DNA from: Planctomycetaceae bacterium
GTDB taxonomy: Bacteria; Planctomycetota; Planctomycetia; Pirellulales; Pirellulaceae
DNA length: 64,000 bases
Direction of reading: 5' to 3'
Assembly: GCA_005778405.1 (NCBI GenBank)
Contig: SXOA01000023.1
Coordinates: 1 to 64,000, forward strand
Each line of letters begins with the position of its first letter. The stretch's first letter is position 1. Under the pieces are notes generated by a model. The model was not told the origin of the DNA and made no database searches. It worked only from the letters and a program-made list of their open reading frames with translations. The position numbers and the translations under genes are program-made. Positions 1 through 64,000 of this stretch are shown here, in pieces.

Positions 1-14
1 AGTAGGATCGAATA

Positions 15-42
15 CCACTCACCACTCACCACTCACCACCCT
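15..42. repeat. Heptanucleotide tandem repeat upstream of nadA
   Basis: Three exact copies of the 7-mer CCACTCA are followed by a degenerate fourth unit. The array runs directly into a TATAAT hexamer. It is one of several period-7 arrays at gene boundaries in this window. Confidence 0.85.
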
Positions 43-47
43 ATAAT
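42..47 (+). promoter_or_regulatory. Putative -10 element for nadA
   Basis: A perfect TATAAT lies 33 bases before the nadA ATG, which would give a short leader of about 27 nt. No good -35 hexamer is visible at 16-18 bases upstream, because that position is occupied by the heptamer array. The assignment rests on the hexamer alone. Confidence 0.35.
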
Positions 48-80
48 TGAGTATCGACATTACTTCTTTGCGAGATCGCC

Positions 81-1217
81 ATGCTCACACTCAGTCCCCC
101 CCCTGCCCTGGCACTCAAACCCTACAAGTCGCTCTCCAACGAAGAGTTGGCTGAGCGGATTGAGGCGGTTCGCCGCGAGATGGGGAGCCGGCTGATGATC
201 CTGGGGCATCATTATCAACAAGATGAGGTAATCGCCCATAGCGATTTACGCGGCGATAGCTATCAGCTCAGCCAAATGGCCGCCTCCAGCCGCGATTGCC
301 GATTCATTGTATTCTGCGGCGTGCATTTCATGGCCGAAACCGCGGACATCCTGGCGAACCGCCCGGAAAAACTGGCGGAGCGTGGCGGCGAGCGGGTGAC
401 GGTCATCCTGCCGGACTTGGCCGCGGGTTGCTCGATGGCGGATATGGCAGGTATCGACCAGGTGGAGGGGGCTTGGGCCGACCTCGGTGAGATCATCGAC
501 ACCAGTGACATTACCCCGGTAACGTACATCAATTCCGCCGCCAGCCTTAAAGCCTTTTGCGGTCGGCACGGTGGCATTGTCTGCACCAGCAGCAATGCCA
601 AGGCGGTTCTCCAGTGGTCGTTCCAGCGTACCAGCCGCGTGTTCTTCTTCCCCGATCAGCATTTGGGGCGAAACACGGCTCTCAAAATGGGCATCACCAA
701 CGAGCAGATGCCCGTCTTTGATCCGTATGAGAGCGAACTCGGCGGCAACAATCCCGAGGCCATTACAGCGAGCAGGGTCGTCTTGTGGAAGGGACACTGC
801 AGCGTCCACCAGATGTTTCGCAAGGAGCATGTCGAGCAATTCCGCAAGAAATTCCCCGGTATCAAGATTCTAGTTCATCCCGAATGTCCGCAGGAGGTGA
901 ACGACCTGGCGGACATCAGCGGGTCCACGAGCAAAATCATGAAGACGGTGGAGGAAGCACCGCCGGGGACCAAGTGGGCCATCGGGACGGAACTGCACCT
1001 GGTGAACCGCCTGAAGAAGGAGCATCCAGAACAGGAGATTCACTTTCTGTCGCCCGTCGTCTGCATGTGTGCGACGATGTACCGCATCGACCTGGCCCAT
1101 CTCTGTTGGAGCCTGGAAAGCCTGGCTGCCGGCGATCCGGTTAATACCATCAAGGTGGATGAAGAAACCGCCCGGCAGAGTCTGGCGGCATTAGAGCGGA
1201 TGCTGGAAGTGAAGTGA
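81..1217 (+). CDS. nadA: Quinolinate synthase NadA
   Basis: NadA condenses iminoaspartate with dihydroxyacetone phosphate to give quinolinate in de novo NAD synthesis, using a [4Fe-4S] cluster. The 378-residue product matches the usual family length. Visible family signatures are GHHYQQDEVI near residue 42, GDSYQLS near 59, GCSMADM with a cluster cysteine at about 117, CTSSNA near 193, HPEC near 270 and CMCAT near 330, so the three expected cluster cysteines are all present. The ATG start fits the N-terminal helix before the first substrate motif. The gene stands alone. The next gene converges on it from the opposite strand only 13 bases downstream. Confidence 0.97.
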   Translation: MLTLSPPPALALKPYKSLSNEELAERIEAVRREMGSRLMILGHHYQQDEVIAHSDLRGDSYQLSQMAASSRDCRFIVFCGVHFMAETADILANRPEKLAERGGERVTVILPDLAAGCSMADMAGIDQVEGAWADLGEIIDTSDITPVTYINSAASLKAFCGRHGGIVCTSSNAKAVLQWSFQRTSRVFFFPDQHLGRNTALKMGITNEQMPVFDPYESELGGNNPEAITASRVVLWKGHCSVHQMFRKEHVEQFRKKFPGIKILVHPECPQEVNDLADISGSTSKIMKTVEEAPPGTKWAIGTELHLVNRLKKEHPEQEIHFLSPVVCMCATMYRIDLAHLCWSLESLAAGDPVNTIKVDEETARQSLAALERMLEVK

Positions 1218-1230
1218 CCCGCTCGCCTGG

Positions 1231-2988
<1,758 letters not shown>

Positions 2989-3368
2989 ATCGCGAGAGCT
3001 GGACCCTGCGCCAATTCCGTTGTCACGCAGGGGCATCCCCGCGAGTTTGTGAATCGCATCACGGTCAACGTTCTCCCCGGATGTCGGCCGCGCTCTTGCC
3101 GGTGAAACACCCGCATCCTCAACCTTCGGGCGCTCACCCGTCTGCGATCCGTTCCGCAAACGAGTGAGGATGCAGGAAACCGAAAAACGAAACGAAACCG
3201 AACCAGAAAAGGTTACACCCCCGCAATGCGGGCGTAAAGCATCTATCCTTATATTTTATCAGGGCTTATGGCAAAACAAAGACTTCAAAGAGACGGAATT
3301 GCCAAAACTTCGGCCGATTGCGGCCCGTAGCGGTAGTCTGTGCGGCCTATGGGGAGTAACCTTCTTGT
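2989..3368. other. Divergent intergenic region between kinase and glutaredoxin-like gene
   Basis: If the kinase starts at its internal ATG, this spacer of about 380 bases separates two divergent transcription units and should hold both promoters. The stretch around 3230-3280 is locally AT-rich and contains a short hairpin (CCCGCAATGCGGG). No convincing small gene is visible. Confidence 0.4.
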
Positions 3369-3593
3369 ATGATCCACCAGGTGCTTCTTTTCACCCGCAT
3401 CGGCTGCCATCTTTGCGACCAGGCGGAAGCGCTTCTCATTCGCCACGGCCTGACACCGCAAAAGTTCGATGTCGACGCTAATCCGGAATTGCAGCAGAAG
3501 TATGATACCTGCGTGCCGGTGGTCGTCATCGATGGCAAAGAACGCTTTCGCGGCCAGGTCAACGAATTTCTGCTCAAGCGGCTGCTGAAATAG
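3369..3593 (+). CDS. Glutaredoxin-like protein (thioredoxin fold, CxxC)
   Basis: This 74-residue protein has the compact glutaredoxin/DUF836 layout. A first beta strand (HQVLLFTRIG) leads into the redox motif CHLC at residues 14-17, then the LxxxGL helix, a second strand, and a VPVVVIDG segment carrying the conserved cis-proline that contacts thiol substrates. It ends with a helix (VNEFLLKRLLK). It probably acts as a small dithiol oxidoreductase in the cytoplasm. It is 7 bases upstream of the DUF2064 gene on the same strand, so the two are likely cotranscribed with thiO. Confidence 0.85.
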   Translation: MIHQVLLFTRIGCHLCDQAEALLIRHGLTPQKFDVDANPELQQKYDTCVPVVVIDGKERFRGQVNEFLLKRLLK

Positions 3594-3600
3594 CCTGGCC

Positions 3601-4257
3601 ATGACAAACACACTCGGCATGTTTGCCAAGCACTGGCAGCCCGGCACGGTAAAGACCCGGCTGGCGGTGAGCATTGGCGACGAAGCTGCCGCCGCATTGC
3701 ATCGGCATTTTGTGCAAACGCTGATCAGCCGCCTTCAGGACGTCGCCGACCGCCACGTTCTTTGTTTCGCACCGGCCGACTCCGCCGGAGCATTCGGCCA
3801 ACTCAGCCTCGGCCGCTGGACCCTTGAGCCGCAAGCCGAGGGCGATCTCGGCACACGCATGAAGCATTTCTTCACCGCAACGCCAGCAGCCGAAGACTCT
3901 CAGCGCGCAATCTTGATTGGCTCCGACAGCCCCGATCTGCCGTTGGAGTTTATCGAAGAGGCGTTCGACAAGCTGCGGGACTCTCCTGTCGTTCTCGGTC
4001 CCACCGTCGACGGCGGCTACTATCTCATTGGCCTCTCGCAGACCGTGCCCCCCATCTTCGACAACATCTCCTGGAGCACCCCAGAAGTCTGGCCGCAAAC
4101 CATCGCCCGCCTCACTGCCGCCAGAATCCCTTACCACGTCCTTCCTTGGTGGTACGATGTAGATGACCTAGCGGGCCTACACCGACTCCATGATTCTATG
4201 TCTCCTTACGAGCCACTTTACGGGAAAATCTCGTCGCTCCTGACTCCTGACTCCTGA
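3601..4257 (+). CDS. TIGR04282 / DUF2064 family glycosyltransferase-like protein
   Basis: The 218-residue product has the nucleotidyl-transferase-like fold of the DUF2064 family, some members of which are annotated as arsenosugar-biosynthesis glycosyltransferases. Visible motifs are MFAKHWQPGTVKTRL near the N-terminus (pyrophosphate-loop-like), GSDSPDLP near residue 104 and GPTVDGGYYLIGL near 130, the latter two supplying acidic metal-binding residues. The donor and acceptor are unknown. The last codons (LLTPDS plus TGA) are encoded by a heptamer array that continues into the thiO start, so the extreme C-terminus is probably recently acquired sequence. Confidence 0.8.
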   Translation: MTNTLGMFAKHWQPGTVKTRLAVSIGDEAAAALHRHFVQTLISRLQDVADRHVLCFAPADSAGAFGQLSLGRWTLEPQAEGDLGTRMKHFFTATPAAEDSQRAILIGSDSPDLPLEFIEEAFDKLRDSPVVLGPTVDGGYYLIGLSQTVPPIFDNISWSTPEVWPQTIARLTAARIPYHVLPWWYDVDDLAGLHRLHDSMSPYEPLYGKISSLLTPDS

Positions 4258-4271
4258 CTCATGACTCATGA
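4237..4271. repeat. Heptamer array spanning DUF2064 stop and thiO start
   Basis: Five perfect period-7 units are present: CTCCTGA three times, then CTCATGA twice. The third unit contains the TGA stop of the upstream gene. The last unit contains the ATG used for thiO. The array therefore forms the whole junction between the two genes. Confidence 0.9.
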
Positions 4272-5383
4272 CTGACGTCCTCATTATTGGCGGTGGCGTC
4301 ATTGGCCTGTCGCTTGCCTGGGACCTCGCCCAGCACGGTCGGCAAGTTCAGGTCATCGACAGTGGCGAACCGGGGAAAGAAGCCTCCTGGGCCGGTGCCG
4401 GCATTCTTCCACCCACCTCCTGGAAAGCGGCTCTGCATCCCTATGACCAGCTGCGGGCCCTTTCCAGCGAACTTCATCCGCTTTGGGCAGCAGCCCTTTC
4501 GAAGCAAACTGGCATCGACACCGGTTATCGCACTTGCGGTGGCATTTATCTTGCTCGCACCCCTGGCGAAGCTGCGTCACTTACCGGCTGGGCCAATGCG
4601 GCAACGGAAGAAGGGATTGAGGTGCATCGGCTGGGTGAGCGTGAGTGGGAGGAGTCAGGAATTAGGGAACAGGGGGCGGTAGAGGGAAGGAGAATCCGCG
4701 CCGCCTATTTGCTGCCCAAGGAGGCTCAGCTTCGCAATCCTCGGCACTTGCAAGCACTTCGCACAGCTTGCGAACGTCTAGGCGTCGTGATCACACCGGG
4801 CGGTGCGGCACTCGACTTTGAAATCCGCGATGGCCGAGTTCAGACCGTGATAACTTCCGCCGGTCCATTGCAAGCCAGCCAATTCTGCCTGACCTCCGGT
4901 GCTTGGACTGGCCAGATTTGCGCCACGCTCGGCATCCCGCTTGGGATCTTCCCCATTCGGGGCCAAATGGTGCTCTTCAACACCCACGATGTCTCAGTCT
5001 TGAAACACATCGTTACGGAAGGCTCTCGCTACCTCGTTCCCCGCGAGGACGGTCACGTTTTAGCCGGCTCGACGGAAGAAGAGGTCGGTTTTGACAAGAG
5101 TACGACGGAAGAAGCCGTCGCCGATCTCATAGCTTTCGCCCGCGGCCTGGTTCCCGCTCTAGAGAATGCAACCGTTGAACGGAAATGGGCTGGCTTACGC
5201 CCGGCCTCATTCGATAGCCTTCCCTATCTCGGTTTGCTCCCTGGCCTCGCCAACTGCTTCGTGGCCTCCGGCCATTTCCGTAGCGGTCTCTATCTCTCTC
5301 CAGCAACCGCCGTTGTCATGAGCCAAATGATGCGTGGCGAGCAGCCTCAAATCGATCTCGGGCCGTTTCGAACGGGGCGGTGA
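4268..5383 (+). CDS. thiO: Glycine oxidase ThiO, FAD-dependent
   Basis: ThiO oxidises glycine to iminoglycine for the thiazole half of thiamine. The 371-residue product opens with the dinucleotide-binding motif VLIIGGGVIGLSLAWDLA and shows the DAAO-family signatures GKEASWAGAGIL near 38 and a C-terminal ASGHFRSGLYLSPATA segment that contacts flavin. The region RLGEREWEESGIREQGAVEGRR (about 120-141) is encoded by a period-7 repeat and looks like a tolerated loop insertion. The glutaredoxin-like and DUF2064 genes lie upstream on the same strand. No thiS or thiG is in the window. Confidence 0.9.
   Translation: MTDVLIIGGGVIGLSLAWDLAQHGRQVQVIDSGEPGKEASWAGAGILPPTSWKAALHPYDQLRALSSELHPLWAAALSKQTGIDTGYRTCGGIYLARTPGEAASLTGWANAATEEGIEVHRLGEREWEESGIREQGAVEGRRIRAAYLLPKEAQLRNPRHLQALRTACERLGVVITPGGAALDFEIRDGRVQTVITSAGPLQASQFCLTSGAWTGQICATLGIPLGIFPIRGQMVLFNTHDVSVLKHIVTEGSRYLVPREDGHVLAGSTEEEVGFDKSTTEEAVADLIAFARGLVPALENATVERKWAGLRPASFDSLPYLGLLPGLANCFVASGHFRSGLYLSPATAVVMSQMMRGEQPQIDLGPFRTGR
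4647..4688. repeat. Heptamer array inside thiO
   Basis: Four successive 7-mers follow the pattern NNNAGGR (GGGAGGA, GTCAGGA, ATTAGGG, AACAGGG) and two more degenerate units follow. All are translated in the thiO frame as a charged loop. Confidence 0.7.
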
Positions 5384-5570
5384 CGCCACCTCCAAAATCC
5401 CCTTTTCGTCCCACGTCCAACGTCCCTTGGAATGGTCGCAAGTACTTACAGGTAAAGTATTTACAGAAGTAACTTGAACAGGGGTGCCAAACCTTCGTAG
5501 GATAAGGGTGTCCCCCCAAGGGGTGTTTTCGTGTCCCACCTAGAGCTCGCCACTTGCTTCCCCTGTTGTC

Positions 5571-6290
5571 ATGTTCCGTCGCTCCGAACTAATCCAGAAG
5601 CAGCTTGCCCCGACCAAGGTTCGGGCGGAGTCTCGCGCTGTTGCTTCGCGACGAGTCGTGATGGCGGGAAAGGGCATGCGAATCTCAGGTGGAACGCCTC
5701 GTGGACCGTATCTGCCGCCGGAAACCTGGCATGAGCCAAGTGAGCAGGCGAGCGGCCAATTCTGCGTGATGCATCAGCCAGCCGGCAAGGGATTTCGCCA
5801 CATTCTGACCGAAGAAGACGTCCGCAATCGCCTGGCGGAATTGCCGCGGTGGATGGTCGAACCGCTCGAGGTCGTGCAGTTCAGCCAGATGACCCGTAAA
5901 AAGCGAATGGCGGCGTGCTACGGCATGCAGTGGGGGGCGACAATCTATCTCTACCCGATTGAAGAGAATCTGGTCGAAACCTTCCACCAGCCCCCGAAAC
6001 CGAACCAAAAGATTGAAGCCAGCATGTTCGGGGCCCGGTGGGAAGCCGCCGGCCACGGCCACTGGAAGCTCATTTGGTCTCCAGAGGCGATTCGGGACTT
6101 TTTTCTGAACAACGTGCTGATTCATGAGTTGGGGCACATTCTGGACACCCGCAACAGCCGCACGGTGGACCGGGAGCGGTTTGCCGAGTGGTTCGCCATC
6201 GAAAATGGCTATAAGCGGAGCCAACGGCAGGATCTAGCGGTGCTGGCCGAGCGGAAGTATGTCCGCAAGCGGCACCACAAAGTGAAGTAG
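5571..6290 (+). CDS. Uncharacterised protein with HELGH zinc-metallopeptidase motif
   Basis: This 239-residue protein has no signal peptide and a basic N-terminus and C-terminus. The core carries NNVLIHELGHILD near residue 186, a canonical HExxH zinc site. Downstream, RERFAEWFAIE near 205 places a glutamate where the third zinc ligand or a structural acidic residue is expected in gluzincin folds. A histidine-rich tail (KRHHKVK) ends the protein. A metal-dependent hydrolase role is inferred from the motif alone. The start is uncertain because the first 60 residues look like a weakly conserved extension. The gene lies alone, about 190 bases after thiO. Confidence 0.7.
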   Translation: MFRRSELIQKQLAPTKVRAESRAVASRRVVMAGKGMRISGGTPRGPYLPPETWHEPSEQASGQFCVMHQPAGKGFRHILTEEDVRNRLAELPRWMVEPLEVVQFSQMTRKKRMAACYGMQWGATIYLYPIEENLVETFHQPPKPNQKIEASMFGARWEAAGHGHWKLIWSPEAIRDFFLNNVLIHELGHILDTRNSRTVDRERFAEWFAIENGYKRSQRQDLAVLAERKYVRKRHHKVK

Positions 6291-6446
6291 CCTGACTGCC
6301 CCGACAGGCGAGTACATTCTTGGCTGATTTTCGTTTAATGTATCGCCAGAGACCGCCTTGCGCGCTTGCGCTATCCCCTGATGCGGTCTTTGTTTAGAAT
6401 AAATCCCTGACCGTTGACTTGATCCTACGCTGACGAGGAATTGTCT

Positions 6447-8351
6447 ATGACCTCCCCCCTGTTCCGAGGCATGTTGGCGTTGTTGTTGGGAATCGTACTG
6501 TCTTCTGCCGCAATTGCCGCACCGACCAAGGAACAGCAGGCCGAAATTAGCACCATCAACACGCTGCTGACCCGCGCTGGCAACCTCTACAAGCAGAACA
6601 AATTCGCGGAGGCTGGCGAAGCGATCAAGGAAGCGCAGGCCAAGATCGAAAAACTCGGCGAGGGAGGGGATGCCCAGGTGATGAAAGCCCTGGAAGCACC
6701 TTATAAGCGACTGCTCAACGCCCATGCCCTGCTCGAAATCGAGGGGGTCAAGCTGAGCGAAATCAAGCCGCTGGAAGCGAAGAAGCCAATGCCCGCCGGC
6801 GGTGCCCCACTTCCCGCTGGCGCGGTCAGTTTCACCAAGCAAATCGCCCCCATCATCGTCGCCCGCTGCGGCGGCTGCCACGTCCGCAACAGCCGCGGCG
6901 AGCTTTCGATGGCGACCTACGAAGCGATGATGGCCGGCAACAAGAACGGCAAAATTCTCTTCGCCGGCAAGCCGGAAGGGAGCATTATCATCGACAAAAT
7001 TGAGGGGAAAGAGATGCCGCCCAATGGTGCGGGCATTCCGGACGCCGAATTTGCCACGATTAAGAAGTGGATTTCCGAAGGGGCCAAGTTCGATGGCACC
7101 GACCTGAAAGCCAATCTCACCATGCTCGCTGGTGGCAACGCCGCCGCCACACCTGCCATGGAAATCAAGGTTGCTACCGGCAAAGAGACGATCAGCTTTT
7201 CCAAGGATATCGCCCCGGTGCTGGCCAGCACTTGCGTCAACTGTCACGGCACCAGACAACCGCGCGGCAACTTCAGCCTGTTTACGTTCGAAGGACTGCT
7301 CAAAGGTGGCGACAGCGGATCCCCCATTCAGCCAGGCAAGGGAGCTGATTCGTACCTCATCAAGAAGCTTCGCGGTACTGCCAAGCAAGGCCAGCGAATG
7401 CCGCTCAACCTTGACCCGCTCAAGGACGATGTCATCGCCAAGATCGAGAAATGGATTGACGAAGGGGCCACATTCGACGGCGGTGACGCCAAGCAGCCCG
7501 TCATCGAAGTCGCTGCCCTGGCCAAAGCCCGCGGCAGCACGCATGCACAGCTCAGCGCCGATCGCGCCACCCTGGCGGGCACTAACTGGCGGCTGGGAAT
7601 GCCGGACATCGGCGCCGACAAGGTCGAAACCGAGAATTTTCTGGTGCTCGGCAATGTCGGGCCCAATACGCTCCAGCAAATTGGCGACAATGCCGAAGCC
7701 CTGGCTCCCAAAGTCGGCGAGATGCTCAAGGCCACTTCCGGTCATCCGCTCATCAAGGGCCGCATGACTCTGTTCGTTTTCCGCGAGCGGTACGACTACA
7801 GCGAGTTCGGCAAAATGGTCGAGCGACGGGACATCCCCGGCATGTGGCGAGGCCACTTCAAATTCAGCATCGTCGACGCTTACGCCGCGGTGATTCCCCC
7901 CAAGGCCGACGACTACAGCCTGCAAACTCTCATTTCCCAGCAATTGGCGGGGTGCTACGTCGCTTCGCTTGGCAAAGGTGGCACTCCCCTGTGGTTCTCT
8001 CAAGGTGCGGGCCGCGTCGTTGCCTCGCGTTTGGATGGGGGCGACCCTCGGGTGATGGCTTGGGATGACGCCATTCCGGAAATCGTCTCCACCCTCCCGA
8101 GTGCCGACGCTTTCCTCACGAATAAACTGGACCCTGAGTCCGCCGACATCGCAGCCTACAGCTTTGTCAAGTTCTTGATGACAGACGGCAAGAAGTTCCA
8201 GCTCTTGCTGGACAAGCTCCGCGGCAACGGAGATTTCGTCAAGGCTTTCCCGGAAGTCTATGGTGGCAGCCCCAACGCCGTCGCCGAAATGTGGGTCCGC
8301 AAGCCGCCGTCTCGCAGCGTGCCAGCGAAAAAGACGGCGGGGAAGAAATAG
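6447..8351 (+). CDS. Secreted two-haem cytochrome-like protein with degenerate peptidase-MA-like C-terminus
   Basis: The exported protein is about 634 residues. The ATG is preferred over the upstream TTG because GAGGAA sits 7 bases before it. The signal peptide covers about 1-27 (LLLGIVLSSAAIAA). A helical segment follows, then two planctomycete-type cytochrome c modules with haem motifs CGGCH near 145 and CVNCH near 265. The C-terminal third resembles the peptidase MA-like (gluzincin) fold. The expected HExxH position reads QQLAG and the expected WLxEG motif reads WFSQG, so the zinc ligands are missing. The role is unknown; it is probably periplasmic and haem-binding. Confidence 0.8.
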   Translation: MTSPLFRGMLALLLGIVLSSAAIAAPTKEQQAEISTINTLLTRAGNLYKQNKFAEAGEAIKEAQAKIEKLGEGGDAQVMKALEAPYKRLLNAHALLEIEGVKLSEIKPLEAKKPMPAGGAPLPAGAVSFTKQIAPIIVARCGGCHVRNSRGELSMATYEAMMAGNKNGKILFAGKPEGSIIIDKIEGKEMPPNGAGIPDAEFATIKKWISEGAKFDGTDLKANLTMLAGGNAAATPAMEIKVATGKETISFSKDIAPVLASTCVNCHGTRQPRGNFSLFTFEGLLKGGDSGSPIQPGKGADSYLIKKLRGTAKQGQRMPLNLDPLKDDVIAKIEKWIDEGATFDGGDAKQPVIEVAALAKARGSTHAQLSADRATLAGTNWRLGMPDIGADKVETENFLVLGNVGPNTLQQIGDNAEALAPKVGEMLKATSGHPLIKGRMTLFVFRERYDYSEFGKMVERRDIPGMWRGHFKFSIVDAYAAVIPPKADDYSLQTLISQQLAGCYVASLGKGGTPLWFSQGAGRVVASRLDGGDPRVMAWDDAIPEIVSTLPSADAFLTNKLDPESADIAAYSFVKFLMTDGKKFQLLLDKLRGNGDFVKAFPEVYGGSPNAVAEMWVRKPPSRSVPAKKTAGKK

Positions 8352-8392
8352 AACGGCGCTGCGCTGCTTTTTGCAGTAGTGCCTCCCCCATC

Positions 8393-9979
8393 CTAATGCT
8401 TGAAGTGCCTGCGCCCCGTGAAGATCATGGGGATGCCGTGTTGGTTGCAGGCGGCGATGACTTCGGCATCCTTGACACTCCCTCCCGGCTGAATGATGGC
8501 GGCGACGCCGGCGGCGGCGGCTTTGTGGATGGAATCGGGAAAGGGAAAGAAAGCGTCGGAGGCGAGGACGGAGCCGGGGGCTCGGTCGCCAGCTTTGACG
8601 ATAGCGATTTCCACGGAATCGACCCGGCTCATCTGGCCTGCTCCGCAGCCGATGAGGGAGCCGTCTTTTGACAGCACAATCGCGTTGGACTTCACGTGCC
8701 GCACGATGCTCCAGCCGAAGCGGAGGTCGGCCAAAAGCGCGTCCTGTGGCTCTCCAGCGGTAACAACTTTCCATTCACTCTCGGGGTCCGGGAGCACGTC
8801 GGCTTCCTGCACCAACATTCCCCCTTCAATCTGGCGAAAGTTAATGCGGGCGGAGGGGGGATCGAGCGGGCCGATTTCCAGCAGCCGCACGTTGGTTTTC
8901 CATTTGGGCCGCGTGGTGAGAATCTGCAGGGCCGCGGCATCGAAACTCGGGGCGACAATCGCTTCGATGAACAGCCCCGGCTCGGACAGCACCTCAGCCG
9001 TCGCCACATCCACCGCGCGGTTGAACGCCAGGACACCGCCGAACGCGCTCTGCGGGTCGCCGGCCAAAGCCATCTTTGCCGCTTGAGCCAGCGAATCGCT
9101 CGTGGCTGCTCCGCACGGATTGTTGTGCTTGATGACCGAAGCCGCCGGCTGCTCGAACCCCCGGACGATCGCGAGGGCGCTGTCAAGGTCCAGCAAGTTG
9201 TTGTACGACAGTTCCTTCCCATTGAGCTGTTTCGCGGATACCAGGCTCACGCCGTTTGCATTTGCCACCCGGTACACTGCCGCGTGCTGATGGGAGTTTT
9301 CGCCGTAGCGGAGCTCGCCTTGCTTTTCCAAAGCCAGGCCGATCTTTGGTGGAAAGAGCCTCTCCCTCTCCGTGGTTCCGTCCCCTTCCTCACGAGCAAA
9401 CCACGTCGCTATCGCTGCGTCGTATTCCGCCGTATGGGCATAAGCCGCCCCCGCCAGCTTCTGCCGCAATGGGAACGAAGTCGCCTTATCTTGGGCGATT
9501 TCCGCCAGCACTTCGGCATATTGCTGGGGGCTGGTGACGATAGCCACGAACGCATGGTTCTTGGCCGCCGCCCGGACGAGGCTTGGGCCGCCAATGTCAA
9601 TGTTTTCAATCGCCTCCTCCGGGGAAACTCCCGGCTTGGCGATGGTTGCGGCGAACGGATAGAGATTGACGACCACGAGCTCAAAGGTGGCGATTTCATG
9701 CTCTTCGACGGACTGCATATCCTCGGCATGGTCATGGCGGCAAAGGATGCCGCCAAAAATCTTGGGGTGCAGCGTCTTCACACGCCCTTCCATCATTTCC
9801 GGAAATCCCGTGTAGCGGGCGACATCTCGGGCCTCGATACCGGCGGCAATCAGAAACTTTCGCGTCCCCCCAGTCGAGAATATCTCCACTCCCGCCGCCG
9901 CCAGCCCTTGGGCAAACTTGGCCAGACCGGACTTATCGCTGACGCTGATCAAGGCACGTTGCACGGGAGGGTTGGTCAT
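8393..9979 (-). CDS. purH: Bifunctional AICAR transformylase / IMP cyclohydrolase PurH
   Basis: PurH performs the last two steps of IMP synthesis. The N-terminal cyclohydrolase domain starts at RALISVSDKSGL and continues through STGGTRKFL and GRVKTLHPKIFGGIL. The transformylase domain carries the family motifs YGENSHQHAAVY, KHNNPCG, SDAFFPFPD and the C-terminal GGSVKDAEVIAACNQHGI. From the chosen ATG the length is 528, close to the family norm. The ORF track extends 28 codons upstream, but that part is encoded by a heptamer array and does not look like PurH. The gene converges with the cytochrome-like gene. Confidence 0.97.
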   Translation of the reverse strand: MTNPPVQRALISVSDKSGLAKFAQGLAAAGVEIFSTGGTRKFLIAAGIEARDVARYTGFPEMMEGRVKTLHPKIFGGILCRHDHAEDMQSVEEHEIATFELVVVNLYPFAATIAKPGVSPEEAIENIDIGGPSLVRAAAKNHAFVAIVTSPQQYAEVLAEIAQDKATSFPLRQKLAGAAYAHTAEYDAAIATWFAREEGDGTTERERLFPPKIGLALEKQGELRYGENSHQHAAVYRVANANGVSLVSAKQLNGKELSYNNLLDLDSALAIVRGFEQPAASVIKHNNPCGAATSDSLAQAAKMALAGDPQSAFGGVLAFNRAVDVATAEVLSEPGLFIEAIVAPSFDAAALQILTTRPKWKTNVRLLEIGPLDPPSARINFRQIEGGMLVQEADVLPDPESEWKVVTAGEPQDALLADLRFGWSIVRHVKSNAIVLSKDGSLIGCGAGQMSRVDSVEIAIVKAGDRAPGSVLASDAFFPFPDSIHKAAAAGVAAIIQPGGSVKDAEVIAACNQHGIPMIFTGRRHFKH

Positions 9980-9980
9980 G

Positions 9981-10015
9981 AGTAGGCAGAAGGCAGTTGA
10001 CAGTAGGCCGGTGGC
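9981..10015. repeat. Heptamer array directly upstream of purH
   Basis: Four period-7 units (AGTAGGC, AGAAGGC, AGTTGAC, AGTAGGC) plus a degenerate fifth begin one base beyond the purH initiation codon. They lie within the purH leader on the minus strand. Confidence 0.75.
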
Positions 10016-10214
10016 GGAAGTTGCCGCAGATTCTGGTTTAAGGTGCGAGGGGAAGATGGTCAAGGATAGCCCTCGTTTGCACCGCGAGAGGGCCTACTTT
10101 CGCGGTGCCAAGGACTATATTTGCTTGCCCCGCCCTATCCAGCCGATGTATAAATAGGGATGGATGGATACGAAGTCCTCCCCCTGCCTACGCTCGCCGC
10201 TGGAAAGCTCGCCC

Positions 10215-11609
10215 ATGAGTGACGCCTGGAATCTCCGCCGCACTTGCGCCCAATTCCGCCAGCTCGAAACGAGCCAGGCGAGCCGGCGCGGGTTCTTGCA
10301 CGCTGGCGTCATTGGAACGGCCGGGCTGTCGCTGGCGAATCTGCTGCGGAGCGAAGCAGCGGCGGTCCCGATAACGACTCAGGACAAAGCGAAGAACAAT
10401 GTCATCATTCTGTGGATGCGGGGGGGCCCCAGCCACATCGACATGTGGGATACCAAGCCCAATGCCCCAGCGGAGTTTCGCGGCGAATTTGGCACGATGA
10501 GCACGAATGTGGCGGGCATTCAGCTCACCGATATGCTGCCGCACTGCGCCAAGGTCATGGACAAGTGGTCCATCATCCGCAGCCTCAACCACGGCGACGC
10601 CGGACACAGCACGGGAGACCAGCTTTGCTTCACCGGCTACGGGCCGGGCATCGCCCCGGACGAAAACGCCCATCCCAGTTGCGGCAGCATCGCCGCCGAG
10701 CAACTCGGCAAGCTCAACCCGCGGCTGCCTCCGTATGTGATGATTCCCCGCATGGTCCCCGGCACCGGCTCCGCATATCTGGGTGTCTCCTGCAAACCGT
10801 TTGAAACTCAAGCCGACCCCGCCACGGTCGGACCCTTCAAGGTCCAGAATTTCGAGATGGCCGCTGGGCTTTCCGTCAACCGCCTCGGCGACCGGCAGAA
10901 CCTGCTCTCCGGGCTCGACAAGCTTCGCCGCGAAGCCGATGCCAGCGGCAAGATGGCTGGACTCGACCGTTTTGGCCAAAAGGCCTACGACATGCTCTGC
11001 TCCCCGGAAGCTCAGAAGGCGTTCGACCTCGACGCCGAACCGCAGAAAGTTCGCGACCGCTACGGCTTCATGCCGGCATGGGATCCCGGCGCAAGTAACC
11101 GCTGCGGCTCCCCCGCCTGGAGCCAGCGAATGCTGCTCGCCCGCCGCCTGGTCGAAGCGGGTGTCCGCATGGTGACGGTGGATCTCCGCTGGTGGGATAC
11201 GCACGTCAAAGGGTTTGAGTCCCTCAGGTTCGGATTTCTGCCCCGGTTCGACCTGGCCTATACCGCTCTGATTGAAGACCTCCATGAGCGCGGCCTCATG
11301 GAAAAGACACTGGTCGTCGCCTGGGGAGAATTCGGCCGCACTCCACGAGTGAACAACGACGCCGGTCGTGACCATTACCCCAACGTGTTCAGCGCCGCCA
11401 TTGCCGGCGGCAAGGTAAAAGGAGGCCGCGTCATTGGGGCTTCGGACAGCCACGGCGCATTCCCCAAGGATAACCCCAAGTCGCCGCTCGACGTGCTGGC
11501 CACCATCTACGACCATCTCGGCATCGACACCAAAAAGCAGTATCTTAATGATGCTGGGCGTCCCATTTCCGTCCTTTCTGGCGGCGAGCCCATTAAAGAG
11601 TTGTTCTAA
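10215..11609 (+). CDS. DUF1501 family protein (orphan copy 1)
   Basis: DUF1501 proteins are exported, sulfatase/alkaline-phosphatase-fold-like proteins that are very abundant in Planctomycetes; their reaction is unknown. This copy has a Tat-like signal (ASRRGFLHAGVIGTAGLSLANLL). Typical family segments follow: WMRGGPSHIDMWDTKP, SIIRSLNHGDAGHSTG, VVAWGEFGRTPRVN, GRDHYPNVF and GASDSHGAF. The start at MSDAW puts the Arg pair at a usual distance; an ATG 17 codons upstream at 10164 is also possible. Unlike two other copies here, it has no adjacent DUF1553 partner. Confidence 0.9.
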   Translation: MSDAWNLRRTCAQFRQLETSQASRRGFLHAGVIGTAGLSLANLLRSEAAAVPITTQDKAKNNVIILWMRGGPSHIDMWDTKPNAPAEFRGEFGTMSTNVAGIQLTDMLPHCAKVMDKWSIIRSLNHGDAGHSTGDQLCFTGYGPGIAPDENAHPSCGSIAAEQLGKLNPRLPPYVMIPRMVPGTGSAYLGVSCKPFETQADPATVGPFKVQNFEMAAGLSVNRLGDRQNLLSGLDKLRREADASGKMAGLDRFGQKAYDMLCSPEAQKAFDLDAEPQKVRDRYGFMPAWDPGASNRCGSPAWSQRMLLARRLVEAGVRMVTVDLRWWDTHVKGFESLRFGFLPRFDLAYTALIEDLHERGLMEKTLVVAWGEFGRTPRVNNDAGRDHYPNVFSAAIAGGKVKGGRVIGASDSHGAFPKDNPKSPLDVLATIYDHLGIDTKKQYLNDAGRPISVLSGGEPIKELF

Positions 11610-11663
11610 CGGCCACAGGTGATAAGCCTGCGATCTTCCGTCTCTATCCCCGCTGTTGGACAG

Positions 11664-11906
11664 TTATTTCGTCCAGAAGTCCAGGTATCGCTGAAAAGTC
11701 TCGTGGAATTGCGGAGAGAGATCACGGCAAAACGTGAGCGGGTAATAGACGACGTCCCAGAGCGCCGCGGGCAACGGAGCGTTCACCGTGACCCATAACG
11801 CCGGACCGGAACTGAGGATGTAGAGGACAGGAATAAGTAGCAAACTTCCCAAGGGGAGAAGTCCTAGCACGCTAAAATGTCGTTCTCGATCCTTGTCGTC
11901 TTCCAT
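11664..11906 (-). CDS. Small hypothetical membrane protein
   Basis: The 80-residue product has a charged N-terminus (MEDDKDRERHF) followed by one strong hydrophobic helix at about 12-32 (VLGLLPLGSLLLIPVLYIL), a second moderately hydrophobic stretch, and a soluble tail ending in LDFWTK. I recognise no family. It converges on the DUF1501 gene. The clear membrane segment and compact length support a real gene, though similarity data would be needed to be sure. Confidence 0.5.
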   Translation of the reverse strand: MEDDKDRERHFSVLGLLPLGSLLLIPVLYILSSGPALWVTVNAPLPAALWDVVYYPLTFCRDLSPQFHETFQRYLDFWTK

Positions 11907-12000
11907 ACTCTGATTCTAGCCGCTGATGTGACGGCGGGGTGAATGGTTTCCGTGTCGTTTGTCCGCGGCGGCCTCACACGCTATGCTAATCCTCGTCTGC

Positions 12001-12021
12001 CCCCTGTCCCCTGACCCCTGA
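12001..12021. repeat. Short heptamer array upstream of aroH
   Basis: Three period-7 units (CCCCTGT, CCCCTGA, CCCCTGA) end 15 bases before the aroH ATG. Confidence 0.75.
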
Positions 12022-12036
12022 CCACTTTAATCAAGC

Positions 12037-12465
12037 ATGCTTGTTCGCGGCGTTCGCGGCGCTACTACTGTCGAAAACAACACGCGGGATGAAATCCTCA
12101 CCGCCACAAGGCAGCTCTTCGCGCTCATGATCCGTTTGAACGGAATTGAACCGGAAATGGCGGCGAGCGCCATGTTCTCGGTAACGACTGACCTGAATGC
12201 CGAGTTTCCCGCCCTGGCCGCCCGGCAGCTTGGCTGGCTGGAAGTGCCGCTGCTGTGCACCTACGAAATCGACGTCACCGGGAGCCTGAAGAAGTGCATC
12301 CGCATCCTGATCAACTGGAACACGGAGAAATCCCAGCACGACATCAAGCACGTCTACATCAAGGACGCGGTTCGCCTGCGCCCCGACCTTTGCAAATTGC
12401 CGCCGGTCGATTTTGGCGAGCTGGAGATGTGGATTGGGGAGCAGATGAAGCAGTATCAGAAATGA
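12037..12465 (+). CDS. aroH: Monofunctional chorismate mutase, AroH class
   Basis: It converts chorismate to prephenate for Phe/Tyr synthesis. The product is 142 residues and follows the Bacillus subtilis AroH type rather than the AroQ helical type. Visible features are [18 protein letters not shown] at the N-terminus with the active-site arginine [22 protein letters not shown], the E/C-containing segment [11 protein letters not shown], and CIRILI before a C-terminal tail. The TGA stop lies inside the first unit of an inverted heptamer array. The GTG-start HD-domain gene follows after that array on the same strand. Confidence 0.93.
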
Positions 12466-12552
12466 CGAAATTTGAATGGCGAATGACGAATGGAAAACCG
12501 GCAAGTCGAATTCCTAACATTCGTCATTCGCCATTCGGACTTCGTCATTCAG
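12461..12552. repeat. Inverted heptamer-array element between aroH and HD gene
   Basis: The left arm consists of degenerate 7-mers of the type ATGACGA/ATGGCGA. The right arm holds the complementary 7-mers CATTCGT/CATTCGC/CATTCGG. A loop of about 24 bases separates the arms. The first unit contains the aroH stop codon, and the element ends 20 bases before the HD-gene GTG. Confidence 0.85.
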
Positions 12553-12571
12553 AACGCAGGTTTTTTCGCCC

Positions 12572-13903
12572 GTGACGTCTCTTTCCGACATTCCCGAACT
12601 CCGTGAACTCGACTCCCGTCAGAGCCTGGTGCGGATTCCGCACGAGGAGGATGTGCCGCTCACGCCGCGAGTGCGGCAGCTGATTGATACGGCGGAGTTT
12701 CGCCGGCTAGCGCGGATCAGTCAGCTGGGGCTGGTAAGCCTGGTTTATCCGGCAGCGAATCACACGCGGTTTGAACACTCGCTCGGCGTTTATCGCACGG
12801 CCCTGCTCTTTCTGCGGCAACTTGCCGGCGAGCCCCGATTTGAGGCGGCAATTACCCGCGAAGATGCGGAATGCTTTATCGTCGCGGCTCTGCTGCACGA
12901 CCTGGGGCACTGGCCCTTCTGCCACCCCATCGAAGACATCCATCTCCCCGGCGTCCCCAGTCACGAGCTATTCGCCAACAGTTTTCTGCTGGAAGGGGAA
13001 ATCGCCGACACTCTCCGCGGCGAATGGAACCTCCAGCCGCGGGAGGTGACAGCCCTGCTCAGTGACAAGCCACGGGACAATCGGCAGCGGATTTTGCGGA
13101 GCATGCTTAGCGGCCCGGTGGATGCCGACAAGCTCGACTATTTGCAGCGGGACAGCCTCCACTGCGGCGTCCCCTACGGCCGCCACTTCGACCAGCAGCG
13201 GCTGATTGGCAGCTTATGCCTCAACGAAGCGGGGGACGGCCTGGCCATCCGGGACAAAGGGCGGACCGCGGCGGAGATGCTGGTCTTCGCCCGCTATGTG
13301 ATGTTCAGCGAGGTCTATTGGCACCACGCAGTCCGGAGTGCGACCGCCATGCTGCAGCGGGCCTTCTTCCTGCTCCACGGGCAGCTCGACCTCGACCAAC
13401 TCTTCCGGCTCTCTGAGTACGCCTTCATCACTTCTCTGCAGCAATCTGCCGGCGAAAGCCCCGCGGGTGAACTGCTCGCTGGCCTCTTCGGCCCCACCCG
13501 CCGGCTTTACAAGCGGCTGGCGGAGTTCAGCTTTTTCCAGGAGCGTCGCTGGTACGAAAAGGTTGCCCGGCAGCCTTACTCCTGGCTGACCGCTGGCAGC
13601 GAAGCCTTCGCCGCCGCCGCCAGCAAACGCCTCGGCCGCCGCATCCCCCCGCACGAAATCCTGTTCGACGCTCCGCCAGTCAAGCGCGAGGTCGAATTCA
13701 ACGTGCAAATCCACTTTCCCAAGGAAAAATGCTATCGGCCGCTGGGCGAAGTCTCGCCGGTCGTCCACACGCTGGCCACGAAGCAGTTTGACGACTACGT
13801 GAAGCGAGTCCGCATCTTTGTACATCCGCGGATTGCGGCGGATATGCGGTCTCTGCCGCGAATGGACGAGATTCTGGCCGAGACGCTGGTCACCATGGGC
13901 TGA
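12572..13903 (+). CDS. HD-domain phosphohydrolase (dNTPase-like)
   Basis: The 443-residue cytoplasmic protein shows the HD superfamily metal site: TRFEHSLGVY near residue 66 and LLHDLGHWPF near 108. A further DADKLDYLQRDS segment near 187 supplies the last aspartate. The arrangement matches the dGTPase-like/YdhJ group of HD phosphohydrolases, which hydrolyse deoxynucleotides or other phosphoesters; the substrate cannot be assigned here. The start is a GTG directly after a heptamer-array element. The product is slightly longer than minimal HD domains because of a C-terminal helical region typical of this group. Confidence 0.85.
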   Translation: MTSLSDIPELRELDSRQSLVRIPHEEDVPLTPRVRQLIDTAEFRRLARISQLGLVSLVYPAANHTRFEHSLGVYRTALLFLRQLAGEPRFEAAITREDAECFIVAALLHDLGHWPFCHPIEDIHLPGVPSHELFANSFLLEGEIADTLRGEWNLQPREVTALLSDKPRDNRQRILRSMLSGPVDADKLDYLQRDSLHCGVPYGRHFDQQRLIGSLCLNEAGDGLAIRDKGRTAAEMLVFARYVMFSEVYWHHAVRSATAMLQRAFFLLHGQLDLDQLFRLSEYAFITSLQQSAGESPAGELLAGLFGPTRRLYKRLAEFSFFQERRWYEKVARQPYSWLTAGSEAFAAAASKRLGRRIPPHEILFDAPPVKREVEFNVQIHFPKEKCYRPLGEVSPVVHTLATKQFDDYVKRVRIFVHPRIAADMRSLPRMDEILAETLVTMG

Positions 13904-14011
13904 ACGGACGGCCAGAATTCTCGATTGCAGCTTGAGCTTTCGCCAGCCAAACCCCTACACTGAAGGGGTCTTTGCGTCCCAATTCGATTCGCCGCCCGCA
14001 AGGAGAACCGC

Positions 14012-14257
14012 ATGACTGTCAAAACTGCATCCCTGGTTGACCAGATTGGAGACGCCGCGGGCAAAGTCTGGCATGCACTCCACAAGGATGGCTCACTTTC
14101 AATTGCCAGGCTTGTGGAAACCGTTGAGCTCAACCGCGACTTGGTCATGCAAGCCATCGGCTGGCTCGCCCGCGAAGGAAAGCTGCACTTCACCGAGACC
14201 AAGCGGGGGCGGCTCCTCTCGCTCATTGAGCTGTCCAACGGTAACGGCCAGGTTTAG
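14012..14257 (+). CDS. Small winged-helix DNA-binding protein (DUF2582-like)
   Basis: The 81-residue protein consists of one winged helix-turn-helix: an N-terminal helix (DQIGDAAGKVWHALH), the HTH (SIARLVETVELNRDLVMQAIGWLAREGK) and a wing strand (LHFTETKRGRLLSL). The pattern is that of DUF2582 proteins. A good Shine-Dalgarno (AAGGAG) lies 8 bases before the ATG. It could be a small transcription regulator. There is no sensor domain and no obvious target nearby. Confidence 0.8.
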   Translation: MTVKTASLVDQIGDAAGKVWHALHKDGSLSIARLVETVELNRDLVMQAIGWLAREGKLHFTETKRGRLLSLIELSNGNGQV

Positions 14258-14280
14258 ACACTCACGACGCCGCCGGTAAG

Positions 14281-14314
14281 AAACAAACACACCCACGAGA
14301 TTTCGCGGGTGTGT
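14281..14314 (-). terminator. Intrinsic terminator downstream of the secretin-like gene
   Basis: A stem pairing ACACACCCaCG with its complement across a short loop is followed, on the minus strand, by TTTGTTT. It lies about 45 bases beyond the stop of the minus-strand gene and between convergent genes, so it may serve both directions. Confidence 0.65.
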
Positions 14315-14356
14315 CTTGCATTCAATCTTTGGCTTGGGTCAGCCGCCGGCTAGGCA

Positions 14357-15718
14357 TTAGAACATTCCGCCGCCGCCACCCATGCCGCCACCGCCCATGC
14401 CACCACCACCCATTCCGGCGCCCATGCCACCACCACCTCCACCCATGCCACCGCCAAATCCACCCTGGCCGCCGCCGCCGCCGTTCATGCCGCCCTGGCC
14501 TCCCAGGCCAAACAGGCTGGAGTTCGGGGCAATTGGCACCACCAAGTCGCCGACGCGATAGACCTTGGTGATGAGCTGGCTGCCGGCGTCTTCCGGCGTG
14601 GTGATCTGCATGACTTCATCCTTGATGAGATAAGTCAGGCCGAGCTCGCCAAGCATGTTTCGCAATCCGGCCCGCAAACTGATTTGCTTGAAATTGACGG
14701 TCACAGGGGTTTCCAGATTGATGGCTGCTTCTTCCAGCTTTTTAGTCGCCAAAACAATCGGAATTCCGAACCGTTCCTTCAAATCCTCGATCACCTCCTT
14801 GAGCGGCGTTTCGGGATAGTCGAGGTCGACGTTCGCTTCCAGGGCATCCAGGATTCGTTGTTCCTTGCTCTTTCCCTTGCCGGCAATGTCGACGGCGCTT
14901 GAGCGGAAGTTCCGGAAAGGGCTGCGGGAAATCTCTTCCCACTTTTCGGCCGAAGGATAGACGATTGGGGGTTCATCGGGAAACGGCACCAGGGCGACTT
15001 CCGTCTGGTGCAGCGCCGCGAGAAAGTTGCGGTGCCGCAAGAGCCGGATTTGCACTAGTTCCGAATCATAGCGCTGCAATTGACCGGAAGCGTTGACGAC
15101 TGCAGCGATGGTCGAACCCGGAGCAAGTTTTTCCACTTCCGGCCGAACCAACTCGTCAGCGTCCATGAAATTCCCCTCTTCCATTAAGGCGTCAAAGCGA
15201 TCCATCACCTGCTTGAGCCGCTGGGTTTTGAGGTCCAGATCTCGCACAATACGCAATTGTTCCCGCGCTTGAGCTTCCCGTTCCCGTTCACGGGCAATTT
15301 TTTCCTTGACGACGCCGCCTTCTCGCCGCGCTCCTCGGATGGCACTATGCACCTGCGATAGCAATTGGGCGCGTGTTTCGGCGCTCAAAGCACTCGCCAG
15401 CTTGATCATTTCACCGAGGGACTTCAGGCTCTGCTCAACACCATCGGGATCGGATCCCATGCCAGCGCGAGCATCGGATAGCTCCTTCTCGACGCGAGCC
15501 TTGATCAGCCCTTCCTGCACCTTGCGCTCCCCCTCTGTGTCGTCCAGGATTCCGCGCCCTTCTGCCTTGTCCTGGGCGAGCACTTCGTCAATCAGCGAGG
15601 AACCGCTGGTGGTCGCGGGTACTTCGGTTGCCGGCTCATCGCCGGGTGGTGCCGCAGTCGCCGGCATCGCCAATGCCGCGATGGCTAACAATAGTCCAAA
15701 CCATTTTTGCTTCTTCAT
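14357..15718 (-). CDS. Secreted protein with secretin/STN-like domain and Gly/Met-rich tail
   Basis: The protein is about 453 residues from the ATG preceded by AAGGAAG. The signal peptide is KKQKWFGLLLAIAALAMPATAA. The central part is a long charged helical region (DAEGRGILDD to LDLKTQRLKQVMDRF), likely coiled coil. Residues about 320-410 contain DYPETPLKEVIEDLKERFGI, then a strand-turn unit ending in YLIKDEVMQITTPEDA; this resembles the short secretin N-terminal/STN-type domain common in planctomycete secreted proteins. It ends with about 50 residues of Gly, Met and Gln. No membrane pore domain is present, so it is not a full secretin. Confidence 0.75.
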   Translation of the reverse strand: MKKQKWFGLLLAIAALAMPATAAPPGDEPATEVPATTSGSSLIDEVLAQDKAEGRGILDDTEGERKVQEGLIKARVEKELSDARAGMGSDPDGVEQSLKSLGEMIKLASALSAETRAQLLSQVHSAIRGARREGGVVKEKIAREREREAQAREQLRIVRDLDLKTQRLKQVMDRFDALMEEGNFMDADELVRPEVEKLAPGSTIAAVVNASGQLQRYDSELVQIRLLRHRNFLAALHQTEVALVPFPDEPPIVYPSAEKWEEISRSPFRNFRSSAVDIAGKGKSKEQRILDALEANVDLDYPETPLKEVIEDLKERFGIPIVLATKKLEEAAINLETPVTVNFKQISLRAGLRNMLGELGLTYLIKDEVMQITTPEDAGSQLITKVYRVGDLVVPIAPNSSLFGLGGQGGMNGGGGGQGGFGGGMGGGGGGMGAGMGGGGMGGGGMGGGGGMF

Positions 15719-16022
15719 TTTCTTCCTTAATCTCGCCATGGAATGCTGGGTGCCTGGTCTGTTCCGAGTCATGCCCCGTACCGGCCCGATTTGTTACGGC
15801 CAAAAAAAAAAACCGACGTGGCGGAACACAAAGTTCCGTCACGTCGGTTTTCGTTTGGATAAGGCCCCGGAATGCCCGAGACCCCCTTGATCGAAGAGTC
15901 CGACTGTCAGCCGCTACTTGGGAATTCCCTGTCAGAACTCGTCATTAAGTAGAGGGCCCTAGATGGCCACTGGTCCTTATCATACAGGGAGAAATGCCTG
16001 GCACAAGGGAATTTGCGAACAA
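15719..16022. other. Intergenic region with terminator and possible promoter
   Basis: This region of about 300 bases separates two minus-strand genes. It contains one very strong hairpin with an oligo-T run, annotated separately. The remaining sequence should hold the promoter of the secretin-like gene. No small gene is visible. Confidence 0.4.
15802..15850 (-). terminator. Strong intrinsic terminator (minus strand)
   Basis: Arms of about 17 bases (AACCGACGTGGCGGAAC and its near-complement) flank a 5-base loop. On the minus strand the stem is followed by an unbroken run of about 11 T. It terminates transcription of the DUF1501 gene whose stop is at 16023 and insulates the secretin-like gene. 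Confidence 0.85.
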
Positions 16023-17447
16023 CTAAGCGAGAATCTCCCCAATCACATGCCCATGCACATCGGTTAGCCGGCGGTTAATGCCGTTGTGCTTGAGTGAGAG
16101 GCGGGTGTGGTCGATGCCCAGCAAGTGCAGGATGGTGGCGTGCAGGTCGTAGCAGTAAGTCTTGTCTTTCACCGCCTCAAAGGCAAAATCATCGCTCTTG
16201 CCGTAGGCAATCCCCGGCTTAATACCAGCTCCGGCGAGCCAGGTGACGAAGCTTTTGGCATTGTGGTCGCGGCCGGTCGCGCCTTGGGTAAAGGGGAAGC
16301 GGCCGAACTCGGTGGTCCAGATGATCAGCGTATCCGCGAGCATTCCGCGGGCCTTCATGTCCGCCAGCAGGCCGGCAATCGGCCGATCCACCTGGCTGGC
16401 AATGAAGGGAAGTTCATTGGGAATGTCGCCATGGTTGTCCCAGTTTTTGCTTGCTCCGCCTGTGCCGCTCCAAACTTGCACGAAACGAACACCTCGCTCC
16501 AGCATCCGCCGGGCAACTAGGCAGTTTCGGCCAAAGGGCTCAGTGTTCTTGTCGTCGAGACCGTAAAGCTTGTGCGTCTGCCCAGTTTCGCGAGAAACAT
16601 CGAGCACGTCGGGGGCGCTGGCCTGCATCTTGGCTGCTAGTTCATAAGAAGCGATGCGGGCCTCCAGCCGTGAATCACCGGGATTCTCCGCCAGGTGCTC
16701 GCGATTGAGTTGCTGGAGAAGTTTCAAGCCGTCCGCTTCGCTGGTCGGGGTAATGTCTTTGGCCGAGGCCGGCGGAAAGAGGTCCGCAATGGGAGTTGGC
16801 GCTGTGGGCCGGATGACCGTCCCGGCGTGGGCCTGCGGCAGAAATCCTGCCGAGAAGTTGCCCACTTGGTTGTACGGCAATCCGCGGCTATCTGGCAGGA
16901 CGACAAAGGCCGGCAGATTGTCGGTCAGCCGTCCCAATCCGTAGGAAATCCAAGCCCCCAGGCACGGAAAACCGGGTTGAATGAAGCCGGTGTTTTGCAT
17001 GTAGCTCGCTGGCCCGTGGACGTTCGATTTGCTGGCCATCGCCATCAAGAACGCCAGGTCATCGACATGCCGTGCGATGTGGGGAAAAACACTGCTAACC
17101 CACCGTCCGGACTGGCCATGTTGTTTGAATTCGAAGGGGGACTTCATGACTGCGCCTGGCACGCTCGTCGCAGCCGCGATGATTCCAAAATCCACCTTCT
17201 TGCCGTGCTGCTTTTCAAGCTCCGGCTTGTAATCGAAGGTGTCCATCTGGCTCGCCCCGCCGTTCATAAAGAGTTGCAAGACGCGGCGAGCCTTAGGAGG
17301 ATGATGCAGCGGTGACTGCTGGGAATCCGCCAGTGCAAACGAATCCTCCGTCAGCATGGCAGCGAGCGCTAGTGCGCCAAAGCCGCCACCCATATTGGCA
17401 AGCAGTGAGCGGCGGGAAAGGGGGAAGTGGGAATGCATGCAGCCCAT
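16023..17447 (-). CDS. DUF1501 family protein (orphan copy 2)
   Basis: This is a 474-residue member of the exported DUF1501 family. The N-terminus MGCMHSHFPLSRRSLLANMGGGFGALALAAML is a Tat-like signal. Family landmarks are QLFMNGGASQMDTFDYKP, SNVHGPASYMQNTGF, FVVLPDSRG, IIWTTEFGRFPFT, GRDHNAKSF and LLGIDHTRLSLKHNG at the C-terminus. A perfect TATAAT overlaps the first ATG, so initiation at the second ATG (17438) on a nearly leaderless message is possible. The strong terminator downstream suggests a monocistronic unit. The biochemical role is unknown. Confidence 0.9.
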   Translation of the reverse strand: MGCMHSHFPLSRRSLLANMGGGFGALALAAMLTEDSFALADSQQSPLHHPPKARRVLQLFMNGGASQMDTFDYKPELEKQHGKKVDFGIIAAATSVPGAVMKSPFEFKQHGQSGRWVSSVFPHIARHVDDLAFLMAMASKSNVHGPASYMQNTGFIQPGFPCLGAWISYGLGRLTDNLPAFVVLPDSRGLPYNQVGNFSAGFLPQAHAGTVIRPTAPTPIADLFPPASAKDITPTSEADGLKLLQQLNREHLAENPGDSRLEARIASYELAAKMQASAPDVLDVSRETGQTHKLYGLDDKNTEPFGRNCLVARRMLERGVRFVQVWSGTGGASKNWDNHGDIPNELPFIASQVDRPIAGLLADMKARGMLADTLIIWTTEFGRFPFTQGATGRDHNAKSFVTWLAGAGIKPGIAYGKSDDFAFEAVKDKTYCYDLHATILHLLGIDHTRLSLKHNGINRRLTDVHGHVIGEILA

Positions 17448-17451
17448 TATA
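17446..17451 (-). promoter_or_regulatory. Putative -10 hexamer overlapping the DUF1501 start
   Basis: TATAAT on the minus strand overlaps the first ATG. The predicted transcription start falls at the second in-frame ATG at 17438. No convincing -35 element is present. Confidence 0.3.
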
Positions 17452-17571
17452 GCACGACGCTGGAAAGCGGCACTTCATTCGATACCGTCAGTACAAGGAT
17501 GCCGCGATGCACTATAATGAACCGAGACGCGGACGGCCCGACATGGATTTTTTGGGGGGCGCTGCGCTCTT

Positions 17572-18003
17572 ATGAATCGCGAAAGGACCACACCCGTGGC
17601 TGAGACCCCAATCATACCGCCTAAGACCAAGCATCAACGCCAATCCGAGCTCCGCATGATTTGGCGGAACAAAGGAGTGGAAGGCGTTCAGGGAATTTTT
17701 GTGGAGAAATGCTCCCCCAACGGCAAATTGCCCGCGCCCGCCATGGCTCCGGCTGAAATGATCCAGGCGATTCTAGATGTGGAGTTTCCCAAACCTCCGC
17801 CGACTCCCAGCGAAGAGCGAATCGCCAAAGCGATTCAAGACTCCCTGGTTCAATGCCGTCGCTCTTCCGCGCCGCTGGCAACGCTGGAAAAGTTTTCCGA
17901 GGAACTGCGGGCCACTGCCGACGGATGGACCGATAAGGAGATTTCCGCGGTTGAAGACGGAGTGCGCCGGGGGCTGAATAACAAGTTCAATCGCCCCACT
18001 TAG
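17572..18003 (+). CDS. Hypothetical protein, 143 residues
   Basis: I recognise no family. The product is soluble and mixed in charge, with a Pro-rich N-terminus (VAETPIIPPKTK), a stretch RMIWRNKGVEGVQGIF, and a helical C-terminal half (SEERIAKAIQDSLVQCRR and WTDKEISAVEDGVRRGLNN). An alternative GTG start at 17596 has a better ribosome-binding sequence (AAAGGA) than the upstream ATG. Codon use looks like that of the neighbours. It converges on the minus-strand haem-protein gene 28 bases downstream. Confidence 0.55.
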   Translation: MNRERTTPVAETPIIPPKTKHQRQSELRMIWRNKGVEGVQGIFVEKCSPNGKLPAPAMAPAEMIQAILDVEFPKPPPTPSEERIAKAIQDSLVQCRRSSAPLATLEKFSEELRATADGWTDKEISAVEDGVRRGLNNKFNRPT

Positions 18004-18030
18004 CCCCAGGCAGCCTGTCCCGAATCTCTC

Positions 18031-18837
18031 TCATTTTTCCGCGGGGGATGAAGGCAAAATGCTAGGGGCCAGGATGAGCGCTTCTGGCGAAAGCAGTTTA
18101 AGAAGGACAGGGTCCACCTGTTTGGAGCCGGTTTGACGGAGCAGCGTCATCCCCGGTTTCAGCCGATTCCAAACTTCGTCTCCTTTGACTTCCTTGCCCG
18201 TGGAATCGAATAGCCGGACATAAGCCAGCGAAATCTGCGATTGCCGGAGTAATTGAACTGTTTCCATGACGGGCACTTTTCTCACGCTCTTCACTCCGTC
18301 TGCCTCCACCTCTTCTTCCCTAAATGAAGTTTCGACGTGCGGCTCAAAGGCATAAACCGAAATCGACAGTTTGTCCTTGCTGATGTTGGCAAGTTTTACA
18401 AACTGGGGAGGCGCAGCCGTGCCGAAGTCGCCGGCATCTTCCACGAGTGTGCCGTCGATCGCGTAAACGGGCCGATGGGCCGCATGGCAGCCTTTGCAGT
18501 TGAGGGCAGCTTGAAGATTGGAACCGTCCTTCACTTCGCCGCGGACGATCTCTTGGGCGGCGGTAACCAATGTGGCTGTCGCTTTCTGCCAGGCCTCCTG
18601 GCTCCCCTTGGCCGGCTTCGCTTTGGCCAGCGCCAGATAGAGATCGAGCAGCTCTTGCTTCTGCTCTTTCGTCGCTGTGCCGGCGAGCACTTCCTTATAG
18701 AGCGGCTTTTTTCCCGCCGCCCGTCCTGGCAGATGAGCCCGCTGCTCGATTTGCTGAATGGTGAGTTCGTCAGCAGCGAGCGACGCAGTTATGCTGGTGA
18801 ACAGAGTCACGGACAACAGGAATAGCGTGCGTATCAT
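18031..18837 (-). CDS. Secreted monohaem cytochrome-like protein
   Basis: The 268-residue product starts with a Sec signal peptide (MIRTLFLLSVTLFTSITASLAA). One haem-attachment motif, CKGCH, lies near residue 114 within a mostly helical N-terminal half. The C-terminal half (from about 130) is beta-rich with no family I recognise. The start codon overlaps the stop of the upstream DUF1501 gene by 4 bases, so it is translationally coupled and is the last gene of a DUF1553-DUF1501-monohaem operon. It probably acts in the same extracytoplasmic process. Confidence 0.8.
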   Translation of the reverse strand: MIRTLFLLSVTLFTSITASLAADELTIQQIEQRAHLPGRAAGKKPLYKEVLAGTATKEQKQELLDLYLALAKAKPAKGSQEAWQKATATLVTAAQEIVRGEVKDGSNLQAALNCKGCHAAHRPVYAIDGTLVEDAGDFGTAAPPQFVKLANISKDKLSISVYAFEPHVETSFREEEVEADGVKSVRKVPVMETVQLLRQSQISLAYVRLFDSTGKEVKGDEVWNRLKPGMTLLRQTGSKQVDPVLLKLLSPEALILAPSILPSSPAEK

Positions 18838-20399
18838 GCCAGCACCTCCTTAATGACATTCCCATACACATCCGTCAGACGCTCATCCCGTCCCTGATGG
18901 AAGTACGTCAGTCGCTTGTGATCGAGACCCATCAGGTGCAGGACGGTGGCGTGGATGTCGTGGACGTGGGCCTTGTTGACGACCGCCTCGAAGCCGAAAT
19001 CGTCGGTCTCACCATGCCAAGTGCCACCCTTCACGCCGCCGCCCGCCAGCCACATGCTGAAACCGTAGGGGTTGTGGTTGCGTCCCGGCTCATTCACTCC
19101 TTCGCTGAAAGGCATGCGGCCGAACTCGCCACCCCACAGGATGAGCGTGCTGTCGAGGAGGCCCCGCTTCGCAAGGTCCGTGAGCAGCGCGGCAATCGGC
19201 TGGTCCACCTCGCCGGCGTGCTGGCCGTGGTTGGATTCGATTCCCTTGTGGGCGTCCCAAGTGTCTTCCAGGTGCCCGCCGCCGCTGTAGAGTTGCACGA
19301 AACGGACCCCCCGCTCAACGAGTCGCCGGGCGATGAGGCAATTCTTACCAAACTCGTCCGTCGGAGCCTTGCCGACGCCGTAAGCGTCGAGAGTCTTCTG
19401 GTCCTCGCGGGCCAGATCGACCGCCTCGGGAGCTTCCGATTGCATCCGATACGCCAGCTCATAGGACTGAATACGGGCGACAAGTTCTTCGCCTCCGGGC
19501 CGCTCTTTCAAGTGTTCTTCGTTGAGCTTTGCCAGCAGGTCAAGCCGGTTCCGCTGTACTTTCGCATCGACATGAACCGGTCCGCGCAAATCGAGAATCG
19601 GATCGCCGGCAGGACGAAAGAGCGTCCCTTGAAAGGCCGCCGGCATAAAACCGCTGGACCAGTTGGGCTGTCCCCCAATGGGTCCCCCCCGCTTGTCCAT
19701 CAGCACGACGTAACCAGGAAGATTCTGATTCTCTGCCCCGAGGCCGTACACGCACCAGCTTCCCATCGACGGCCGGCCGATGAACGTGCTGCCAGTGTTC
19801 ATTGCCACCAGCGCCGAGCCGTGGGCGTGCGAATCGGTGTGGCAAGAGCGGACGACCGCCAATTTGTCGGCGTGTTCCCGGACGTTGGGAAAAAAGTCGG
19901 AGATCAAGAGGCCGCTTTTACCTCCCGGTTTGAATTTCCGCGGCGGCGGCGTAAGAAAGCCAACCTTCCGCCCGCCCGAGTTGATGTATTTCTTGTCCGG
20001 TGGCAGAGGCTTGCCGGCAAATTTATCGAGAGCGGGCTTGTAGTCGAACGTGTCTACTTGGCTCGGCCCGCCGTTCATGATCAGGAAGATGCAGGCTTTC
20101 GCTTTGGTGGCGAAATGAGATGGTCGAGGGGCGAGCGGATTCTTTTGCCCGCTTGCGGTTTCGCCCGCACTCGCATGGCGTGTGAAGAACCCGCTCTCAC
20201 CGAGCAAACTCGACAGCGCGAGCCCGGCGAAACCCGCCCCCATCTGCCATACGAACTCGCGGCGGACGAGGCCACAGGGGAATCGCGTGCTGTCACTAAC
20301 CCGATGCGCAAGCGAAGGAGTAGCGGCATTTTCGGCGGCCGGCGCGGAATTCTCTCGCTTGCGCGTCGGGCTAGTGTTGGAAGCGGTGTCAGTCGACAT
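18834..20399 (-). CDS. DUF1501 family protein (operon copy)
   Basis: This is a 521-residue DUF1501 protein within an operon. Family segments include FLIMNGGPSQVDTFDYKP, SCHTDSHAHGSALVAMNTG, LWGGEFGRMPF, GRNHNPYGFSMWLAGGGVKGG and LMGLDHKRLTYFHQGRDERLTD. The Tat-like motif is LVRREFVWQMGAGFAGLALSSLL, unusually far (about 45 residues) from the start. The extra N-terminal stretch SPTRKRE...SLAHRVSDS is the translation of a palindromic repeat. The start overlaps the end of the DUF1553 gene by 11 bases. Confidence 0.92.
   Translation of the reverse strand: MSTDTASNTSPTRKRENSAPAAENAATPSLAHRVSDSTRFPCGLVRREFVWQMGAGFAGLALSSLLGESGFFTRHASAGETASGQKNPLAPRPSHFATKAKACIFLIMNGGPSQVDTFDYKPALDKFAGKPLPPDKKYINSGGRKVGFLTPPPRKFKPGGKSGLLISDFFPNVREHADKLAVVRSCHTDSHAHGSALVAMNTGSTFIGRPSMGSWCVYGLGAENQNLPGYVVLMDKRGGPIGGQPNWSSGFMPAAFQGTLFRPAGDPILDLRGPVHVDAKVQRNRLDLLAKLNEEHLKERPGGEELVARIQSYELAYRMQSEAPEAVDLAREDQKTLDAYGVGKAPTDEFGKNCLIARRLVERGVRFVQLYSGGGHLEDTWDAHKGIESNHGQHAGEVDQPIAALLTDLAKRGLLDSTLILWGGEFGRMPFSEGVNEPGRNHNPYGFSMWLAGGGVKGGTWHGETDDFGFEAVVNKAHVHDIHATVLHLMGLDHKRLTYFHQGRDERLTDVYGNVIKEVLA
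20298..20372. repeat. Inverted repeat element translated inside a DUF1501 gene
   Basis: Arms of about 20 bases (CCCGATGCGCAAGCGAAGGAG on the left, CTCTCGCTTGCGCGTCGGG on the right) flank a 35-base centre. The sequence resembles a repeat I associate with planctomycete genomes. Both arms are in frame within the DUF1501 N-terminus. Confidence 0.75.
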
Positions 20400-22602
20400 A
20401 GATCAGCTCGTTGGTATTGAGGAGCACATGGCAGAGCGAGGCCAGGGCGAATCGCTCGGCGTCCTTTTTCGTCGCGGGATTTGACGCAAAGAGATTCGTC
20501 TGTTCAACCACAAATGCAATCATTTCAAATCTCTCGTCGCGGCTTGGTTCACGTCCTAAGATCAAATGCCACGGAGACAGGTTCCGATCTCGCAGCATTT
20601 GATCGGCCAGCTTCTCGCTCGCCCGATGCGTGAATTCATTATTGAGCAGCGCCAACGCCTGTGGAGCAACGACATTGACATCCCGCTGACCGCAGGGCTG
20701 CGTGGTGTCGCAGAAGTCGAACGTGGTGAGCAGCGGCAGCAACAGAGACCGCTTGCTGAAGATGTAGATGCTGCGGCGGGCCTGCTGATCAGCGGGTGAC
20801 GACTGCCAAGCCTTGTCCTTGGTGGACAGTCCCTCGAGTGCGTCCGAATTCAGATGGGGGAAAAAGCCGGGGCCGCCCGCTTGCCTGCTGAGTTGGCCGC
20901 TCGCGGACAGAATTGTGTCGCGGAGAGCCTCGGCGTCGAGGCGGCGGCGATTGGCTTTCCACCACAGCGTGTTGGCGACGTCCCTTTCGCGGAACTCCAT
21001 GTCCCGCGGATGCACTGACGCCTGCCGAAAAGTCGCGGAGCAGACCAGCTTGCGGTGCAGCCGCTTCATCTCCCAACCGCCGTCTTTGAGCTCGCTCGCC
21101 AGGTAATCGAGCAATTCCGGATGCGTCGGCAACTCTCCTTTGAAGCCGAAATTGTTGGGAGAGCGGACCAGTGCCTGACCAAAATGATGCTGCCAGAGCC
21201 GATTGACGGCGACGCGTGCCGTCAGCGGATGTTGCGGGCTGGTAAGCCAGTTCCCAATCGCCAGCCGCCGCTGCGAAGTCTTGTTGCCGGGAACGGAAGC
21301 AATCGGCGAGACAAGAGAGGATACAAACGACAGCGTCGCCGGTTTGACTTCTTCCAAGGGACGGTGCGGATCACCCTTTTTGAGCAGCATCAGAGGCGGG
21401 ATGTCAGCTCGGTCAGTCCAGCCAAGCACGTCAAAGCCAAGTTCTTCTTTGCTGGGCCCTCCCATCAATTCGCGGCCTCGAGCCTCAATAAAGCCCGCCC
21501 AAAAGGCAGAAGCGAGACGGTAATAATCGGTCTGTGGAATCGGGTCAAACTTGTGATCGTGGCAACGGGCACATTTGACGGTCAAACCTAGGAACGCCGA
21601 GCCCGTCACATGGACCAGGTCCTCCAGCCGCTCGTACTTATACTCCAAGGCATCGTTCGGCTCATCGTCCCAGGTGCCGATGCGGAGGAGCCCCGTGGCG
21701 ATGACTGTCTCCTCGGTCCGATCGGCGAGCTCGTCTCCGGCGAGTTGCTCGACGACGAATCGGTCGTACGGTTTGTCTCGGTTGATGGCCCCGATGACAT
21801 AATCCCGGTACTTCCACGCGCCGGGCTTGGGGGCATCTCGCTCGTAACCATTGGTATCCGCATAACGAACCAGATCCAACCAATACCGGCCCCACCGCTC
21901 GCCGAAATGAGGTGACGCGAGTAGGCGGTCCACTTGTCGCTCATAGGCATCGGGAAATTTATCGCTCGCGAATTCCTGGACTTCTTCAAAGGTTGGCGGA
22001 AGCCCGATGAGATCGTAGTAAGCTCGGCGAAGCAGCGTGCCGTGCGATGCCGGAGGCGCTGACTCGAGGTTCTTCTGACGGAGACTTTCCTGGATAAACG
22101 AGTCAACTTGATTTTCGCTTGCCGGATTCGCTCCTTGCACTTGAGCTGGCGGAACGTTTGGTCTCTGGATCGGCTGCAGCGACCACCAATCGAGTCCCGC
22201 CCTGGTCGATGTGGTGACTTCAAACGGATTCAGAACAATTCCTTCCGGCCATTTTGCCCCTGACAGAATCCAGGCTCGAATCTGCTCGACCTCTTCCTTG
22301 GGGAGCGCCTGCGACTTGCCATTTTCCTCCGGCGGCATCTCTCCCGCCGCGACTCTCTTCAGGAGGACACTTTCTTCCGGCCTCGCCGCATCAATCACCA
22401 CTCCACCTTCTCCCCCTTTCAGCAGCCCTTCACGACTAAGCAAAACCAATTCCCCCTTTGCCTCGCTCGCATTGTGACAGCCGAGACAACGTTTGGTCAG
22501 AATCGGTCCAATGGTTTTGGTGAAATCGGGCTCCGCGGCAATGGCCGGGGCGCATGTGGCAATGAGGGCCAACGATCCGAGAAGAATGGAGAACTGCGTC
22601 AT
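20389..22602 (-). CDS. PSCyt1 / DUF1549 / DUF1553 domain protein
   Basis: The product is about 737 residues and exported. The chosen ATG gives a clean signal peptide (MTQFSILLGSLALIATCAPAIAA); 34 upstream codons are non-homologous. The planctomycete cytochrome C domain (PSCyt1) carries CLGCH near residue 40. DUF1549 follows with RRAYYDLIGLPPTFEEV, SPHFGERWGRYWLDLVRYADTNGYE and VKCARCHDHKFDPI (a second CxxCH). DUF1553 fills the C-terminal third (NWLTSPQHPLTARVAVNRLWQHHFG, LLALLNNEF). It is the first gene of the operon with DUF1501 and the monohaem gene. The function is unknown. Confidence 0.93.
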   Translation of the reverse strand: MTQFSILLGSLALIATCAPAIAAEPDFTKTIGPILTKRCLGCHNASEAKGELVLLSREGLLKGGEGGVVIDAARPEESVLLKRVAAGEMPPEENGKSQALPKEEVEQIRAWILSGAKWPEGIVLNPFEVTTSTRAGLDWWSLQPIQRPNVPPAQVQGANPASENQVDSFIQESLRQKNLESAPPASHGTLLRRAYYDLIGLPPTFEEVQEFASDKFPDAYERQVDRLLASPHFGERWGRYWLDLVRYADTNGYERDAPKPGAWKYRDYVIGAINRDKPYDRFVVEQLAGDELADRTEETVIATGLLRIGTWDDEPNDALEYKYERLEDLVHVTGSAFLGLTVKCARCHDHKFDPIPQTDYYRLASAFWAGFIEARGRELMGGPSKEELGFDVLGWTDRADIPPLMLLKKGDPHRPLEEVKPATLSFVSSLVSPIASVPGNKTSQRRLAIGNWLTSPQHPLTARVAVNRLWQHHFGQALVRSPNNFGFKGELPTHPELLDYLASELKDGGWEMKRLHRKLVCSATFRQASVHPRDMEFRERDVANTLWWKANRRRLDAEALRDTILSASGQLSRQAGGPGFFPHLNSDALEGLSTKDKAWQSSPADQQARRSIYIFSKRSLLLPLLTTFDFCDTTQPCGQRDVNVVAPQALALLNNEFTHRASEKLADQMLRDRNLSPWHLILGREPSRDERFEMIAFVVEQTNLFASNPATKKDAERFALASLCHVLLNTNELIYVD

Positions 22603-22685
22603 AGGAGAGATCGTAGCATACGAGAGCATCTTTCTCGTTACGCTAGCCGCGCCGGAAAGCGGTGTCAAATCCGGGGAAGTCGTGA

Positions 22686-22931
22686 ATGGTCTCCAAGTCG
22701 CCACTTCGCTTCACTATCCGCGATATGCTGCTCGTCACGGCGCTTGTGGCTGTGTGCTTCGGCTGGCTCATCGACCGGCAATCGCTCCTACTCGAAAATT
22801 AGGCGGAGTCTCGTCGAGCCGAGCAGTGGCGGTCCGAGGTCTTGGACCAGGGTCGAGAACTCCGTCGTCTACGACATCAACTGTTCCTCCCCTTCGGTGA
22901 GCCTTTACCACCGCCTCCTGCCATCAATTGA
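22686..22931 (+). pseudogene. Small membrane protein ORF interrupted by an in-frame TAG
   Basis: The frame starts with an ATG preceded by GGGGAAG and encodes LRFTIRDMLLVTALVAVCFGWLIDRQSLLLEN, which resembles small planctomycete proteins: a short basic head, one transmembrane helix, then a charged tail. A TAG at 22800-22802 stops it at 38 residues. Beyond the TAG the same frame continues for 42 codons as an amphipathic charged helix (AESRRAEQWRSEVL, ELRRLRHQLF) and a proline-rich end before TGA at 22929. This fits one original gene of about 81 codons. It is too short in either half to appear in the ORF track. Confidence 0.6.
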
Positions 22932-23050
22932 GGGTCCCCTTCGCAATAATCCCCAAAGTCGGGTATCCGCCAAGGCGAAAAACTCCTACCCTGAAGGTAC
23001 TCGCAGCGGATTCTTTGTCCGCTCACTTCCCCAGACTTTGGAGCCTTGCT

Positions 23051-23218
23051 ATCGCCAAAAGTAAAAGCCCGACCACGTTCGCCAAACGCCAGAGAGAACA
23101 GAACAAGAAGCGGAAAGCGAACGACAAGCTCAACCGCCGCATCGACCGCAAAGCCCAGGCCGAGCGTGAGCCCCCTCCAACGCAACAACCAGAAACAGAG
23201 GACGTGCAAGAAGGATAG
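23051..23218 (+). CDS. Small Lys/Arg-rich protein with apparent ATC start
   Basis: The frame encodes AKSKSPTTFAKRQREQNKKRKANDKLNRRIDRKAQ followed by an acidic, Pro-rich tail. Short proteins of this type, with a TFAKRQRE-like core, are familiar from several bacterial groups. No ATG, GTG or TTG occurs at the natural beginning. Instead an ATC sits exactly where the initiator is expected, 7 bases after GGAG. The ORF-track start at 22928 would add 41 residues unlike the family. It may be a functional gene with a rare start, a gene that lost its initiator, or a base-call error. Confidence 0.45.
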   Translation: MAKSKSPTTFAKRQREQNKKRKANDKLNRRIDRKAQAEREPPPTQQPETEDVQEG

Positions 23219-23423
23219 TTGGCTCGGCAAGAACGCACTCTCTAGCCACAGGTACTGTGTCCTCGAATCGTGGACTGGCAAGACAATGGAATGGCGGCCT
23301 GGTTTTTCAGCCGCTAGCCGAAAATGGCCCTCCCGATTATCCTTGACTTTCCCCGTTAGGCCGCTTGATTGCGGCTCCTGCCTGGGTTGTTTCCCATTTA
23401 GTTCCCGCTTCAAGGAATCAGAG

Positions 23424-24167
23424 ATGTCTCGTTTCGTTGTTACAGCGATTGTCGCAGCCGTTGGATTGATCGTTTTCGCCGATTCTGCTTCGGCTGGGAT
23501 TCTTGGTCGTCGCTGGGAGCGGCGGAGGGAAGACCTGCGGAGTGAGCTGGATGCGTCCTTCTCGGCGAAGCTGACGGAGGAATCGGCGGCGGCGGAGGCA
23601 CGGGTCAAGGAAGCGAACCAGGCCCAGATTGCCGGCGAGGCCAAGAAACTGCAAGACCAGGTAAGCGGTGAGATTGCCGAGCTTCGTCGCAAGGCGGCCG
23701 AACAGGTCGCCGCCGAAGCGAAGCGGCTGGAGAACCTGACGACGGAGCAGGTCAAAGCGCTACAGGCCGCGACTCAGCAGCAACTGTCCGTGGAGGTGAA
23801 AAAACTGCAGGACCAGATCAAGGGAGAGTTCGCCAAAGTCCGTGATGAGAATTCGAAGCAAGTGGACATCCTGGCGGCCAAACTTCGTGAAGAGAACAAG
23901 GTCGCCGGCGAAGCCCAGGCAAAGCTGGTGCAGGTGGAACTGGCCAGGTTGCCGGACTTGATCACCGCGGAAGGAAAGAAGCTCAAGGACCTGGTCATGC
24001 CGGAACTCAAGGCGGCCGTCGTCGAGGCTGTCTCCGCTGCTGCCAAGCCGCCAGAAGAGACGGAGGATTCCAAACCCGCGGAGAAGAAGGAAGAGCAGAA
24101 GCAAGAGGAGGCGGTCCCCTCCCCTGCCCCGCCGAGCGTGAAGACGGAAGAGAAGAAGGAGGAGTAA
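23424..24167 (+). CDS. Secreted coiled-coil protein of unknown function
   Basis: The chosen ATG (with AAGGA upstream) gives 247 residues with a signal peptide (MSRFVVTAIVAAVGLIVFADSASAG). Almost all of the rest is predicted coiled coil, built of Ala/Glu/Lys/Gln-rich helices with internally similar stretches (EAKKLQDQVSGEIAEL, EVKKLQDQIKGEFAKV). A Lys/Glu/Pro tail (KPAEKKEEQKQEEAV) ends the protein. The 126 codons upstream in the ORF track do not resemble protein-coding sequence. The large protease-like gene follows 42 bases later on the same strand. Confidence 0.75.
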   Translation: MSRFVVTAIVAAVGLIVFADSASAGILGRRWERRREDLRSELDASFSAKLTEESAAAEARVKEANQAQIAGEAKKLQDQVSGEIAELRRKAAEQVAAEAKRLENLTTEQVKALQAATQQQLSVEVKKLQDQIKGEFAKVRDENSKQVDILAAKLREENKVAGEAQAKLVQVELARLPDLITAEGKKLKDLVMPELKAAVVEAVSAAAKPPEETEDSKPAEKKEEQKQEEAVPSPAPPSVKTEEKKEE

Positions 24168-24209
24168 CGACGGGCGCGATTTGGGTTATCCTATTGCCAG
24201 GAGAGCACA

Positions 24210-27200
24210 ATGACGACGCGAACCTGGCAACTGGCATGGCTGCTGATCTTCTTGGCTGTGGCGTATGCGCGAGCCGATAAGCCGCCACGATATTCCGCCT
24301 TGATGAGTGGCGGTCAGCGGTTGACGGGAGAAAAGCTGGCGGACTGGCACGACAAACAGGCGGTGCCAAAGCTCGAGGCTCAGCCCCTGCTCGACGCGGG
24401 TAACCTGGTTCGCTGGCTGCGGGATCGATCATTGCCGCAACCAGCATCGCCCACGGCCTTCATCGAGACGCTAACCGGCGACCGGCTGCCAGGGATGGTG
24501 GTGGGTTATCGCACCGGTAAGGAGCAGCCGTTCCTGCCACTGCCGCCGCATCTATTGGTCGCGCCCCAGCAGCAATTGGAGCCGCCGCGCAAGCCAGAAT
24601 CCAGCGACATTCGCGTAACGCTTGCCTCGGTTCGTCGCATTGTCTGGCAGCGCCGCAACCGGCAGGCCTATCAACCGAACACGGCATTGTTTCGCGACGG
24701 CCGTTCGGTCTCCTACCGGGCCATTCGCTTCGGCAGCGGACATGTGAATTTGCTCATCGGAACCGAGAATCGCAAAGTGCCTTGGTCCGATCTGGCGGAG
24801 GTTCATTTGCAACAAGTGCCGTTCTGGCCGGCTTACTTTGATGAGCTTGCGACCCTCTGCTCCACCAGCGAATCACGATTAATGCAAGTGGAAGCGTTGA
24901 GCGGACTGGTTGCGACAACATCCGTGGAGCGTTTCGCCCAGCGGACAATGGGGAATCCAGTGGATTCCAACCAGTGGGTCCACGGCATTCAGCCCGCTTG
25001 GAGCCTCGATGTGCTGTGGCTTCCGAATAAGGACATCTCGTGTCGCCGCTTCTTTCTACCCCGCGAAGTCCCGGTAAGCCGCGTACCCTATGAACTGCAA
25101 AACGGCCGAGGCCAGACGGTGCGGGTAAATCAAAACGCCTTCGGCGGCCCGCTGCGGAACTCGCCGCTCGACTTTGGCTGGGGATTTGGCCTGCTCGGCC
25201 CTGCGGAAATAAAGTTTGAATTGCCGCCAGGTGTCAAGTCTTTCCGCTCCCAGATCGGACTTGACCGAGCGAGCGGCAAAGGGGGCTGTGTTCGAGCAAG
25301 GATCTTCGCCAATTCGGCCGGAACGCCGGTTCTGTGGGAAAGTCCGTTCCTGGTTGGCAGTGAAGCGACTGCCGATACGGGTGTCGTTGCGCTGACTGGC
25401 CCCACGACGGGCCAAAAGCATCTCGTTCTGCAAGTCGATCCAGCACATGATGGTCGTCCCGCGGGAACCGACCCGCTCGACATCCGCGACCATGCCGACT
25501 GGATCGATCCCATGCTCGAACTCGATCCGGCCGTGGTGAAAGCCGAGTTCGACAAGCGACTTGGCAAGCGCTTTGTGGCCTGGCAAGACGCGAGCGTTCG
25601 GCTCGATGCAGCAGCGTCTACCGCGGCGACCGATTCGACACCGGAAATCCTGCAAAGTCGCAACGAGCAATTCGCCATGCCTGGTTCCTTCGATCAGGCC
25701 ATTGCACCGAAAGGCCGCGGAATCCTGATTTCCAAAAATTTGGCGATCACACCTCAAGATCAATGGCTCATCATCGGCGCGACTCGACCCATCAATCGCG
25801 GGCCGGAGCCGAAGTTTGAGGTCCGCATCGGCAATGAGCCTGTGGCGGAGTTCACGGCCCCGCTAGTGCAGAACGACAAGATGGAAGTCCGCCCACTCGC
25901 CATCCCGCTGGCGAATTATCAAAAACCCGGTGGCACGAATCTGGATGTTGAAGTCCGCCACCTTCCTCAACCGGATTCCGCACCCATCTCCTGGCACACG
26001 ATTGAAGCCGCTCCGCAACTGCCGACGCTTTACTGTGCCTTGGAAGAGCAAGCCAGGTTCATTCCGCATGGCGGCAACGCTTCGGGATCGGCAGCGCTTG
26101 TGGAAGACGACAAACACTTTGGCCAGCGCTCCGTCCGGCTGACGCCAGCGGGGCGGTTCATGATTTCGTTTCCGTCCCCCGTCGCCATCCGTGAACGACC
26201 GAAGTGGGGAGAGTTTCGCTTTCTTCGTTTCGCCTTCCGCAAAAAGGGTGGCGGCCGAATGTCGCTGGAACTGGAGACCACGCCTCTCCGCGCGGAAGCA
26301 GCCAGGTATGACGGTGGCCAGGGAGAAAAGTCCTATGGCAGTGCTCTCCGCCTGTGGCAGGACAAGTTGCCAGACCAGTGGATTGTCCTCACACGAGATT
26401 TGTATGCGGACTTTGGCAGCCTCGATGTGACGGCAGTTTCGCTGGGCTGTCCCGATGGTGAGGCGGCGCTCTTTGACCACGTCTACTTCGCCCGCAATCC
26501 CGATGACTATAGCCTCATCCCCTCCGCGCCGTCTCCGGACATCACCAATCAAAAGGCCAAGCAAGAGCTGGCGAGGCAAATTGTCGAGCGAACTTCACCA
26601 GCGATGGTCACCATCGCCTTGCCCGATGGCCGCATCATCGGCGGCGTCTGCCTGAAAAAGGAAGGAGAGATTCTCACCGCCGGCCACTTGCTTCGCGGCC
26701 TCAACCAGGATGTGGTCGTGCAGTTCGCCAGTGGCAAGCAGGCCAAGGGGAAGACACTCGGCATCTCCCGCGAACTTGACCTGGGGCTGGTCAAAGTGAC
26801 GGACGCCGGCGACTGGCCATTCGTGCCTATGTGGCCTCAGAAGGAGGTCGATGTGAAGGACTGGTACATCGCCTTCACCTATCCGGCCAGGCTTATCGGT
26901 ACCGCTCGGCCGGAGATGAAAATCGCGGAAATGCGGCGGTTTTTCCGCAATACGCTCTGGATGGACGTCGAGCAGCCCGAGTGGACGGGCGGCGGTGCAT
27001 TAGTCAACAAACACGGCTACGTGGTTGGGGTGCACCTGCGCCGCAGCCAGTTTGGCGGATTCCTGTACACGCGGCTGGGACAGCCCGATTTGCAACCGCA
27101 TCTGGACCGGATGCTGCGGAGTGAAGTCTTCGGGGCGTGGCCCGCCGGAAGCGAGCCGATGCTCGGCCTTACCGGCAAGCCGACGCTCGAAGGATTCGAG

Positions 27201-27413
27201 CTCGCCGCGCTTGTTGCCGACAGTGCCGCCGCCAAGGCCGGTCTCAAAGCTGGCGACCGTGTCACCCGCATCGACGCCAAGCCGGTCGTCGGTCCCGACG
27301 ACGTGCAGCTTGCGCTCGCGGAGAAAGACGCGGGACAAGAGGTGACGATGGAGATCTCGCGCGCGGGCGCGGTGCAGCAAGTCAAGGCGCTCCTCGCGCC
27401 GCGCGTGCCGTGA
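24210..27413 (+). CDS. Large secreted protein with NPCBM-like, trypsin-like (catalytic Ser absent) and PDZ domains
   Basis: The 1067-residue product has a signal peptide at about 1-22. The N-terminal region (30-230) has beta-rich planctomycete-type repeats. An NPCBM-like carbohydrate-binding region spans about 245-430. A trypsin-like domain near 785-990 retains His in LTAGHLL and Asp in ELDLGLVKV. The serine motif, normally GNSGGP, reads WTGGGALVN, so the nucleophile is glycine. A PDZ domain (VADSAAAKAGLKAGDRVTRI) occupies the last 90 residues. It is probably a non-catalytic envelope protein that uses the fold for binding. Confidence 0.8.
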   Translation: MTTRTWQLAWLLIFLAVAYARADKPPRYSALMSGGQRLTGEKLADWHDKQAVPKLEAQPLLDAGNLVRWLRDRSLPQPASPTAFIETLTGDRLPGMVVGYRTGKEQPFLPLPPHLLVAPQQQLEPPRKPESSDIRVTLASVRRIVWQRRNRQAYQPNTALFRDGRSVSYRAIRFGSGHVNLLIGTENRKVPWSDLAEVHLQQVPFWPAYFDELATLCSTSESRLMQVEALSGLVATTSVERFAQRTMGNPVDSNQWVHGIQPAWSLDVLWLPNKDISCRRFFLPREVPVSRVPYELQNGRGQTVRVNQNAFGGPLRNSPLDFGWGFGLLGPAEIKFELPPGVKSFRSQIGLDRASGKGGCVRARIFANSAGTPVLWESPFLVGSEATADTGVVALTGPTTGQKHLVLQVDPAHDGRPAGTDPLDIRDHADWIDPMLELDPAVVKAEFDKRLGKRFVAWQDASVRLDAAASTAATDSTPEILQSRNEQFAMPGSFDQAIAPKGRGILISKNLAITPQDQWLIIGATRPINRGPEPKFEVRIGNEPVAEFTAPLVQNDKMEVRPLAIPLANYQKPGGTNLDVEVRHLPQPDSAPISWHTIEAAPQLPTLYCALEEQARFIPHGGNASGSAALVEDDKHFGQRSVRLTPAGRFMISFPSPVAIRERPKWGEFRFLRFAFRKKGGGRMSLELETTPLRAEAARYDGGQGEKSYGSALRLWQDKLPDQWIVLTRDLYADFGSLDVTAVSLGCPDGEAALFDHVYFARNPDDYSLIPSAPSPDITNQKAKQELARQIVERTSPAMVTIALPDGRIIGGVCLKKEGEILTAGHLLRGLNQDVVVQFASGKQAKGKTLGISRELDLGLVKVTDAGDWPFVPMWPQKEVDVKDWYIAFTYPARLIGTARPEMKIAEMRRFFRNTLWMDVEQPEWTGGGALVNKHGYVVGVHLRRSQFGGFLYTRLGQPDLQPHLDRMLRSEVFGAWPAGSEPMLGLTGKPTLEGFELAALVADSAAAKAGLKAGDRVTRIDAKPVVGPDDVQLALAEKDAGQEVTMEISRAGAVQQVKALLAPRVP

Positions 27414-27589
27414 GCGGCTTCTTTCGCGCCGCGTAGGTTCGCGCGGACTTTCGCGGAGCGAGTGACGACATGGAAAAAAGTGCGCCGAAGTCATTGCCAA
27501 GTCACCCCGCGCGTGATTACTCTTAGAGAAGGAGAGTGGAAGATTGCTCGCGGAGCAACGCCACCTCTTTGCCTTGTGCGAGATGGATC

Positions 27590-28183
27590 ATGCAGAGTGC
27601 GCTCCGAGCTTTTGTTGCTCAGCCCTCGCGGGAAAATTTTCTGGCGGCTCGTGAAGAGCTTCTTGCCGCTTCGTCGCGTTCACTCACTGCTGCCCAGCTC
27701 GACTCGTTGTCCTTGCTGGCAGATAGCGGAGACGTGACAGGTCTGACCGAGTCGCTGGCTCATCTTCCCCCGATTGCGGCGCTTGTTCCTCGCGTCCATT
27801 ACTACGCGGCACTATCCGCGGAGGCGAGAGGTGATGAGCAGGATCTGGAGTTGGAGCGGATGCTGCTGGTCATTTGCCTGCGGGCGATGCTGATGAGCGG
27901 CGACGGCAGCGAGGAAGCGCCTTATGTGGTCTGCGCTTCCAGTGACGAGCTGGATTTGCTCGATGAACTCGATTTGACGGCTGTTTCCACGTCGCTGGTC
28001 CATCGAGGCGACGGCATCTTCGATGTCATCCATTGCGTGGACGGCAGCGAAATCTGGTTCGACGCTTCGGCCCTGGTCAGCATTCCCGCGGAAATTCCGA
28101 CGCTCTCTCCGGCCCGCAAGGAGACCGCTGCTCGGCGAGCCAAAGCGAAACCGCGCCGCCGCCTCAGTCGAACTGCGCGGTAA
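27590..28183 (+). CDS. Hypothetical protein, possibly DUF4919-like
   Basis: From the preferred ATG the product is 197 residues, soluble and acidic in the middle. The segment LVICLRAMLMSGDGSEEAPYVVCASSDELDLLDELDL followed by IHCVDGSEIWFDAS has the order of conserved features I recall in DUF4919-type proteins: GDG, then a DE pair, then a domain-closing DGxxxWF. That likeness is weak. A basic tail (KETAARRAKAKPRRRLSR) ends the protein. The ORF track uses a GTG 18 codons upstream, where the ribosome-binding purines are too close. It converges with the zinc-ribbon gene and overlaps it by 20 bases. Confidence 0.55.
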   Translation: MQSALRAFVAQPSRENFLAAREELLAASSRSLTAAQLDSLSLLADSGDVTGLTESLAHLPPIAALVPRVHYYAALSAEARGDEQDLELERMLLVICLRAMLMSGDGSEEAPYVVCASSDELDLLDELDLTAVSTSLVHRGDGIFDVIHCVDGSEIWFDASALVSIPAEIPTLSPARKETAARRAKAKPRRRLSRTAR

Positions 28184-29012
28184 TTGTCCGGTCGCCGCGG
28201 ACTGTTTCGGACGTCAGGCGATACTTGCTGTCTGCCAGTAGATCGATGGCACCGTCAAAAAACCTGCCCAAGGTCCGCACGTCCATGACCTTCACTTCTT
28301 CGTTTCCCGTTCGCCGGGCATGGTGGGAAAGGACCAGCACATAATACTTGCCTCCGCTCGCGAGGTTCAGGCTGAAGTCGCCTTGCGGCCCGGCCCGTGT
28401 GTAAGCTCCTCCCATGTCGATGACTTGCTGGACTCCCGCCAAGGGCGTTTCCGGCAGTGGCTCATCGGGACGCATTCCGTCCGCAGGTGCCCGCTGTCCG
28501 GCGTCCTTTGTTTCCGGCAGGGCGATGATCACCGCCCCTTCATCCGGCAGGCGCTGATTGCCCGAGGCATAGCGCACGGTGCCGGTGATGGTGCATGGTC
28601 CTTTTCCTGCCGTGGCGGGCGAGGAGAAGAATGTCCCGCCCGTCAGCACGCCGAAAATGAAGCACGTGAGCGCGACCGCTCCCAGCAGCAACCCCTGCGT
28701 ATAGAGGACATAGCGCGGTACTGACACGCGATCCTGAATGGAAGGAGTCCCCCCCGGATGCCGCGTGGGAGCGCCATCATCGTAGACCAGCTCCGTCTCG
28801 TCGTAGACAACAAACTGTCCATACGGATCATCTTCATGGTCTCCCTCTTCCGCCGTGGCCGCCGACTCGCCAGCCCCCTGCCCTGCCGCCGTCTCGGGCT
28901 CTGGCACGGTCAGCTCTCGCTTGCACCGCGGGCAATTGGCGGGCTTCCCCGCTTTGCGCGTGCTCACGCTCAGCTTTTGCGTGCAGTGGGTACAAGTGAA
29001 ACGGATGGGCAT
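28164..29012 (-). CDS. Zinc-ribbon membrane protein with carboxypeptidase-regulatory-like C-terminus
   Basis: The product is 282 residues from the ATG at MPIRFTC. An N-terminal zinc ribbon shows two CxxC knuckles (CTHC and CPRC) separated by 18 residues, of the kind seen on many planctomycete membrane proteins. An acidic linker follows, then one transmembrane helix (about 120-140, GLLLGAVALTCFIFGVLTGG). The extracytoplasmic part (CTITGTVRYASGNQRLPDEGAVIIALP and GDFSLNLASGGKYYVLVLSHHA) resembles a carboxypeptidase-regulatory/transthyretin-like beta sandwich. It lies just downstream of the UbiB-family gene on the same strand and may be cotranscribed. Confidence 0.75.
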   Translation of the reverse strand: MPIRFTCTHCTQKLSVSTRKAGKPANCPRCKRELTVPEPETAAGQGAGESAATAEEGDHEDDPYGQFVVYDETELVYDDGAPTRHPGGTPSIQDRVSVPRYVLYTQGLLLGAVALTCFIFGVLTGGTFFSSPATAGKGPCTITGTVRYASGNQRLPDEGAVIIALPETKDAGQRAPADGMRPDEPLPETPLAGVQQVIDMGGAYTRAGPQGDFSLNLASGGKYYVLVLSHHARRTGNEEVKVMDVRTLGRFFDGAIDLLADSKYRLTSETVRGDRTITAQFD

Positions 29013-29049
29013 GAGAGGTGATTCGCGGCTTTTTGCGTTTTGTAAATTA

Positions 29050-30771
29050 CTACTTTGACTTTTTCTGATCCAAGTGTCCGCTCTTCCCGATCGCCCACAA
29101 TAGCCGCAGGCCAACGAGGATGCTGGTGATGCAGCCCAACAAGCCGAGCAGCGATAGCGCCGGAATCCATCCTCCGACAGTCAGGTCATAACCAAAAAAG
29201 TCCTTGGAAGGTACAATCGGCTCCACTTTATTCGCTAGCATCCACGACGACCCCAAAAACAGCGCACTGGCCAGCATCCCCAGCACCAGCCGGTTCACGC
29301 TCGGCCCCAAACCGCGGTGATCCAGGTGGACGTCGAACTTGCCGGCCTGAATCTGCTCCATGATCCGCGTGATGTGCTGCGGCACCACTTCCGCCAGGTG
29401 TTCCATCTCGACCCACAAGCGGCGAATCTTTCGCAGTTGCCGGGCCGGCGACAATCGTCGCAGGAGCATCTTTTTCTGAAAAGGCTGCATTACTTCCATC
29501 AGGCTGAATCGCGGCGAAAGGAGCTTCGTCGTCCCTTCCAGCGTCACTAGCACTTTGATCAGCATGGCCACCTGCGGCGAAAGCATGATCCGATAACGGC
29601 GGATGATCTCGGTCATATCGAGCAGGGCCCCGCTCAGGTCAAACTGGTCCAGGGACTGCGTGGAGTAATTCCCCACGAAGTCGGCCACGTCGTTCGCGAG
29701 CGCCGACTCGTCCAGATTGGGGGGCGTTTGCCCAATTCGCTTGATGATCCGCGTCAGCATGGGCACATCGTGCTGCACAATGGCCAGCAGCATCTCCTCA
29801 ATGTCCTCCCGCAGCCGTTCTTCGATGCGGCCGACCATGCCAAAGTCGATCAGGCCGATGATATCGCCCGGCAGGATCAGAATATTACCCGGGTGCGGGT
29901 CGGCATGAAAAAAGCCGTGGACGAAGATCATCTGCAGATACAGCTCCGCTCCGCGGCGGGCGACTTCTTCCCGGTTGATGCCGGCGGCATCGAGCGCCAA
30001 GGAGTTCTCTATCGCCAGGCCGTCGACCATCGACATGGTCAGGACGCGGGCAGTGGACAGATCGGTGTAGGCCTTGGGGATGCAGATCGTGGGGTCATCC
30101 TGAAACAGGATGTTGAACTGGTGCAGATTTCGCTCTTCGCGGCCAAAGTCCAGCTCGCGGCGGAGCGTGCGGGCCATTTCCGCCGTGTTGACCTTGGGGC
30201 GATAGGGCTGAAAGTCTTCGAACTGCTCGGCGAGCTGGGCGAGATTGCCGAGGACTTCCAGATCCTCGTTCACCTTGTTTTCGATGTTGGCATGCTGCAC
30301 CTTCACGACCACGCGCTCGCCGGTTTTCAGTTGGGCCTTGTGCACCTGCCCGATGGAAGCCGACGCAATGGGGACCAGGTCAAACTCCTCATACAACTCT
30401 TCAATCGTCTGGCCGAGCTCTGTCTCGACCGTCTGCCGCACCTGCTCGGGCAAGTCCGCCGGCGTCGCCGATTGCAGTTGCTTCAGTTCATTCGCCAGGT
30501 CCACGCCGGCGAGGTCGGGCCGCGTGCTGAGAAGCTGGCCCAACTTGATGAACGTGGGGCCGAGCTCGGTCAGGGCCAGCCGGATGCGGGCCTCGCGGGT
30601 CAGCACCACGGGCACTTCCGCTTCACCGTCCTCCCCCTTGGGGAGCTCGACATTCGTTCGCCGCAGCCAATCCGCCAGCCCGTATTTGCGCAGGACCGCA
30701 ATGATCTCCCAGGAACGCTTGACGTTCCGGAAAATGTGCGAAGCGGCACGGATATTGCGCATCACGTTCAT
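29050..30771 (-). CDS. ABC1/UbiB family atypical kinase
   Basis: The 573-residue product has the UbiB-family core: the inhibitory KxGQ motif in FIKLGQLLSTRPDL near residue 95, the glycine/alanine-rich loop ASIGQVHKA near 140, the HPGN catalytic region FHADPHPGNIL near 288, and LIDFGMVG containing the metal-binding DFG. Two C-terminal hydrophobic helices (about 505-525 and 540-562) anchor it to the membrane. Family members support ubiquinone or other isoprenoid lipid metabolism by ATPase/kinase-like activity. The nearby genes do not show which quinone pathway is served. Confidence 0.92.
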   Translation of the reverse strand: MNVMRNIRAASHIFRNVKRSWEIIAVLRKYGLADWLRRTNVELPKGEDGEAEVPVVLTREARIRLALTELGPTFIKLGQLLSTRPDLAGVDLANELKQLQSATPADLPEQVRQTVETELGQTIEELYEEFDLVPIASASIGQVHKAQLKTGERVVVKVQHANIENKVNEDLEVLGNLAQLAEQFEDFQPYRPKVNTAEMARTLRRELDFGREERNLHQFNILFQDDPTICIPKAYTDLSTARVLTMSMVDGLAIENSLALDAAGINREEVARRGAELYLQMIFVHGFFHADPHPGNILILPGDIIGLIDFGMVGRIEERLREDIEEMLLAIVQHDVPMLTRIIKRIGQTPPNLDESALANDVADFVGNYSTQSLDQFDLSGALLDMTEIIRRYRIMLSPQVAMLIKVLVTLEGTTKLLSPRFSLMEVMQPFQKKMLLRRLSPARQLRKIRRLWVEMEHLAEVVPQHITRIMEQIQAGKFDVHLDHRGLGPSVNRLVLGMLASALFLGSSWMLANKVEPIVPSKDFFGYDLTVGGWIPALSLLGLLGCITSILVGLRLLWAIGKSGHLDQKKSK

Positions 30772-30820
30772 AGTACGATTCTATTTGGCGGGGCGAAGGG
30801 ACGCCATGATGAGACGCGAA

Positions 30821-30891
30821 GGGGTCGAGAGTCTTTGGCGTCAATGATTATCCATCCTTAGAAGTCTATAACGCCAAAGACTCCCGACCCC
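30821..30891. repeat. Long inverted repeat between mutM and the UbiB-family gene
   Basis: Arms of 21 bases (GGGGTCGAGAGTCTTTGGCGT and its near-complement) flank a 29-base centre. The element abuts the mutM stop codon and has no oligo-T run, so it is not an ordinary terminator. Confidence 0.8.
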
Positions 30892-31734
30892 CTATCTCCG
30901 ATTTCGCTGGCACTCTGGACAATAAAAAGTCGCCCGTTGGGCCTGCACGATGCGGACAATGGAGCCCCGGTTGCAGGTGGGGCAGCACTCCCCTTCCCTG
31001 TCATAGACCCGGTGATGGTTCTGATAGCCACCGGATTTGTTGAGGGCGTTGCGATAGGTGCCGTCGGAAAGCGTGGAACCTTCGTGCATAATCGCCAACT
31101 CCAGCACTTGTCGCATTCGGCAATGAATCGCCTCCCACTGCTCGATTTTCAGCAAATCGCAGCGACGGGCGGGATGGATGCCGCACAGGTGCAGGATTTC
31201 CGAGGCATAGAGATTTCCAACCCCCGCCAGCGCCCGCTGGTCGAGCAGCGCCACTTTGATCGCCCGCTTGCTCTGCTCCATCCGCTGCTGCATCTGGGCC
31301 GCCGTGATGTCCAGGGCGTCGGGACCAACCTTGTCCCCTCGCAGTTGCTCATCAAGCTGTTTGGGAGAAAGCAGCCGCACATTCCCCAAGCCGCGGCGGT
31401 CCCAGTACCAGATGGACTTCAGCGGCCCCCCCTTCAGATCCAGCCGGAACCGCAAATGCTCCCGCGTCGGCGGGTCGGCCACCAGCACCAGCCCCGTCAT
31501 CCGCGGCTCAAAGACCAGGGCATCGCCCTTCTCCAGGTGAATCACGACCCGCTTCCCCACTCGGCCAATGCTTTCGATCCTTTGTCCCACGACTTTCTTC
31601 TGCAGCGCCGCCGGCCCCGGCTGCACCAAGATCGGCCGCTTGGGGCACGGCACCCGCCCCGCAGCCGTAATCCGGCTTCCGACGGCCCGCAGAATACCGC
31701 GGCGCATGGTTTCGACTTCCGGCAGCTCAGGCAT
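30892..31734 (-). CDS. mutM: Formamidopyrimidine-DNA glycosylase MutM (Fpg)
   Basis: Fpg removes oxidised purines such as 8-oxoguanine and nicks the abasic site. The 280-residue product begins with the catalytic N-terminus PELPEVET (Pro after Met removal acts as nucleophile, followed by the key Glu). The conserved lysine is in GKRVVIHLE near 60. The helix-two-turn-helix region includes ALAGVGNLYASEILHLCGIHP. The C-terminal zinc finger has CPTC and CPEC pairs with the DNA-contact arginine in QRATFYC. Length and order are standard. Confidence 0.97.
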   Translation of the reverse strand: MPELPEVETMRRGILRAVGSRITAAGRVPCPKRPILVQPGPAALQKKVVGQRIESIGRVGKRVVIHLEKGDALVFEPRMTGLVLVADPPTREHLRFRLDLKGGPLKSIWYWDRRGLGNVRLLSPKQLDEQLRGDKVGPDALDITAAQMQQRMEQSKRAIKVALLDQRALAGVGNLYASEILHLCGIHPARRCDLLKIEQWEAIHCRMRQVLELAIMHEGSTLSDGTYRNALNKSGGYQNHHRVYDREGECCPTCNRGSIVRIVQAQRATFYCPECQRNRR

Positions 31735-31750
31735 CGTGCTTACTCACTTT

Positions 31751-31779
31751 TATATGTGTTGGCTTACTTCGCGTCTCAA
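31751..31779 (-). promoter_or_regulatory. Putative mutM promoter
   Basis: On the minus strand TTGAGA and CATATA are separated by 17 bases in an AT-rich stretch, ending 17 bases before the mutM ATG. This is a sigma-70-like arrangement with moderate hexamer matches. Confidence 0.35.
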
Positions 31780-32457
31780 TTGTCGCAACTCTTGGGATCG
31801 CCATAAGTTACAGAAACTTACCCCCCCCGAGTTTAACAACAGCACCCCCCGATTGTCCTTCTCCCGATGGAGTCCCGCCTTCAGGCGGCTCCCAGACCTG
31901 ATTCATGATTCAGTACACATCATTTCGCAAACTTACGTCGAACTGCTGCGTCCTAAGTCGTAATCTATACAAGTGTTTCGATGATTCACGTCGCCCTAAG
32001 TGTGATTCATCCCCTGATTTGTGATTCATCCTAATTCTCGTTCCCACGGTCCGCGTGGGAACGCACGTCCCAGACGCTCTGCGTCCCTACCGTGCGGGAC
32101 GCGGAGCGTTGTCACGAGCACGAAGCCTCAAATATCCAATTGTACACATATATTGTGGTCGCGGTCAACTGTCGTTGCAAAGATTTTAATGAATTCTGTA
32201 ACCCCTGACGGGATTAGGGGTTAGCGATGCTCCAACGCATCGAACCCCAACCGCCTCACGACCCAGGGCTTCGCTAGGCTACCCCTTCGGTGTGCTTCCG
32301 ATCCCGCAGCACCGCAGGTGCAACCGTATCGCCACGACTTCGCGGCTCAGACCGTCGGAACCAGATTCAAACTCAGGAACCGCGCTCGCGTCCACGGAGG
32401 CCGCCGTGGACGAGTAGGAGCCATCGCATAGCTTCCTACGTAAGGCAGCTTAAGAGA
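31780..32457. other. Gene-free, hairpin-rich intergenic region
   Basis: No ORF here looks like a gene. The region is packed with inverted repeats: CGTTCCCACGgtCCGCGTGGGAACG at 32039, a 14-base-arm hairpin at 32074-32109, TAACCCC...GGGGTTA at 32199-32223, and GTCCACGG...CCGTGGAC near 32391. Repeated GATTCA words occur at 31900-32035. It may be a cluster of nested repeat elements or may encode a structured RNA. Confidence 0.6.
32039..32109. repeat. Tandem pair of perfect hairpins
   Basis: The first palindrome, CGTTCCCACG/CGTGGGAACG (32039-32063), is followed 10 bases later by one with 14-base arms, ACGCTCTGCGTCCC and GGGACGCGGAGCGT (32074-32109; one mismatch). The composition differs from flanking genes and the pair looks like a repetitive element. 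Confidence 0.75.
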
Positions 32458-34173
32458 TTAATTCCACCTTCTCTTGATCCCACTCGGGCTGCTCCCTCCC
32501 GGATCCGGTGTTTTGCTCCCGGGTTGTTCCGGTTTGTCCAAGTCCACTTCGGGGGAGTAGTCGATGGTTTCCTTGATGGCAGGAGTGGGAGGAGCGGTAC
32601 GGACTTCGCCGGAGAGATTGGCGGGGAGCGGAATTTCGGCGGGATCCTTATTGGAAATATACTTGCGCCAGGAATCGAGCTGGTCCTGCGTCAGGCTGTT
32701 CTCCCGTGTGATTTCGTGCTTGAGCTGCTTCTTGGTCCCCTCCACGCTGACCATCACGGTGAGGCGGCCGTTCTCCTCGTACTTGAAGCGGACTTCGATG
32801 GGCGTCTGGGCGGGGAGGTCCGCCGGCAGATGGCGGATCGAGCATTTGCCGAGCTGCGAGCAGTCGTCGGGAGAGGGGCTTTCTCCTTCCACGATTTGCA
32901 CGAGGATCGATTTTTGCCCCGCTTTGTGCGTCTTGAAGACCCGGCGGGCCACCACCGGCAGCGGAGTGTTGCGGGGGATGAGGATGGCATTGCGGGGGCG
33001 CTTCGTTTTGATGTCGGTGGCGACGACGCCCAGGCTGTGCGAGTTGACGTTGCGGATGTGGAAGCTCGGCGACTTGCCTTCGTGGTAGGCCAGCAGGATG
33101 CCGGCATGCAGTGCCGCTCCGTGGGCCACCGCTTCGTCCGGCGAGACGCTTTGGTCTGGCTCCTTCCCCGATAGCTGCCGCAGCATCTCCACCACCGCCG
33201 GCATGCGGCTGGAGCCGCCGACGAGGAGGACGCGGTCGATATCGGCCCAGGTGAGGCCGGCGGCTTGCAGGGTCTGACGCGTCGTAAACGCAGTGCGATC
33301 GAGCAGGTCCTGGGTGATTTCCTGAAAGGATTGGCGGGTGACTTCGACCCGGATGGCGTGTCCCTTGAAATCGCAAGCGATGCTCGCCTTTTGCCGGGCC
33401 GAAAGGGTCCGCTTGGCATCTTCGCACTCGCGCCAAAGGCGGCCGGCGGCATTGGGATCCTCGCGGGGATCGACGCTGAACTTGCGGATGAACTCCTCTG
33501 CCACGTGATCGACCAGGCGCTGGTCCCAGTCGCGTCCACCGAGCTGCACGTCGCCATCGGTGGCCAGGGCGTTGAAATTGGGGCCGCCGATTTCCATGAC
33601 CGTGACGTCGAACGTGCCGCCGCCCAGGTCGTAGACGAGGACTTTTTTCCGCTCCACGTTTTTGTTAGCCGGATTCATATAGCCCTGTTGAAAGCCAAAG
33701 GCGACGGCGGCCGCGGTCGGCTCGTTGATGATGTCCATCACCTCCAGGCCGGCGATATAGCCGGCGTCCTGGGTCGCTTTGCGGCGGACTTCGTCGAAAT
33801 AGGCGGGAACGGTAACGACGACTTTTTCAATCGGGCCGACCTGCTTCTCGGCGTCAGTACGGAGCTTGTTGAGCACCCAGGCGAGCAGCGCCTCCGGCGG
33901 ATATTGCCGCCCGCCGAGCAATCGATGGTAGAAGCGGGTTCCCAGGTCACGCTTCGCGCACTCGGCGACCTGATCGGCATCGGTGGCAACCGCTTTCATC
34001 GCTTCCTTGCCGACGACGACGTTGTCCCCCTCGAAGAAGACCACGCTGGGAGTGATCTTGTCCCCTTCCGAGTTCATGAGCGTTTGGGGCCGGCCAAGGT
34101 CGTCGAGGCGGGAGATGACGGAGAACGTGGTCCCCAAGTCGATACCGACGACGGGATGTTTGCGTTTGGGCAT
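32458..34173 (-). CDS. Hsp70-family (DnaK-like) chaperone
   Basis: The 571-residue product carries the Hsp70 ATPase signatures GIDLGTTFSVI near the N-terminus, VYDLGGGTFDVTVMEIGG near 199 and VLLVGGSSRMPAVVEML near 330, plus NEPTAAAVAFG near 170. A substrate-binding beta domain follows (SHSLGVVATDIKTKRPRNAILIPRNTPLP). The helical lid is short and the tail ends in a Pro/Ser-rich, basic sequence instead of the DnaK EEVD-like end. At 571 residues it is shorter than DnaK (about 630), so it is a paralogue rather than the housekeeping copy. No dnaJ or grpE lies beside it. Confidence 0.9.
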   Translation of the reverse strand: MPKRKHPVVGIDLGTTFSVISRLDDLGRPQTLMNSEGDKITPSVVFFEGDNVVVGKEAMKAVATDADQVAECAKRDLGTRFYHRLLGGRQYPPEALLAWVLNKLRTDAEKQVGPIEKVVVTVPAYFDEVRRKATQDAGYIAGLEVMDIINEPTAAAVAFGFQQGYMNPANKNVERKKVLVYDLGGGTFDVTVMEIGGPNFNALATDGDVQLGGRDWDQRLVDHVAEEFIRKFSVDPREDPNAAGRLWRECEDAKRTLSARQKASIACDFKGHAIRVEVTRQSFQEITQDLLDRTAFTTRQTLQAAGLTWADIDRVLLVGGSSRMPAVVEMLRQLSGKEPDQSVSPDEAVAHGAALHAGILLAYHEGKSPSFHIRNVNSHSLGVVATDIKTKRPRNAILIPRNTPLPVVARRVFKTHKAGQKSILVQIVEGESPSPDDCSQLGKCSIRHLPADLPAQTPIEVRFKYEENGRLTVMVSVEGTKKQLKHEITRENSLTQDQLDSWRKYISNKDPAEIPLPANLSGEVRTAPPTPAIKETIDYSPEVDLDKPEQPGSKTPDPGGSSPSGIKRRWN

Positions 34174-34354
34174 GGGGGGAAATGGTAGAAGGCCGAAGTC
34201 AAAGCGGAGAGGCGGAAAGGCGACTGAGTTTCATTTTACTCGACTCGCTGCACTTTGCACTCTCCACGTCCATCTACCATCGTCGCCCCTTTTGGTTTAA
34301 TCTGACTGCAGGCACTTCGTGGGAATCCGCCGTTCTCATCGTTTTCCTGCCGCA

Positions 34355-34419
34355 ATCTTTCTACCGCTAATTTCCTACCCAGTTGCCACGCCTGGCAATG
34401 AAGAAATTGGTAGAAAGAT
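34355..34419. promoter_or_regulatory. Nested palindrome upstream of the NPCBM gene
   Basis: Outer arms ATCTTTCTACC and GGTAGAAAGAT (extended by AATTTC/GAAATT) enclose an inner palindrome, TTGCCAcgccTGGCAA. The structure ends 12 bases before the ATG at 34432, between divergent genes. It may be an operator or a 5' leader hairpin. Confidence 0.55.
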
Positions 34420-34431
34420 GGGCGTAGAAAA

Positions 34432-35607
34432 ATGAGCCGAAGTAGCCTCATTTCCGGTCCCATGGCCACCAACAATTCCGATTCTGACAAAGTTTGGGCG
34501 TCGGCAGCCGATGAGGTCAAGGCGATGCCTCCAGCCTTATCGTCAGATTCTGTCGACCAAGGCGACTATCTGCTCACGTCGCCCGAGATTCCTGCACGAC
34601 ATGAACCGCCCCGTTCGCCGTTTCGCCGCAGGGAACAATCGCCCGACGAACCAGCGCCGACGTTTTTCTGTTTTCCGTTGCTCGTCGTCGTCGGTTTGAC
34701 TCTGGCAGGGATGATGTGCCTCTGCCCGCTGTCGATGTTTGTGGAGTTTCCCCAGGGACTGCTGATGCTGTGGGGAGTCTGCCTGATCATTGGCGGGATT
34801 ATTTGGTTTGGGTTTCGCTTCAAGAGATTCACCGGCGAGCATATGACGGATGAGGCACCTTGGTATTTGCGCGGTGGCCTCGCCACGATGCTGCAACTGT
34901 CGGGCTATGTCATTCAGGAGCCGGTGGTTTTTGGGCCGCCATTCTGCGTGCAGGTGATGGGGATGCTCCTCTGCCTTTCGCCGATGTTCATTCCGGACAT
35001 TCGGCCGCACTTCCGCCGAAACACCATCGCCATGCCTGGCCCCGCGCCTGCGCCAGTCGCCCCTCACGCGGCCGCAGCGAGTGCCAATGCCGATTCGGGA
35101 AAGAGAGAATCTGGCGCAATACCCGCCATCAAGAAAACACCCAAACTCGCCGAATTGTTGGCCAGCGATCCCATGGTTTATCTCACCGACCTGGAGGAAT
35201 TCGACGTGCAAGCCGGGGCTTGTCCCCTCGGCAAAAACGGCGCACTAGGAAACGGCAGCCGAATTGTGGTGCAGGGAAAGGAGAGTAAAAATGGCCTTGG
35301 GATGCATCCTGCGCTCCCGCCGCATGTGGCGAAGGCCAGTTACCGCCTCGGCAAGCAGCGGGCCACTCTGCGGGGAGGAGCAGCGCTCAACGACACGGCA
35401 GAAACTCCCTGGGGAGCCGCCATTTTCAGCATTCGCGGTGATGGCAAGCTGCTCTGGAAATCATCACCGATCAAGAGTCGCGGCAAAGTTTCGGAGTTCG
35501 AGCTCGACCTTGAAGGGATCGACGCGCTCGAAATGAGCGTCTTCGCTGAGACCCACAATCATTACGTCCACGCCGTCTGGGTCGAGCCGCGACTGATTCG
35601 GAAGTAG
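34432..35607 (+). CDS. Membrane protein with C-terminal NPCBM domain
   Basis: The product is 391 residues; an alternative ATG at 34462 would remove 10. A Pro/Ser-rich head is followed by two adjacent hydrophobic helices near 80-128 (FPLLVVVGLTLAGMMCLCPL and LLMLWGVCLIIGGIIWFGF) and two more near 150-190. From about 245 the sequence LTDLEEFDVQAG, GLGMHPALPPHVAKASYRLGK and AVWVEPRLI follows the NPCBM/NEW2 domain, a carbohydrate-binding module named after its position in alpha-galactosidases. It is probably an envelope protein. It diverges from the Hsp70 gene with a palindromic leader between them. Confidence 0.75.
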   Translation: MSRSSLISGPMATNNSDSDKVWASAADEVKAMPPALSSDSVDQGDYLLTSPEIPARHEPPRSPFRRREQSPDEPAPTFFCFPLLVVVGLTLAGMMCLCPLSMFVEFPQGLLMLWGVCLIIGGIIWFGFRFKRFTGEHMTDEAPWYLRGGLATMLQLSGYVIQEPVVFGPPFCVQVMGMLLCLSPMFIPDIRPHFRRNTIAMPGPAPAPVAPHAAAASANADSGKRESGAIPAIKKTPKLAELLASDPMVYLTDLEEFDVQAGACPLGKNGALGNGSRIVVQGKESKNGLGMHPALPPHVAKASYRLGKQRATLRGGAALNDTAETPWGAAIFSIRGDGKLLWKSSPIKSRGKVSEFELDLEGIDALEMSVFAETHNHYVHAVWVEPRLIRK

Positions 35608-35622
35608 GCCACGTGGTACATT

Positions 35623-35985
35623 CTATTCCTGCGCCTCGCCGGCTTCGTCATCGTCCATATCCAGCAGCGTGCGCCGCGGCTTGCGGCTAGGACGTGGCTT
35701 TGTGGTGGGCATTTTTGCAGTTTCCTCGACCGCGTCGTCCTCTGCAAAGGGAACCGTCTTCGCCCGGCCTTCGGCGTCGATGCCGGTGAGCAACTCGATT
35801 TTCCGCTCCGCCTGCTCCAGCAGATCGTAGCAGTGGCGGAGGTGCTGGATGCCTTGCTCATAGCGGGCAAGAGCCTCCGCGAGGCCAAGGTCGCCATCCT
35901 CTAGATCGTGGACGATCGCTTCCAGGCTGGCCAGGGCCGCTTCGAAGGAAGGAGTTTCGGAGGGTGGTTCGGGGCGATGGGACAA
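35623..35985 (-). CDS. xseB: Exodeoxyribonuclease VII small subunit XseB
   Basis: XseB is the small helical partner of XseA. The core PSFEAALASLEAIVHDLEDGDLGLAEALARYEQGIQHLRHCYDLLEQAERKIELL matches the family two-helix hairpin at residues 11-65. The product is longer (120) than the usual 70-80 because of a basic, low-complexity C-terminal tail rich in Lys, Arg and Pro and then Asp/Glu, which is common in planctomycete homologues. The gene starts 6 bases after the xseA stop, so the two are cotranscribed. Confidence 0.93.
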   Translation of the reverse strand: MSHRPEPPSETPSFEAALASLEAIVHDLEDGDLGLAEALARYEQGIQHLRHCYDLLEQAERKIELLTGIDAEGRAKTVPFAEDDAVEETAKMPTTKPRPSRKPRRTLLDMDDDEAGEAQE

Positions 35986-35991
35986 GCGCGG

Positions 35992-37218
35992 CTACTTATC
36001 TGAGGACTCGGTGGAGAGGATGCGGCTGGTGATTTTTCCGTGTGCGATCTGAGTCCTCAGAATATCATTCGCGGCAAGGTCTTGAACATCCCGCACGATG
36101 CTTCCATCTTCACGCGTCGTCACGCTATAGCCGCGGGAGAGGGTGGCGAGAGGGCTGAGGGTTTCCAACCGGGCGGAGAGGGAGGCGAGCTTTTCACGCA
36201 GCCGGCTTTGGCGACGACGGACGGAGCGAGAGGCGGCTTCGTCCAGATCGTCAAGTCGGCGGGAAAGGAGCTGGATGCGGCTGAGTGGTCTGGCGAAGAC
36301 GGGTCGACGGGAAAGAATCTGCAAATGCGTGCGGGCGGACGAGACACGGCTGCGAAGATTCTTGGTCATTTGCCGCTGCAGGCCGGCGATCTGGGCCACG
36401 AGCTCTTGAGCTGAAGGGACGGCGAGTTCGGCCGCCTCCGAGGGAGTGAGGGCACGGACGTCGGCGACGAGATCGGCAAGTGTGACATCGACTTCATGTC
36501 CGACAGCGGAGATGACGGGAATCTTGGATGCGTGAATTGCCCGGACGACAATTTCCTCGTTGAAACTCCACAGGTCTTCCACGCTGCCGCCACCACGGCC
36601 GACGACGAGAATGTCCGGCGGCTCGGCGAGACTATTTGCAATTTCAATGCCGCGGACAATTTCCGCGGCAGCCCCTGTCCCTTGCACGCGGGCCGGAATG
36701 ATCAGGACATGAGTCCCGCGAAAACGGCGGCCCGCGACTTGCAGAAAATCGTGAATGGCCGCCCCTGTGGGACTGGTGACAAAAGCAATCCGCCTGGGAA
36801 ACCGTGGCAAGGGCCGTTTACGGTCGGCATCGAACAGGCCGGCCGCGGCCAGCTTCTCTTGAAGCTGCTTGAAGGCGAGTTGCAGCGCCCCGAGCCCGCG
36901 CGGCTCCATCTGCCGGCAGACCAACGAATAATCGCCGCGCGGCGGATAGACCTCAATCCCCCCGCGGCACAAAACTTCCAGCCCGTCCTTCACCTGAAAC
37001 TTCAGCCGCTGTGCGGTGGTGCGCCAGACGACACCGCGAATCTTCGATGCGTCATCCTTGAGCGTGAAATAAATGTGCCCGGAGCGATGGTGGGTCACAC
37101 CCGTGACTTCGCCGCTGACCCAAACATCGTGGAAGCTCTCTTCGACCGTTCCTTTGAGGAGCGCGGTGAGCTGGGAGACAGTGAGAGCGGAAGGCGAACT
37201 GGAGGAAGGTGAGGACAT
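35992..37218 (-). CDS. xseA: Exodeoxyribonuclease VII large subunit XseA
   Basis: XseA is the catalytic subunit of the single-strand exonuclease ExoVII. The N-terminal OB-fold (TVSQLTALLKGTVEESFHDVWVSGEVTGV, GHIYFTLKDDASKIRGVVW) covers about 10-105. The catalytic domain contains FPRRIAFVTSPTGAAIHDFL, DILVVGRGGGSVEDLWSFNEE and SAVGHEVDVTLADLVADVRALTPSEAAEL. A long helical region and a C-terminal segment (LSPLATLSRGYSVTTREDG) close the protein. The 408 residues are within family range. It forms an operon with xseB. Confidence 0.96.
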   Translation of the reverse strand: MSSPSSSSPSALTVSQLTALLKGTVEESFHDVWVSGEVTGVTHHRSGHIYFTLKDDASKIRGVVWRTTAQRLKFQVKDGLEVLCRGGIEVYPPRGDYSLVCRQMEPRGLGALQLAFKQLQEKLAAAGLFDADRKRPLPRFPRRIAFVTSPTGAAIHDFLQVAGRRFRGTHVLIIPARVQGTGAAAEIVRGIEIANSLAEPPDILVVGRGGGSVEDLWSFNEEIVVRAIHASKIPVISAVGHEVDVTLADLVADVRALTPSEAAELAVPSAQELVAQIAGLQRQMTKNLRSRVSSARTHLQILSRRPVFARPLSRIQLLSRRLDDLDEAASRSVRRRQSRLREKLASLSARLETLSPLATLSRGYSVTTREDGSIVRDVQDLAANDILRTQIAHGKITSRILSTESSDK

Positions 37219-37222
37219 TGAA

Positions 37223-37300
37223 GTGTTCAGTTTTCGGTGTTCAGTTCTCAGTTTTGGAATTCAATTGCTTGCTGAACACTGAACACTGAAAATTGATCAC
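37223..37300. repeat. Inverted heptamer-array element between xseA and dapF
   Basis: The left arm reads as 7-mers GTGTTCA, GTTTTCG, GTGTTCA, GTTCTCA. The right arm reads TGAACAC, TGAACAC, TGAAAAT, TGATCAC. The element starts 4 bases beyond the xseA start codon and ends 6 bases before the dapF stop. Confidence 0.85.
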
Positions 37301-37306
37301 TCTCCC

Positions 37307-38146
37307 TCACTCCGGCCAATCTCCCGAAAAAACTTCCACCGCCGGTCCAGTCTTATAAACACAGCCGTCGGATTCGCGCCATTCGAGCTCGAGGTCACCG
37401 CCGCGAAGGTGGTTGATGATTTTACGCTTCGTCCGGCCAGTCAATACGCCGGCGACACAGACGGCGCTCGCCCCGGTGCCGCAGGCGAACGTCTCGCCCG
37501 AGCCCCGCTCCCAGGTCCGCTGGCGGACTTCGGTGGGGGAGATGATCTCGATGAACTCGACGTTGGTGCGGGCGGGAAACATCGATGAGTGTTCGATTTT
37601 CGGTCCCAAGCCAAGCACTAGTTCGTCAGTCGCCTTCTCGACGAAGGTGACGCAGTGGGGGTTGCCCATCGAGACGGCTGTGACGTGGAGATTCTGGCCG
37701 GCGACGGCCAGTGGCACTTCCACGGGGGGATTGCCGATGAGTTTCGTCGGAATCATCGCCCCTTCCAGGATCGGCTTCCCCATATTGACGGTGGCGCGAT
37801 CGACTTTGCCGGCCTTTACTTCCAGGTCCACAGTCAAGTTACCGCGGCCGGTCTGAATCTTGAGCTGTGGAGCGCGGCAAATGCCGTAATCGTGCACATA
37901 CTTGGCGACGCAGCGCAGCCCGTTGCCGCACATCTCGCTCTCCGAGCCATCGGCGTTGAACATCCGCATGCGGGCGTCGGCCCCGCTGTCGCTGGGGCAA
38001 ATCAGGATCAGCCCGTCGCTGCCGATGCCAAAATGCCGGTCGGACATCCTGCGGGCCAGCTCGGCGGGATCTTTCGGCAGCGGCAGATCGAAGCAATTGA
38101 CGTAAACATAGTCATTGCCGCAGCCTTGCATCTTGGTGAAGCGCAT
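37307..38146 (-). CDS. dapF: Diaminopimelate epimerase DapF
   Basis: DapF converts LL- to meso-diaminopimelate for lysine and peptidoglycan synthesis, using two catalytic cysteines. The 279-residue product begins [17 protein letters not shown]. The first catalytic cysteine is in [19 protein letters not shown] near residue 75. The second is in [14 protein letters not shown] near 223, in the standard context. [10 protein letters not shown] and the [10 protein letters not shown] substrate segment are present. Its presence fits a peptidoglycan-containing planctomycete cell wall. Confidence 0.96.
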
Positions 38147-38184
38147 GGGAGTACCTCGGTATTCATTTTAGCCCGAAGTAAGAG

Positions 38185-38263
38185 AATGACCAATGACCAA
38201 ATCCCAATGACCAATTCAGATGGTCTTCCATTGGTCATTGGTGCTTGGACATTGGTCATTTCC
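38185..38263. repeat. Inverted heptamer-array element upstream of dapF
   Basis: The left arm contains AATGACC units (three exact, one degenerate) and the right arm the complementary ATTGGTC/ATTGGTG units, all at 7-base spacing. It fills most of the gap between the dapF start and the stop of the scramblase-like gene. Confidence 0.88.
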
Positions 38264-38269
38264 CCCCGC

Positions 38270-38857
38270 CTACTCCTTCAGCACCAAATCGATGCACATC
38301 ACCGCGGCCACGATCATCTGGCGAACCGTGTGGTCGGGAGGGACCGAGTCGTTAATCTGCAGAATATAGTTGTCGGCGCTGGTGAAAAGTTCCTGCCCCA
38401 AGCCGGCCCATTTCTTGGTCACTTTTCCCAGTTCTTGGTCTCCGGCCTTAAAGGTGAAATCCCAGCCGAGGATTTTGCCCCGCAGTTCGCAGAGGGGTTC
38501 GTTATTGGCTCCGAGAACCTGAAACGCTCCCCCCAGCGAAAACAACTTTTGTTTGAAGCCGCCGATCCGCTGGCCGTTCTCATCCATCACGTCCACTTTG
38601 GACAGGAACAAGTTCACCCCCCGCTTCACGCACAAAATGGGCTGCCCTTCCGGCGTCCGGATGATGACCTCAAACGGCGTCATCCTTTTGTACTTCGTGA
38701 ATCGCAGCATCTTGGTAAAGAACCCCAGCCGCTCCTCGCGGCAGTTCATGATGACCTGCTGCGTCTGGGGATCGAGCACGTCATAGCTGTTAGAAGCTTT
38801 GAACATACCGTAATGCTCTTTGACGAAAAACAGGTTTCGGTTGAGGACGGGATGCAT
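38270..38857 (-). CDS. LURP-one-related / phospholipid scramblase-like protein
   Basis: The 195-residue product shows the tubby-like beta-barrel pattern of the LURP1/scramblase family. An N-terminal strand set (FFVKEHYGMFKASNSYDVLDP) is followed by repeated strand-turn units (PFEVIIRTPEGQPILCVKRG, VDVMDENGQRIGGFKQ, WDFTFKAGDQELGKVTKKWAG). A hydrophobic C-terminal helix (MIVAAVMCIDLVL) closes the barrel, as in scramblases. Bacterial members have no settled function. No operon partner is evident. Confidence 0.82.
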   Translation of the reverse strand: MHPVLNRNLFFVKEHYGMFKASNSYDVLDPQTQQVIMNCREERLGFFTKMLRFTKYKRMTPFEVIIRTPEGQPILCVKRGVNLFLSKVDVMDENGQRIGGFKQKLFSLGGAFQVLGANNEPLCELRGKILGWDFTFKAGDQELGKVTKKWAGLGQELFTSADNYILQINDSVPPDHTVRQMIVAAVMCIDLVLKE

Positions 38858-38979
38858 GAGGAATTCCTTGCGAGTAGGGTTCGCGAGTGGAAATTAACGG
38901 GGAGGGATAAGGCGGATTATTCCCTGTCGGCGGCATCCGTTCAACCGGGAGGAGGGAGACCAGGGCGATTGTTGCCGAA

Positions 38980-39534
38980 TTAAGGCTTTGGATCCCCTTT
39001 TAGCGCTCGAATGGTCAGCCCCACCGTCGCCAAAAGGTAGCTGGGGACCATCAAAGTCATTCCGGTAAGAGGCGTCACCAGGGCAGTGCTCATTCCCGCC
39101 GCCCACTCGGAAGGCTTGGGGGACGCGGAAGAATGTGCAATGACCATAAACGAGGCGATGCAACCGTCAATCATTCCTAAAATGCCAATCAGAAATGGAA
39201 TTGCCACAATAAATCCCAGGGCGGCGCCGGTGGTTTTCCCTTTTCCGGCGATCACCAATGCCGCGGTGAGCAAAAACGATAACAGAGCCGAGGCAGGCAA
39301 GAGCAAGGTATATTTCCAGCCCAGCGCACCAATAAACCAAATCAGAAAGTTTTGCGATCTCTCCGGCACAATGTCTTCGACCATCATTCCATTCTCATGT
39401 CCATGTCCGGCAAGGATGGCGTGCTCGCCACTTTCCGCATGCGAGTCGGACGGCATCTCATCTTGCCCTCGGGCAATTGCGAGACAAAGGAATAGAATTG
39501 CCGCAGCCATCGTCGCCAGTTTGCCGTGATTCAC
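38980..39534 (-). CDS. MotA/TolQ/ExbB-like membrane protein
   Basis: The 184-residue product has a signal-like first helix (about 5-22), a His/Glu-rich periplasmic stretch (DSHAESGEHAILAGHGHENG), and three further hydrophobic segments. The C-terminal half, GILGMIDGCIASFMVIAH ... EWAAGMSTALVTPLTGMTLMVPSYLL, follows the ExbB/TolQ core, in which the two last helices surround the proton path. Usual ExbB proteins are over 200 residues and sit beside exbD and tonB genes; here neither is present. A solitary or variant energiser is inferred. Confidence 0.6.
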   Translation of the reverse strand: MNHGKLATMAAAILFLCLAIARGQDEMPSDSHAESGEHAILAGHGHENGMMVEDIVPERSQNFLIWFIGALGWKYTLLLPASALLSFLLTAALVIAGKGKTTGAALGFIVAIPFLIGILGMIDGCIASFMVIAHSSASPKPSEWAAGMSTALVTPLTGMTLMVPSYLLATVGLTIRALKGDPKP

Positions 39535-39573
39535 CGGTCACCTCGTAGGGCTAAAGAGAAAGACAGGACCCGG

Positions 39574-40044
39574 CTAACAACTCTTCTGCTTCATCGCCTC
39601 GTCGCTCCGTCGCTTCATCTCTTCGGGCGGGACATCCTCGACATGCGTGGAGATTGTCCACCAGAGTCCGAACGGGTCTTCGAAGGTGCCGCTGCGGTCG
39701 CCATAAAACTGATTCTGCAGAGGGCGAATCTCTTTCGCACCAGCGGCCACAGCCTGGGCGGCCAGCACGTCCACATTGTCTACGTAGAGCATCAGAAACA
39801 TCGGCGACCCGCCGAGCGTCTTGGCGCTTTTCGCTCCCATTTCGGGATGCTCGTCTGCCAGCATGATGGGGGAATTGCCAATCTTGATTTCGGCATGGCC
39901 AATCCTCCCGTCCGGACCCGCCATGCGAAATAGCTCAATCGCTCCAAACGCCTGCTTGTAAAACTCAATCGCGGCCGCCGCCCCGCTCACAATGAGGTAG
40001 GGGGTAGCCGTGTGATATCCATCGGGAATCGGCTTGACGGGCAT
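39574..40044 (-). CDS. VOC (glyoxalase/PhnB-like) family protein
   Basis: The product is 156 residues from the ATG at MPVKPIPDG. The vicinal-oxygen-chelate pattern is clear: ATPYLIVSGAAAAIEFYKQAFGA at the first beta-alpha unit, GRIGHAEIKIGNSPIMLADEHPE, and in the second module FLMLYVDNVDVLAAQAVAAGAKEI followed by FYGDRSGTFEDPFGLWW. The closing tail (STHVEDVPPEEMKRRSDEAM) is typical of the PhnB-like subgroup. Function ranges from resistance proteins to dioxygenases; the substrate is unknown. Confidence 0.9.
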   Translation of the reverse strand: MPVKPIPDGYHTATPYLIVSGAAAAIEFYKQAFGAIELFRMAGPDGRIGHAEIKIGNSPIMLADEHPEMGAKSAKTLGGSPMFLMLYVDNVDVLAAQAVAAGAKEIRPLQNQFYGDRSGTFEDPFGLWWTISTHVEDVPPEEMKRRSDEAMKQKSC

Positions 40045-40139
40045 GGGGTCGCTCTTGGATTCAAGGTGGAGTATTGTTGCCGCCAATTGTCGGACGCACG
40101 ACTACGGAATGCAAGAGATGGAGGTAGAGGACGAGAAAA

Positions 40140-40226
40140 TGAACCGCGGAGATCGCTGAGGGGCGCGGAGAGGGGAGAAAAACAACAGTACTTTTCTCTG
40201 CGTTTCTTCGCGCCCTCGGCGGTTCA
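40140..40226. repeat. Inverted 9-10-nt period repeat between VOC and YjbR genes
   Basis: Both ends begin, on opposite strands, with TGAACCGC. The arms contain degenerate CGCGGAGAT/CGCGGAGAG-type units. The terminal TGA on the minus strand is the stop codon of the YjbR gene. Confidence 0.8.
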
Positions 40227-40601
40227 ATCTTTCCTTTGTACTTCTAGCTTTTGGACGAGTTTCTTGGGCGCGATTGCCCGATAGCTTTCGTCCAGCCATT
40301 CCTCCAGCAATTCGAGGGGAACCTTGTCCTTCGGTCCGAAGCTGGCCGTTACCCAGCCACTTTTTCCGAGGCCGTAGCCGGTGGGCTGGGCGAAGGGGAA
40401 TTGGACTGCTTGCTTGCCGGAGTCCGGGAGTTTCATCGTGACGTTGAAGACGTCCTTGTCGAAGGACAGGATCAGAAACATCTTCTTCTTGACTTTGAAC
40501 GCCCGGTGCCCCCAAGGAAAATCCTCGGTCGCTTGCGGATAGGCGAGAGCCGTCTTGCGAAGGGCGGCTTCGGCGGATTGGACGGGAGTGCGCTTGGGCA
40601 T
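40224..40601 (-). CDS. MmcQ/YjbR family protein
   Basis: The product is 125 residues from the ATG. It has the CyaY-like YjbR fold: an N-terminal helix AEAALRKTALAYPQATEDFPWGHRAFKVKKKMFLILSF, a strand-rich middle, and a C-terminal helical segment LLEEWLDESYRAIAPKKLVQKL. Family members are often called DNA-binding on structural grounds; the cellular function is undefined. The gene lies directly downstream of another gene with a related C-terminal domain. Its stop codon belongs to a repeat element. Confidence 0.88.
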   Translation of the reverse strand: MPKRTPVQSAEAALRKTALAYPQATEDFPWGHRAFKVKKKMFLILSFDKDVFNVTMKLPDSGKQAVQFPFAQPTGYGLGKSGWVTASFGPKDKVPLELLEEWLDESYRAIAPKKLVQKLEVQRKD

Positions 40602-40670
40602 GGGTGGAGGTCTTAGTTTTCCATCATTCACGACTCACGCCGATTTCTTGATTCAGCAAACTCTATGCGT

Positions 40671-41645
40671 TCACGATGCTTCGCAGCCTTCGCAGTCAAC
40701 TGCTCTAACAAAATCTTTCGGTGCGACAGCTCGATAGCTTTCATCTAGCCAGTCGCTGAGGAGCGAGAATGGAACCTTATCGCTTGCCAGGAGCCGAACC
40801 ACTACACCATTTGCAGAACGGAGGGATTCACTATTCGCTCGCTGAACAAAAGAATGAGAAAGTGCCGACCTGAGTGAAATAGGGAGCTTGAGCACTATGA
40901 ATATGACAACGTCGCTGCCCGAAAGTCCTAAGAACTCTTGTCCATTTACCCCTATCGTCGTTGGCGAAGTCTCTTTTGCGTGTGGATACGCCATTGCCAA
41001 GCTGCGCAGTTTCTTGCAGAGGGATATGAGCAATTTGGATTTGCGCGCTCCTCGTGCCAAGAACAATAGATTCGTAGCCTCTTCTGGAAACGAGATTTTG
41101 CCGAAACGGACTTCTGCTCCCCTCAGTGACGTGAGATCCGTGAAGAGTGAAAATGTGCTTGCATCAGGAAATTGTTTGACGTAGGCGGCGACAAACTCTC
41201 TTTTGTTTTTGGCCTTTGTTGCAATCCTCACTAATGCACGTTGCTTTGCGACTTCCGCGGGATCGTCTTCAAAATAGTCACAAAAGTCGCAACGAGAGCT
41301 TTTTTTCGAGAACTTGGTTCTGCAATTCTTCGAGGTGCAGCAGTCCATGGGAAGCCTGGAGATTCTGCCGTCACCGATATCTTCGATCTGCGATTCTGTC
41401 AGAAAGAGATACCAACGCCCCCGTGTCGTATCTCCGGTTGGGAAATAAGTGAACTCGTATGGCCGGGATTTCCCTCCCGTTCGTCCTCCGCAAATCGGTC
41501 CAACCTGAATTGCATCGTCGTAATCAAATCGATGTGGATCATCCGCATCTTCAATTCGCTCGTGTGCCTCACCGAGAGCCTTGCTAAGTTCGGCAGGAAT
41601 CTTGACGGAGCGAAGCTTCTTTTGTTTTGGGCGGTAGCGTCTCAT
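40671..41645 (-). CDS. Cys-rich N-terminal domain fused to a YjbR-like domain
   Basis: The 324-residue product has two parts. Residues about 1-200 form an unrecognised region with a charged head (KKLRSVKIPAELSKALGEAHERIED), a central beta stretch, and a Cys cluster (MDCCTSKNC, then CDFCDYFED) that could bind zinc. From about 205 the sequence matches the YjbR layout (LCKKLRSLAMAYPHAKETSPTTI ... LLSDWLDESYRAVAPKDFVRAV). The C-terminal motif is nearly the same as in the downstream gene. The coding region is visibly AT-richer than its neighbours, which suggests separate acquisition. The function is unknown. Confidence 0.72.
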   Translation of the reverse strand: MRRYRPKQKKLRSVKIPAELSKALGEAHERIEDADDPHRFDYDDAIQVGPICGGRTGGKSRPYEFTYFPTGDTTRGRWYLFLTESQIEDIGDGRISRLPMDCCTSKNCRTKFSKKSSRCDFCDYFEDDPAEVAKQRALVRIATKAKNKREFVAAYVKQFPDASTFSLFTDLTSLRGAEVRFGKISFPEEATNLLFLARGARKSKLLISLCKKLRSLAMAYPHAKETSPTTIGVNGQEFLGLSGSDVVIFIVLKLPISLRSALSHSFVQRANSESLRSANGVVVRLLASDKVPFSLLSDWLDESYRAVAPKDFVRAVDCEGCEAS

Positions 41646-41664
41646 AGCCTCATTAGACCATTCA

Positions 41665-43134
41665 TCAAGCCAAAATCCCCTCCACCACCTCCCCGTGCAC
41701 GTTGGTCAGCCGACGCTGGATGCCGTTGTGGTAGTAGGTGAGGCGGGTGTGGTCGATGCCGAGGAGATGGAGGACGGTGGCGTGGAAATCGTGCCAGGCG
41801 GTGCGGTGCTCGACCGCTTTCCAGCCGATGTCGTCGGTGCTGCCGTAGGCGAGGCCGTGCTTGAGGCCGGCCCCGGCGAGCCAGACGGAGAAACCGTACT
41901 GGTTGTGGTCCCGGCCGGTGCCGACGACGTCGGCGGAGGACTGGGTGAAGGGGGTGCGGCCAAACTCGGAGGTGAAGAGAACAAGCGTGTCATCGAGCAG
42001 GCCCCGCTGGCGGAGGTCCTTGACGAGGGCGGCGACTGGCTGGTCGATGAGCTTCGCCTCGCGGGTGTGGTTTTCCTTGACGTCCTCGTGGCCGTCCCAG
42101 TTGATCCGCGGCGAGCCGAAGGAGCCGCCGGAGAAGAGCTGCACGAAGCGGACTCCTTGCTCCAGAAGCCGGCGGGCGAGGAGGCAACTCCGGCCAAAGT
42201 CCTTGGTGGCGTCCTGGTCGATGCCATAGAGCTTTTGCGTGTCTGCCGTTTCGCCGGAGAGGTCGGTCACGCGGGGGACGGCAAGCTGCATCTTGGCGGC
42301 CAGCTCATAGGCCTTCATCCGGGCAGCCAGTTCCCCTTCGCCGCCACGGGCCTCCAAATCGAGCTGATTGAGCTTCGCCTGTAACTCACGGCTGGCGGCT
42401 TCGACATCGCCGGAGATTTCGCGGGCAGGAAAGAGGTCACTGATGACCGGGCCCTTGCTCTGGAACATTACTCCTTGATGTTGGGCCGGCAAAAAGCCAT
42501 TGGACCAGTTATTGGTTCCACCTGCGGGAAGGCCGCGGCTATCGGGAAGCACGACATATGCCGGCAGTTCGTCGGTTTCGTTCCCCATGCCATAGGAAAG
42601 CCACGAGCCGAGGTTGGGAAACCCGTTCAGCCGAAAGCCACTGTTTTCGTGGAGCGTGGCCGGCGTGTGACTAGACGATTCGGCGACCATGCTACGGATG
42701 ACGGTCAATTCATCGGCGACGCCGGCAATATGCGGAAATAGCTCGCTGATCCAAAGACCGCTCTTTCCCCGCTGCTTGAATTCCCAATCGTTCTTGCGAA
42801 GCAGGCCAATCTGGCCGAAGAACACATCCGGCTTCTCGCTCCCGCCAAGCGGCTTACCATGAAGCTTCGCCAGTTCCGGCTTGTAATCAAAAGTATCGAG
42901 CTGGCTGAAGCCGCCGCAGAGGCAAATGTGGATCACCCGCTTGGCTTTGGCCGGATGATGGGGGGGAGCATCCTTGGCTTCGCCGGGAATTCCGATAGCG
43001 CGAACCACCTCATCCCGCATCATCAGGCTCGCAAACGCCGCTGCCCCAATGCCGCGAGCGGCAAAGGAGAAGAAGTCGCGGCGCGATTGTGGGGTAGGCT
43101 TCCAGCCTGCCCTAGGACTTCCAAGTGATGTCAT
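41665..43134 (-). CDS. DUF1501 family protein (operon copy)
   Basis: This 489-residue exported DUF1501 protein has a Tat-like signal (SRRDFFSFAARGIGAAAFASLMM). Family landmarks include HICLCGGFSQLDTFDYKP, SSHTPATLHENSGF, YVVLPDSRGLP, LFTSEFGRTPFTQ, GRDHNQYGFSVWLAGAGLKHG and LLGIDHTRLTYYHNGIQRRLTN. The first residues (GSPRAGWKPTPQ) are translated from one arm of an inverted repeat that separates it from the upstream DUF1553 gene. The two genes form an operon with a 44-base gap. The role is unknown. Confidence 0.92.
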   Translation of the reverse strand: MTSLGSPRAGWKPTPQSRRDFFSFAARGIGAAAFASLMMRDEVVRAIGIPGEAKDAPPHHPAKAKRVIHICLCGGFSQLDTFDYKPELAKLHGKPLGGSEKPDVFFGQIGLLRKNDWEFKQRGKSGLWISELFPHIAGVADELTVIRSMVAESSSHTPATLHENSGFRLNGFPNLGSWLSYGMGNETDELPAYVVLPDSRGLPAGGTNNWSNGFLPAQHQGVMFQSKGPVISDLFPAREISGDVEAASRELQAKLNQLDLEARGGEGELAARMKAYELAAKMQLAVPRVTDLSGETADTQKLYGIDQDATKDFGRSCLLARRLLEQGVRFVQLFSGGSFGSPRINWDGHEDVKENHTREAKLIDQPVAALVKDLRQRGLLDDTLVLFTSEFGRTPFTQSSADVVGTGRDHNQYGFSVWLAGAGLKHGLAYGSTDDIGWKAVEHRTAWHDFHATVLHLLGIDHTRLTYYHNGIQRRLTNVHGEVVEGILA

Positions 43135-43177
43135 ATTGTCTCTGGCAGTGTTCTGGGCAGGCTGGAAGCCTACCCCA
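43090..43177. repeat. Inverted repeat between DUF1553 and DUF1501 genes
   Basis: The arms GGGGTAGGCTTCCAGCCTGCCC and GGGCAGGCTGGAAGCCTACCCC flank a centre of about 40 bases. The left arm lies inside the DUF1501 N-terminus. The right arm ends 2 bases before the stop of the DUF1553 gene. A second copy occurs at 61206. Confidence 0.85.
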
Positions 43178-43178
43178 C

Positions 43179-46100
43179 TTAGTGCACATACAAAAACGCA
43201 TTCGTATTCAGCAGCACGCGGCAGAAAGGGGCCAAACCGTGTTTCTCCACGAGCGATAGGCTCGCCGAAATCTCTAAGTCGGTCGCCGAGCGACCGTAGG
43301 CTAGTTCAATTGCGCGGGCGATCTGCTTGGATTGGTCGTCACCCGCTTCGCGCTTCACACGCTCGGCCAGGTCGTCCGCCATGCGGAGCGTGAAGGAGTT
43401 ATTGAGCAGCGAGAGGGCCTGGAGCGGCGTCGTTGTCGCGCCCCGTTTGGGAGTTGCCGTGGAGGGGTCAGGACAATCGAAGGTGTCCAGCAACGGATTC
43501 TTGCCGCCGCGAGCCCACATCCGGTAGACGCTCCGGCGGTTGAACTCCGGCCCGACGAAGTCTTGCGGCTCATAAAACTGTGCGCTTTTGTGCTCGAACG
43601 GCCGGAAGTCCTTGTAGCTCGGTCCGCCGACAGCCGGATTGAGCTGGCCGGTGATGGAGAGCATCGCATCGCGGATTGCCTCCGCTTCCAGCCGCCGCGG
43701 ACTGTACCGCCACAGCAGCCGGTTATCGGCGTCAAGCGCGACGGCCTCTTTCCGCGGCAGCGAAGCCTGTTGCCAGGTCGCGGAAAGGACAATCGTGCGG
43801 TGCAATTCCTTCAAGCTCCATTTCTGCAGGATGAGCTCGCTAGCCAGCCAGTCGAGCAACTCCGGATGGGTCGGCGGCCCGCCACTGAAGCCAATGTCAT
43901 TGGACGTATCAACGAGGCCGCGGCCGAAGTGATACTGCCAGACGCGGTTGACGATGGTCCGGGCGAAGAGCGGGTTCTTGTCGCTGGCAATCCACTGGGC
44001 CATCCGTTTGCGGCGTTCACCCTCGGGGGCATCAGGAGCCAAGCCGAATTCGCTGCCGCTTGTGGTGAGCACGGAGAGGCCGGCCGCGGCAATTGGTTCT
44101 CCCTTTGCCTGCGGATTTCCCCGAATGAGCAAACTCGTCACTTCCCCCGGCTGCTGGGGAGTGCAGGCGAAGACTTTTGGTTCGCTGAACCGCGCGAGCT
44201 GCTGGCTCAAGTCAGTGATTTCCGAAAGCAGCTTCTTGCGCTGGTCGCGCTGTGCCGGTTCCAAACGCCCGGCGAGCTCCTCTTCGCTGATATGTCGCGA
44301 CGCGACGCCGGCGGAAGCGGCGACTTCTTCCGGCGTCAGTGCCCGTTCGTAGAAGTTGGCCCGCTCGATGGCTCCCGCCAGGTGTTTGTTCCCACCGGGC
44401 GGTCCGTGCCGCATGCCAAAGACAATCTGGGATTCCTTGGCTTTGAAAACCAACGGCCCGCTACTCTTGTAAGGCTTGCCGTACGGAAGCCCATCCCGAT
44501 AGCCGGTGATGGTGCCGTCAGCGGAATAAACGATGGCCACATGAACCGGGCGATCCTTGGCCTGCACTTCCTTCGGCCCTTCGAACGACTGCGTGCGGGC
44601 GAAAAAGTTGCTGCCAGCCAGCCATTGCTGCGGCTCCTTTTCAGCGAAGACGATGGAATCGAAGTACGATCCATCGAGCGACTGGATGGTGATGACGCCG
44701 CCCCCTCTTTGTTCAAGGTTTGAAAGGCGGACCCAGGCTTCCAGCGTCTTCTCCTTGATGTCCGCCGGCAGCGGTGCGGTCGAAACATAGCCGCTTTTGC
44801 CATCGAGAAACAGTTCACCTTTCTCCAGTCTCGCCGTTTCCTTGGCTTCTCCATTCAGTCGGCCGGCATCGTCCTTCAAGTCCCCATCGAAGTCCCAATG
44901 GGCATACGCCTTGGGAGGAGCCGGCATCTTTTTGGCCGCCGCTTCACGCTCGGTGAGAATCGCCGCACGAACCGGCTCCTCCATCGCAGCAAGAGAATTG
45001 CGTAACTTCTCGCGCCTGTCGGCCAGTTCCACCGGTGCTCCCTGCGGCGGCAAACTCCGCTCGCCGCGGCGCACTCCCGCCAGGGCCGACGCCAATCGGT
45101 AATAATCGGTCTGCTTGATCGGATCGAACTTGTGATCGTGACAGCGAGCACAGTTGACGGTCACCCCGAGAAACGTCTGCCCGACGATGGCGACGATATC
45201 TTCCAGCTCATCCTGCCGCATGATCTTTTGCATCACGTCCCCCTTCGGCAGCAGGCTGTCGTGTGCGCCGCCGACGAGAAAGCCCGTGGCAGTTACGGCA
45301 GCGGGATCCCCAGGCCGCAGTACGTCGCCGGCGATTTGCAGCCGGGCGAACTCGTCATACGAAAGGTCGCGGTTGAGGGCCTCGATCACCCAGTCCCGGT
45401 ATCGCCAGGCATTCGGCCGCATCCGGTCATATTCAAAGCCGTCGCTTTCGCCAAAATGGGCCACATCAAGCCAGTGCCGCCCCCATCGCTCCCCATAATG
45501 GGGCGAATCGAGCAGTTTCTGCACAAGTTGCGAATAGGCATCGGGGGATTCATCCTTGGTGAAGGCCTCCACTTCCTCCGGCGACGGAGGGAGGCCAATG
45601 AGATCGAAATGGAGGCGGCGAATGAGCGTACCGCGATCCGCCTTTGGCGAAGGCACCAAGCCGCGGGCTTGCAGTTTCGCGAGCACGAACGGGTCGATAG
45701 GATTCTTCTTCCAGTCCGCGTCCTTGACCTCGATTCGCGGAACTTCGGGCCGCACTAGCTTTTGCAGCGACCACCAGTCATATCCGGCCCGCGTCGCTGT
45801 CGAATATCGATAGGGATCGATGGGGCTCGTTCCCCATTTCGCCCCCGCGGAAATCCAGGCTTTGATGGCCGCCCGTTCGTTCTCGGGTAGCGGCCTTTTC
45901 GGAGGCATTTCCCCCTTCGCGATCCGCTCCCATAACAGGCTCTCTTCCAACTTTCCCGGCGCGAGGACTTTGCCGCTGTCGCCGCCGGCCTCCGCCGATT
46001 TCACCTGGCTCAAGTCGAGCCCCCCCTTCTTCTCCGCGCCACTGTTGTGGCAATCCATACAGCGACTGGCGAGGATTGGAGCGATGGTGCGGTCGAAATC

Positions 46101-46187
46101 GGGGTCGGCGGCAAGAACGAGCGAAGCCTGCATTCCGCCCAGAACAGCCAGAACAAAAAACGTTGCTACGGAGGCAATTCGCATCAT
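43179..46187 (-). CDS. PSCyt1 / DUF1549 / LamG-like / DUF1553 domain protein
   Basis: The exported protein is about 1002 residues. The signal peptide (MRIASVATFFVLAVLGGMQASLVLAA) precedes PSCyt1 with CMDCH near 45. DUF1549 contains RRLHFDLIGLPPSPEEV, SPHYGERWGRHWLDVAHFGESDGFE and VNCARCHDHKFDPI. Between about 430 and 640 lies a concanavalin A-like LamG/PSD-type domain (GELFLDGKSGYVSTAPLP, TLEAWVRLSN, RANFYERALTPEEV). DUF1553 ends the protein (RTIVNRVWQYHFGRGLVDT, SLLNNSFTLRMADDLAERV). The LamG insertion distinguishes it from the copy at 20389. It is divergent from the DUF1501-SDR operon. Confidence 0.92.
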   Translation of the reverse strand: MMRIASVATFFVLAVLGGMQASLVLAADPDFDRTIAPILASRCMDCHNSGAEKKGGLDLSQVKSAEAGGDSGKVLAPGKLEESLLWERIAKGEMPPKRPLPENERAAIKAWISAGAKWGTSPIDPYRYSTATRAGYDWWSLQKLVRPEVPRIEVKDADWKKNPIDPFVLAKLQARGLVPSPKADRGTLIRRLHFDLIGLPPSPEEVEAFTKDESPDAYSQLVQKLLDSPHYGERWGRHWLDVAHFGESDGFEYDRMRPNAWRYRDWVIEALNRDLSYDEFARLQIAGDVLRPGDPAAVTATGFLVGGAHDSLLPKGDVMQKIMRQDELEDIVAIVGQTFLGVTVNCARCHDHKFDPIKQTDYYRLASALAGVRRGERSLPPQGAPVELADRREKLRNSLAAMEEPVRAAILTEREAAAKKMPAPPKAYAHWDFDGDLKDDAGRLNGEAKETARLEKGELFLDGKSGYVSTAPLPADIKEKTLEAWVRLSNLEQRGGGVITIQSLDGSYFDSIVFAEKEPQQWLAGSNFFARTQSFEGPKEVQAKDRPVHVAIVYSADGTITGYRDGLPYGKPYKSSGPLVFKAKESQIVFGMRHGPPGGNKHLAGAIERANFYERALTPEEVAASAGVASRHISEEELAGRLEPAQRDQRKKLLSEITDLSQQLARFSEPKVFACTPQQPGEVTSLLIRGNPQAKGEPIAAAGLSVLTTSGSEFGLAPDAPEGERRKRMAQWIASDKNPLFARTIVNRVWQYHFGRGLVDTSNDIGFSGGPPTHPELLDWLASELILQKWSLKELHRTIVLSATWQQASLPRKEAVALDADNRLLWRYSPRRLEAEAIRDAMLSITGQLNPAVGGPSYKDFRPFEHKSAQFYEPQDFVGPEFNRRSVYRMWARGGKNPLLDTFDCPDPSTATPKRGATTTPLQALSLLNNSFTLRMADDLAERVKREAGDDQSKQIARAIELAYGRSATDLEISASLSLVEKHGLAPFCRVLLNTNAFLYVH

Positions 46188-46280
46188 GGCTCCACTATAA
46201 GAAGTGCCTGCGCATGACGCCACACCAACGAATTACCACAAAACCTTGCCACTCTTCGCCCAACTAGATATCCTAACGAC

Positions 46281-47648
46281 ATGCTCCGCATCACCTCGAC
46301 AGATAGCGACATCGGACGTGTACTCCCTCGTCGCTCCTTCCTGCAAGCGGGAGCGCTTGGCCTGGGCGGATTGACCCTCGCCGAGTTGATGAAGTTGCGG
46401 GCCGAAGGAGCTGGCGGAAGGGCGGGCAAGCCCAGGGACTCAGCCGTCATCCTCTTTTGGTGCAGTGGCGGGCCCGGCCACATGGAAACTTGGGATCCCA
46501 AGCCGGCCGCTCCTGCCGAATATCGCGGGCCGCTGCGGGCCATCGATACCAGTGTGCGCGGCGTCCAGTTCAGCGAGCTGATGCCGCGGCAGGCGGAGAT
46601 CATGGACAGGCTGGCCGTGCTCCGCACCGTAAATCACGGCACCGGCGACCACACGAAGGGGAATCACTGGATGCTCACCGGCTTTGAAGGGCCGGCCTTC
46701 AACGCCCCCGACAACACCCAGCAGCGCCGCCCCGCCATCGGTTCCGCCGTCGCCCGGCTCCGCGGTGCCAACCAGCCGGGGCTCTTGCCTTATGTCGGCG
46801 TGCCACATCTCCGCGGCGGCACCGACAATCTGTTTCACTATGCATCGTATCTCGGCGGCGGTTACAACCCGTTCGTCGTCAACTCCGACCCCAACGACAA
46901 AAAGTTCTCCGTCCGCAACCTGGGGATGAACGGCGACTTGACGTTGCAGCGGGCTGAAGACCGCCGCAACCTCCGCCTAGATCTCGACCGCCTGGAGGCC
47001 ACTGCCGAGCGAAAGATGAGCGAACTGGATGAGCACCAGCGCGCCGCTTTCGACCTGCTCACTAGCCAACAGGTGCGAAAGGCGTTCGACGTCTCGCATG
47101 AGAAGGACACACTCCGCGACCAATACGGGCGGCACACGTTCGGCCAAAGCGCGCTGTTGGCCAGAAGATTAGTCGAGCACGGCGTCACCTTCGTCACCGT
47201 CAACTGCGTCCCCTGGGACCATCACGGCTCCCCCGGCCAATACAAAACGGAAGAAGGGGCCCGCCTGCTCATCCCGCCCCTCGATCAGGCCATCGCCGGC
47301 CTCGTCCAGGACCTCATCGCCCGCGGCCTCTACGAAAAAACGCTCGTCGTCGCCATGGGCGAATTCGGCCGCACACCGCGAATGAACAAAGCCGCCGGTC
47401 GCGACCACTGGGGGAACACCTTTAGCGTGCTGATGGGCTGCGGCAACATGAAAATGGGTCAGGTAATTGGCCGCTCCACCCACCGTGGCGAAGAAGTCGC
47501 CGACCGCCCGGTCAGTCCGCAAGACGTTGCCGCCACGGTCTACCACCACCTAGGCATCAACGCCCGCAACGTCAGCTTCCGGGATCTCTTAGACCGCCCC
47601 ATGCCCCTGATCGACAGCGGCGAGCCCATCCGCGAATTGGTGGGCTGA
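46281..47648 (+). CDS. DUF1501 family protein, operon with SDR
   Basis: The 455-residue DUF1501 protein has a Tat-like signal in the first 40 residues (LPRRSFLQAGALGLGGLTLAELM). Family segments are LFWCSGGPGHMETWDPKP, VLRTVNHGTGDHTKGNHWML, LVVAMGEFGRTPRMN, GRDHWGNTFSVLMG and GRSTHRGEEVAD. The SDR gene starts 3 bases after its stop, so they are cotranscribed. The 93-base gap to the divergent DUF1553 gene should contain both promoters. Confidence 0.93.
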   Translation: MLRITSTDSDIGRVLPRRSFLQAGALGLGGLTLAELMKLRAEGAGGRAGKPRDSAVILFWCSGGPGHMETWDPKPAAPAEYRGPLRAIDTSVRGVQFSELMPRQAEIMDRLAVLRTVNHGTGDHTKGNHWMLTGFEGPAFNAPDNTQQRRPAIGSAVARLRGANQPGLLPYVGVPHLRGGTDNLFHYASYLGGGYNPFVVNSDPNDKKFSVRNLGMNGDLTLQRAEDRRNLRLDLDRLEATAERKMSELDEHQRAAFDLLTSQQVRKAFDVSHEKDTLRDQYGRHTFGQSALLARRLVEHGVTFVTVNCVPWDHHGSPGQYKTEEGARLLIPPLDQAIAGLVQDLIARGLYEKTLVVAMGEFGRTPRMNKAAGRDHWGNTFSVLMGCGNMKMGQVIGRSTHRGEEVADRPVSPQDVAATVYHHLGINARNVSFRDLLDRPMPLIDSGEPIRELVG

Positions 47649-47651
47649 GCC

Positions 47652-48407
47652 GTGAACGATGAATTTCAGAACAAGGTCGCCCTCGTCACTGGCGGCTCAC
47701 GCGGAATCGGGCTGGCGATCGCCCGGCAACTGGCGCGGGGGGGAGCCGATGTGGCCATCAGTTACGGCTCACGCGTTGGACCGGCTGAGGAAGCGGTCGC
47801 AGAGTTCCACGCACTAGGACGCAAAGCGATCTGCGTCCAGTGCGACGTGGCCTCGCAAGAACAGATCATTGAATTGGTCCGCCGTACGCGGGATGAACTC
47901 GGCCCAATTGATTACCTCGCGCACTGCGGCGCCATCAGCAACACGGCCACGCACACTGAGCTAGATTTTGAACGCTGGCGGGAGATGATTGATTGCAACC
48001 TGCATGGTGCTTTCCGCGTCGTCTGGGCCGTGAAGGACGAGATGCTGGCCCGAAAGTCGGGGAGCATGGTGCTGATTTCTTCCGTTGCCGCCCTTCGCCC
48101 TCGCGCCCGGCAAATTCACTATGCCACCGCCAAAGCGGGCGTCATTGCCATGGCCCGTTGCTGTGCGGAGGCATTTGGGCCGTCAAACGTCCGGATCAAC
48201 TGCATTGCACCCGGGCTAATCGAAACGGAGCTGCTCCACGTCCTTTCCGATCAGCAAATCCAGTCCATCGTCGATCAAACTCCGATGGGGCGAGTCGGCA
48301 CGCCGGAAGAAGTCGCCGAGATGGCCTGCTTCCTTCTTAGCGATCGGGCGAGCTTCACCACCGGGCAGTGTCTGCTGGCGTGTGGTGGACGAGTGACACT
48401 GCCATGA
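47652..48407 (+). CDS. Short-chain dehydrogenase/reductase (FabG-like)
   Basis: This 251-residue classical SDR starts with GTG. The NAD(P) motif is VTGGSRGIGLAIA near residue 12. The catalytic Ser is in LISSVAAL near 140, and YxxxK reads HYATAKAG near 155. A C-terminal segment (PMGRVGTPEEVAEMACFLLSD, ASFTTGQCLLACGG) matches the FabG-like group. It may reduce a 3-oxoacyl substrate or a sugar; the substrate cannot be told from sequence. Cotranscription with a DUF1501 gene is unusual context. Confidence 0.9.
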   Translation: MNDEFQNKVALVTGGSRGIGLAIARQLARGGADVAISYGSRVGPAEEAVAEFHALGRKAICVQCDVASQEQIIELVRRTRDELGPIDYLAHCGAISNTATHTELDFERWREMIDCNLHGAFRVVWAVKDEMLARKSGSMVLISSVAALRPRARQIHYATAKAGVIAMARCCAEAFGPSNVRINCIAPGLIETELLHVLSDQQIQSIVDQTPMGRVGTPEEVAEMACFLLSDRASFTTGQCLLACGGRVTLP

Positions 48408-48422
48408 TGCAGGCTCTTTTTG

Positions 48423-48529
48423 ACCACGGATGGCACGGAGTGCACGGATAGGAGAAAAGTGAGTTTTTGCTTTATCGTCTTTGTTTGGTTCGCAGCCCTC
48501 ATCCGTGAATTCCGTGACATCCGTGGTTA
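48423..48529. repeat. Inverted 9-nt period repeat upstream of rlmN
   Basis: The left arm holds CACGGATGG, CACGGAGTG and CACGGATAG units. The right arm holds ATCCGTGAA, TTCCGTGAC and ATCCGTGGT. The probable rlmN GTG start lies within the last unit. Confidence 0.82.
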
Positions 48530-49551
48530 AACTCTTCAAGGACCTGACCTCCGACGACCTTAGCGAACAGCTCGGCATCCCGCTCCGCCTCGCTCGTCGA
48601 TTGCAATCGCTCTTGGTTCGCAAGGGAGCGGCAGAACTCCCCCGCGAGCTGCCGGAAGTTTCGCCAAGGTTACTTGCGCGATTGCGAGACGCAGCTCAAG
48701 TCCCCCATCTGACGCTTCTCGAAAAAGTTGTTTCGCCGCAAGATGATTTCGCCAAGTACCTCTTTCGCGGCGTTGGTGATGAACCGTTTGAAGCAGTCCG
48801 CATTCCGCTGCTCCATCGTCAAAACGATCCAAAATACGTCGTCTGCGTCAGCTCGCAGGTCGGCTGTGCCTTGGCCTGTGCGTTTTGTGCCACGGGGAGA
48901 ATGGGGTTTCGCCGCAATTTGGAATCGTGGGAAATAGTCGATCAGGTCGTGAAAGTGCAGGCCGATTCCGAGCATCCTGTCCGGGGCGTCGTCTTCATGG
49001 GAATGGGTGAGCCGCTGCTCAACTACGACCGCGTGATGCGGGCGGCGGCGATCTTTTCGGAACCCTGCGGCCTGGCCATCAGCGCCAAGAGCATTAGCAT
49101 TTCCACAGCCGGCGTTGTCCCCGCCATTCGCCGCTTCACCACGGAAAAGCGGCCGTATCGTCTCGTAGTCTCCCTCACCTCCGCCGATCCGGAAAAACGC
49201 CGTGAGCTGATGCCCATCGAGAACACCTACTCGCTGCCGGAACTGATGGCCGCCGTGCGGGACCATCAAGCCGCGACGGGCACCCGCAGCATGCTCGCCT
49301 GGACCGCCATTTCCGGCGTCAACACTTCCGCCGAAGATGCCCGGCAACTTGCCGAGCTCACTGCCGGCCTCCCCATCAAGCTCGACCTCATCGACGTGAA
49401 CGACGCCACCGGCCAGTTCCTGCCGCCCAGCGATTCCGAACTCGCCACCTTCCGCGATGCCCTCCGCCAGGAGCTCGCCATGCCCGTCATTCGCCGGTAC
49501 AGCGGCGGCCAGGACATCCAAGGCGGGTGCGGGATGCTCGCGGGAAAGTAG
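48523..49551 (+). CDS. rlmN: 23S rRNA (adenine-C2)-methyltransferase RlmN
   Basis: This radical SAM enzyme methylates C2 of A2503 in 23S rRNA (and A37 of some tRNAs). The radical SAM cluster motif CALACAFC follows VSSQVGC near residue 105, in RlmN arrangement. GVVFMGMGEPLLNYDRV, SISTAGVVPAIRRF and the C-terminal GGQDIQGGCGMLAG with the methyl-carrying cysteine are all present. The GTG at 48523 is preferred; the ORF-track TTG 14 codons upstream lies in a repeat. The start sits inside the right arm of a 9-nt period element. Confidence 0.9.
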   Translation: MVKLFKDLTSDDLSEQLGIPLRLARRLQSLLVRKGAAELPRELPEVSPRLLARLRDAAQVPHLTLLEKVVSPQDDFAKYLFRGVGDEPFEAVRIPLLHRQNDPKYVVCVSSQVGCALACAFCATGRMGFRRNLESWEIVDQVVKVQADSEHPVRGVVFMGMGEPLLNYDRVMRAAAIFSEPCGLAISAKSISISTAGVVPAIRRFTTEKRPYRLVVSLTSADPEKRRELMPIENTYSLPELMAAVRDHQAATGTRSMLAWTAISGVNTSAEDARQLAELTAGLPIKLDLIDVNDATGQFLPPSDSELATFRDALRQELAMPVIRRYSGGQDIQGGCGMLAGK

Positions 49552-49646
49552 GACGCACCTCCGGGGCGCTCCAGGTTTGGTCACCGGGGCGGCGTGGAGT
49601 TTTTTCGCGAACGGACATTGCACCGCTTCATCGATCACTCCTGGCA

Positions 49647-49667
49647 CGTCTCGGAAAGACGGCCTAC
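49647..49667. repeat. Left copy of an inverted 21-bp repeat pair
   Basis: CGTCTCGGAAAGACGGCCTAC, the near-exact reverse complement of a sequence at 52592. It lies just upstream of the PQQ-type dehydrogenase gene. Confidence 0.6.
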
Positions 49668-49700
49668 TCTAATAGCATCTTCCCTCTCACGGAGCTGACC

Positions 49701-52595
49701 ATGCCTCGTATTCACCACTCTGTCATCGCTGCAGTTGCCATTGTCTGCCTTGCCTCGTCCCTTTCGGCTGATGACAAGGACAAGCCCACTGCCGCGCGAA
49801 AGCCATGGACGACCTCCCGCCTCCACGGCTCGCCCGAACCTCCCGAGCCGTACAAGATCGTCTCGTCCTTCCCCGTCCTCAAATTCAATCGCCCCACCAG
49901 CATTGAAGAAGTCCCCGGCCAGAACCGCCTCCTCATCACCGAGATGAGCGGCAAGGTATTTACGTTTTCGAAGGACCCCAAGACTGCCAAGCCCGATCTT
50001 CTCATCGACCTTGTGGCCAGTCTCTCCAAAGAGCTCACCGGCCGCACCGTTGCCCTCTTTGACGCTGAGTTCCACCCCAAGTTCACCGACAACCATCAGC
50101 TCTTCCTCTGCTATGTCCATCCGGACAAAGGGGGCCACACCCGCGTCAGCCGCTTCACGCTTACTGCTGAAGTCCCGTCCAAGGTCAGCAGCGAAGAAGT
50201 CATGATCACCTGGCCCTCCGGCGGCCACAACGGTGGCTGCCTGGAGTTCGGCAAGGACGGCATGCTCTATATCTCCACCGGCGACGGCTCGGGGCCCAAT
50301 CCGCCCGATGGACTCACCTCCGGCCAGGATGTCTCCGACCTCCTCGGCTCCATCCTGCGAATCGACGTCGATCACAAGTCGGGCAACAAACTCTACACCG
50401 TCCCCTCCGACAATCCTTTCGTCGAGAACAAAGCGGGCCTCCCTGAGATTTGGGCCTACGGCCTCCGCAACCCCTGGAAGTTCGGCACCGACACCCTCAC
50501 CGGCAACATCTTCGCGGCCGACAACGGCTGGGAAACATGGGAGATGGTCCACAAGATCGTTCGCGGCGGCAACTGCGGCTGGCCGGTGATGGAGGGTCGA
50601 GCTGCCCTTCGCAGCGAGGTCAAACCCGGCCCGACGCCCATCCTGCCGCCGGTCAAGGACCACCACCACTCGGAAGCCAACTCCGTCATCGGCGGCCCGG
50701 TCTATCGCGGCAGCAAGCTCCCTCTCGCCGGCTCGTTTATCTACGGCGACTACATCACCGGCACCCTCTGGGCCATCCGCCCCGACAAAGACAACTCCTA
50801 CACCCACACCACCCTCTGCGACACCGACCTCCGCATCGTCGCCTTCACCCAAGGGAGCGGCGGCGACGTCTACGTCCTCGACTACGACCTCACCGGCCAA
50901 ATCTACGAACTCATCCCCTCCGGCCTCAAAGACACCACTGCTACCTTCCCCCGGCGACTGAGCGAGACGGGGCTGTTCAAGTCGCTCAAGACGATGGAGC
51001 CGGCGGGGGGAGTCGTTCCTTACGATGTCATTGTCCCTCGCTGGCTGGACGGGGCGAGCGGGCAGCGGTTTGTCGCCGTTCCCGGCACCGGCAAGGTTGC
51101 GCTTTCCGCGGGACAGGACAAGCCTGCTGTCTATCCCGAGGGAACCGTCTTCGCCAAGCACCTCACTCTGCCGCAGGGAGATGAGAAGGAACCAGTCCGT
51201 CTCGAAACACAAATCCTCCACTTCGAAAACGGCTCCTGGCATCCCTACAGCTACTTGTGGGATGACGCGGGTCAGGATGCCATGCTGGTGGAATCGATTG
51301 GCAGCAGCCGGCCTATTCAACCGGCCAATGCTCACGCCCGTACCTGGCATGTCAACGCCGTCAACGAATGCAAACTCTGTCACAACGCAGAATCGGGAAA
51401 CATCCTTGGCTTCGTGTCGAACCAGCTTGCGAACATAGAGACACTCGCCAATCAAGGAGTCATTCCCCCGCTGGAGCCGAATTCGGAGCCGCCCGAGCGT
51501 CTCATCAATCCTCACGATCCCAAGAACGACCTCAACTCCCGCGCCCGCTCTTACCTCCATGTCAATTGCAGCATGTGCCATCAGCCGGGGGGGAACGCCA
51601 TCGTCTCCTTCTATCTCCGTCGCGACATGCCGTTCGACAAGCTCAACACCCACAAGGGAACCGGCATCGGCACATTCGGAATGCGGGATGCCAAAATCAT
51701 CGTTCCCTCCGATCCCTACCGCAGCGTCCTGATGTACCGCATGTCCAAGCTCGGCTACGCCCGCATGCCCTACATCGGCTCGCGCGTCGTCGATAGCCAA
51801 GGAGTCGCCCTGATCGAGGAATGGATTCGTTCGCTGCCACCGGATGAGAGCGACGGCAAAAACTCCGCCCCACGGAGGGCCGATTCCGTGGAAGCCAAAG
51901 CGATGCACTTACTCACGCAAGTGGACGGCTCTTCCGCCGAGAGTCGCAAACAGGCGCTCGCCACGCTGACCAACTCCTCGGAAGGTGCGCTCGCACTTAT
52001 CGGCCAACTTCACCGCGGGACCATTACCGAGGGCGATTCCAAGGATGCCATTGCCCTCGGCTCCACTGCCAAGAGCGACATCCGCGGACTGTTTGAGACC
52101 TTCATTCCCGAAGCGCAGCGGCGGCCGACGCTCGGTCCGACTTTCGACCCGCAAATCGTGCTGAAACTCGAAGGAAACCACGACCGCGGCAAGCTCATCT
52201 TCTTCAGTGACGGTGCCCGCTGCCGGAACTGCCACGAAACGGACGACAAGAGCAAGTCCGTCGGCCCCACGCTTCTGGACATCGCCAAGAAGTATCCCAA
52301 GGCCAGCGACCTCCTGGAGCATGTCCTCAAACCCTCTCTGAAAATCGACGAGCCCTTCGCCGCCTACACCCTGCTCACCACCGGCGGCCAGACCCATAGC
52401 GGCTTGCTCGTCGAAAAGACCGACCGGGAAGCCGTCCTCAAGACCGCCGAGAAACTCATAGTACGCATCAAAACCGCCGACATCGACCAGTTCAAGAAGA
52501 GCGACAAGTCCCTCATGCCCGACCGCATCCTCAGCGACCTCACGCCGCAAGAGGGCGCGGACCTGATCGAGTACATCCGGTCCCAGGGAAAGTAG
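49701..52595 (+). CDS. PQQ-type sugar dehydrogenase fused to cytochrome c modules
   Basis: From the ATG with GGAG upstream, the exported product is 964 residues. The signal peptide is HHSVIAAVAIVCLASSLSADD. Residues about 50-400 form a glucose/sorbosone dehydrogenase six-bladed propeller (VPGQNRLLITEMSGKVF, WPSGGHNGGCLEFGKDGMLYISTGDG, YGLRNPWKFGTD, GNCGWPVMEG, YRGSKLPLAGSFIYGDY). The following region contains CKLCH near 560 and CSMCH near 620. A C-terminal haem module has CRNCH near 840 and closes with a Met-containing TGGQTHSGLLVEKTDREAVLKTA region. It probably oxidises a sugar or alcohol and passes electrons to its own haems. Confidence 0.85.
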   Translation: MPRIHHSVIAAVAIVCLASSLSADDKDKPTAARKPWTTSRLHGSPEPPEPYKIVSSFPVLKFNRPTSIEEVPGQNRLLITEMSGKVFTFSKDPKTAKPDLLIDLVASLSKELTGRTVALFDAEFHPKFTDNHQLFLCYVHPDKGGHTRVSRFTLTAEVPSKVSSEEVMITWPSGGHNGGCLEFGKDGMLYISTGDGSGPNPPDGLTSGQDVSDLLGSILRIDVDHKSGNKLYTVPSDNPFVENKAGLPEIWAYGLRNPWKFGTDTLTGNIFAADNGWETWEMVHKIVRGGNCGWPVMEGRAALRSEVKPGPTPILPPVKDHHHSEANSVIGGPVYRGSKLPLAGSFIYGDYITGTLWAIRPDKDNSYTHTTLCDTDLRIVAFTQGSGGDVYVLDYDLTGQIYELIPSGLKDTTATFPRRLSETGLFKSLKTMEPAGGVVPYDVIVPRWLDGASGQRFVAVPGTGKVALSAGQDKPAVYPEGTVFAKHLTLPQGDEKEPVRLETQILHFENGSWHPYSYLWDDAGQDAMLVESIGSSRPIQPANAHARTWHVNAVNECKLCHNAESGNILGFVSNQLANIETLANQGVIPPLEPNSEPPERLINPHDPKNDLNSRARSYLHVNCSMCHQPGGNAIVSFYLRRDMPFDKLNTHKGTGIGTFGMRDAKIIVPSDPYRSVLMYRMSKLGYARMPYIGSRVVDSQGVALIEEWIRSLPPDESDGKNSAPRRADSVEAKAMHLLTQVDGSSAESRKQALATLTNSSEGALALIGQLHRGTITEGDSKDAIALGSTAKSDIRGLFETFIPEAQRRPTLGPTFDPQIVLKLEGNHDRGKLIFFSDGARCRNCHETDDKSKSVGPTLLDIAKKYPKASDLLEHVLKPSLKIDEPFAAYTLLTTGGQTHSGLLVEKTDREAVLKTAEKLIVRIKTADIDQFKKSDKSLMPDRILSDLTPQEGADLIEYIRSQGK

Positions 52596-52612
52596 GTCGT
52601 CTTTCCAAGACG
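52592..52612. repeat. Right copy of an inverted 21-bp repeat pair
   Basis: GTAGGTCGTCTTTCCAAGACG, matching the reverse complement of the copy at 49647 at 19 of 21 positions. Its TAG is the stop codon of the dehydrogenase-cytochrome gene. Confidence 0.6.
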
Positions 52613-52721
52613 ATCAGGGGTTGTCGCGGCGCATGGCAAACAGTTCTTTGACGAACGGACCTCTATCGCGAGGCAGCGTCTTCTCCAGGCACTTCTTTTT
52701 GAGAATCGGACGAAACAAAGC

Positions 52722-54344
52722 CTACCACCTGAGCCACGCCGGCAGATTCCCCGCGGCGGGAAGTTCCAAGATGCGGACGCTGCTGATGTCTTTGTGGTTC
52801 TGGACTTCGTCCACGGCGACTTTGGCGGGGTGGCCGTCGAGGTTGAGGATGCCGATGGCGGGGCCGCCGGGGGTGGTGCGGCCGACGGACATCTGGGCGA
52901 TGTTGACCTTGTGGTTGCCAAAGATGGTCCCGACCGCGCCGATGATGCCGGGGACGTCGTTATGGGTGAAGACCAGCATGATGCCGTCCAGATAGGCTTC
53001 CAGGCGAAAGTCCCCCAGGCGGATCAGGCGGGGCATGTTGTTGCCAAAGAGGGTCCCCGCGACCGAGAACGGTTGGCCGTCCGTGGTGACTTCGGCGGTG
53101 ATGGAGGAGGTGAAGGCCCCCATGTCGCTGCGGGATTCCTCGGTGAGCTTGATGCCGCGCTCGCGGAGCAGGACTTCCGCGTTGACGACGTTGACTTCCT
53201 CCTCCAAGGCCCGCTCGAGTAGCCCCGCGCAGAAGGCGGCTGTGAGAAGTTTTGTATTCTTGTTCGTGACCTCTCCGCGGTAGGTCAAATGGCAAGCGGA
53301 CGCTCCGGCTGTCTGCCACTGGCTGGCGAGCAGCCCCAACCGCCAGGCGAGGTCGAGATATCCCTTGATGGCTTGGAGGGTCTTGGGGTCCACCGCGGCC
53401 ATGTTGACGGCATGGCGAACCTCCCCCGTGGCGAAAAAGTTGATCAGAAGCTGCACCGCTTCGACGGCGACCTGGGTCTGGGCTTCTTCGGTGCTGGCCC
53501 CGAGGTGCGGCGTGCAGACGACGTTGGGCATCCCGAACAGCGGGCTCTTGGTGCAGGGTTCTTCCACGAAGACGTCGAGAGCCACGCCGCCGATCTTGCC
53601 GCTCTTCAGCCCTTCGACGAGGGCCGCCTCGTTGTAGATGCCGCCGCGGGCGCAGTTGATGAGGCGGACGCCGGGCTTGACGATGTCGAGCTCGGCCAGG
53701 CCGATGAGATCGGTCGTTTCCGGCGTGAGCGGGGTGTGGACCGTGAGGTAATCGACGTGCGGCAGCATGTCCCGCACTTTTTCCACCCGCTGGATGCCGA
53801 GCTTAGCCGCCTGCTCGGTGGAGAGGAACGGGTCAAAGCCGAGGACCCGCATCTGGAAGGCCATGGCCCGCTTGGCGACTTCCTGGCCGATGCGGCCCAG
53901 GCCGACGATGCCGAGCGTTTTGTCCGCAAGCTGCGTCCCCATGTACGACTTGCGGTCCCACTTGCCGGCTAGGAGGCTGTGATAGGCGGGGGCGACCGAA
54001 CGGGAGAGCGCGAGGAGGAGGGCGAAGGTGTGTTCTGCGGTGCTGAGGGTGTTGCCGGTCGGCGTGTTCATCACGACGATGCCTTGCCGAGTCGCAACTT
54101 CCTTATCGATGTTGTCGGTGCCGACGCCGGCCCGGGCGATGGCCCGCAGGCGATGGTTCCCGGCCAGCGATTCGCCCGTGATGGTCACGCCGCTGCGGCA
54201 GATGGCCCCGTCGAACTCGGCCAGGGCCGACTTGAGAGCGTCCCCTTTGAGGCCGGTGCGGACTTCGTACTCGATGCCGGGAGCGGCAGCGAGCATTTCG
54301 AGGCCTTCTTTGGCGATGGAGTCGAGGATGAGGATTTTGGACAT
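52722..54344 (-). CDS. serA: D-3-phosphoglycerate dehydrogenase SerA
   Basis: SerA starts phosphoserine synthesis from 3-phosphoglycerate. The product is 540 residues from MSKILILDS, the long three-domain type. It has the substrate-binding and NAD domains (GRIGQEVAKRAMAF, catalytic region NCARGGIYNEAALVEGL, histidine in CTPHLGASTEEAQ). An allosteric substrate-binding intervening domain follows, then a C-terminal ACT domain (MLVFTHNDVPGIIGAVGTIFGNHKVNIAQMSVGR). The ACT domain usually binds serine, so feedback control is likely. serC lies upstream on the same strand, with a heptamer-array element between them. Confidence 0.97.
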   Translation of the reverse strand: MSKILILDSIAKEGLEMLAAAPGIEYEVRTGLKGDALKSALAEFDGAICRSGVTITGESLAGNHRLRAIARAGVGTDNIDKEVATRQGIVVMNTPTGNTLSTAEHTFALLLALSRSVAPAYHSLLAGKWDRKSYMGTQLADKTLGIVGLGRIGQEVAKRAMAFQMRVLGFDPFLSTEQAAKLGIQRVEKVRDMLPHVDYLTVHTPLTPETTDLIGLAELDIVKPGVRLINCARGGIYNEAALVEGLKSGKIGGVALDVFVEEPCTKSPLFGMPNVVCTPHLGASTEEAQTQVAVEAVQLLINFFATGEVRHAVNMAAVDPKTLQAIKGYLDLAWRLGLLASQWQTAGASACHLTYRGEVTNKNTKLLTAAFCAGLLERALEEEVNVVNAEVLLRERGIKLTEESRSDMGAFTSSITAEVTTDGQPFSVAGTLFGNNMPRLIRLGDFRLEAYLDGIMLVFTHNDVPGIIGAVGTIFGNHKVNIAQMSVGRTTPGGPAIGILNLDGHPAKVAVDEVQNHKDISSVRILELPAAGNLPAWLRW

Positions 54345-54363
54345 AGTGGATTGGGGATAAATC

Positions 54364-54450
54364 AATTTGGGAATTGGGATTTAGGAATTGGGATATAAGA
54401 ACGACTCTCCGGACTTCAAATCCCAAATCCGAATTCCCAAATCCCCAATT
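54364..54450. repeat. Inverted heptamer-array element between serC and serA
   Basis: The left arm has 7-mers TTTGGGA, ATTGGGA, TTTAGGA, ATTGGGA. The right arm has TCCCAAA, TCCGAAT, TCCCAAA, TCCCCAA. It ends 2 bases before the serC stop and begins 19 bases before the serA start. Confidence 0.87.
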
Positions 54451-54452
54451 GC

Positions 54453-55565
54453 CTACCCTCGCTTAGTCTTGAATTCCTTCATAAACTCCGCCAGCGCCTC
54501 GACTCCCGCCACCGGCATGGCGTTATAGATGCTGGCGCGGATGCCGCCGACGCTGCGGTGGCCTTTGAGGCCGTCGAGGCCGCGGTCTTCGCCGAGCTTG
54601 CAGAATTCTTTTTCAAGGGCTTCGCTGGGGAGGCGGAAGGTGACGTTCATCAGTGAGCGGTCGCTCGGTTGGGCATGACCCTTATAGAAGCCGTCGCCTC
54701 TGTCGATGAGGTCGTAGAGGATTCTGGCCTTTTGCTTGTTAAGGTCGTGCATCTTGGCGAGGCCGCCAATGTCGTTCTTGAGCCACTGCAGGACCAGATT
54801 CATCAGGTAGATGGCAAATGTCGGCGGCGTGTTGTAAAGCGAGTCTTCCTTTACATGGCTGTTGTAGTTGAGATACCCGGGGAGGTTTTCGGGGCTGCGA
54901 TTGAGTAGGTCGTCCCGGATGATGACCGCGGTAACTCCGGCGGGGCCGGCATTCTTCTGAGCACAGGCGTAGATCAGGCCATACTTGGAAATCGGGAGTG
55001 GGCGATGCAGAAAATCAGATGAGCAGTCGCAAATGAGCGGGACATTGCCGGTGTCGGGTTCGCCTGTGAATTGCACCCCCTGAATGGTCTCATTGGAGCA
55101 GGTGTAGACGTACGCGGCATTGGGAGTGAGCTTGAGTTCGCTTTGTTTGGGCAAGCGATCGTAGTTGGTCGCTTTGCCGTCCCAAGCGAGGTTAACTTTG
55201 CCTTCTCGCTTTGCTTCGTCGATGGCGTATTTGCTCCACGATCCGGTGACGACGTAGTCGGCTGGCTCGCTTTGGCCGCGGAGCAGGTTCATGGGAACCA
55301 TCGAGAATTGCAGGCGGGAGCCTCCTTGGAGGAAGACAATCTGATAGTTGTCCGGAATGGCAAGCAGCTCTTTAAGAAGCGATTTGGCGGAAGCAAGGAT
55401 GTCGAGAAAACCAGGGGCCCGGTGGCTCATTTCCAGCACACTCATCCCGTAACCGGGGAGGCAGACCAGTTCCCGCTGGGCCTGCTGGAGCACAGTCAGC
55501 GGCAGCACCGCTGGGCCGGGGGAGAAATTGAAGACTCGATCCGTGGCGGTCATGGTCGCGGGCAT
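54453..55565 (-). CDS. serC: Phosphoserine aminotransferase SerC
   Basis: SerC converts 3-phosphohydroxypyruvate to phosphoserine with PLP. The 370-residue product starts RVFNFSPGPAVLPLTVLQQAQ. Family motifs are GYGMSVLEMSHRAPGF, FLQGGSRLQFSMVPMN near residue 80, SCDSDF-like DCSSDFLHRPL, and the PLP lysine in YACAQKNAGPAGVTAVI near 205. The C-terminal GHRSVGGIRASIYNAMPVAGVEALAEFM is typical. The gene is upstream of serA, so the two probably form a serine operon split by a repeat element. Confidence 0.97.
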   Translation of the reverse strand: MPATMTATDRVFNFSPGPAVLPLTVLQQAQRELVCLPGYGMSVLEMSHRAPGFLDILASAKSLLKELLAIPDNYQIVFLQGGSRLQFSMVPMNLLRGQSEPADYVVTGSWSKYAIDEAKREGKVNLAWDGKATNYDRLPKQSELKLTPNAAYVYTCSNETIQGVQFTGEPDTGNVPLICDCSSDFLHRPLPISKYGLIYACAQKNAGPAGVTAVIIRDDLLNRSPENLPGYLNYNSHVKEDSLYNTPPTFAIYLMNLVLQWLKNDIGGLAKMHDLNKQKARILYDLIDRGDGFYKGHAQPSDRSLMNVTFRLPSEALEKEFCKLGEDRGLDGLKGHRSVGGIRASIYNAMPVAGVEALAEFMKEFKTKRG

Positions 55566-55720
55566 GCTCGGAAATTCCGTTGGAGCTAGGGGCGGGGAGT
55601 ACCGTCGTTTGGAGGGTGGGACAGTCGCGCGATCGTTAAGGTTCGCCGAAAGATCGATTGTACGGGGAAGGGGAAAAAAGCGGTAGGCGTAGAATCGGCA
55701 ATCAAGTTGCGGATGCCAGA

Positions 55721-55748
55721 TTGACTTTTGTTCATACTGCGTTAAATT
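55721..55748 (+). promoter_or_regulatory. Putative promoter of the DUF1579 gene
   Basis: TTGACT and TAAATT are spaced by 16 bases in an AT-rich window, about 48 bases before the ATG. This is a plausible sigma-70-type promoter with a good -35 and a moderate -10. Confidence 0.45.
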
Positions 55749-55796
55749 ATGGTCGCCAATTCGGCAAACTCATTTTTTCAATTCGGAGGTACTCCC

Positions 55797-56336
55797 ATGA
55801 AACGTGTTTTGTCAATCGCTATCGCCATTGTTCTGTTCTCGCAATTCTCTTTCGCTCAAGAGCCTCCCAAGCCGGGACCGGAGCACGCGATTCTCGCCGA
55901 GATGGAGGGGACATGGGATGCGGTGATGCACATGCCCGGAGCGCCCAAGGACGCTCCCGCCAGCAAAGGGACGCATGTTTACAAACTGGAGTGCGGTGGC
56001 ATGTGGCTCTCCAGCAAGTTCGAAGGGGACTTTGGCGGCATGAAGTTCGAGGGCCGCGGCATCGACGGCTATGACCAGAACAAGAAAAAGTACACGGGGG
56101 TCTGGGTCGATTCCATGAGCACCACGCCGCTGATTCTGGAAGGGACTCGGGATGAGAAAACCAAAGTCTTGACGATGACTGGCGAACATCCGGGCCCCGA
56201 CGGCAAGCCGGCCAAGGTCAAGACGAAGTCATCGTTTAAGGACAAGGACCATCACACCTTCACCATGTATATGGTCGGCGAAGAGGGGAAGGACGAGGAA
56301 ATGATGACGATTGAATACACGCGGAAGAAGAAGTAG
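55797..56336 (+). CDS. Secreted DUF1579 family protein
   Basis: The ATG has an optimal Shine-Dalgarno (GGAGGT) and gives 179 residues. The signal peptide is KRVLSIAIAIVLFSQFSFAQ. The mature part matches DUF1579: EHAILAEMEGTWDAVMHMPG, MWLSSKFEGDFGGMKFEGRGIDGYDQNKKKYTGVWVDSM, and LTMTGEHPGPDGKPAKVKTKSSFKDKDHHTF. Such proteins are lipocalin-like beta barrels of unknown ligand. The protein is strongly lysine-rich at its end. Confidence 0.85.
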   Translation: MKRVLSIAIAIVLFSQFSFAQEPPKPGPEHAILAEMEGTWDAVMHMPGAPKDAPASKGTHVYKLECGGMWLSSKFEGDFGGMKFEGRGIDGYDQNKKKYTGVWVDSMSTTPLILEGTRDEKTKVLTMTGEHPGPDGKPAKVKTKSSFKDKDHHTFTMYMVGEEGKDEEMMTIEYTRKKK

Positions 56337-56366
56337 CGGGTACTTGCTTCAAGGCCCTCACTCCAC

Positions 56367-56387
56367 CCCTCTCCCAATGGGAGAGGG
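56367..56387. terminator. Hairpin between convergent genes
   Basis: CCCTCTCCC and GGGAGAGGG pair across a 3-base loop between the DUF1579 and TPR genes. No oligo-T run follows on either strand, so it may be a repeat that works as a weak bidirectional terminator. Confidence 0.45.
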
Positions 56388-56389
56388 AG

Positions 56390-57148
56390 TTAGTAGTTGC
56401 GGCTCGTGAAGCCCGCTGCTCCCGCGCTGCGGAGCGGGCCGGTGCCGGCTGGGGCAAGATTACTGGCGGGGACGGTGCCGACTCGCTGCTGGAGGGAGGC
56501 AATCCGCTCGGGGACGCCCGGCTGGAAGGTGTTGAGCGAATAGGAACGCTGGTAGTTGGCGAGGGCCTGCGGCAGATCCCCCATTTTTTCCTTCACGCTT
56601 CCCAGAGAAGCATGGACGCGTGGGTTGTTGACGTTGAGTTGGAGGGCCTGCTGCAACTGGAGTTCGGCAGTCCGCAGGTCGCCGTATTCTTCGTACAGGC
56701 GGGCGAGTTCCACGCGGGCATCCGCGGACTGCGGACTGGTCATGCACCAATTCCTTCCCAATTCAAAGGCGTGGTCGACCCGCTGCGTTTGCGCGAGAAG
56801 GACGGCTAGGCCGCGGTGGCAATCGACGTGATTGGGGTTGAGCGCCAGGCACTGGCGATAGAGATTTTCGGCACTAGCAAGCTGAGCCATGTTCTTGGTC
56901 TGAAAGCCTTGCAAGTGAGCGACTGCCCCCAGGTTGTAATAGGCGTCCGCATTTTGCGGGTTGGCTTGCTTGGCCGCTTCGAATTTTGACTGCGCCACCG
57001 CCAATTGGCCGCGGTTGTAGTAGCGGATGCCAGCCGCATTGCGATTCTGCGCGACCATGCCACAGCCGGACGCGCCGGCCAAAATGGTCGCTATCAAGAG
57101 GCACCGGGTTAACAGCGGCGAAATCACGGCAAACTGAGGCTCCAGCAC
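56390..57148 (-). CDS. TPR-repeat lipoprotein
   Basis: The 252-residue product has a hydrophobic segment ending in ASGCG (about 18-29) that fits a lipobox. Four to five tetratricopeptide repeats follow (GIRYYNRGQLAVAQSKFEAAKQANPQNADAYYNLGAVAH, LYRQCLALNPNHVDCHRGLAVLLAQ, ELQLQQALQLNVNNPRVHASLGSVKEKMG, NYQRSYSLNTFQPG). TPRs mediate protein-protein contacts, so a scaffold role in the envelope is likely. It is transcribed away from the conserved planctomycete gene upstream, whose terminator lies about 100 bases before its start. Confidence 0.85.
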   Translation of the reverse strand: MLEPQFAVISPLLTRCLLIATILAGASGCGMVAQNRNAAGIRYYNRGQLAVAQSKFEAAKQANPQNADAYYNLGAVAHLQGFQTKNMAQLASAENLYRQCLALNPNHVDCHRGLAVLLAQTQRVDHAFELGRNWCMTSPQSADARVELARLYEEYGDLRTAELQLQQALQLNVNNPRVHASLGSVKEKMGDLPQALANYQRSYSLNTFQPGVPERIASLQQRVGTVPASNLAPAGTGPLRSAGAAGFTSRNY

Positions 57149-57244
57149 TCGGCGAATTCGTTCGCGCGCACTCCTTCACAAATCGCCGCGGAGGATAACT
57201 CTCCGCACTGGCCGGAGCAAGGCCAAAATCAGCCAGAGAAAACT

Positions 57245-57280
57245 AAAAAGGGACGAGCCGCCGCAAAGGCGACTCGTCCC
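57245..57280 (-). terminator. Intrinsic terminator downstream of the conserved planctomycete gene
   Basis: The stem pairs GGGACGAG-GCC with GGC-CTCGTCCC around a 5-base loop. On the minus strand it is followed by TTTTT. It lies 46 bases beyond the stop of the gene at 57326. Confidence 0.8.
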
Positions 57281-57325
57281 GGTTCCTGGCTGTGGGTCAG
57301 GGAGGAACGATGCAACGGGTATTCG

Positions 57326-57667
57326 TTAGGAGGCAGTCGTGCCGGCTTCGATCGTGTTGTTCGCGGAAGACTCGCTACCGGCAATTTGCGCCGGAGTGAC
57401 CCGCACATAGCCGAGGCCGCGGATAACTTCCAGGATTTCGCTGCAAGTGGGAAACATCCGGCCGCTGGTCCGCTTGTAGGCGTCCAGGGCGTGCATGAAC
57501 TGGATTTCGTCGTCGGAGTACTCGCGTTCGCAGGTGGTGGGATCAATCTGCCGCCGTCGCTGGACTTTCGCCCGGCGCTCCTGGGGAACAGACTGGCTTT
57601 CCTTGCGGCGTTCTTCTCGATCCGAGCGACGGTCCATGGTCAGTTCTGCTTTGTTGGCTTTGGCCAC
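57326..57667 (-). CDS. Conserved planctomycete protein, basic N-terminus
   Basis: From the GTG at VAKANK the product is 113 residues. The N-terminal 40 residues are very basic and charged ([36 protein letters not shown]). The second half, [41 protein letters not shown], is a short helical module of a type I recognise as recurrent in Planctomycetes, where homologues start as MAKANKAE. The function is unknown; the basic head suggests nucleic-acid contact. It has its own intrinsic terminator. Confidence 0.72.
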
Positions 57668-57914
57668 GAATTTTACCCTTGGCTTGATGACGACGGGGAG
57701 GGACAAGAAACTGGCGATGATAGTGTCCATCGGTCCCTTCCCGTGTGAAGATGTACCGCCAGGGTAAAATGTGCGGCTGCGCGAGATCTTACGGCTCGTG
57801 CGGATATACCCACTGGGGCAAAGATTACTGCCGTGAGGGAGTCCTACGGGCGCAAAAGGTTCAGTTTGTGCGGGTTACAGCGACCGCGTGTGTTGTGACC
57901 CGGACTCAAACGAG

Positions 57915-58655
57915 CTAGACCGTCACTACCCGCGCGAAGCCGAAGTAACCACTGTTTGGCTTGAGCGGCCGGCTGTCCTTTTTAGAGCGGCTAGGAATGG
58001 TCCGTTGCAGCGTGCCAATGGCCATGGAGAACGAAGCCCGCAAAGGGCGGATGGCCGGCGTGGATTGCTGCATGTCGTCCATGGTCTTTGCGGCACTCGG
58101 CAACCCAGCGGTGAACGAACTAAACAATTCCTGATATTCGTCGAGACGTTTTTGATCGGCAGATGCAGCCGCCATTTCTGGAGGAACGATTGGCGGAACG
58201 ACGGCATGGGCAACCGACTCTGGTGTGGGAAGATGCTTCGCGTCTGAATCGTTAGCGACTGCAATCGCCGAAGGAGTTGCGATTGGGGATGCCGGCTTCA
58301 CCGCGGCAGGGTTCTCTTTCGGTCGCTGGCTTGCCATATCAATCAAAACGGCGACGAGCACTATGGCCGCGAGTGAAGACAGTCCGGCGGCAACAGCCAG
58401 CCATCGTGATTTGGGCCGGTGCGACGAAACCGAGAAAAGACTGCCCGAGTTTTTCAGGACGGTTGCGGCAAAATGACTGGGCAAAGGGGGAGTCTCGAGC
58501 AGGTCCATGCCAGTGAACAGCGCTGCCTGAGCGTCCAGAAAATGGCGGCAAGTCTGGCATTCGCCCGCATGGCGACGCAGAATCGCATCCCGCTCCGGCA
58601 CTTGCCGCGCGTCGAGCAGATCATTCAAGCGGTCTTCAAAGTCGCGGCATTGCAT
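57915..58655 (-). CDS. Anti-sigma factor with zinc-binding ZAS-type domain
   Basis: From the ATG with AGGGAA upstream the product is 246 residues. The N-terminal 40 residues carry the zinc-associated anti-sigma motif H-x3-C-x2-C (RRHAGECQTCRHFLDAQ). A single transmembrane helix lies near 98-118 (WLAVAAGLSSLAAIVLVAVLIDM). The extracytoplasmic C-terminus is Pro/Ala-rich, with no sensor domain I recognise. It overlaps the end of the sigma-factor gene by 20 bases, as expected for a sigma/anti-sigma pair. The protein should hold the ECF sigma factor inactive until a signal acts. Confidence 0.85.
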   Translation of the reverse strand: MQCRDFEDRLNDLLDARQVPERDAILRRHAGECQTCRHFLDAQAALFTGMDLLETPPLPSHFAATVLKNSGSLFSVSSHRPKSRWLAVAAGLSSLAAIVLVAVLIDMASQRPKENPAAVKPASPIATPSAIAVANDSDAKHLPTPESVAHAVVPPIVPPEMAAASADQKRLDEYQELFSSFTAGLPSAAKTMDDMQQSTPAIRPLRASFSMAIGTLQRTIPSRSKKDSRPLKPNSGYFGFARVVTV

Positions 58656-59241
58656 GTTGCTGTTCCCTGGCATGTTGCTGCCCTGCGGCGGCGGCACCTC
58701 GCTCCACCACCACTCCTCGCCTTTGTAATTGGTCAATCAATTCCCGCCGGGCCCGATGCACCCAGGTCTTGACAGTCCCCAGGGGAACGCTCATCGCCTC
58801 GGCAATTTCCCCGTAACTCAATTCTTGTTCATGAAACAAAACAAACGCCTGGCGATAATCCTCGCGAATTCCCGCCAGAGCCAACGTCACCTCTTCGGCC
58901 AGGTTCTTGGCAGCTTGAATATCCGGCAAGCCGTCGGAAACCTGTTCCGGCAGCATTTCCGCGGCGGGACGGCGCTTGCGCGTGGAAAGCGCCGTCCGGC
59001 AGCGGTTGCCGGCAATTGCCAGCAACCACGGTTCAAAATCGCGGGCCGCATCCCAACGGTCCAGGTTCTTCAGCACCCGCACAAAAGTCTCTTGGGCCAC
59101 ATCCTCGGCGTCCTGCCGCTGCCCAAGCATGCGGTAGCACAACCCGAAGACCTGACCTCGAAAGCGTTCCACCAAGGCCAACATCGCCCCTTGGTCGCCA
59201 GTCAGGCAACATCGGATGAGAGCCCGCAGGTCGTCAGCCAA
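58636..59241 (-). CDS. ECF-subfamily RNA polymerase sigma factor
   Basis: The 201-residue protein has the two sigma regions. Region 2 includes FRGQVFGLCYRMLGQRQDAEDVAQETFVRVLKNLDRWD with the -10 recognition helix. Region 4 includes LALAGIREDYRQAFVLFHEQELSYGEIAEAMSVPLGTVKTWVHRARREL, the -35 recognition HTH. There is no extra N- or C-terminal domain apart from a short Gln/Ala-rich tail. It is cotranscribed with the anti-sigma gene, whose start codon lies within its last codons. Confidence 0.94.
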   Translation of the reverse strand: MADDLRALIRCCLTGDQGAMLALVERFRGQVFGLCYRMLGQRQDAEDVAQETFVRVLKNLDRWDAARDFEPWLLAIAGNRCRTALSTRKRRPAAEMLPEQVSDGLPDIQAAKNLAEEVTLALAGIREDYRQAFVLFHEQELSYGEIAEAMSVPLGTVKTWVHRARRELIDQLQRRGVVVERGAAAAGQQHAREQQHAMPRL

Positions 59242-59390
59242 GTCGATGGTCGTCTTGGGGTTGTCCAGAGAAAATACCCTTCCTTTGGCCGCCTGGTTTC
59301 AGCCCGATAAAGCTCAGGCTTGCCGAACCTTGTTCCCGCTGCCGTTATTCCATTGTAACGGCCCAATCTTGGGATTTCGGCGGATTTTGA

Positions 59391-59416
59391 CAAAAAAAGC
59401 CCGCCAAGAGGCGGGC
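59391..59416 (-). terminator. Intrinsic terminator downstream of the FHA gene
   Basis: GCCCGCC and GGCGGGC form a stem with a 4-base loop. On the minus strand seven T follow. It lies 45 bases beyond the FHA-gene stop. Confidence 0.85.
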
Positions 59417-59460
59417 CATCTTGAGTATGTTTTGTCCGGAGGGCAGCCTTTCCGCGGGCC

Positions 59461-60123
59461 CTAACGCCGGTTGAAGAATTTTTTGAGCATATCCGAAGCC
59501 GCTTCCCGCGAGTCCTTAGCTTCCGCCGAGGGGCGAGGAGGAAGTTTGCCTGGGCTTTTCTTGGCCGGCTTCTTCGCGGCTTCGATGGTCTTCGTTTCGC
59601 CCTCCGCCGTGATGGTTTTCACTTCGCCACCCGCGGGAGCGGAAGTGTCGTCCAGGCGAAATTGCCGTGTTTCGGGGTCGCTTTGACGTTTTTCCTGATC
59701 TTCCACGTCCGCTTCCGAGAGCCATTGATCGATATTATCGAGCTCGGTTGTCAGGGTGGACTCTCCCCCCTCCGCTGTCCGAGCTGCGACTTCCTTAATG
59801 TCGTGGACCTTGGGTCGTTTCGCTTTGGCCGTCTCAATCACCACTTCGAAGGCCAGCGGGCCAATCCGCAACTGATCCCCCGATAAAAGAACAGCTTCCT
59901 CGACTACTTTTTCGCCGTTGACGAAGGTACCGTTGCGGCTTTTCAAATCCCGCACGACGACCTCGTTCTCCGTGGTCATGATCAGGCAATGCCGCCGGCT
60001 GATGGCGTCGGTCTGCGGGCGCAGATGACACTCTTCACTGCGGCCGACCAGGCACTGCGGCGTGGGAAGCTTGATTTCCTTACCAGTCTTCGATCCCTGC
60101 AAGACTTTGAGACGGACCTGCAT
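59461..60123 (-). CDS. FHA-domain protein
   Basis: The 220-residue protein has an N-terminal forkhead-associated domain (residues 1-95): LVGRSEECHLRPQTDAISRRHCLIMTTENEVVVRDLKSRNGTFVNGEKV, with the phosphothreonine-binding Arg, Ser, His and the NG pair. The rest is charged and poorly structured, with Ala/Lys/Pro tracts and repeated TEGETKTIEA-type residues. FHA domains read phosphothreonine, so the partner may be a Hanks-type kinase such as the one at 1231. It has its own terminator. Confidence 0.92.
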   Translation of the reverse strand: MQVRLKVLQGSKTGKEIKLPTPQCLVGRSEECHLRPQTDAISRRHCLIMTTENEVVVRDLKSRNGTFVNGEKVVEEAVLLSGDQLRIGPLAFEVVIETAKAKRPKVHDIKEVAARTAEGGESTLTTELDNIDQWLSEADVEDQEKRQSDPETRQFRLDDTSAPAGGEVKTITAEGETKTIEAAKKPAKKSPGKLPPRPSAEAKDSREAASDMLKKFFNRR

Positions 60124-60455
60124 ATTTCGCCTTTCCTTCGCAATTTTCGAGTCAGGCAGATTTGCCTAGCTTCGGAAAAATGATTGCGGACAGGACAACT
60201 CGTTGCGATTTTGGGCGAAGTCGGCCAACCAAACACGTGTATTTTGTAAGGGCCGTAAACTGCGCAAGCACCACGCCTTCGCGTGGACCACAGCTAGCTA
60301 CACCTCTCTCTAACAGCCAAACTCGCTGCTGCTTAAACCTACGCTCATTATCGCCATAACCCCAAGTCATTTGCAACAGTATTGACGAGGAGTTTTTCGA
60401 AAAAAACGGCGATTTTTAAAGCTGCACTGATGTGTCCTTACTGGCTTTCTAGACA
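60124..60455. other. Intergenic region, nothing recognised
   Basis: About 330 bases lie between the FHA gene start and the transferase-gene stop. The stretch is AT-richer than average and should contain the FHA promoter. I see no ORF, tRNA or strong hairpin. Confidence 0.5.
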
Positions 60456-61196
60456 TTATCGCCGCAAAGACCACGTATCGGAACCGAATCGGTCTTCGGC
60501 CAATCGTTCTGTGGTGGCTCGTTCCAGAGGATTCAAGTCCGCGGAGCGAAAACGCAGTTTTAGTCGCTTTTCCAGGAATGGAAGCCACAATTCTGCCAGT
60601 CTTTCATACTTAATTCCGCTCGTGGATACATCGGTGATTCCCCCCAATTCGGGTGCAAAGTCGCTCCGCTGGAGCAATACGCTGCCGTGCTGCAAGAGCG
60701 CATCCTTTTGCCGTCGCTGAGCACTCCCGCAGATTTTCTCGTTGCCCAGAATCACATCTCCTGCCGCGCGCCGTTGGAAGCAGAGAAACGGTTCAGTCTG
60801 GCCGATTTGCACCCGCGGTTCGGCGGGGTAAAGGGTTGCTTTGACGTCGCAGAGTTCCAGGGCCAGTAACAGCGTTTCGTGGAACGCATAATAGAGCGGC
60901 TGGGCAAAGGATTTGTTCTGGGAACTTACCGGCAACACAAAGCTATAGGTCAACTCTTGGTCGTGAAGGATGGCCCCCCCACCCGTGGAGCGCCGCACGA
61001 TGGGGCAACCGGCGCTCGCTTGGTGACTCGTGCGATCCGCGGCGCTTTGAAAGTAACCGAGGGAAAGGGTCGGCTCTTGCCACTCATAAAAGCGGAGCGT
61101 TGGGCCAACTCGCGAGGCGGAAAGTAGCAGCGCTTCATCAACCGCCATGTTCATGGGGCCGCTGTGCTTGTCGATAATCAGCCGAGCCGTAGGCAT
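60456..61196 (-). CDS. Lipoate/octanoate transferase (LplA/LipM family)
   Basis: The 246-residue product belongs to the biotin/lipoate A/B ligase fold: NMAVDEALLLSA near 17, the RRSTGGGAILHDQELTYSF signature near 70, and NEKICGSAQRRQKDALLQHGSVLLQ with the conserved lysine near 155. A cysteine in PFLCFQ occupies the position of the LipM catalytic cysteine, so an octanoyltransferase role is as likely as lipoate ligase. It lies directly downstream of gcvPB, consistent with supplying lipoyl groups to the glycine-cleavage H protein. Confidence 0.85.
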   Translation of the reverse strand: MPTARLIIDKHSGPMNMAVDEALLLSASRVGPTLRFYEWQEPTLSLGYFQSAADRTSHQASAGCPIVRRSTGGGAILHDQELTYSFVLPVSSQNKSFAQPLYYAFHETLLLALELCDVKATLYPAEPRVQIGQTEPFLCFQRRAAGDVILGNEKICGSAQRRQKDALLQHGSVLLQRSDFAPELGGITDVSTSGIKYERLAELWLPFLEKRLKLRFRSADLNPLERATTERLAEDRFGSDTWSLRR

Positions 61197-61205
61197 GTTC
61201 CGGAG

Positions 61206-61263
61206 TGGGGTAGGCTTCTAGCCAGTCCAAAAATTCCAGGGCAAGCTGGAAGCCTACCTCACG
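61206..61263. repeat. Inverted repeat between gcvPB and the transferase gene
   Basis: The arms GTGGGGTAGGCTTCTAGCC and GCAAGCTGGAAGCCTACCTCAC form a second copy of the element at 43090. The right arm contains the gcvPB TAG stop. Confidence 0.82.
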
Positions 61264-62720
61264 TTTCCATCTCCCTTCCACCTCATCATCGGCTGGCGGG
61301 CAGCTCGGACTTCGTCGGGTCGGCTGATGATGGTGCTGTGCGGTGCTTCGTGCAGAAGCTCCGGAGATTCTTCCGTGATACGGAACAGGATCTCCGCGAA
61401 GGCGTCCATCGTCTCTTTGCTCTCCGTCTCCGTCGGTTCGATCATCATCGCTTCGGGAACTGTCAACGGAAAATAAACCGTTGGCGCGTGAAAACCGTAG
61501 TCGAGCAGGCGCTTGGCCAGGTCCATGGCGGAGACGCTGGTCTTCTTCTTGATCGCCGCGGCGCTGGCCACGAACTCGTGCATGCAACGGTCTCCTTGCG
61601 GCACGGGCAGGATATGTTTCACGCGGCTGAGCAGGTAATTGGCATTCAGAACGGCGTTTTCGGCGACGGCCTTCAGTCCTTCCGGACCATGGGTGCGGAT
61701 GTAACACCAGGCCCGCACCAGCACGCCGACATTGCCGAAGAAGCTCCGCACGCGGCCGATGGATTGGGCCCGGTCATACGCCAGGCGGAATTTGTCTTCC
61801 ACTTTTTCCACGACAGGCGCTGGGAGATAGGGACCAAGAATGTCCGTCACGCAAATCGGCCCCGCTCCTGGGCCGCCGCCGCCGTGCGGACCGCTGAAGG
61901 TCTTGTGCGGGTTGTAATGCATCATGTCCGCGCCAAAATCGCCAGGTCGCGTGATGCCCAGGATGGCGTTCATGTTCGCGCCGTCGAGATAGATCAGCCC
62001 ACCCATTTTGTGAACCAACTGGGCAATCTGCGAGACTTGCTTGTCGAAAATGCCCAGCGTGCTGGGATTGGTGATCATGAACACCGCAATCTGGTCATCC
62101 AGCTTGGACTGCAAATCCTCCATATCCACAAATCCGGCCGCATTGCTCTTCACCGTCACAAATTCAAATCCAGCCATTTTCGCGCTGGCGGGATTCGTGC
62201 CGTGGGCGCTGTCGGGCGCCAGGACCTTGGTGCGCAAGAGCTTCTTGTCGCGGAAGTACGCCGCCGCCACCATCAGCGCGGCCAGTTCCCCATGAGCCCC
62301 GGCTGCCGGTTGGAGTGAAACCGCGGGCAGACCCGAGATTTCACCGAGTATCTGCTGAAGTTCGTACAGCAATTCCAGCATGCCCTGGATCGTTTCGTCC
62401 GGCTGATGCGGGTGCAGGTCGGCGATGCCAGGAAGCGCGGCCATCCGCTCGTTCCGCTTGCTGTTGTACTTCATCGTGCAAGAGCCGAGCGGATAGAAGT
62501 GGGTATCCACCGACATGTTAAGCGTCGAGAGGTTGGTGAAATGGCGAACCACCTCCGGCTCCGAGACCTCCGGCAGCGGCGGCAACCTTTCTGACAGTGA
62601 ATCCTTCGGCAACAGCTTGTCGATGCGCTCCACCGGCACATCACACGCCGGCAGCGTCGCCGCGCGGCGAGCGGGTTTGGAGAGCTCGAAGAGAAGAGTG
62701 GAGGTTTTGAGGTTACGCAT
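61254..62720 (-). CDS. gcvPB: Glycine dehydrogenase (decarboxylating) subunit 2
   Basis: GcvPB is the PLP-carrying half of the split P protein of the glycine cleavage system. The 488-residue product contains PLGSCTMKYNSKRNERMA, AGAHGELAALMVAAAYF, DSAHGTNPASAKMAGFEFV, and the PLP lysine in YNPHKTFSGPHGGGGPGAGPI near 290. The length is standard for the split form. gcvPA lies 30 bases upstream. The stop codon is supplied by the inverted repeat that follows. Confidence 0.96.
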   Translation of the reverse strand: MRNLKTSTLLFELSKPARRAATLPACDVPVERIDKLLPKDSLSERLPPLPEVSEPEVVRHFTNLSTLNMSVDTHFYPLGSCTMKYNSKRNERMAALPGIADLHPHQPDETIQGMLELLYELQQILGEISGLPAVSLQPAAGAHGELAALMVAAAYFRDKKLLRTKVLAPDSAHGTNPASAKMAGFEFVTVKSNAAGFVDMEDLQSKLDDQIAVFMITNPSTLGIFDKQVSQIAQLVHKMGGLIYLDGANMNAILGITRPGDFGADMMHYNPHKTFSGPHGGGGPGAGPICVTDILGPYLPAPVVEKVEDKFRLAYDRAQSIGRVRSFFGNVGVLVRAWCYIRTHGPEGLKAVAENAVLNANYLLSRVKHILPVPQGDRCMHEFVASAAAIKKKTSVSAMDLAKRLLDYGFHAPTVYFPLTVPEAMMIEPTETESKETMDAFAEILFRITEESPELLHEAPHSTIISRPDEVRAARQPMMRWKGDGNVR

Positions 62721-62750
62721 ATTTAAAGTCTTTCACGGTGCGCGCTGTGG

Positions 62751-64000
62751 CTATTGATTGAGCGACCTCGTCAATCCCTCAATCTCCCCCTTCGTCCGCT
62801 TTTCCGTCACGGTGACAAGGAAGCAATCTTCCAACTCCGGATACCATTTGCCCAGCGGAATTCCGGCGAGGTAGCCAGCGGCGGACGCGGACTTGAGCAG
62901 GTCGGCCACGCGGTTCTGTTTGTCCCGAATGACGAATTCTTTGAACGTAGGCTGGGAAAAGGCGGCAGAGAATCGTGAGCCAGCGGTGAGTTGCTGTTTC
63001 GCGTAGGCGGCCTTCCTCACGCAGAGTTCGGCAGTTTCTTTCAAGCCTTGCGGCCCCATTTGCGCCAGGTAGATGGCTGCCCGCAGAGCGAAGAGCCCTT
63101 GGTTGGTGCAAATGTTGCTAGTAGCCTTCTCGCGGCGGATGTGCTGTTCGCGGGTTTGTAACGTCAAGACCCAGCAGCGGCGGCCGCGGCGATCGACGGT
63201 TTGCCCGGCGATGCGGCCTGGCATGCGGCGGACGAAGGCTTCCTTACAAGCCATGATGCCCAGGTAAGGCCCGCCATAGAGCATCGGTGTCCCCAGCGAT
63301 TGTCCTTCCGCCACTGCCACGTCGGCCCCCAAATCAGCCGGCCGCTTGAGGAGCCCCAGGCTGATAGGGTCGAATGACTGTACCAGCAGAGCGCCGGCGT
63401 CATGGGCAATTTTGCTGATTGCCGCCACATCCTCCAGGCAGCCGAAGAAATTCGGATGCTGGAGCAGCACACAGGCCGTATCGCTATCAACCGCTGCCGC
63501 TACGTCCGCAGGCCTGACAATACCGCTCGCAGCCGGAACGGTGACGAGGTGCGCACCGATGCATTCAAAATACGTTTCCAGAATCTGCCGGTATTCGGGA
63601 TTCACGCTCCCGGCCACAACCACTTTTCCCGGCCGCCCGGTCACGCTCATCGCCAGCAGCACACCCTCCGCAGCCGCACTGCCGCCGTCGTAGAGGCTGG
63701 CGTTGGAAACATCCATGCCCGTCAGCTCGCAGATGAGAGTCTGGTACTCAAACATCACCTGTAGATTCCCCTGTGCCACCTCAGGCTGATAGGGAGTGTA
63801 AGACGTATAGAACTCGCCGCGGCCTGCTAGTGCATCGACGACTGCCGGCACAAAGTGATCGTAACTGCCGCCGCCGAGAAAGCAGACCTTGCTACCCGCG
63901 TGATCATTCTTCGCCGCCAGCGCGCCGAGTTGCTGCGCAAGCTCCATTTCCGATAAGGCAGGGGGCAAAGCGAGCGGCCGCTTGAGACGGTGCTCGGCAG
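62751..64000 (-). CDS. gcvPA: Glycine dehydrogenase (decarboxylating) subunit 1, 5' end cut by window
   Basis: GcvPA pairs with GcvPB to decarboxylate glycine. Visible motifs are FLGGGSYDHFVPAVVDAL, EFYTSYTPYQPEVAQGNLQVMFEYQTLICELTGMDVSNASLYDG near the start, and QTREQHIRREKATSNICTNQGL. The ORF track begins at a TTG, but the frame continues to the window edge with family-like sequence (AEHRLKRPLALPPALSEMEL), so the true start lies outside. The missing N-terminus is probably about 35-40 residues. gcvH and gcvT may lie upstream. Confidence 0.95.
   Translation of the reverse strand, partial: AEHRLKRPLALPPALSEMELAQQLGALAAKNDHAGSKVCFLGGGSYDHFVPAVVDALAGRGEFYTSYTPYQPEVAQGNLQVMFEYQTLICELTGMDVSNASLYDGGSAAAEGVLLAMSVTGRPGKVVVAGSVNPEYRQILETYFECIGAHLVTVPAASGIVRPADVAAAVDSDTACVLLQHPNFFGCLEDVAAISKIAHDAGALLVQSFDPISLGLLKRPADLGADVAVAEGQSLGTPMLYGGPYLGIMACKEAFVRRMPGRIAGQTVDRRGRRCWVLTLQTREQHIRREKATSNICTNQGLFALRAAIYLAQMGPQGLKETAELCVRKAAYAKQQLTAGSRFSAAFSQPTFKEFVIRDKQNRVADLLKSASAAGYLAGIPLGKWYPELEDCFLVTVTEKRTKGEIEGLTRSLNQ

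Follow-up and report, generated by a model that had tools for sequence, protein, structure and literature searches.

The reading frame at 22686-22931 on the plus strand is most likely a copy of a redundant family of small membrane proteins that has been cut short by a nonsense mutation, either as a pseudogene of recent origin or as a shortened allele. It lies in a window of 64,000 nucleotides, the whole stretch of DNA that was analyzed, from the draft genome of a Planctomycetaceae bacterium. Read in frame +1, the locus translates as MVSKSPLRFTIRDMLLVTALVAVCFGWLIDRQSLLLEN, a TAG stop, AESRRAEQWRSEVLDQGRELRRLRHQLFLPFGEPLPPPPAIN and a final TGA, that is, 38 codons and 42 codons on either side of the TAG. 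A preliminary description of this DNA had reported a single in-frame TAG, and this holds, with the TAG at 22800-22802 and the TGA at the end of the frame. The parts of the locus are as follows.

22686..22802, plus strand: truncated open frame with a basic head, an IRD motif, one membrane helix and DR-xx-L-xx-EN, 38 aa (translation, family profile, codon usage)
22800..22802, plus strand: in-frame TAG, in a family column that is mostly Q, E or D in relatives (translation, register table)
22803..22931, plus strand: in-frame continuation of 42 codons and TGA, with a charged helix-like stretch and a Pro-rich end, a probable remnant tail
22672..22678, plus strand: possible ribosome-binding stretch GGGGAAG 5' of the ATG (sequence reading only)

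On one side of the locus a PSCyt-type cytochrome gene runs divergently on the minus strand, with its probable ATG at 22602, and on the other side is a small plus-strand gene; the region 22686-22931 is largely covered by two other plus-strand ORFs as well. The PSCyt-like matches listed in the genome are without internal stops.

The 38 N-terminal codons belong to a true member of a multi-copy planctomycete family and, judged by sequence comparison, are not a chance open frame. Members of this unnamed family (KFSIRDLL..GWW) begin with a short basic stretch that contains an IRD motif, followed by one hydrophobic helix that closes with GWW-like and DR residues and then by a variable charged helix. 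The overall pattern is KFSIRDLLLVTVIVAL.xGWWVDR followed by the charged helix, as expected for small single-pass membrane proteins. A profile built from ten members recovers the window copy with E = 8.8e-11; at E <= 1e-6 it has matches in 19 of 241 genomes. In a single-sequence search of its own genome matches reach E = 4.5e-7, with 7 besides the window copy at E < 0.01, and about eight family copies are present in this genome. These paralogues share the anatomy of the window copy (for example MKFSIRDLLLVTVIVAMAAGWWVDRSRLWEELRKEIVRHRLEALEWESHRLPNASASATKPPEP at C85), and more family members are present in other genomes of the same taxonomic family. The membrane-protein family is not covered by any Pfam or NCBIfam model at that model's cut-off. 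The profile and the register table place [KR]F[ST]IRD[LM]L, one hydrophobic helix and (D)(R/H) in the window copy, the 38 residues of which carry the basic head, IRD, the membrane helix and DR..L..EN; the membrane topology of its product is predicted. Codon usage in this part resembles that of window genes (+0.25 bits per codon). The window copy differs from its relatives in having TAG where they read on, and the charged helical tail, mostly of at least 28 residues in the family, is found in the window copy in frame beyond the TAG alone.

The TAG falls nine residues past the membrane segment, immediately after the motif DR..L..EN and inside the charged helix, in a gap-free alignment. With the register set from the RFTIRD motif, 25 relatives could be placed, and 24 of these extend at least 15 residues beyond the TAG column (including L026, which was registered on a different motif). 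Most continue for about 28 residues or more, and some end in a Pro-rich stretch. The sole exception is L008 (G000:C129:16180-16251), a degenerate-looking copy in the same genome with TTG where other copies have ATG, which stops three residues beyond the TAG column, just after the membrane segment. Since the relatives read on at this column and the one exception is degenerate, a premature stop is the natural reading, and L008 indicates that decay of family copies does occur in this genome. L018 and L028 were considered as relatives with an internal TAG and rejected, as the alignment had overrun their natural ends. A common end at this position, which the preliminary description had named as evidence against a split gene, is thus not what the paralogues and relatives display.

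The 42 codons beyond the TAG are a probable former coding tail and would once have been translated. Their amino acid composition is closer to that of family tails than 95.5% of random inter-stop segments, and the first 27 residues are closer than 98.9% of such segments, with the cut picked post hoc. Reading through the TAG raises the profile score from 42.3 to 45.0 bits, a gain that random tails equal in 16% of cases and shuffled tails in 26%, and after this control the profile extension was dropped as proof of tail homology. Codon usage after the TAG is poor and off-frame-like; as proof of a non-coding tail it was also dropped, because the tails of the intact paralogues L002-L004 score about equally poorly. 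The preliminary description had also named a lack of conservation after the TAG as evidence against a split gene, and on this point the answer is weak, since tails in the family diverge too quickly: the composition fits family tails, but the gain in profile score is not significant. The proposal of one gene split by a stop stands insofar as relatives run in register through the TAG column, and is less secure where it relies on the tail.

Several of these observations would also suit a 38-residue peptide that is a complete and functional product, followed by a frame that is open by chance. An open run of 42 codons is not unusual (32% of the window's inter-stop gaps reach that length), codon usage beyond the TAG looks off-frame, the tail adds no significant profile score, and L008 also ends just past its membrane segment. 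Such a short product is nonetheless quite improbable given the longer tails of 24 of the 25 in-register relatives and a tail composition that beats 95-99% of random segments in likeness to family tails. The same weaknesses in the tail, namely profile homology short of significance and poor codon usage (though equally poor in intact paralogues), weigh against truncation by nonsense mutation, as does the capacity that a 38-residue membrane peptide could have to function in its own right; the truncated product is more readily taken as non-functional. A further point against truncation is that the searches turned up no orthologue that could represent its intact ancestor. Sequence searches for an orthologue of the window copy in 60 relatives, 119 genomes of the family and the GTDB contig collection returned paralogue-level matches or none, and no family member was found on the flanks examined of 29 homologues of the divergent PSCyt-like gene.

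A stop of this kind may also arise from an assembly or sequencing error, in which case the true genome would have a sense codon and an intact family member of ~81 residues. The genome is a draft of 203 contigs (91.65% complete), one substitution would be enough, and the rest of the frame resembles an intact member. Lone substitution errors are uncommon in assembled contigs, however, and the window is without wider signs of error, with long intact genes around the locus, making an error unlikely and a real mutation the better account of the change. Under truncation by nonsense mutation, the charged helix of one copy would have acquired a TAG through a single-codon change. Normal termination by RF1 would then yield a membrane peptide of 38 residues that lacks this helix, and redundancy of the family would allow such a shortened copy to be tolerated.

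The preliminary description had offered nonsense mutation, sequencing error, and programmed readthrough or recoding as explanations; the first two fit the locus, but the third found no support. Recoding would be expected to leave TAG depleted as an ordinary stop or to coincide with the loss of RF1, and neither is seen. The genome encodes prfA (RF1; at G000:C32), although the match scores 423.3 bits and barely exceeds the curated cut-off of 423.25, and TAG is the commonest stop among 44 long window ORFs (TAG 18, TGA 15, TAA 11). A suppressor or pyrrolysine tRNA, which the preliminary description had suggested looking for, did not emerge: ARAGORN assigned a CUA anticodon to none of 48 tRNA-model loci, in a genome whose completeness of 91.65% makes a missing gene possible. 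Given this result, PylRS and pyl biosynthesis genes are also unlikely. RNA downstream of the TAG folds no better than shuffled sequences (z = +0.36). The window copy thus resembles UAG recoding systems that use pyrrolysine or a suppressor tRNA in its in-frame TAG only, and differs from them in having RF1, abundant TAG as a normal stop and no CUA tRNA found.

One tRNA-Ser-like locus has the anticodon TTA (G000:C45:55-143; L095/L122) and might in principle decode UAA, possibly UAG too. It is positioned at a contig edge and has two acceptor-stem mismatches. The end of another contig, C138 (G000:C138:14049-14090; L145), carries the 5' half of a normal tRNA-Ser(TGA), with a 31-nt core identical to that of the TTA locus, and in every relative with a complete gene the homologous tRNA is Ser(TGA) by ARAGORN. 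The edge position, the acceptor mismatches and the shared core make a chimeric contig end the simplest account, and probably the correct one; otherwise the locus would be a candidate ochre suppressor. Elsewhere in the genome, a 134-kb contig carries an array of 17 clustered tRNA genes (G000:C143:3506-5298) and one more at 10454-10526 (L091). Many genes of this array have low model scores, and it is possibly a mobile element or phage-like array.

For bacteria there are reports of in-frame stops that are conserved under purifying selection (Belinky et al., 2021, PMC7918605). The window copy is similar to these bacterial in-frame stops, whether pseudogenes or leaky, in having a single stop inside a recognizable coding frame, and differs in that stop conservation and dN/dS form no part of the evidence for it. 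That precedent, together with a frame that stays open, a family-like tail and the TTA locus, is what speaks for programmed or suppressor-dependent readthrough giving a minor full-length form. With RF1 present, TAG the commonest stop, no CUA tRNA found, unremarkable downstream structure, TAG conservation without support and a TTA locus that is likely a chimeric contig end, such readthrough is very improbable indeed. Equally slim is the chance that partial reading of the TAG, through the tRNA-Ser-like locus and its UUA anticodon for instance, yields a 38-residue membrane anchor along with a minor form bearing the charged helix.

Downstream of the truncated copy lies a second small gene with an unusual start.

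23051-23218, plus strand: small basic protein gene, IAKSKSPTTFAKRQREQNKKRKANDKLNRRIDRKAQ..., 120 bases downstream of the TAG-bearing frame

Of 397 genomes of the order, 81 contain members of its family, AKNQNTFAKRQREMEKK(R/Y)KAEEK..., which also occurs in Acidobacteriota. Homologues were collected with a pattern blind to the start codon (loci L101-L121 and L177-L255). The start position is the codon just before a conserved A-K; among 80 distinct homologues it is ATG in 39, ATC in 30, GTG in 7 and TTG in 4, and ATT or ATA in none. An internal isoleucine codon is an unlikely reading of the ATC because ATT would then be expected, and it is never seen. The 30 ATC cases include close relatives of one another and are not 30 independent cases; those bearing a family label all fall within the window's own family, Pirellulaceae. 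A Shine-Dalgarno-like stretch occurs within 20 bases in 28 of the 30, half of them (15/30) have no in-frame upstream ATG, GTG or TTG, and the open frame of L114 and L115 begins just nine codons 5' of the ATC. As read from these comparisons, AUC is apparently conserved as a start codon of the 23051-23218 family in Pirellulaceae.

Non-AUG starts restricted by IF3 are known from infC and pcnB (AUU in E. coli), and infC of Myxococcus has an AUC start. In the set examined here (L256-L283), infC, encoding IF3, apparently starts with ATC in most genomes with a readable start region, at a position where ATC-GA is conserved; the window's own genome is among them (G000:C163:5436-5924; L277). The occurrence of this infC start in the same clade suggests that IF3-dependent control of the start codon may be common to infC and the small protein in Pirellulaceae. 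Searches of the literature for bacterial AUC starts yielded nothing on the 23051-23218 family.

Taken alone, the TAG-bearing locus is an unremarkable member of a multi-copy small-gene family, one that has been broken or shortened. It illustrates that a lone in-frame stop in a gene of a draft genome does not amount to recoding unless conservation of the stop is shown. The neighboring 23051-23218 family, with its apparent conserved ATC start, is of more interest than the TAG locus and merits a study of its own.
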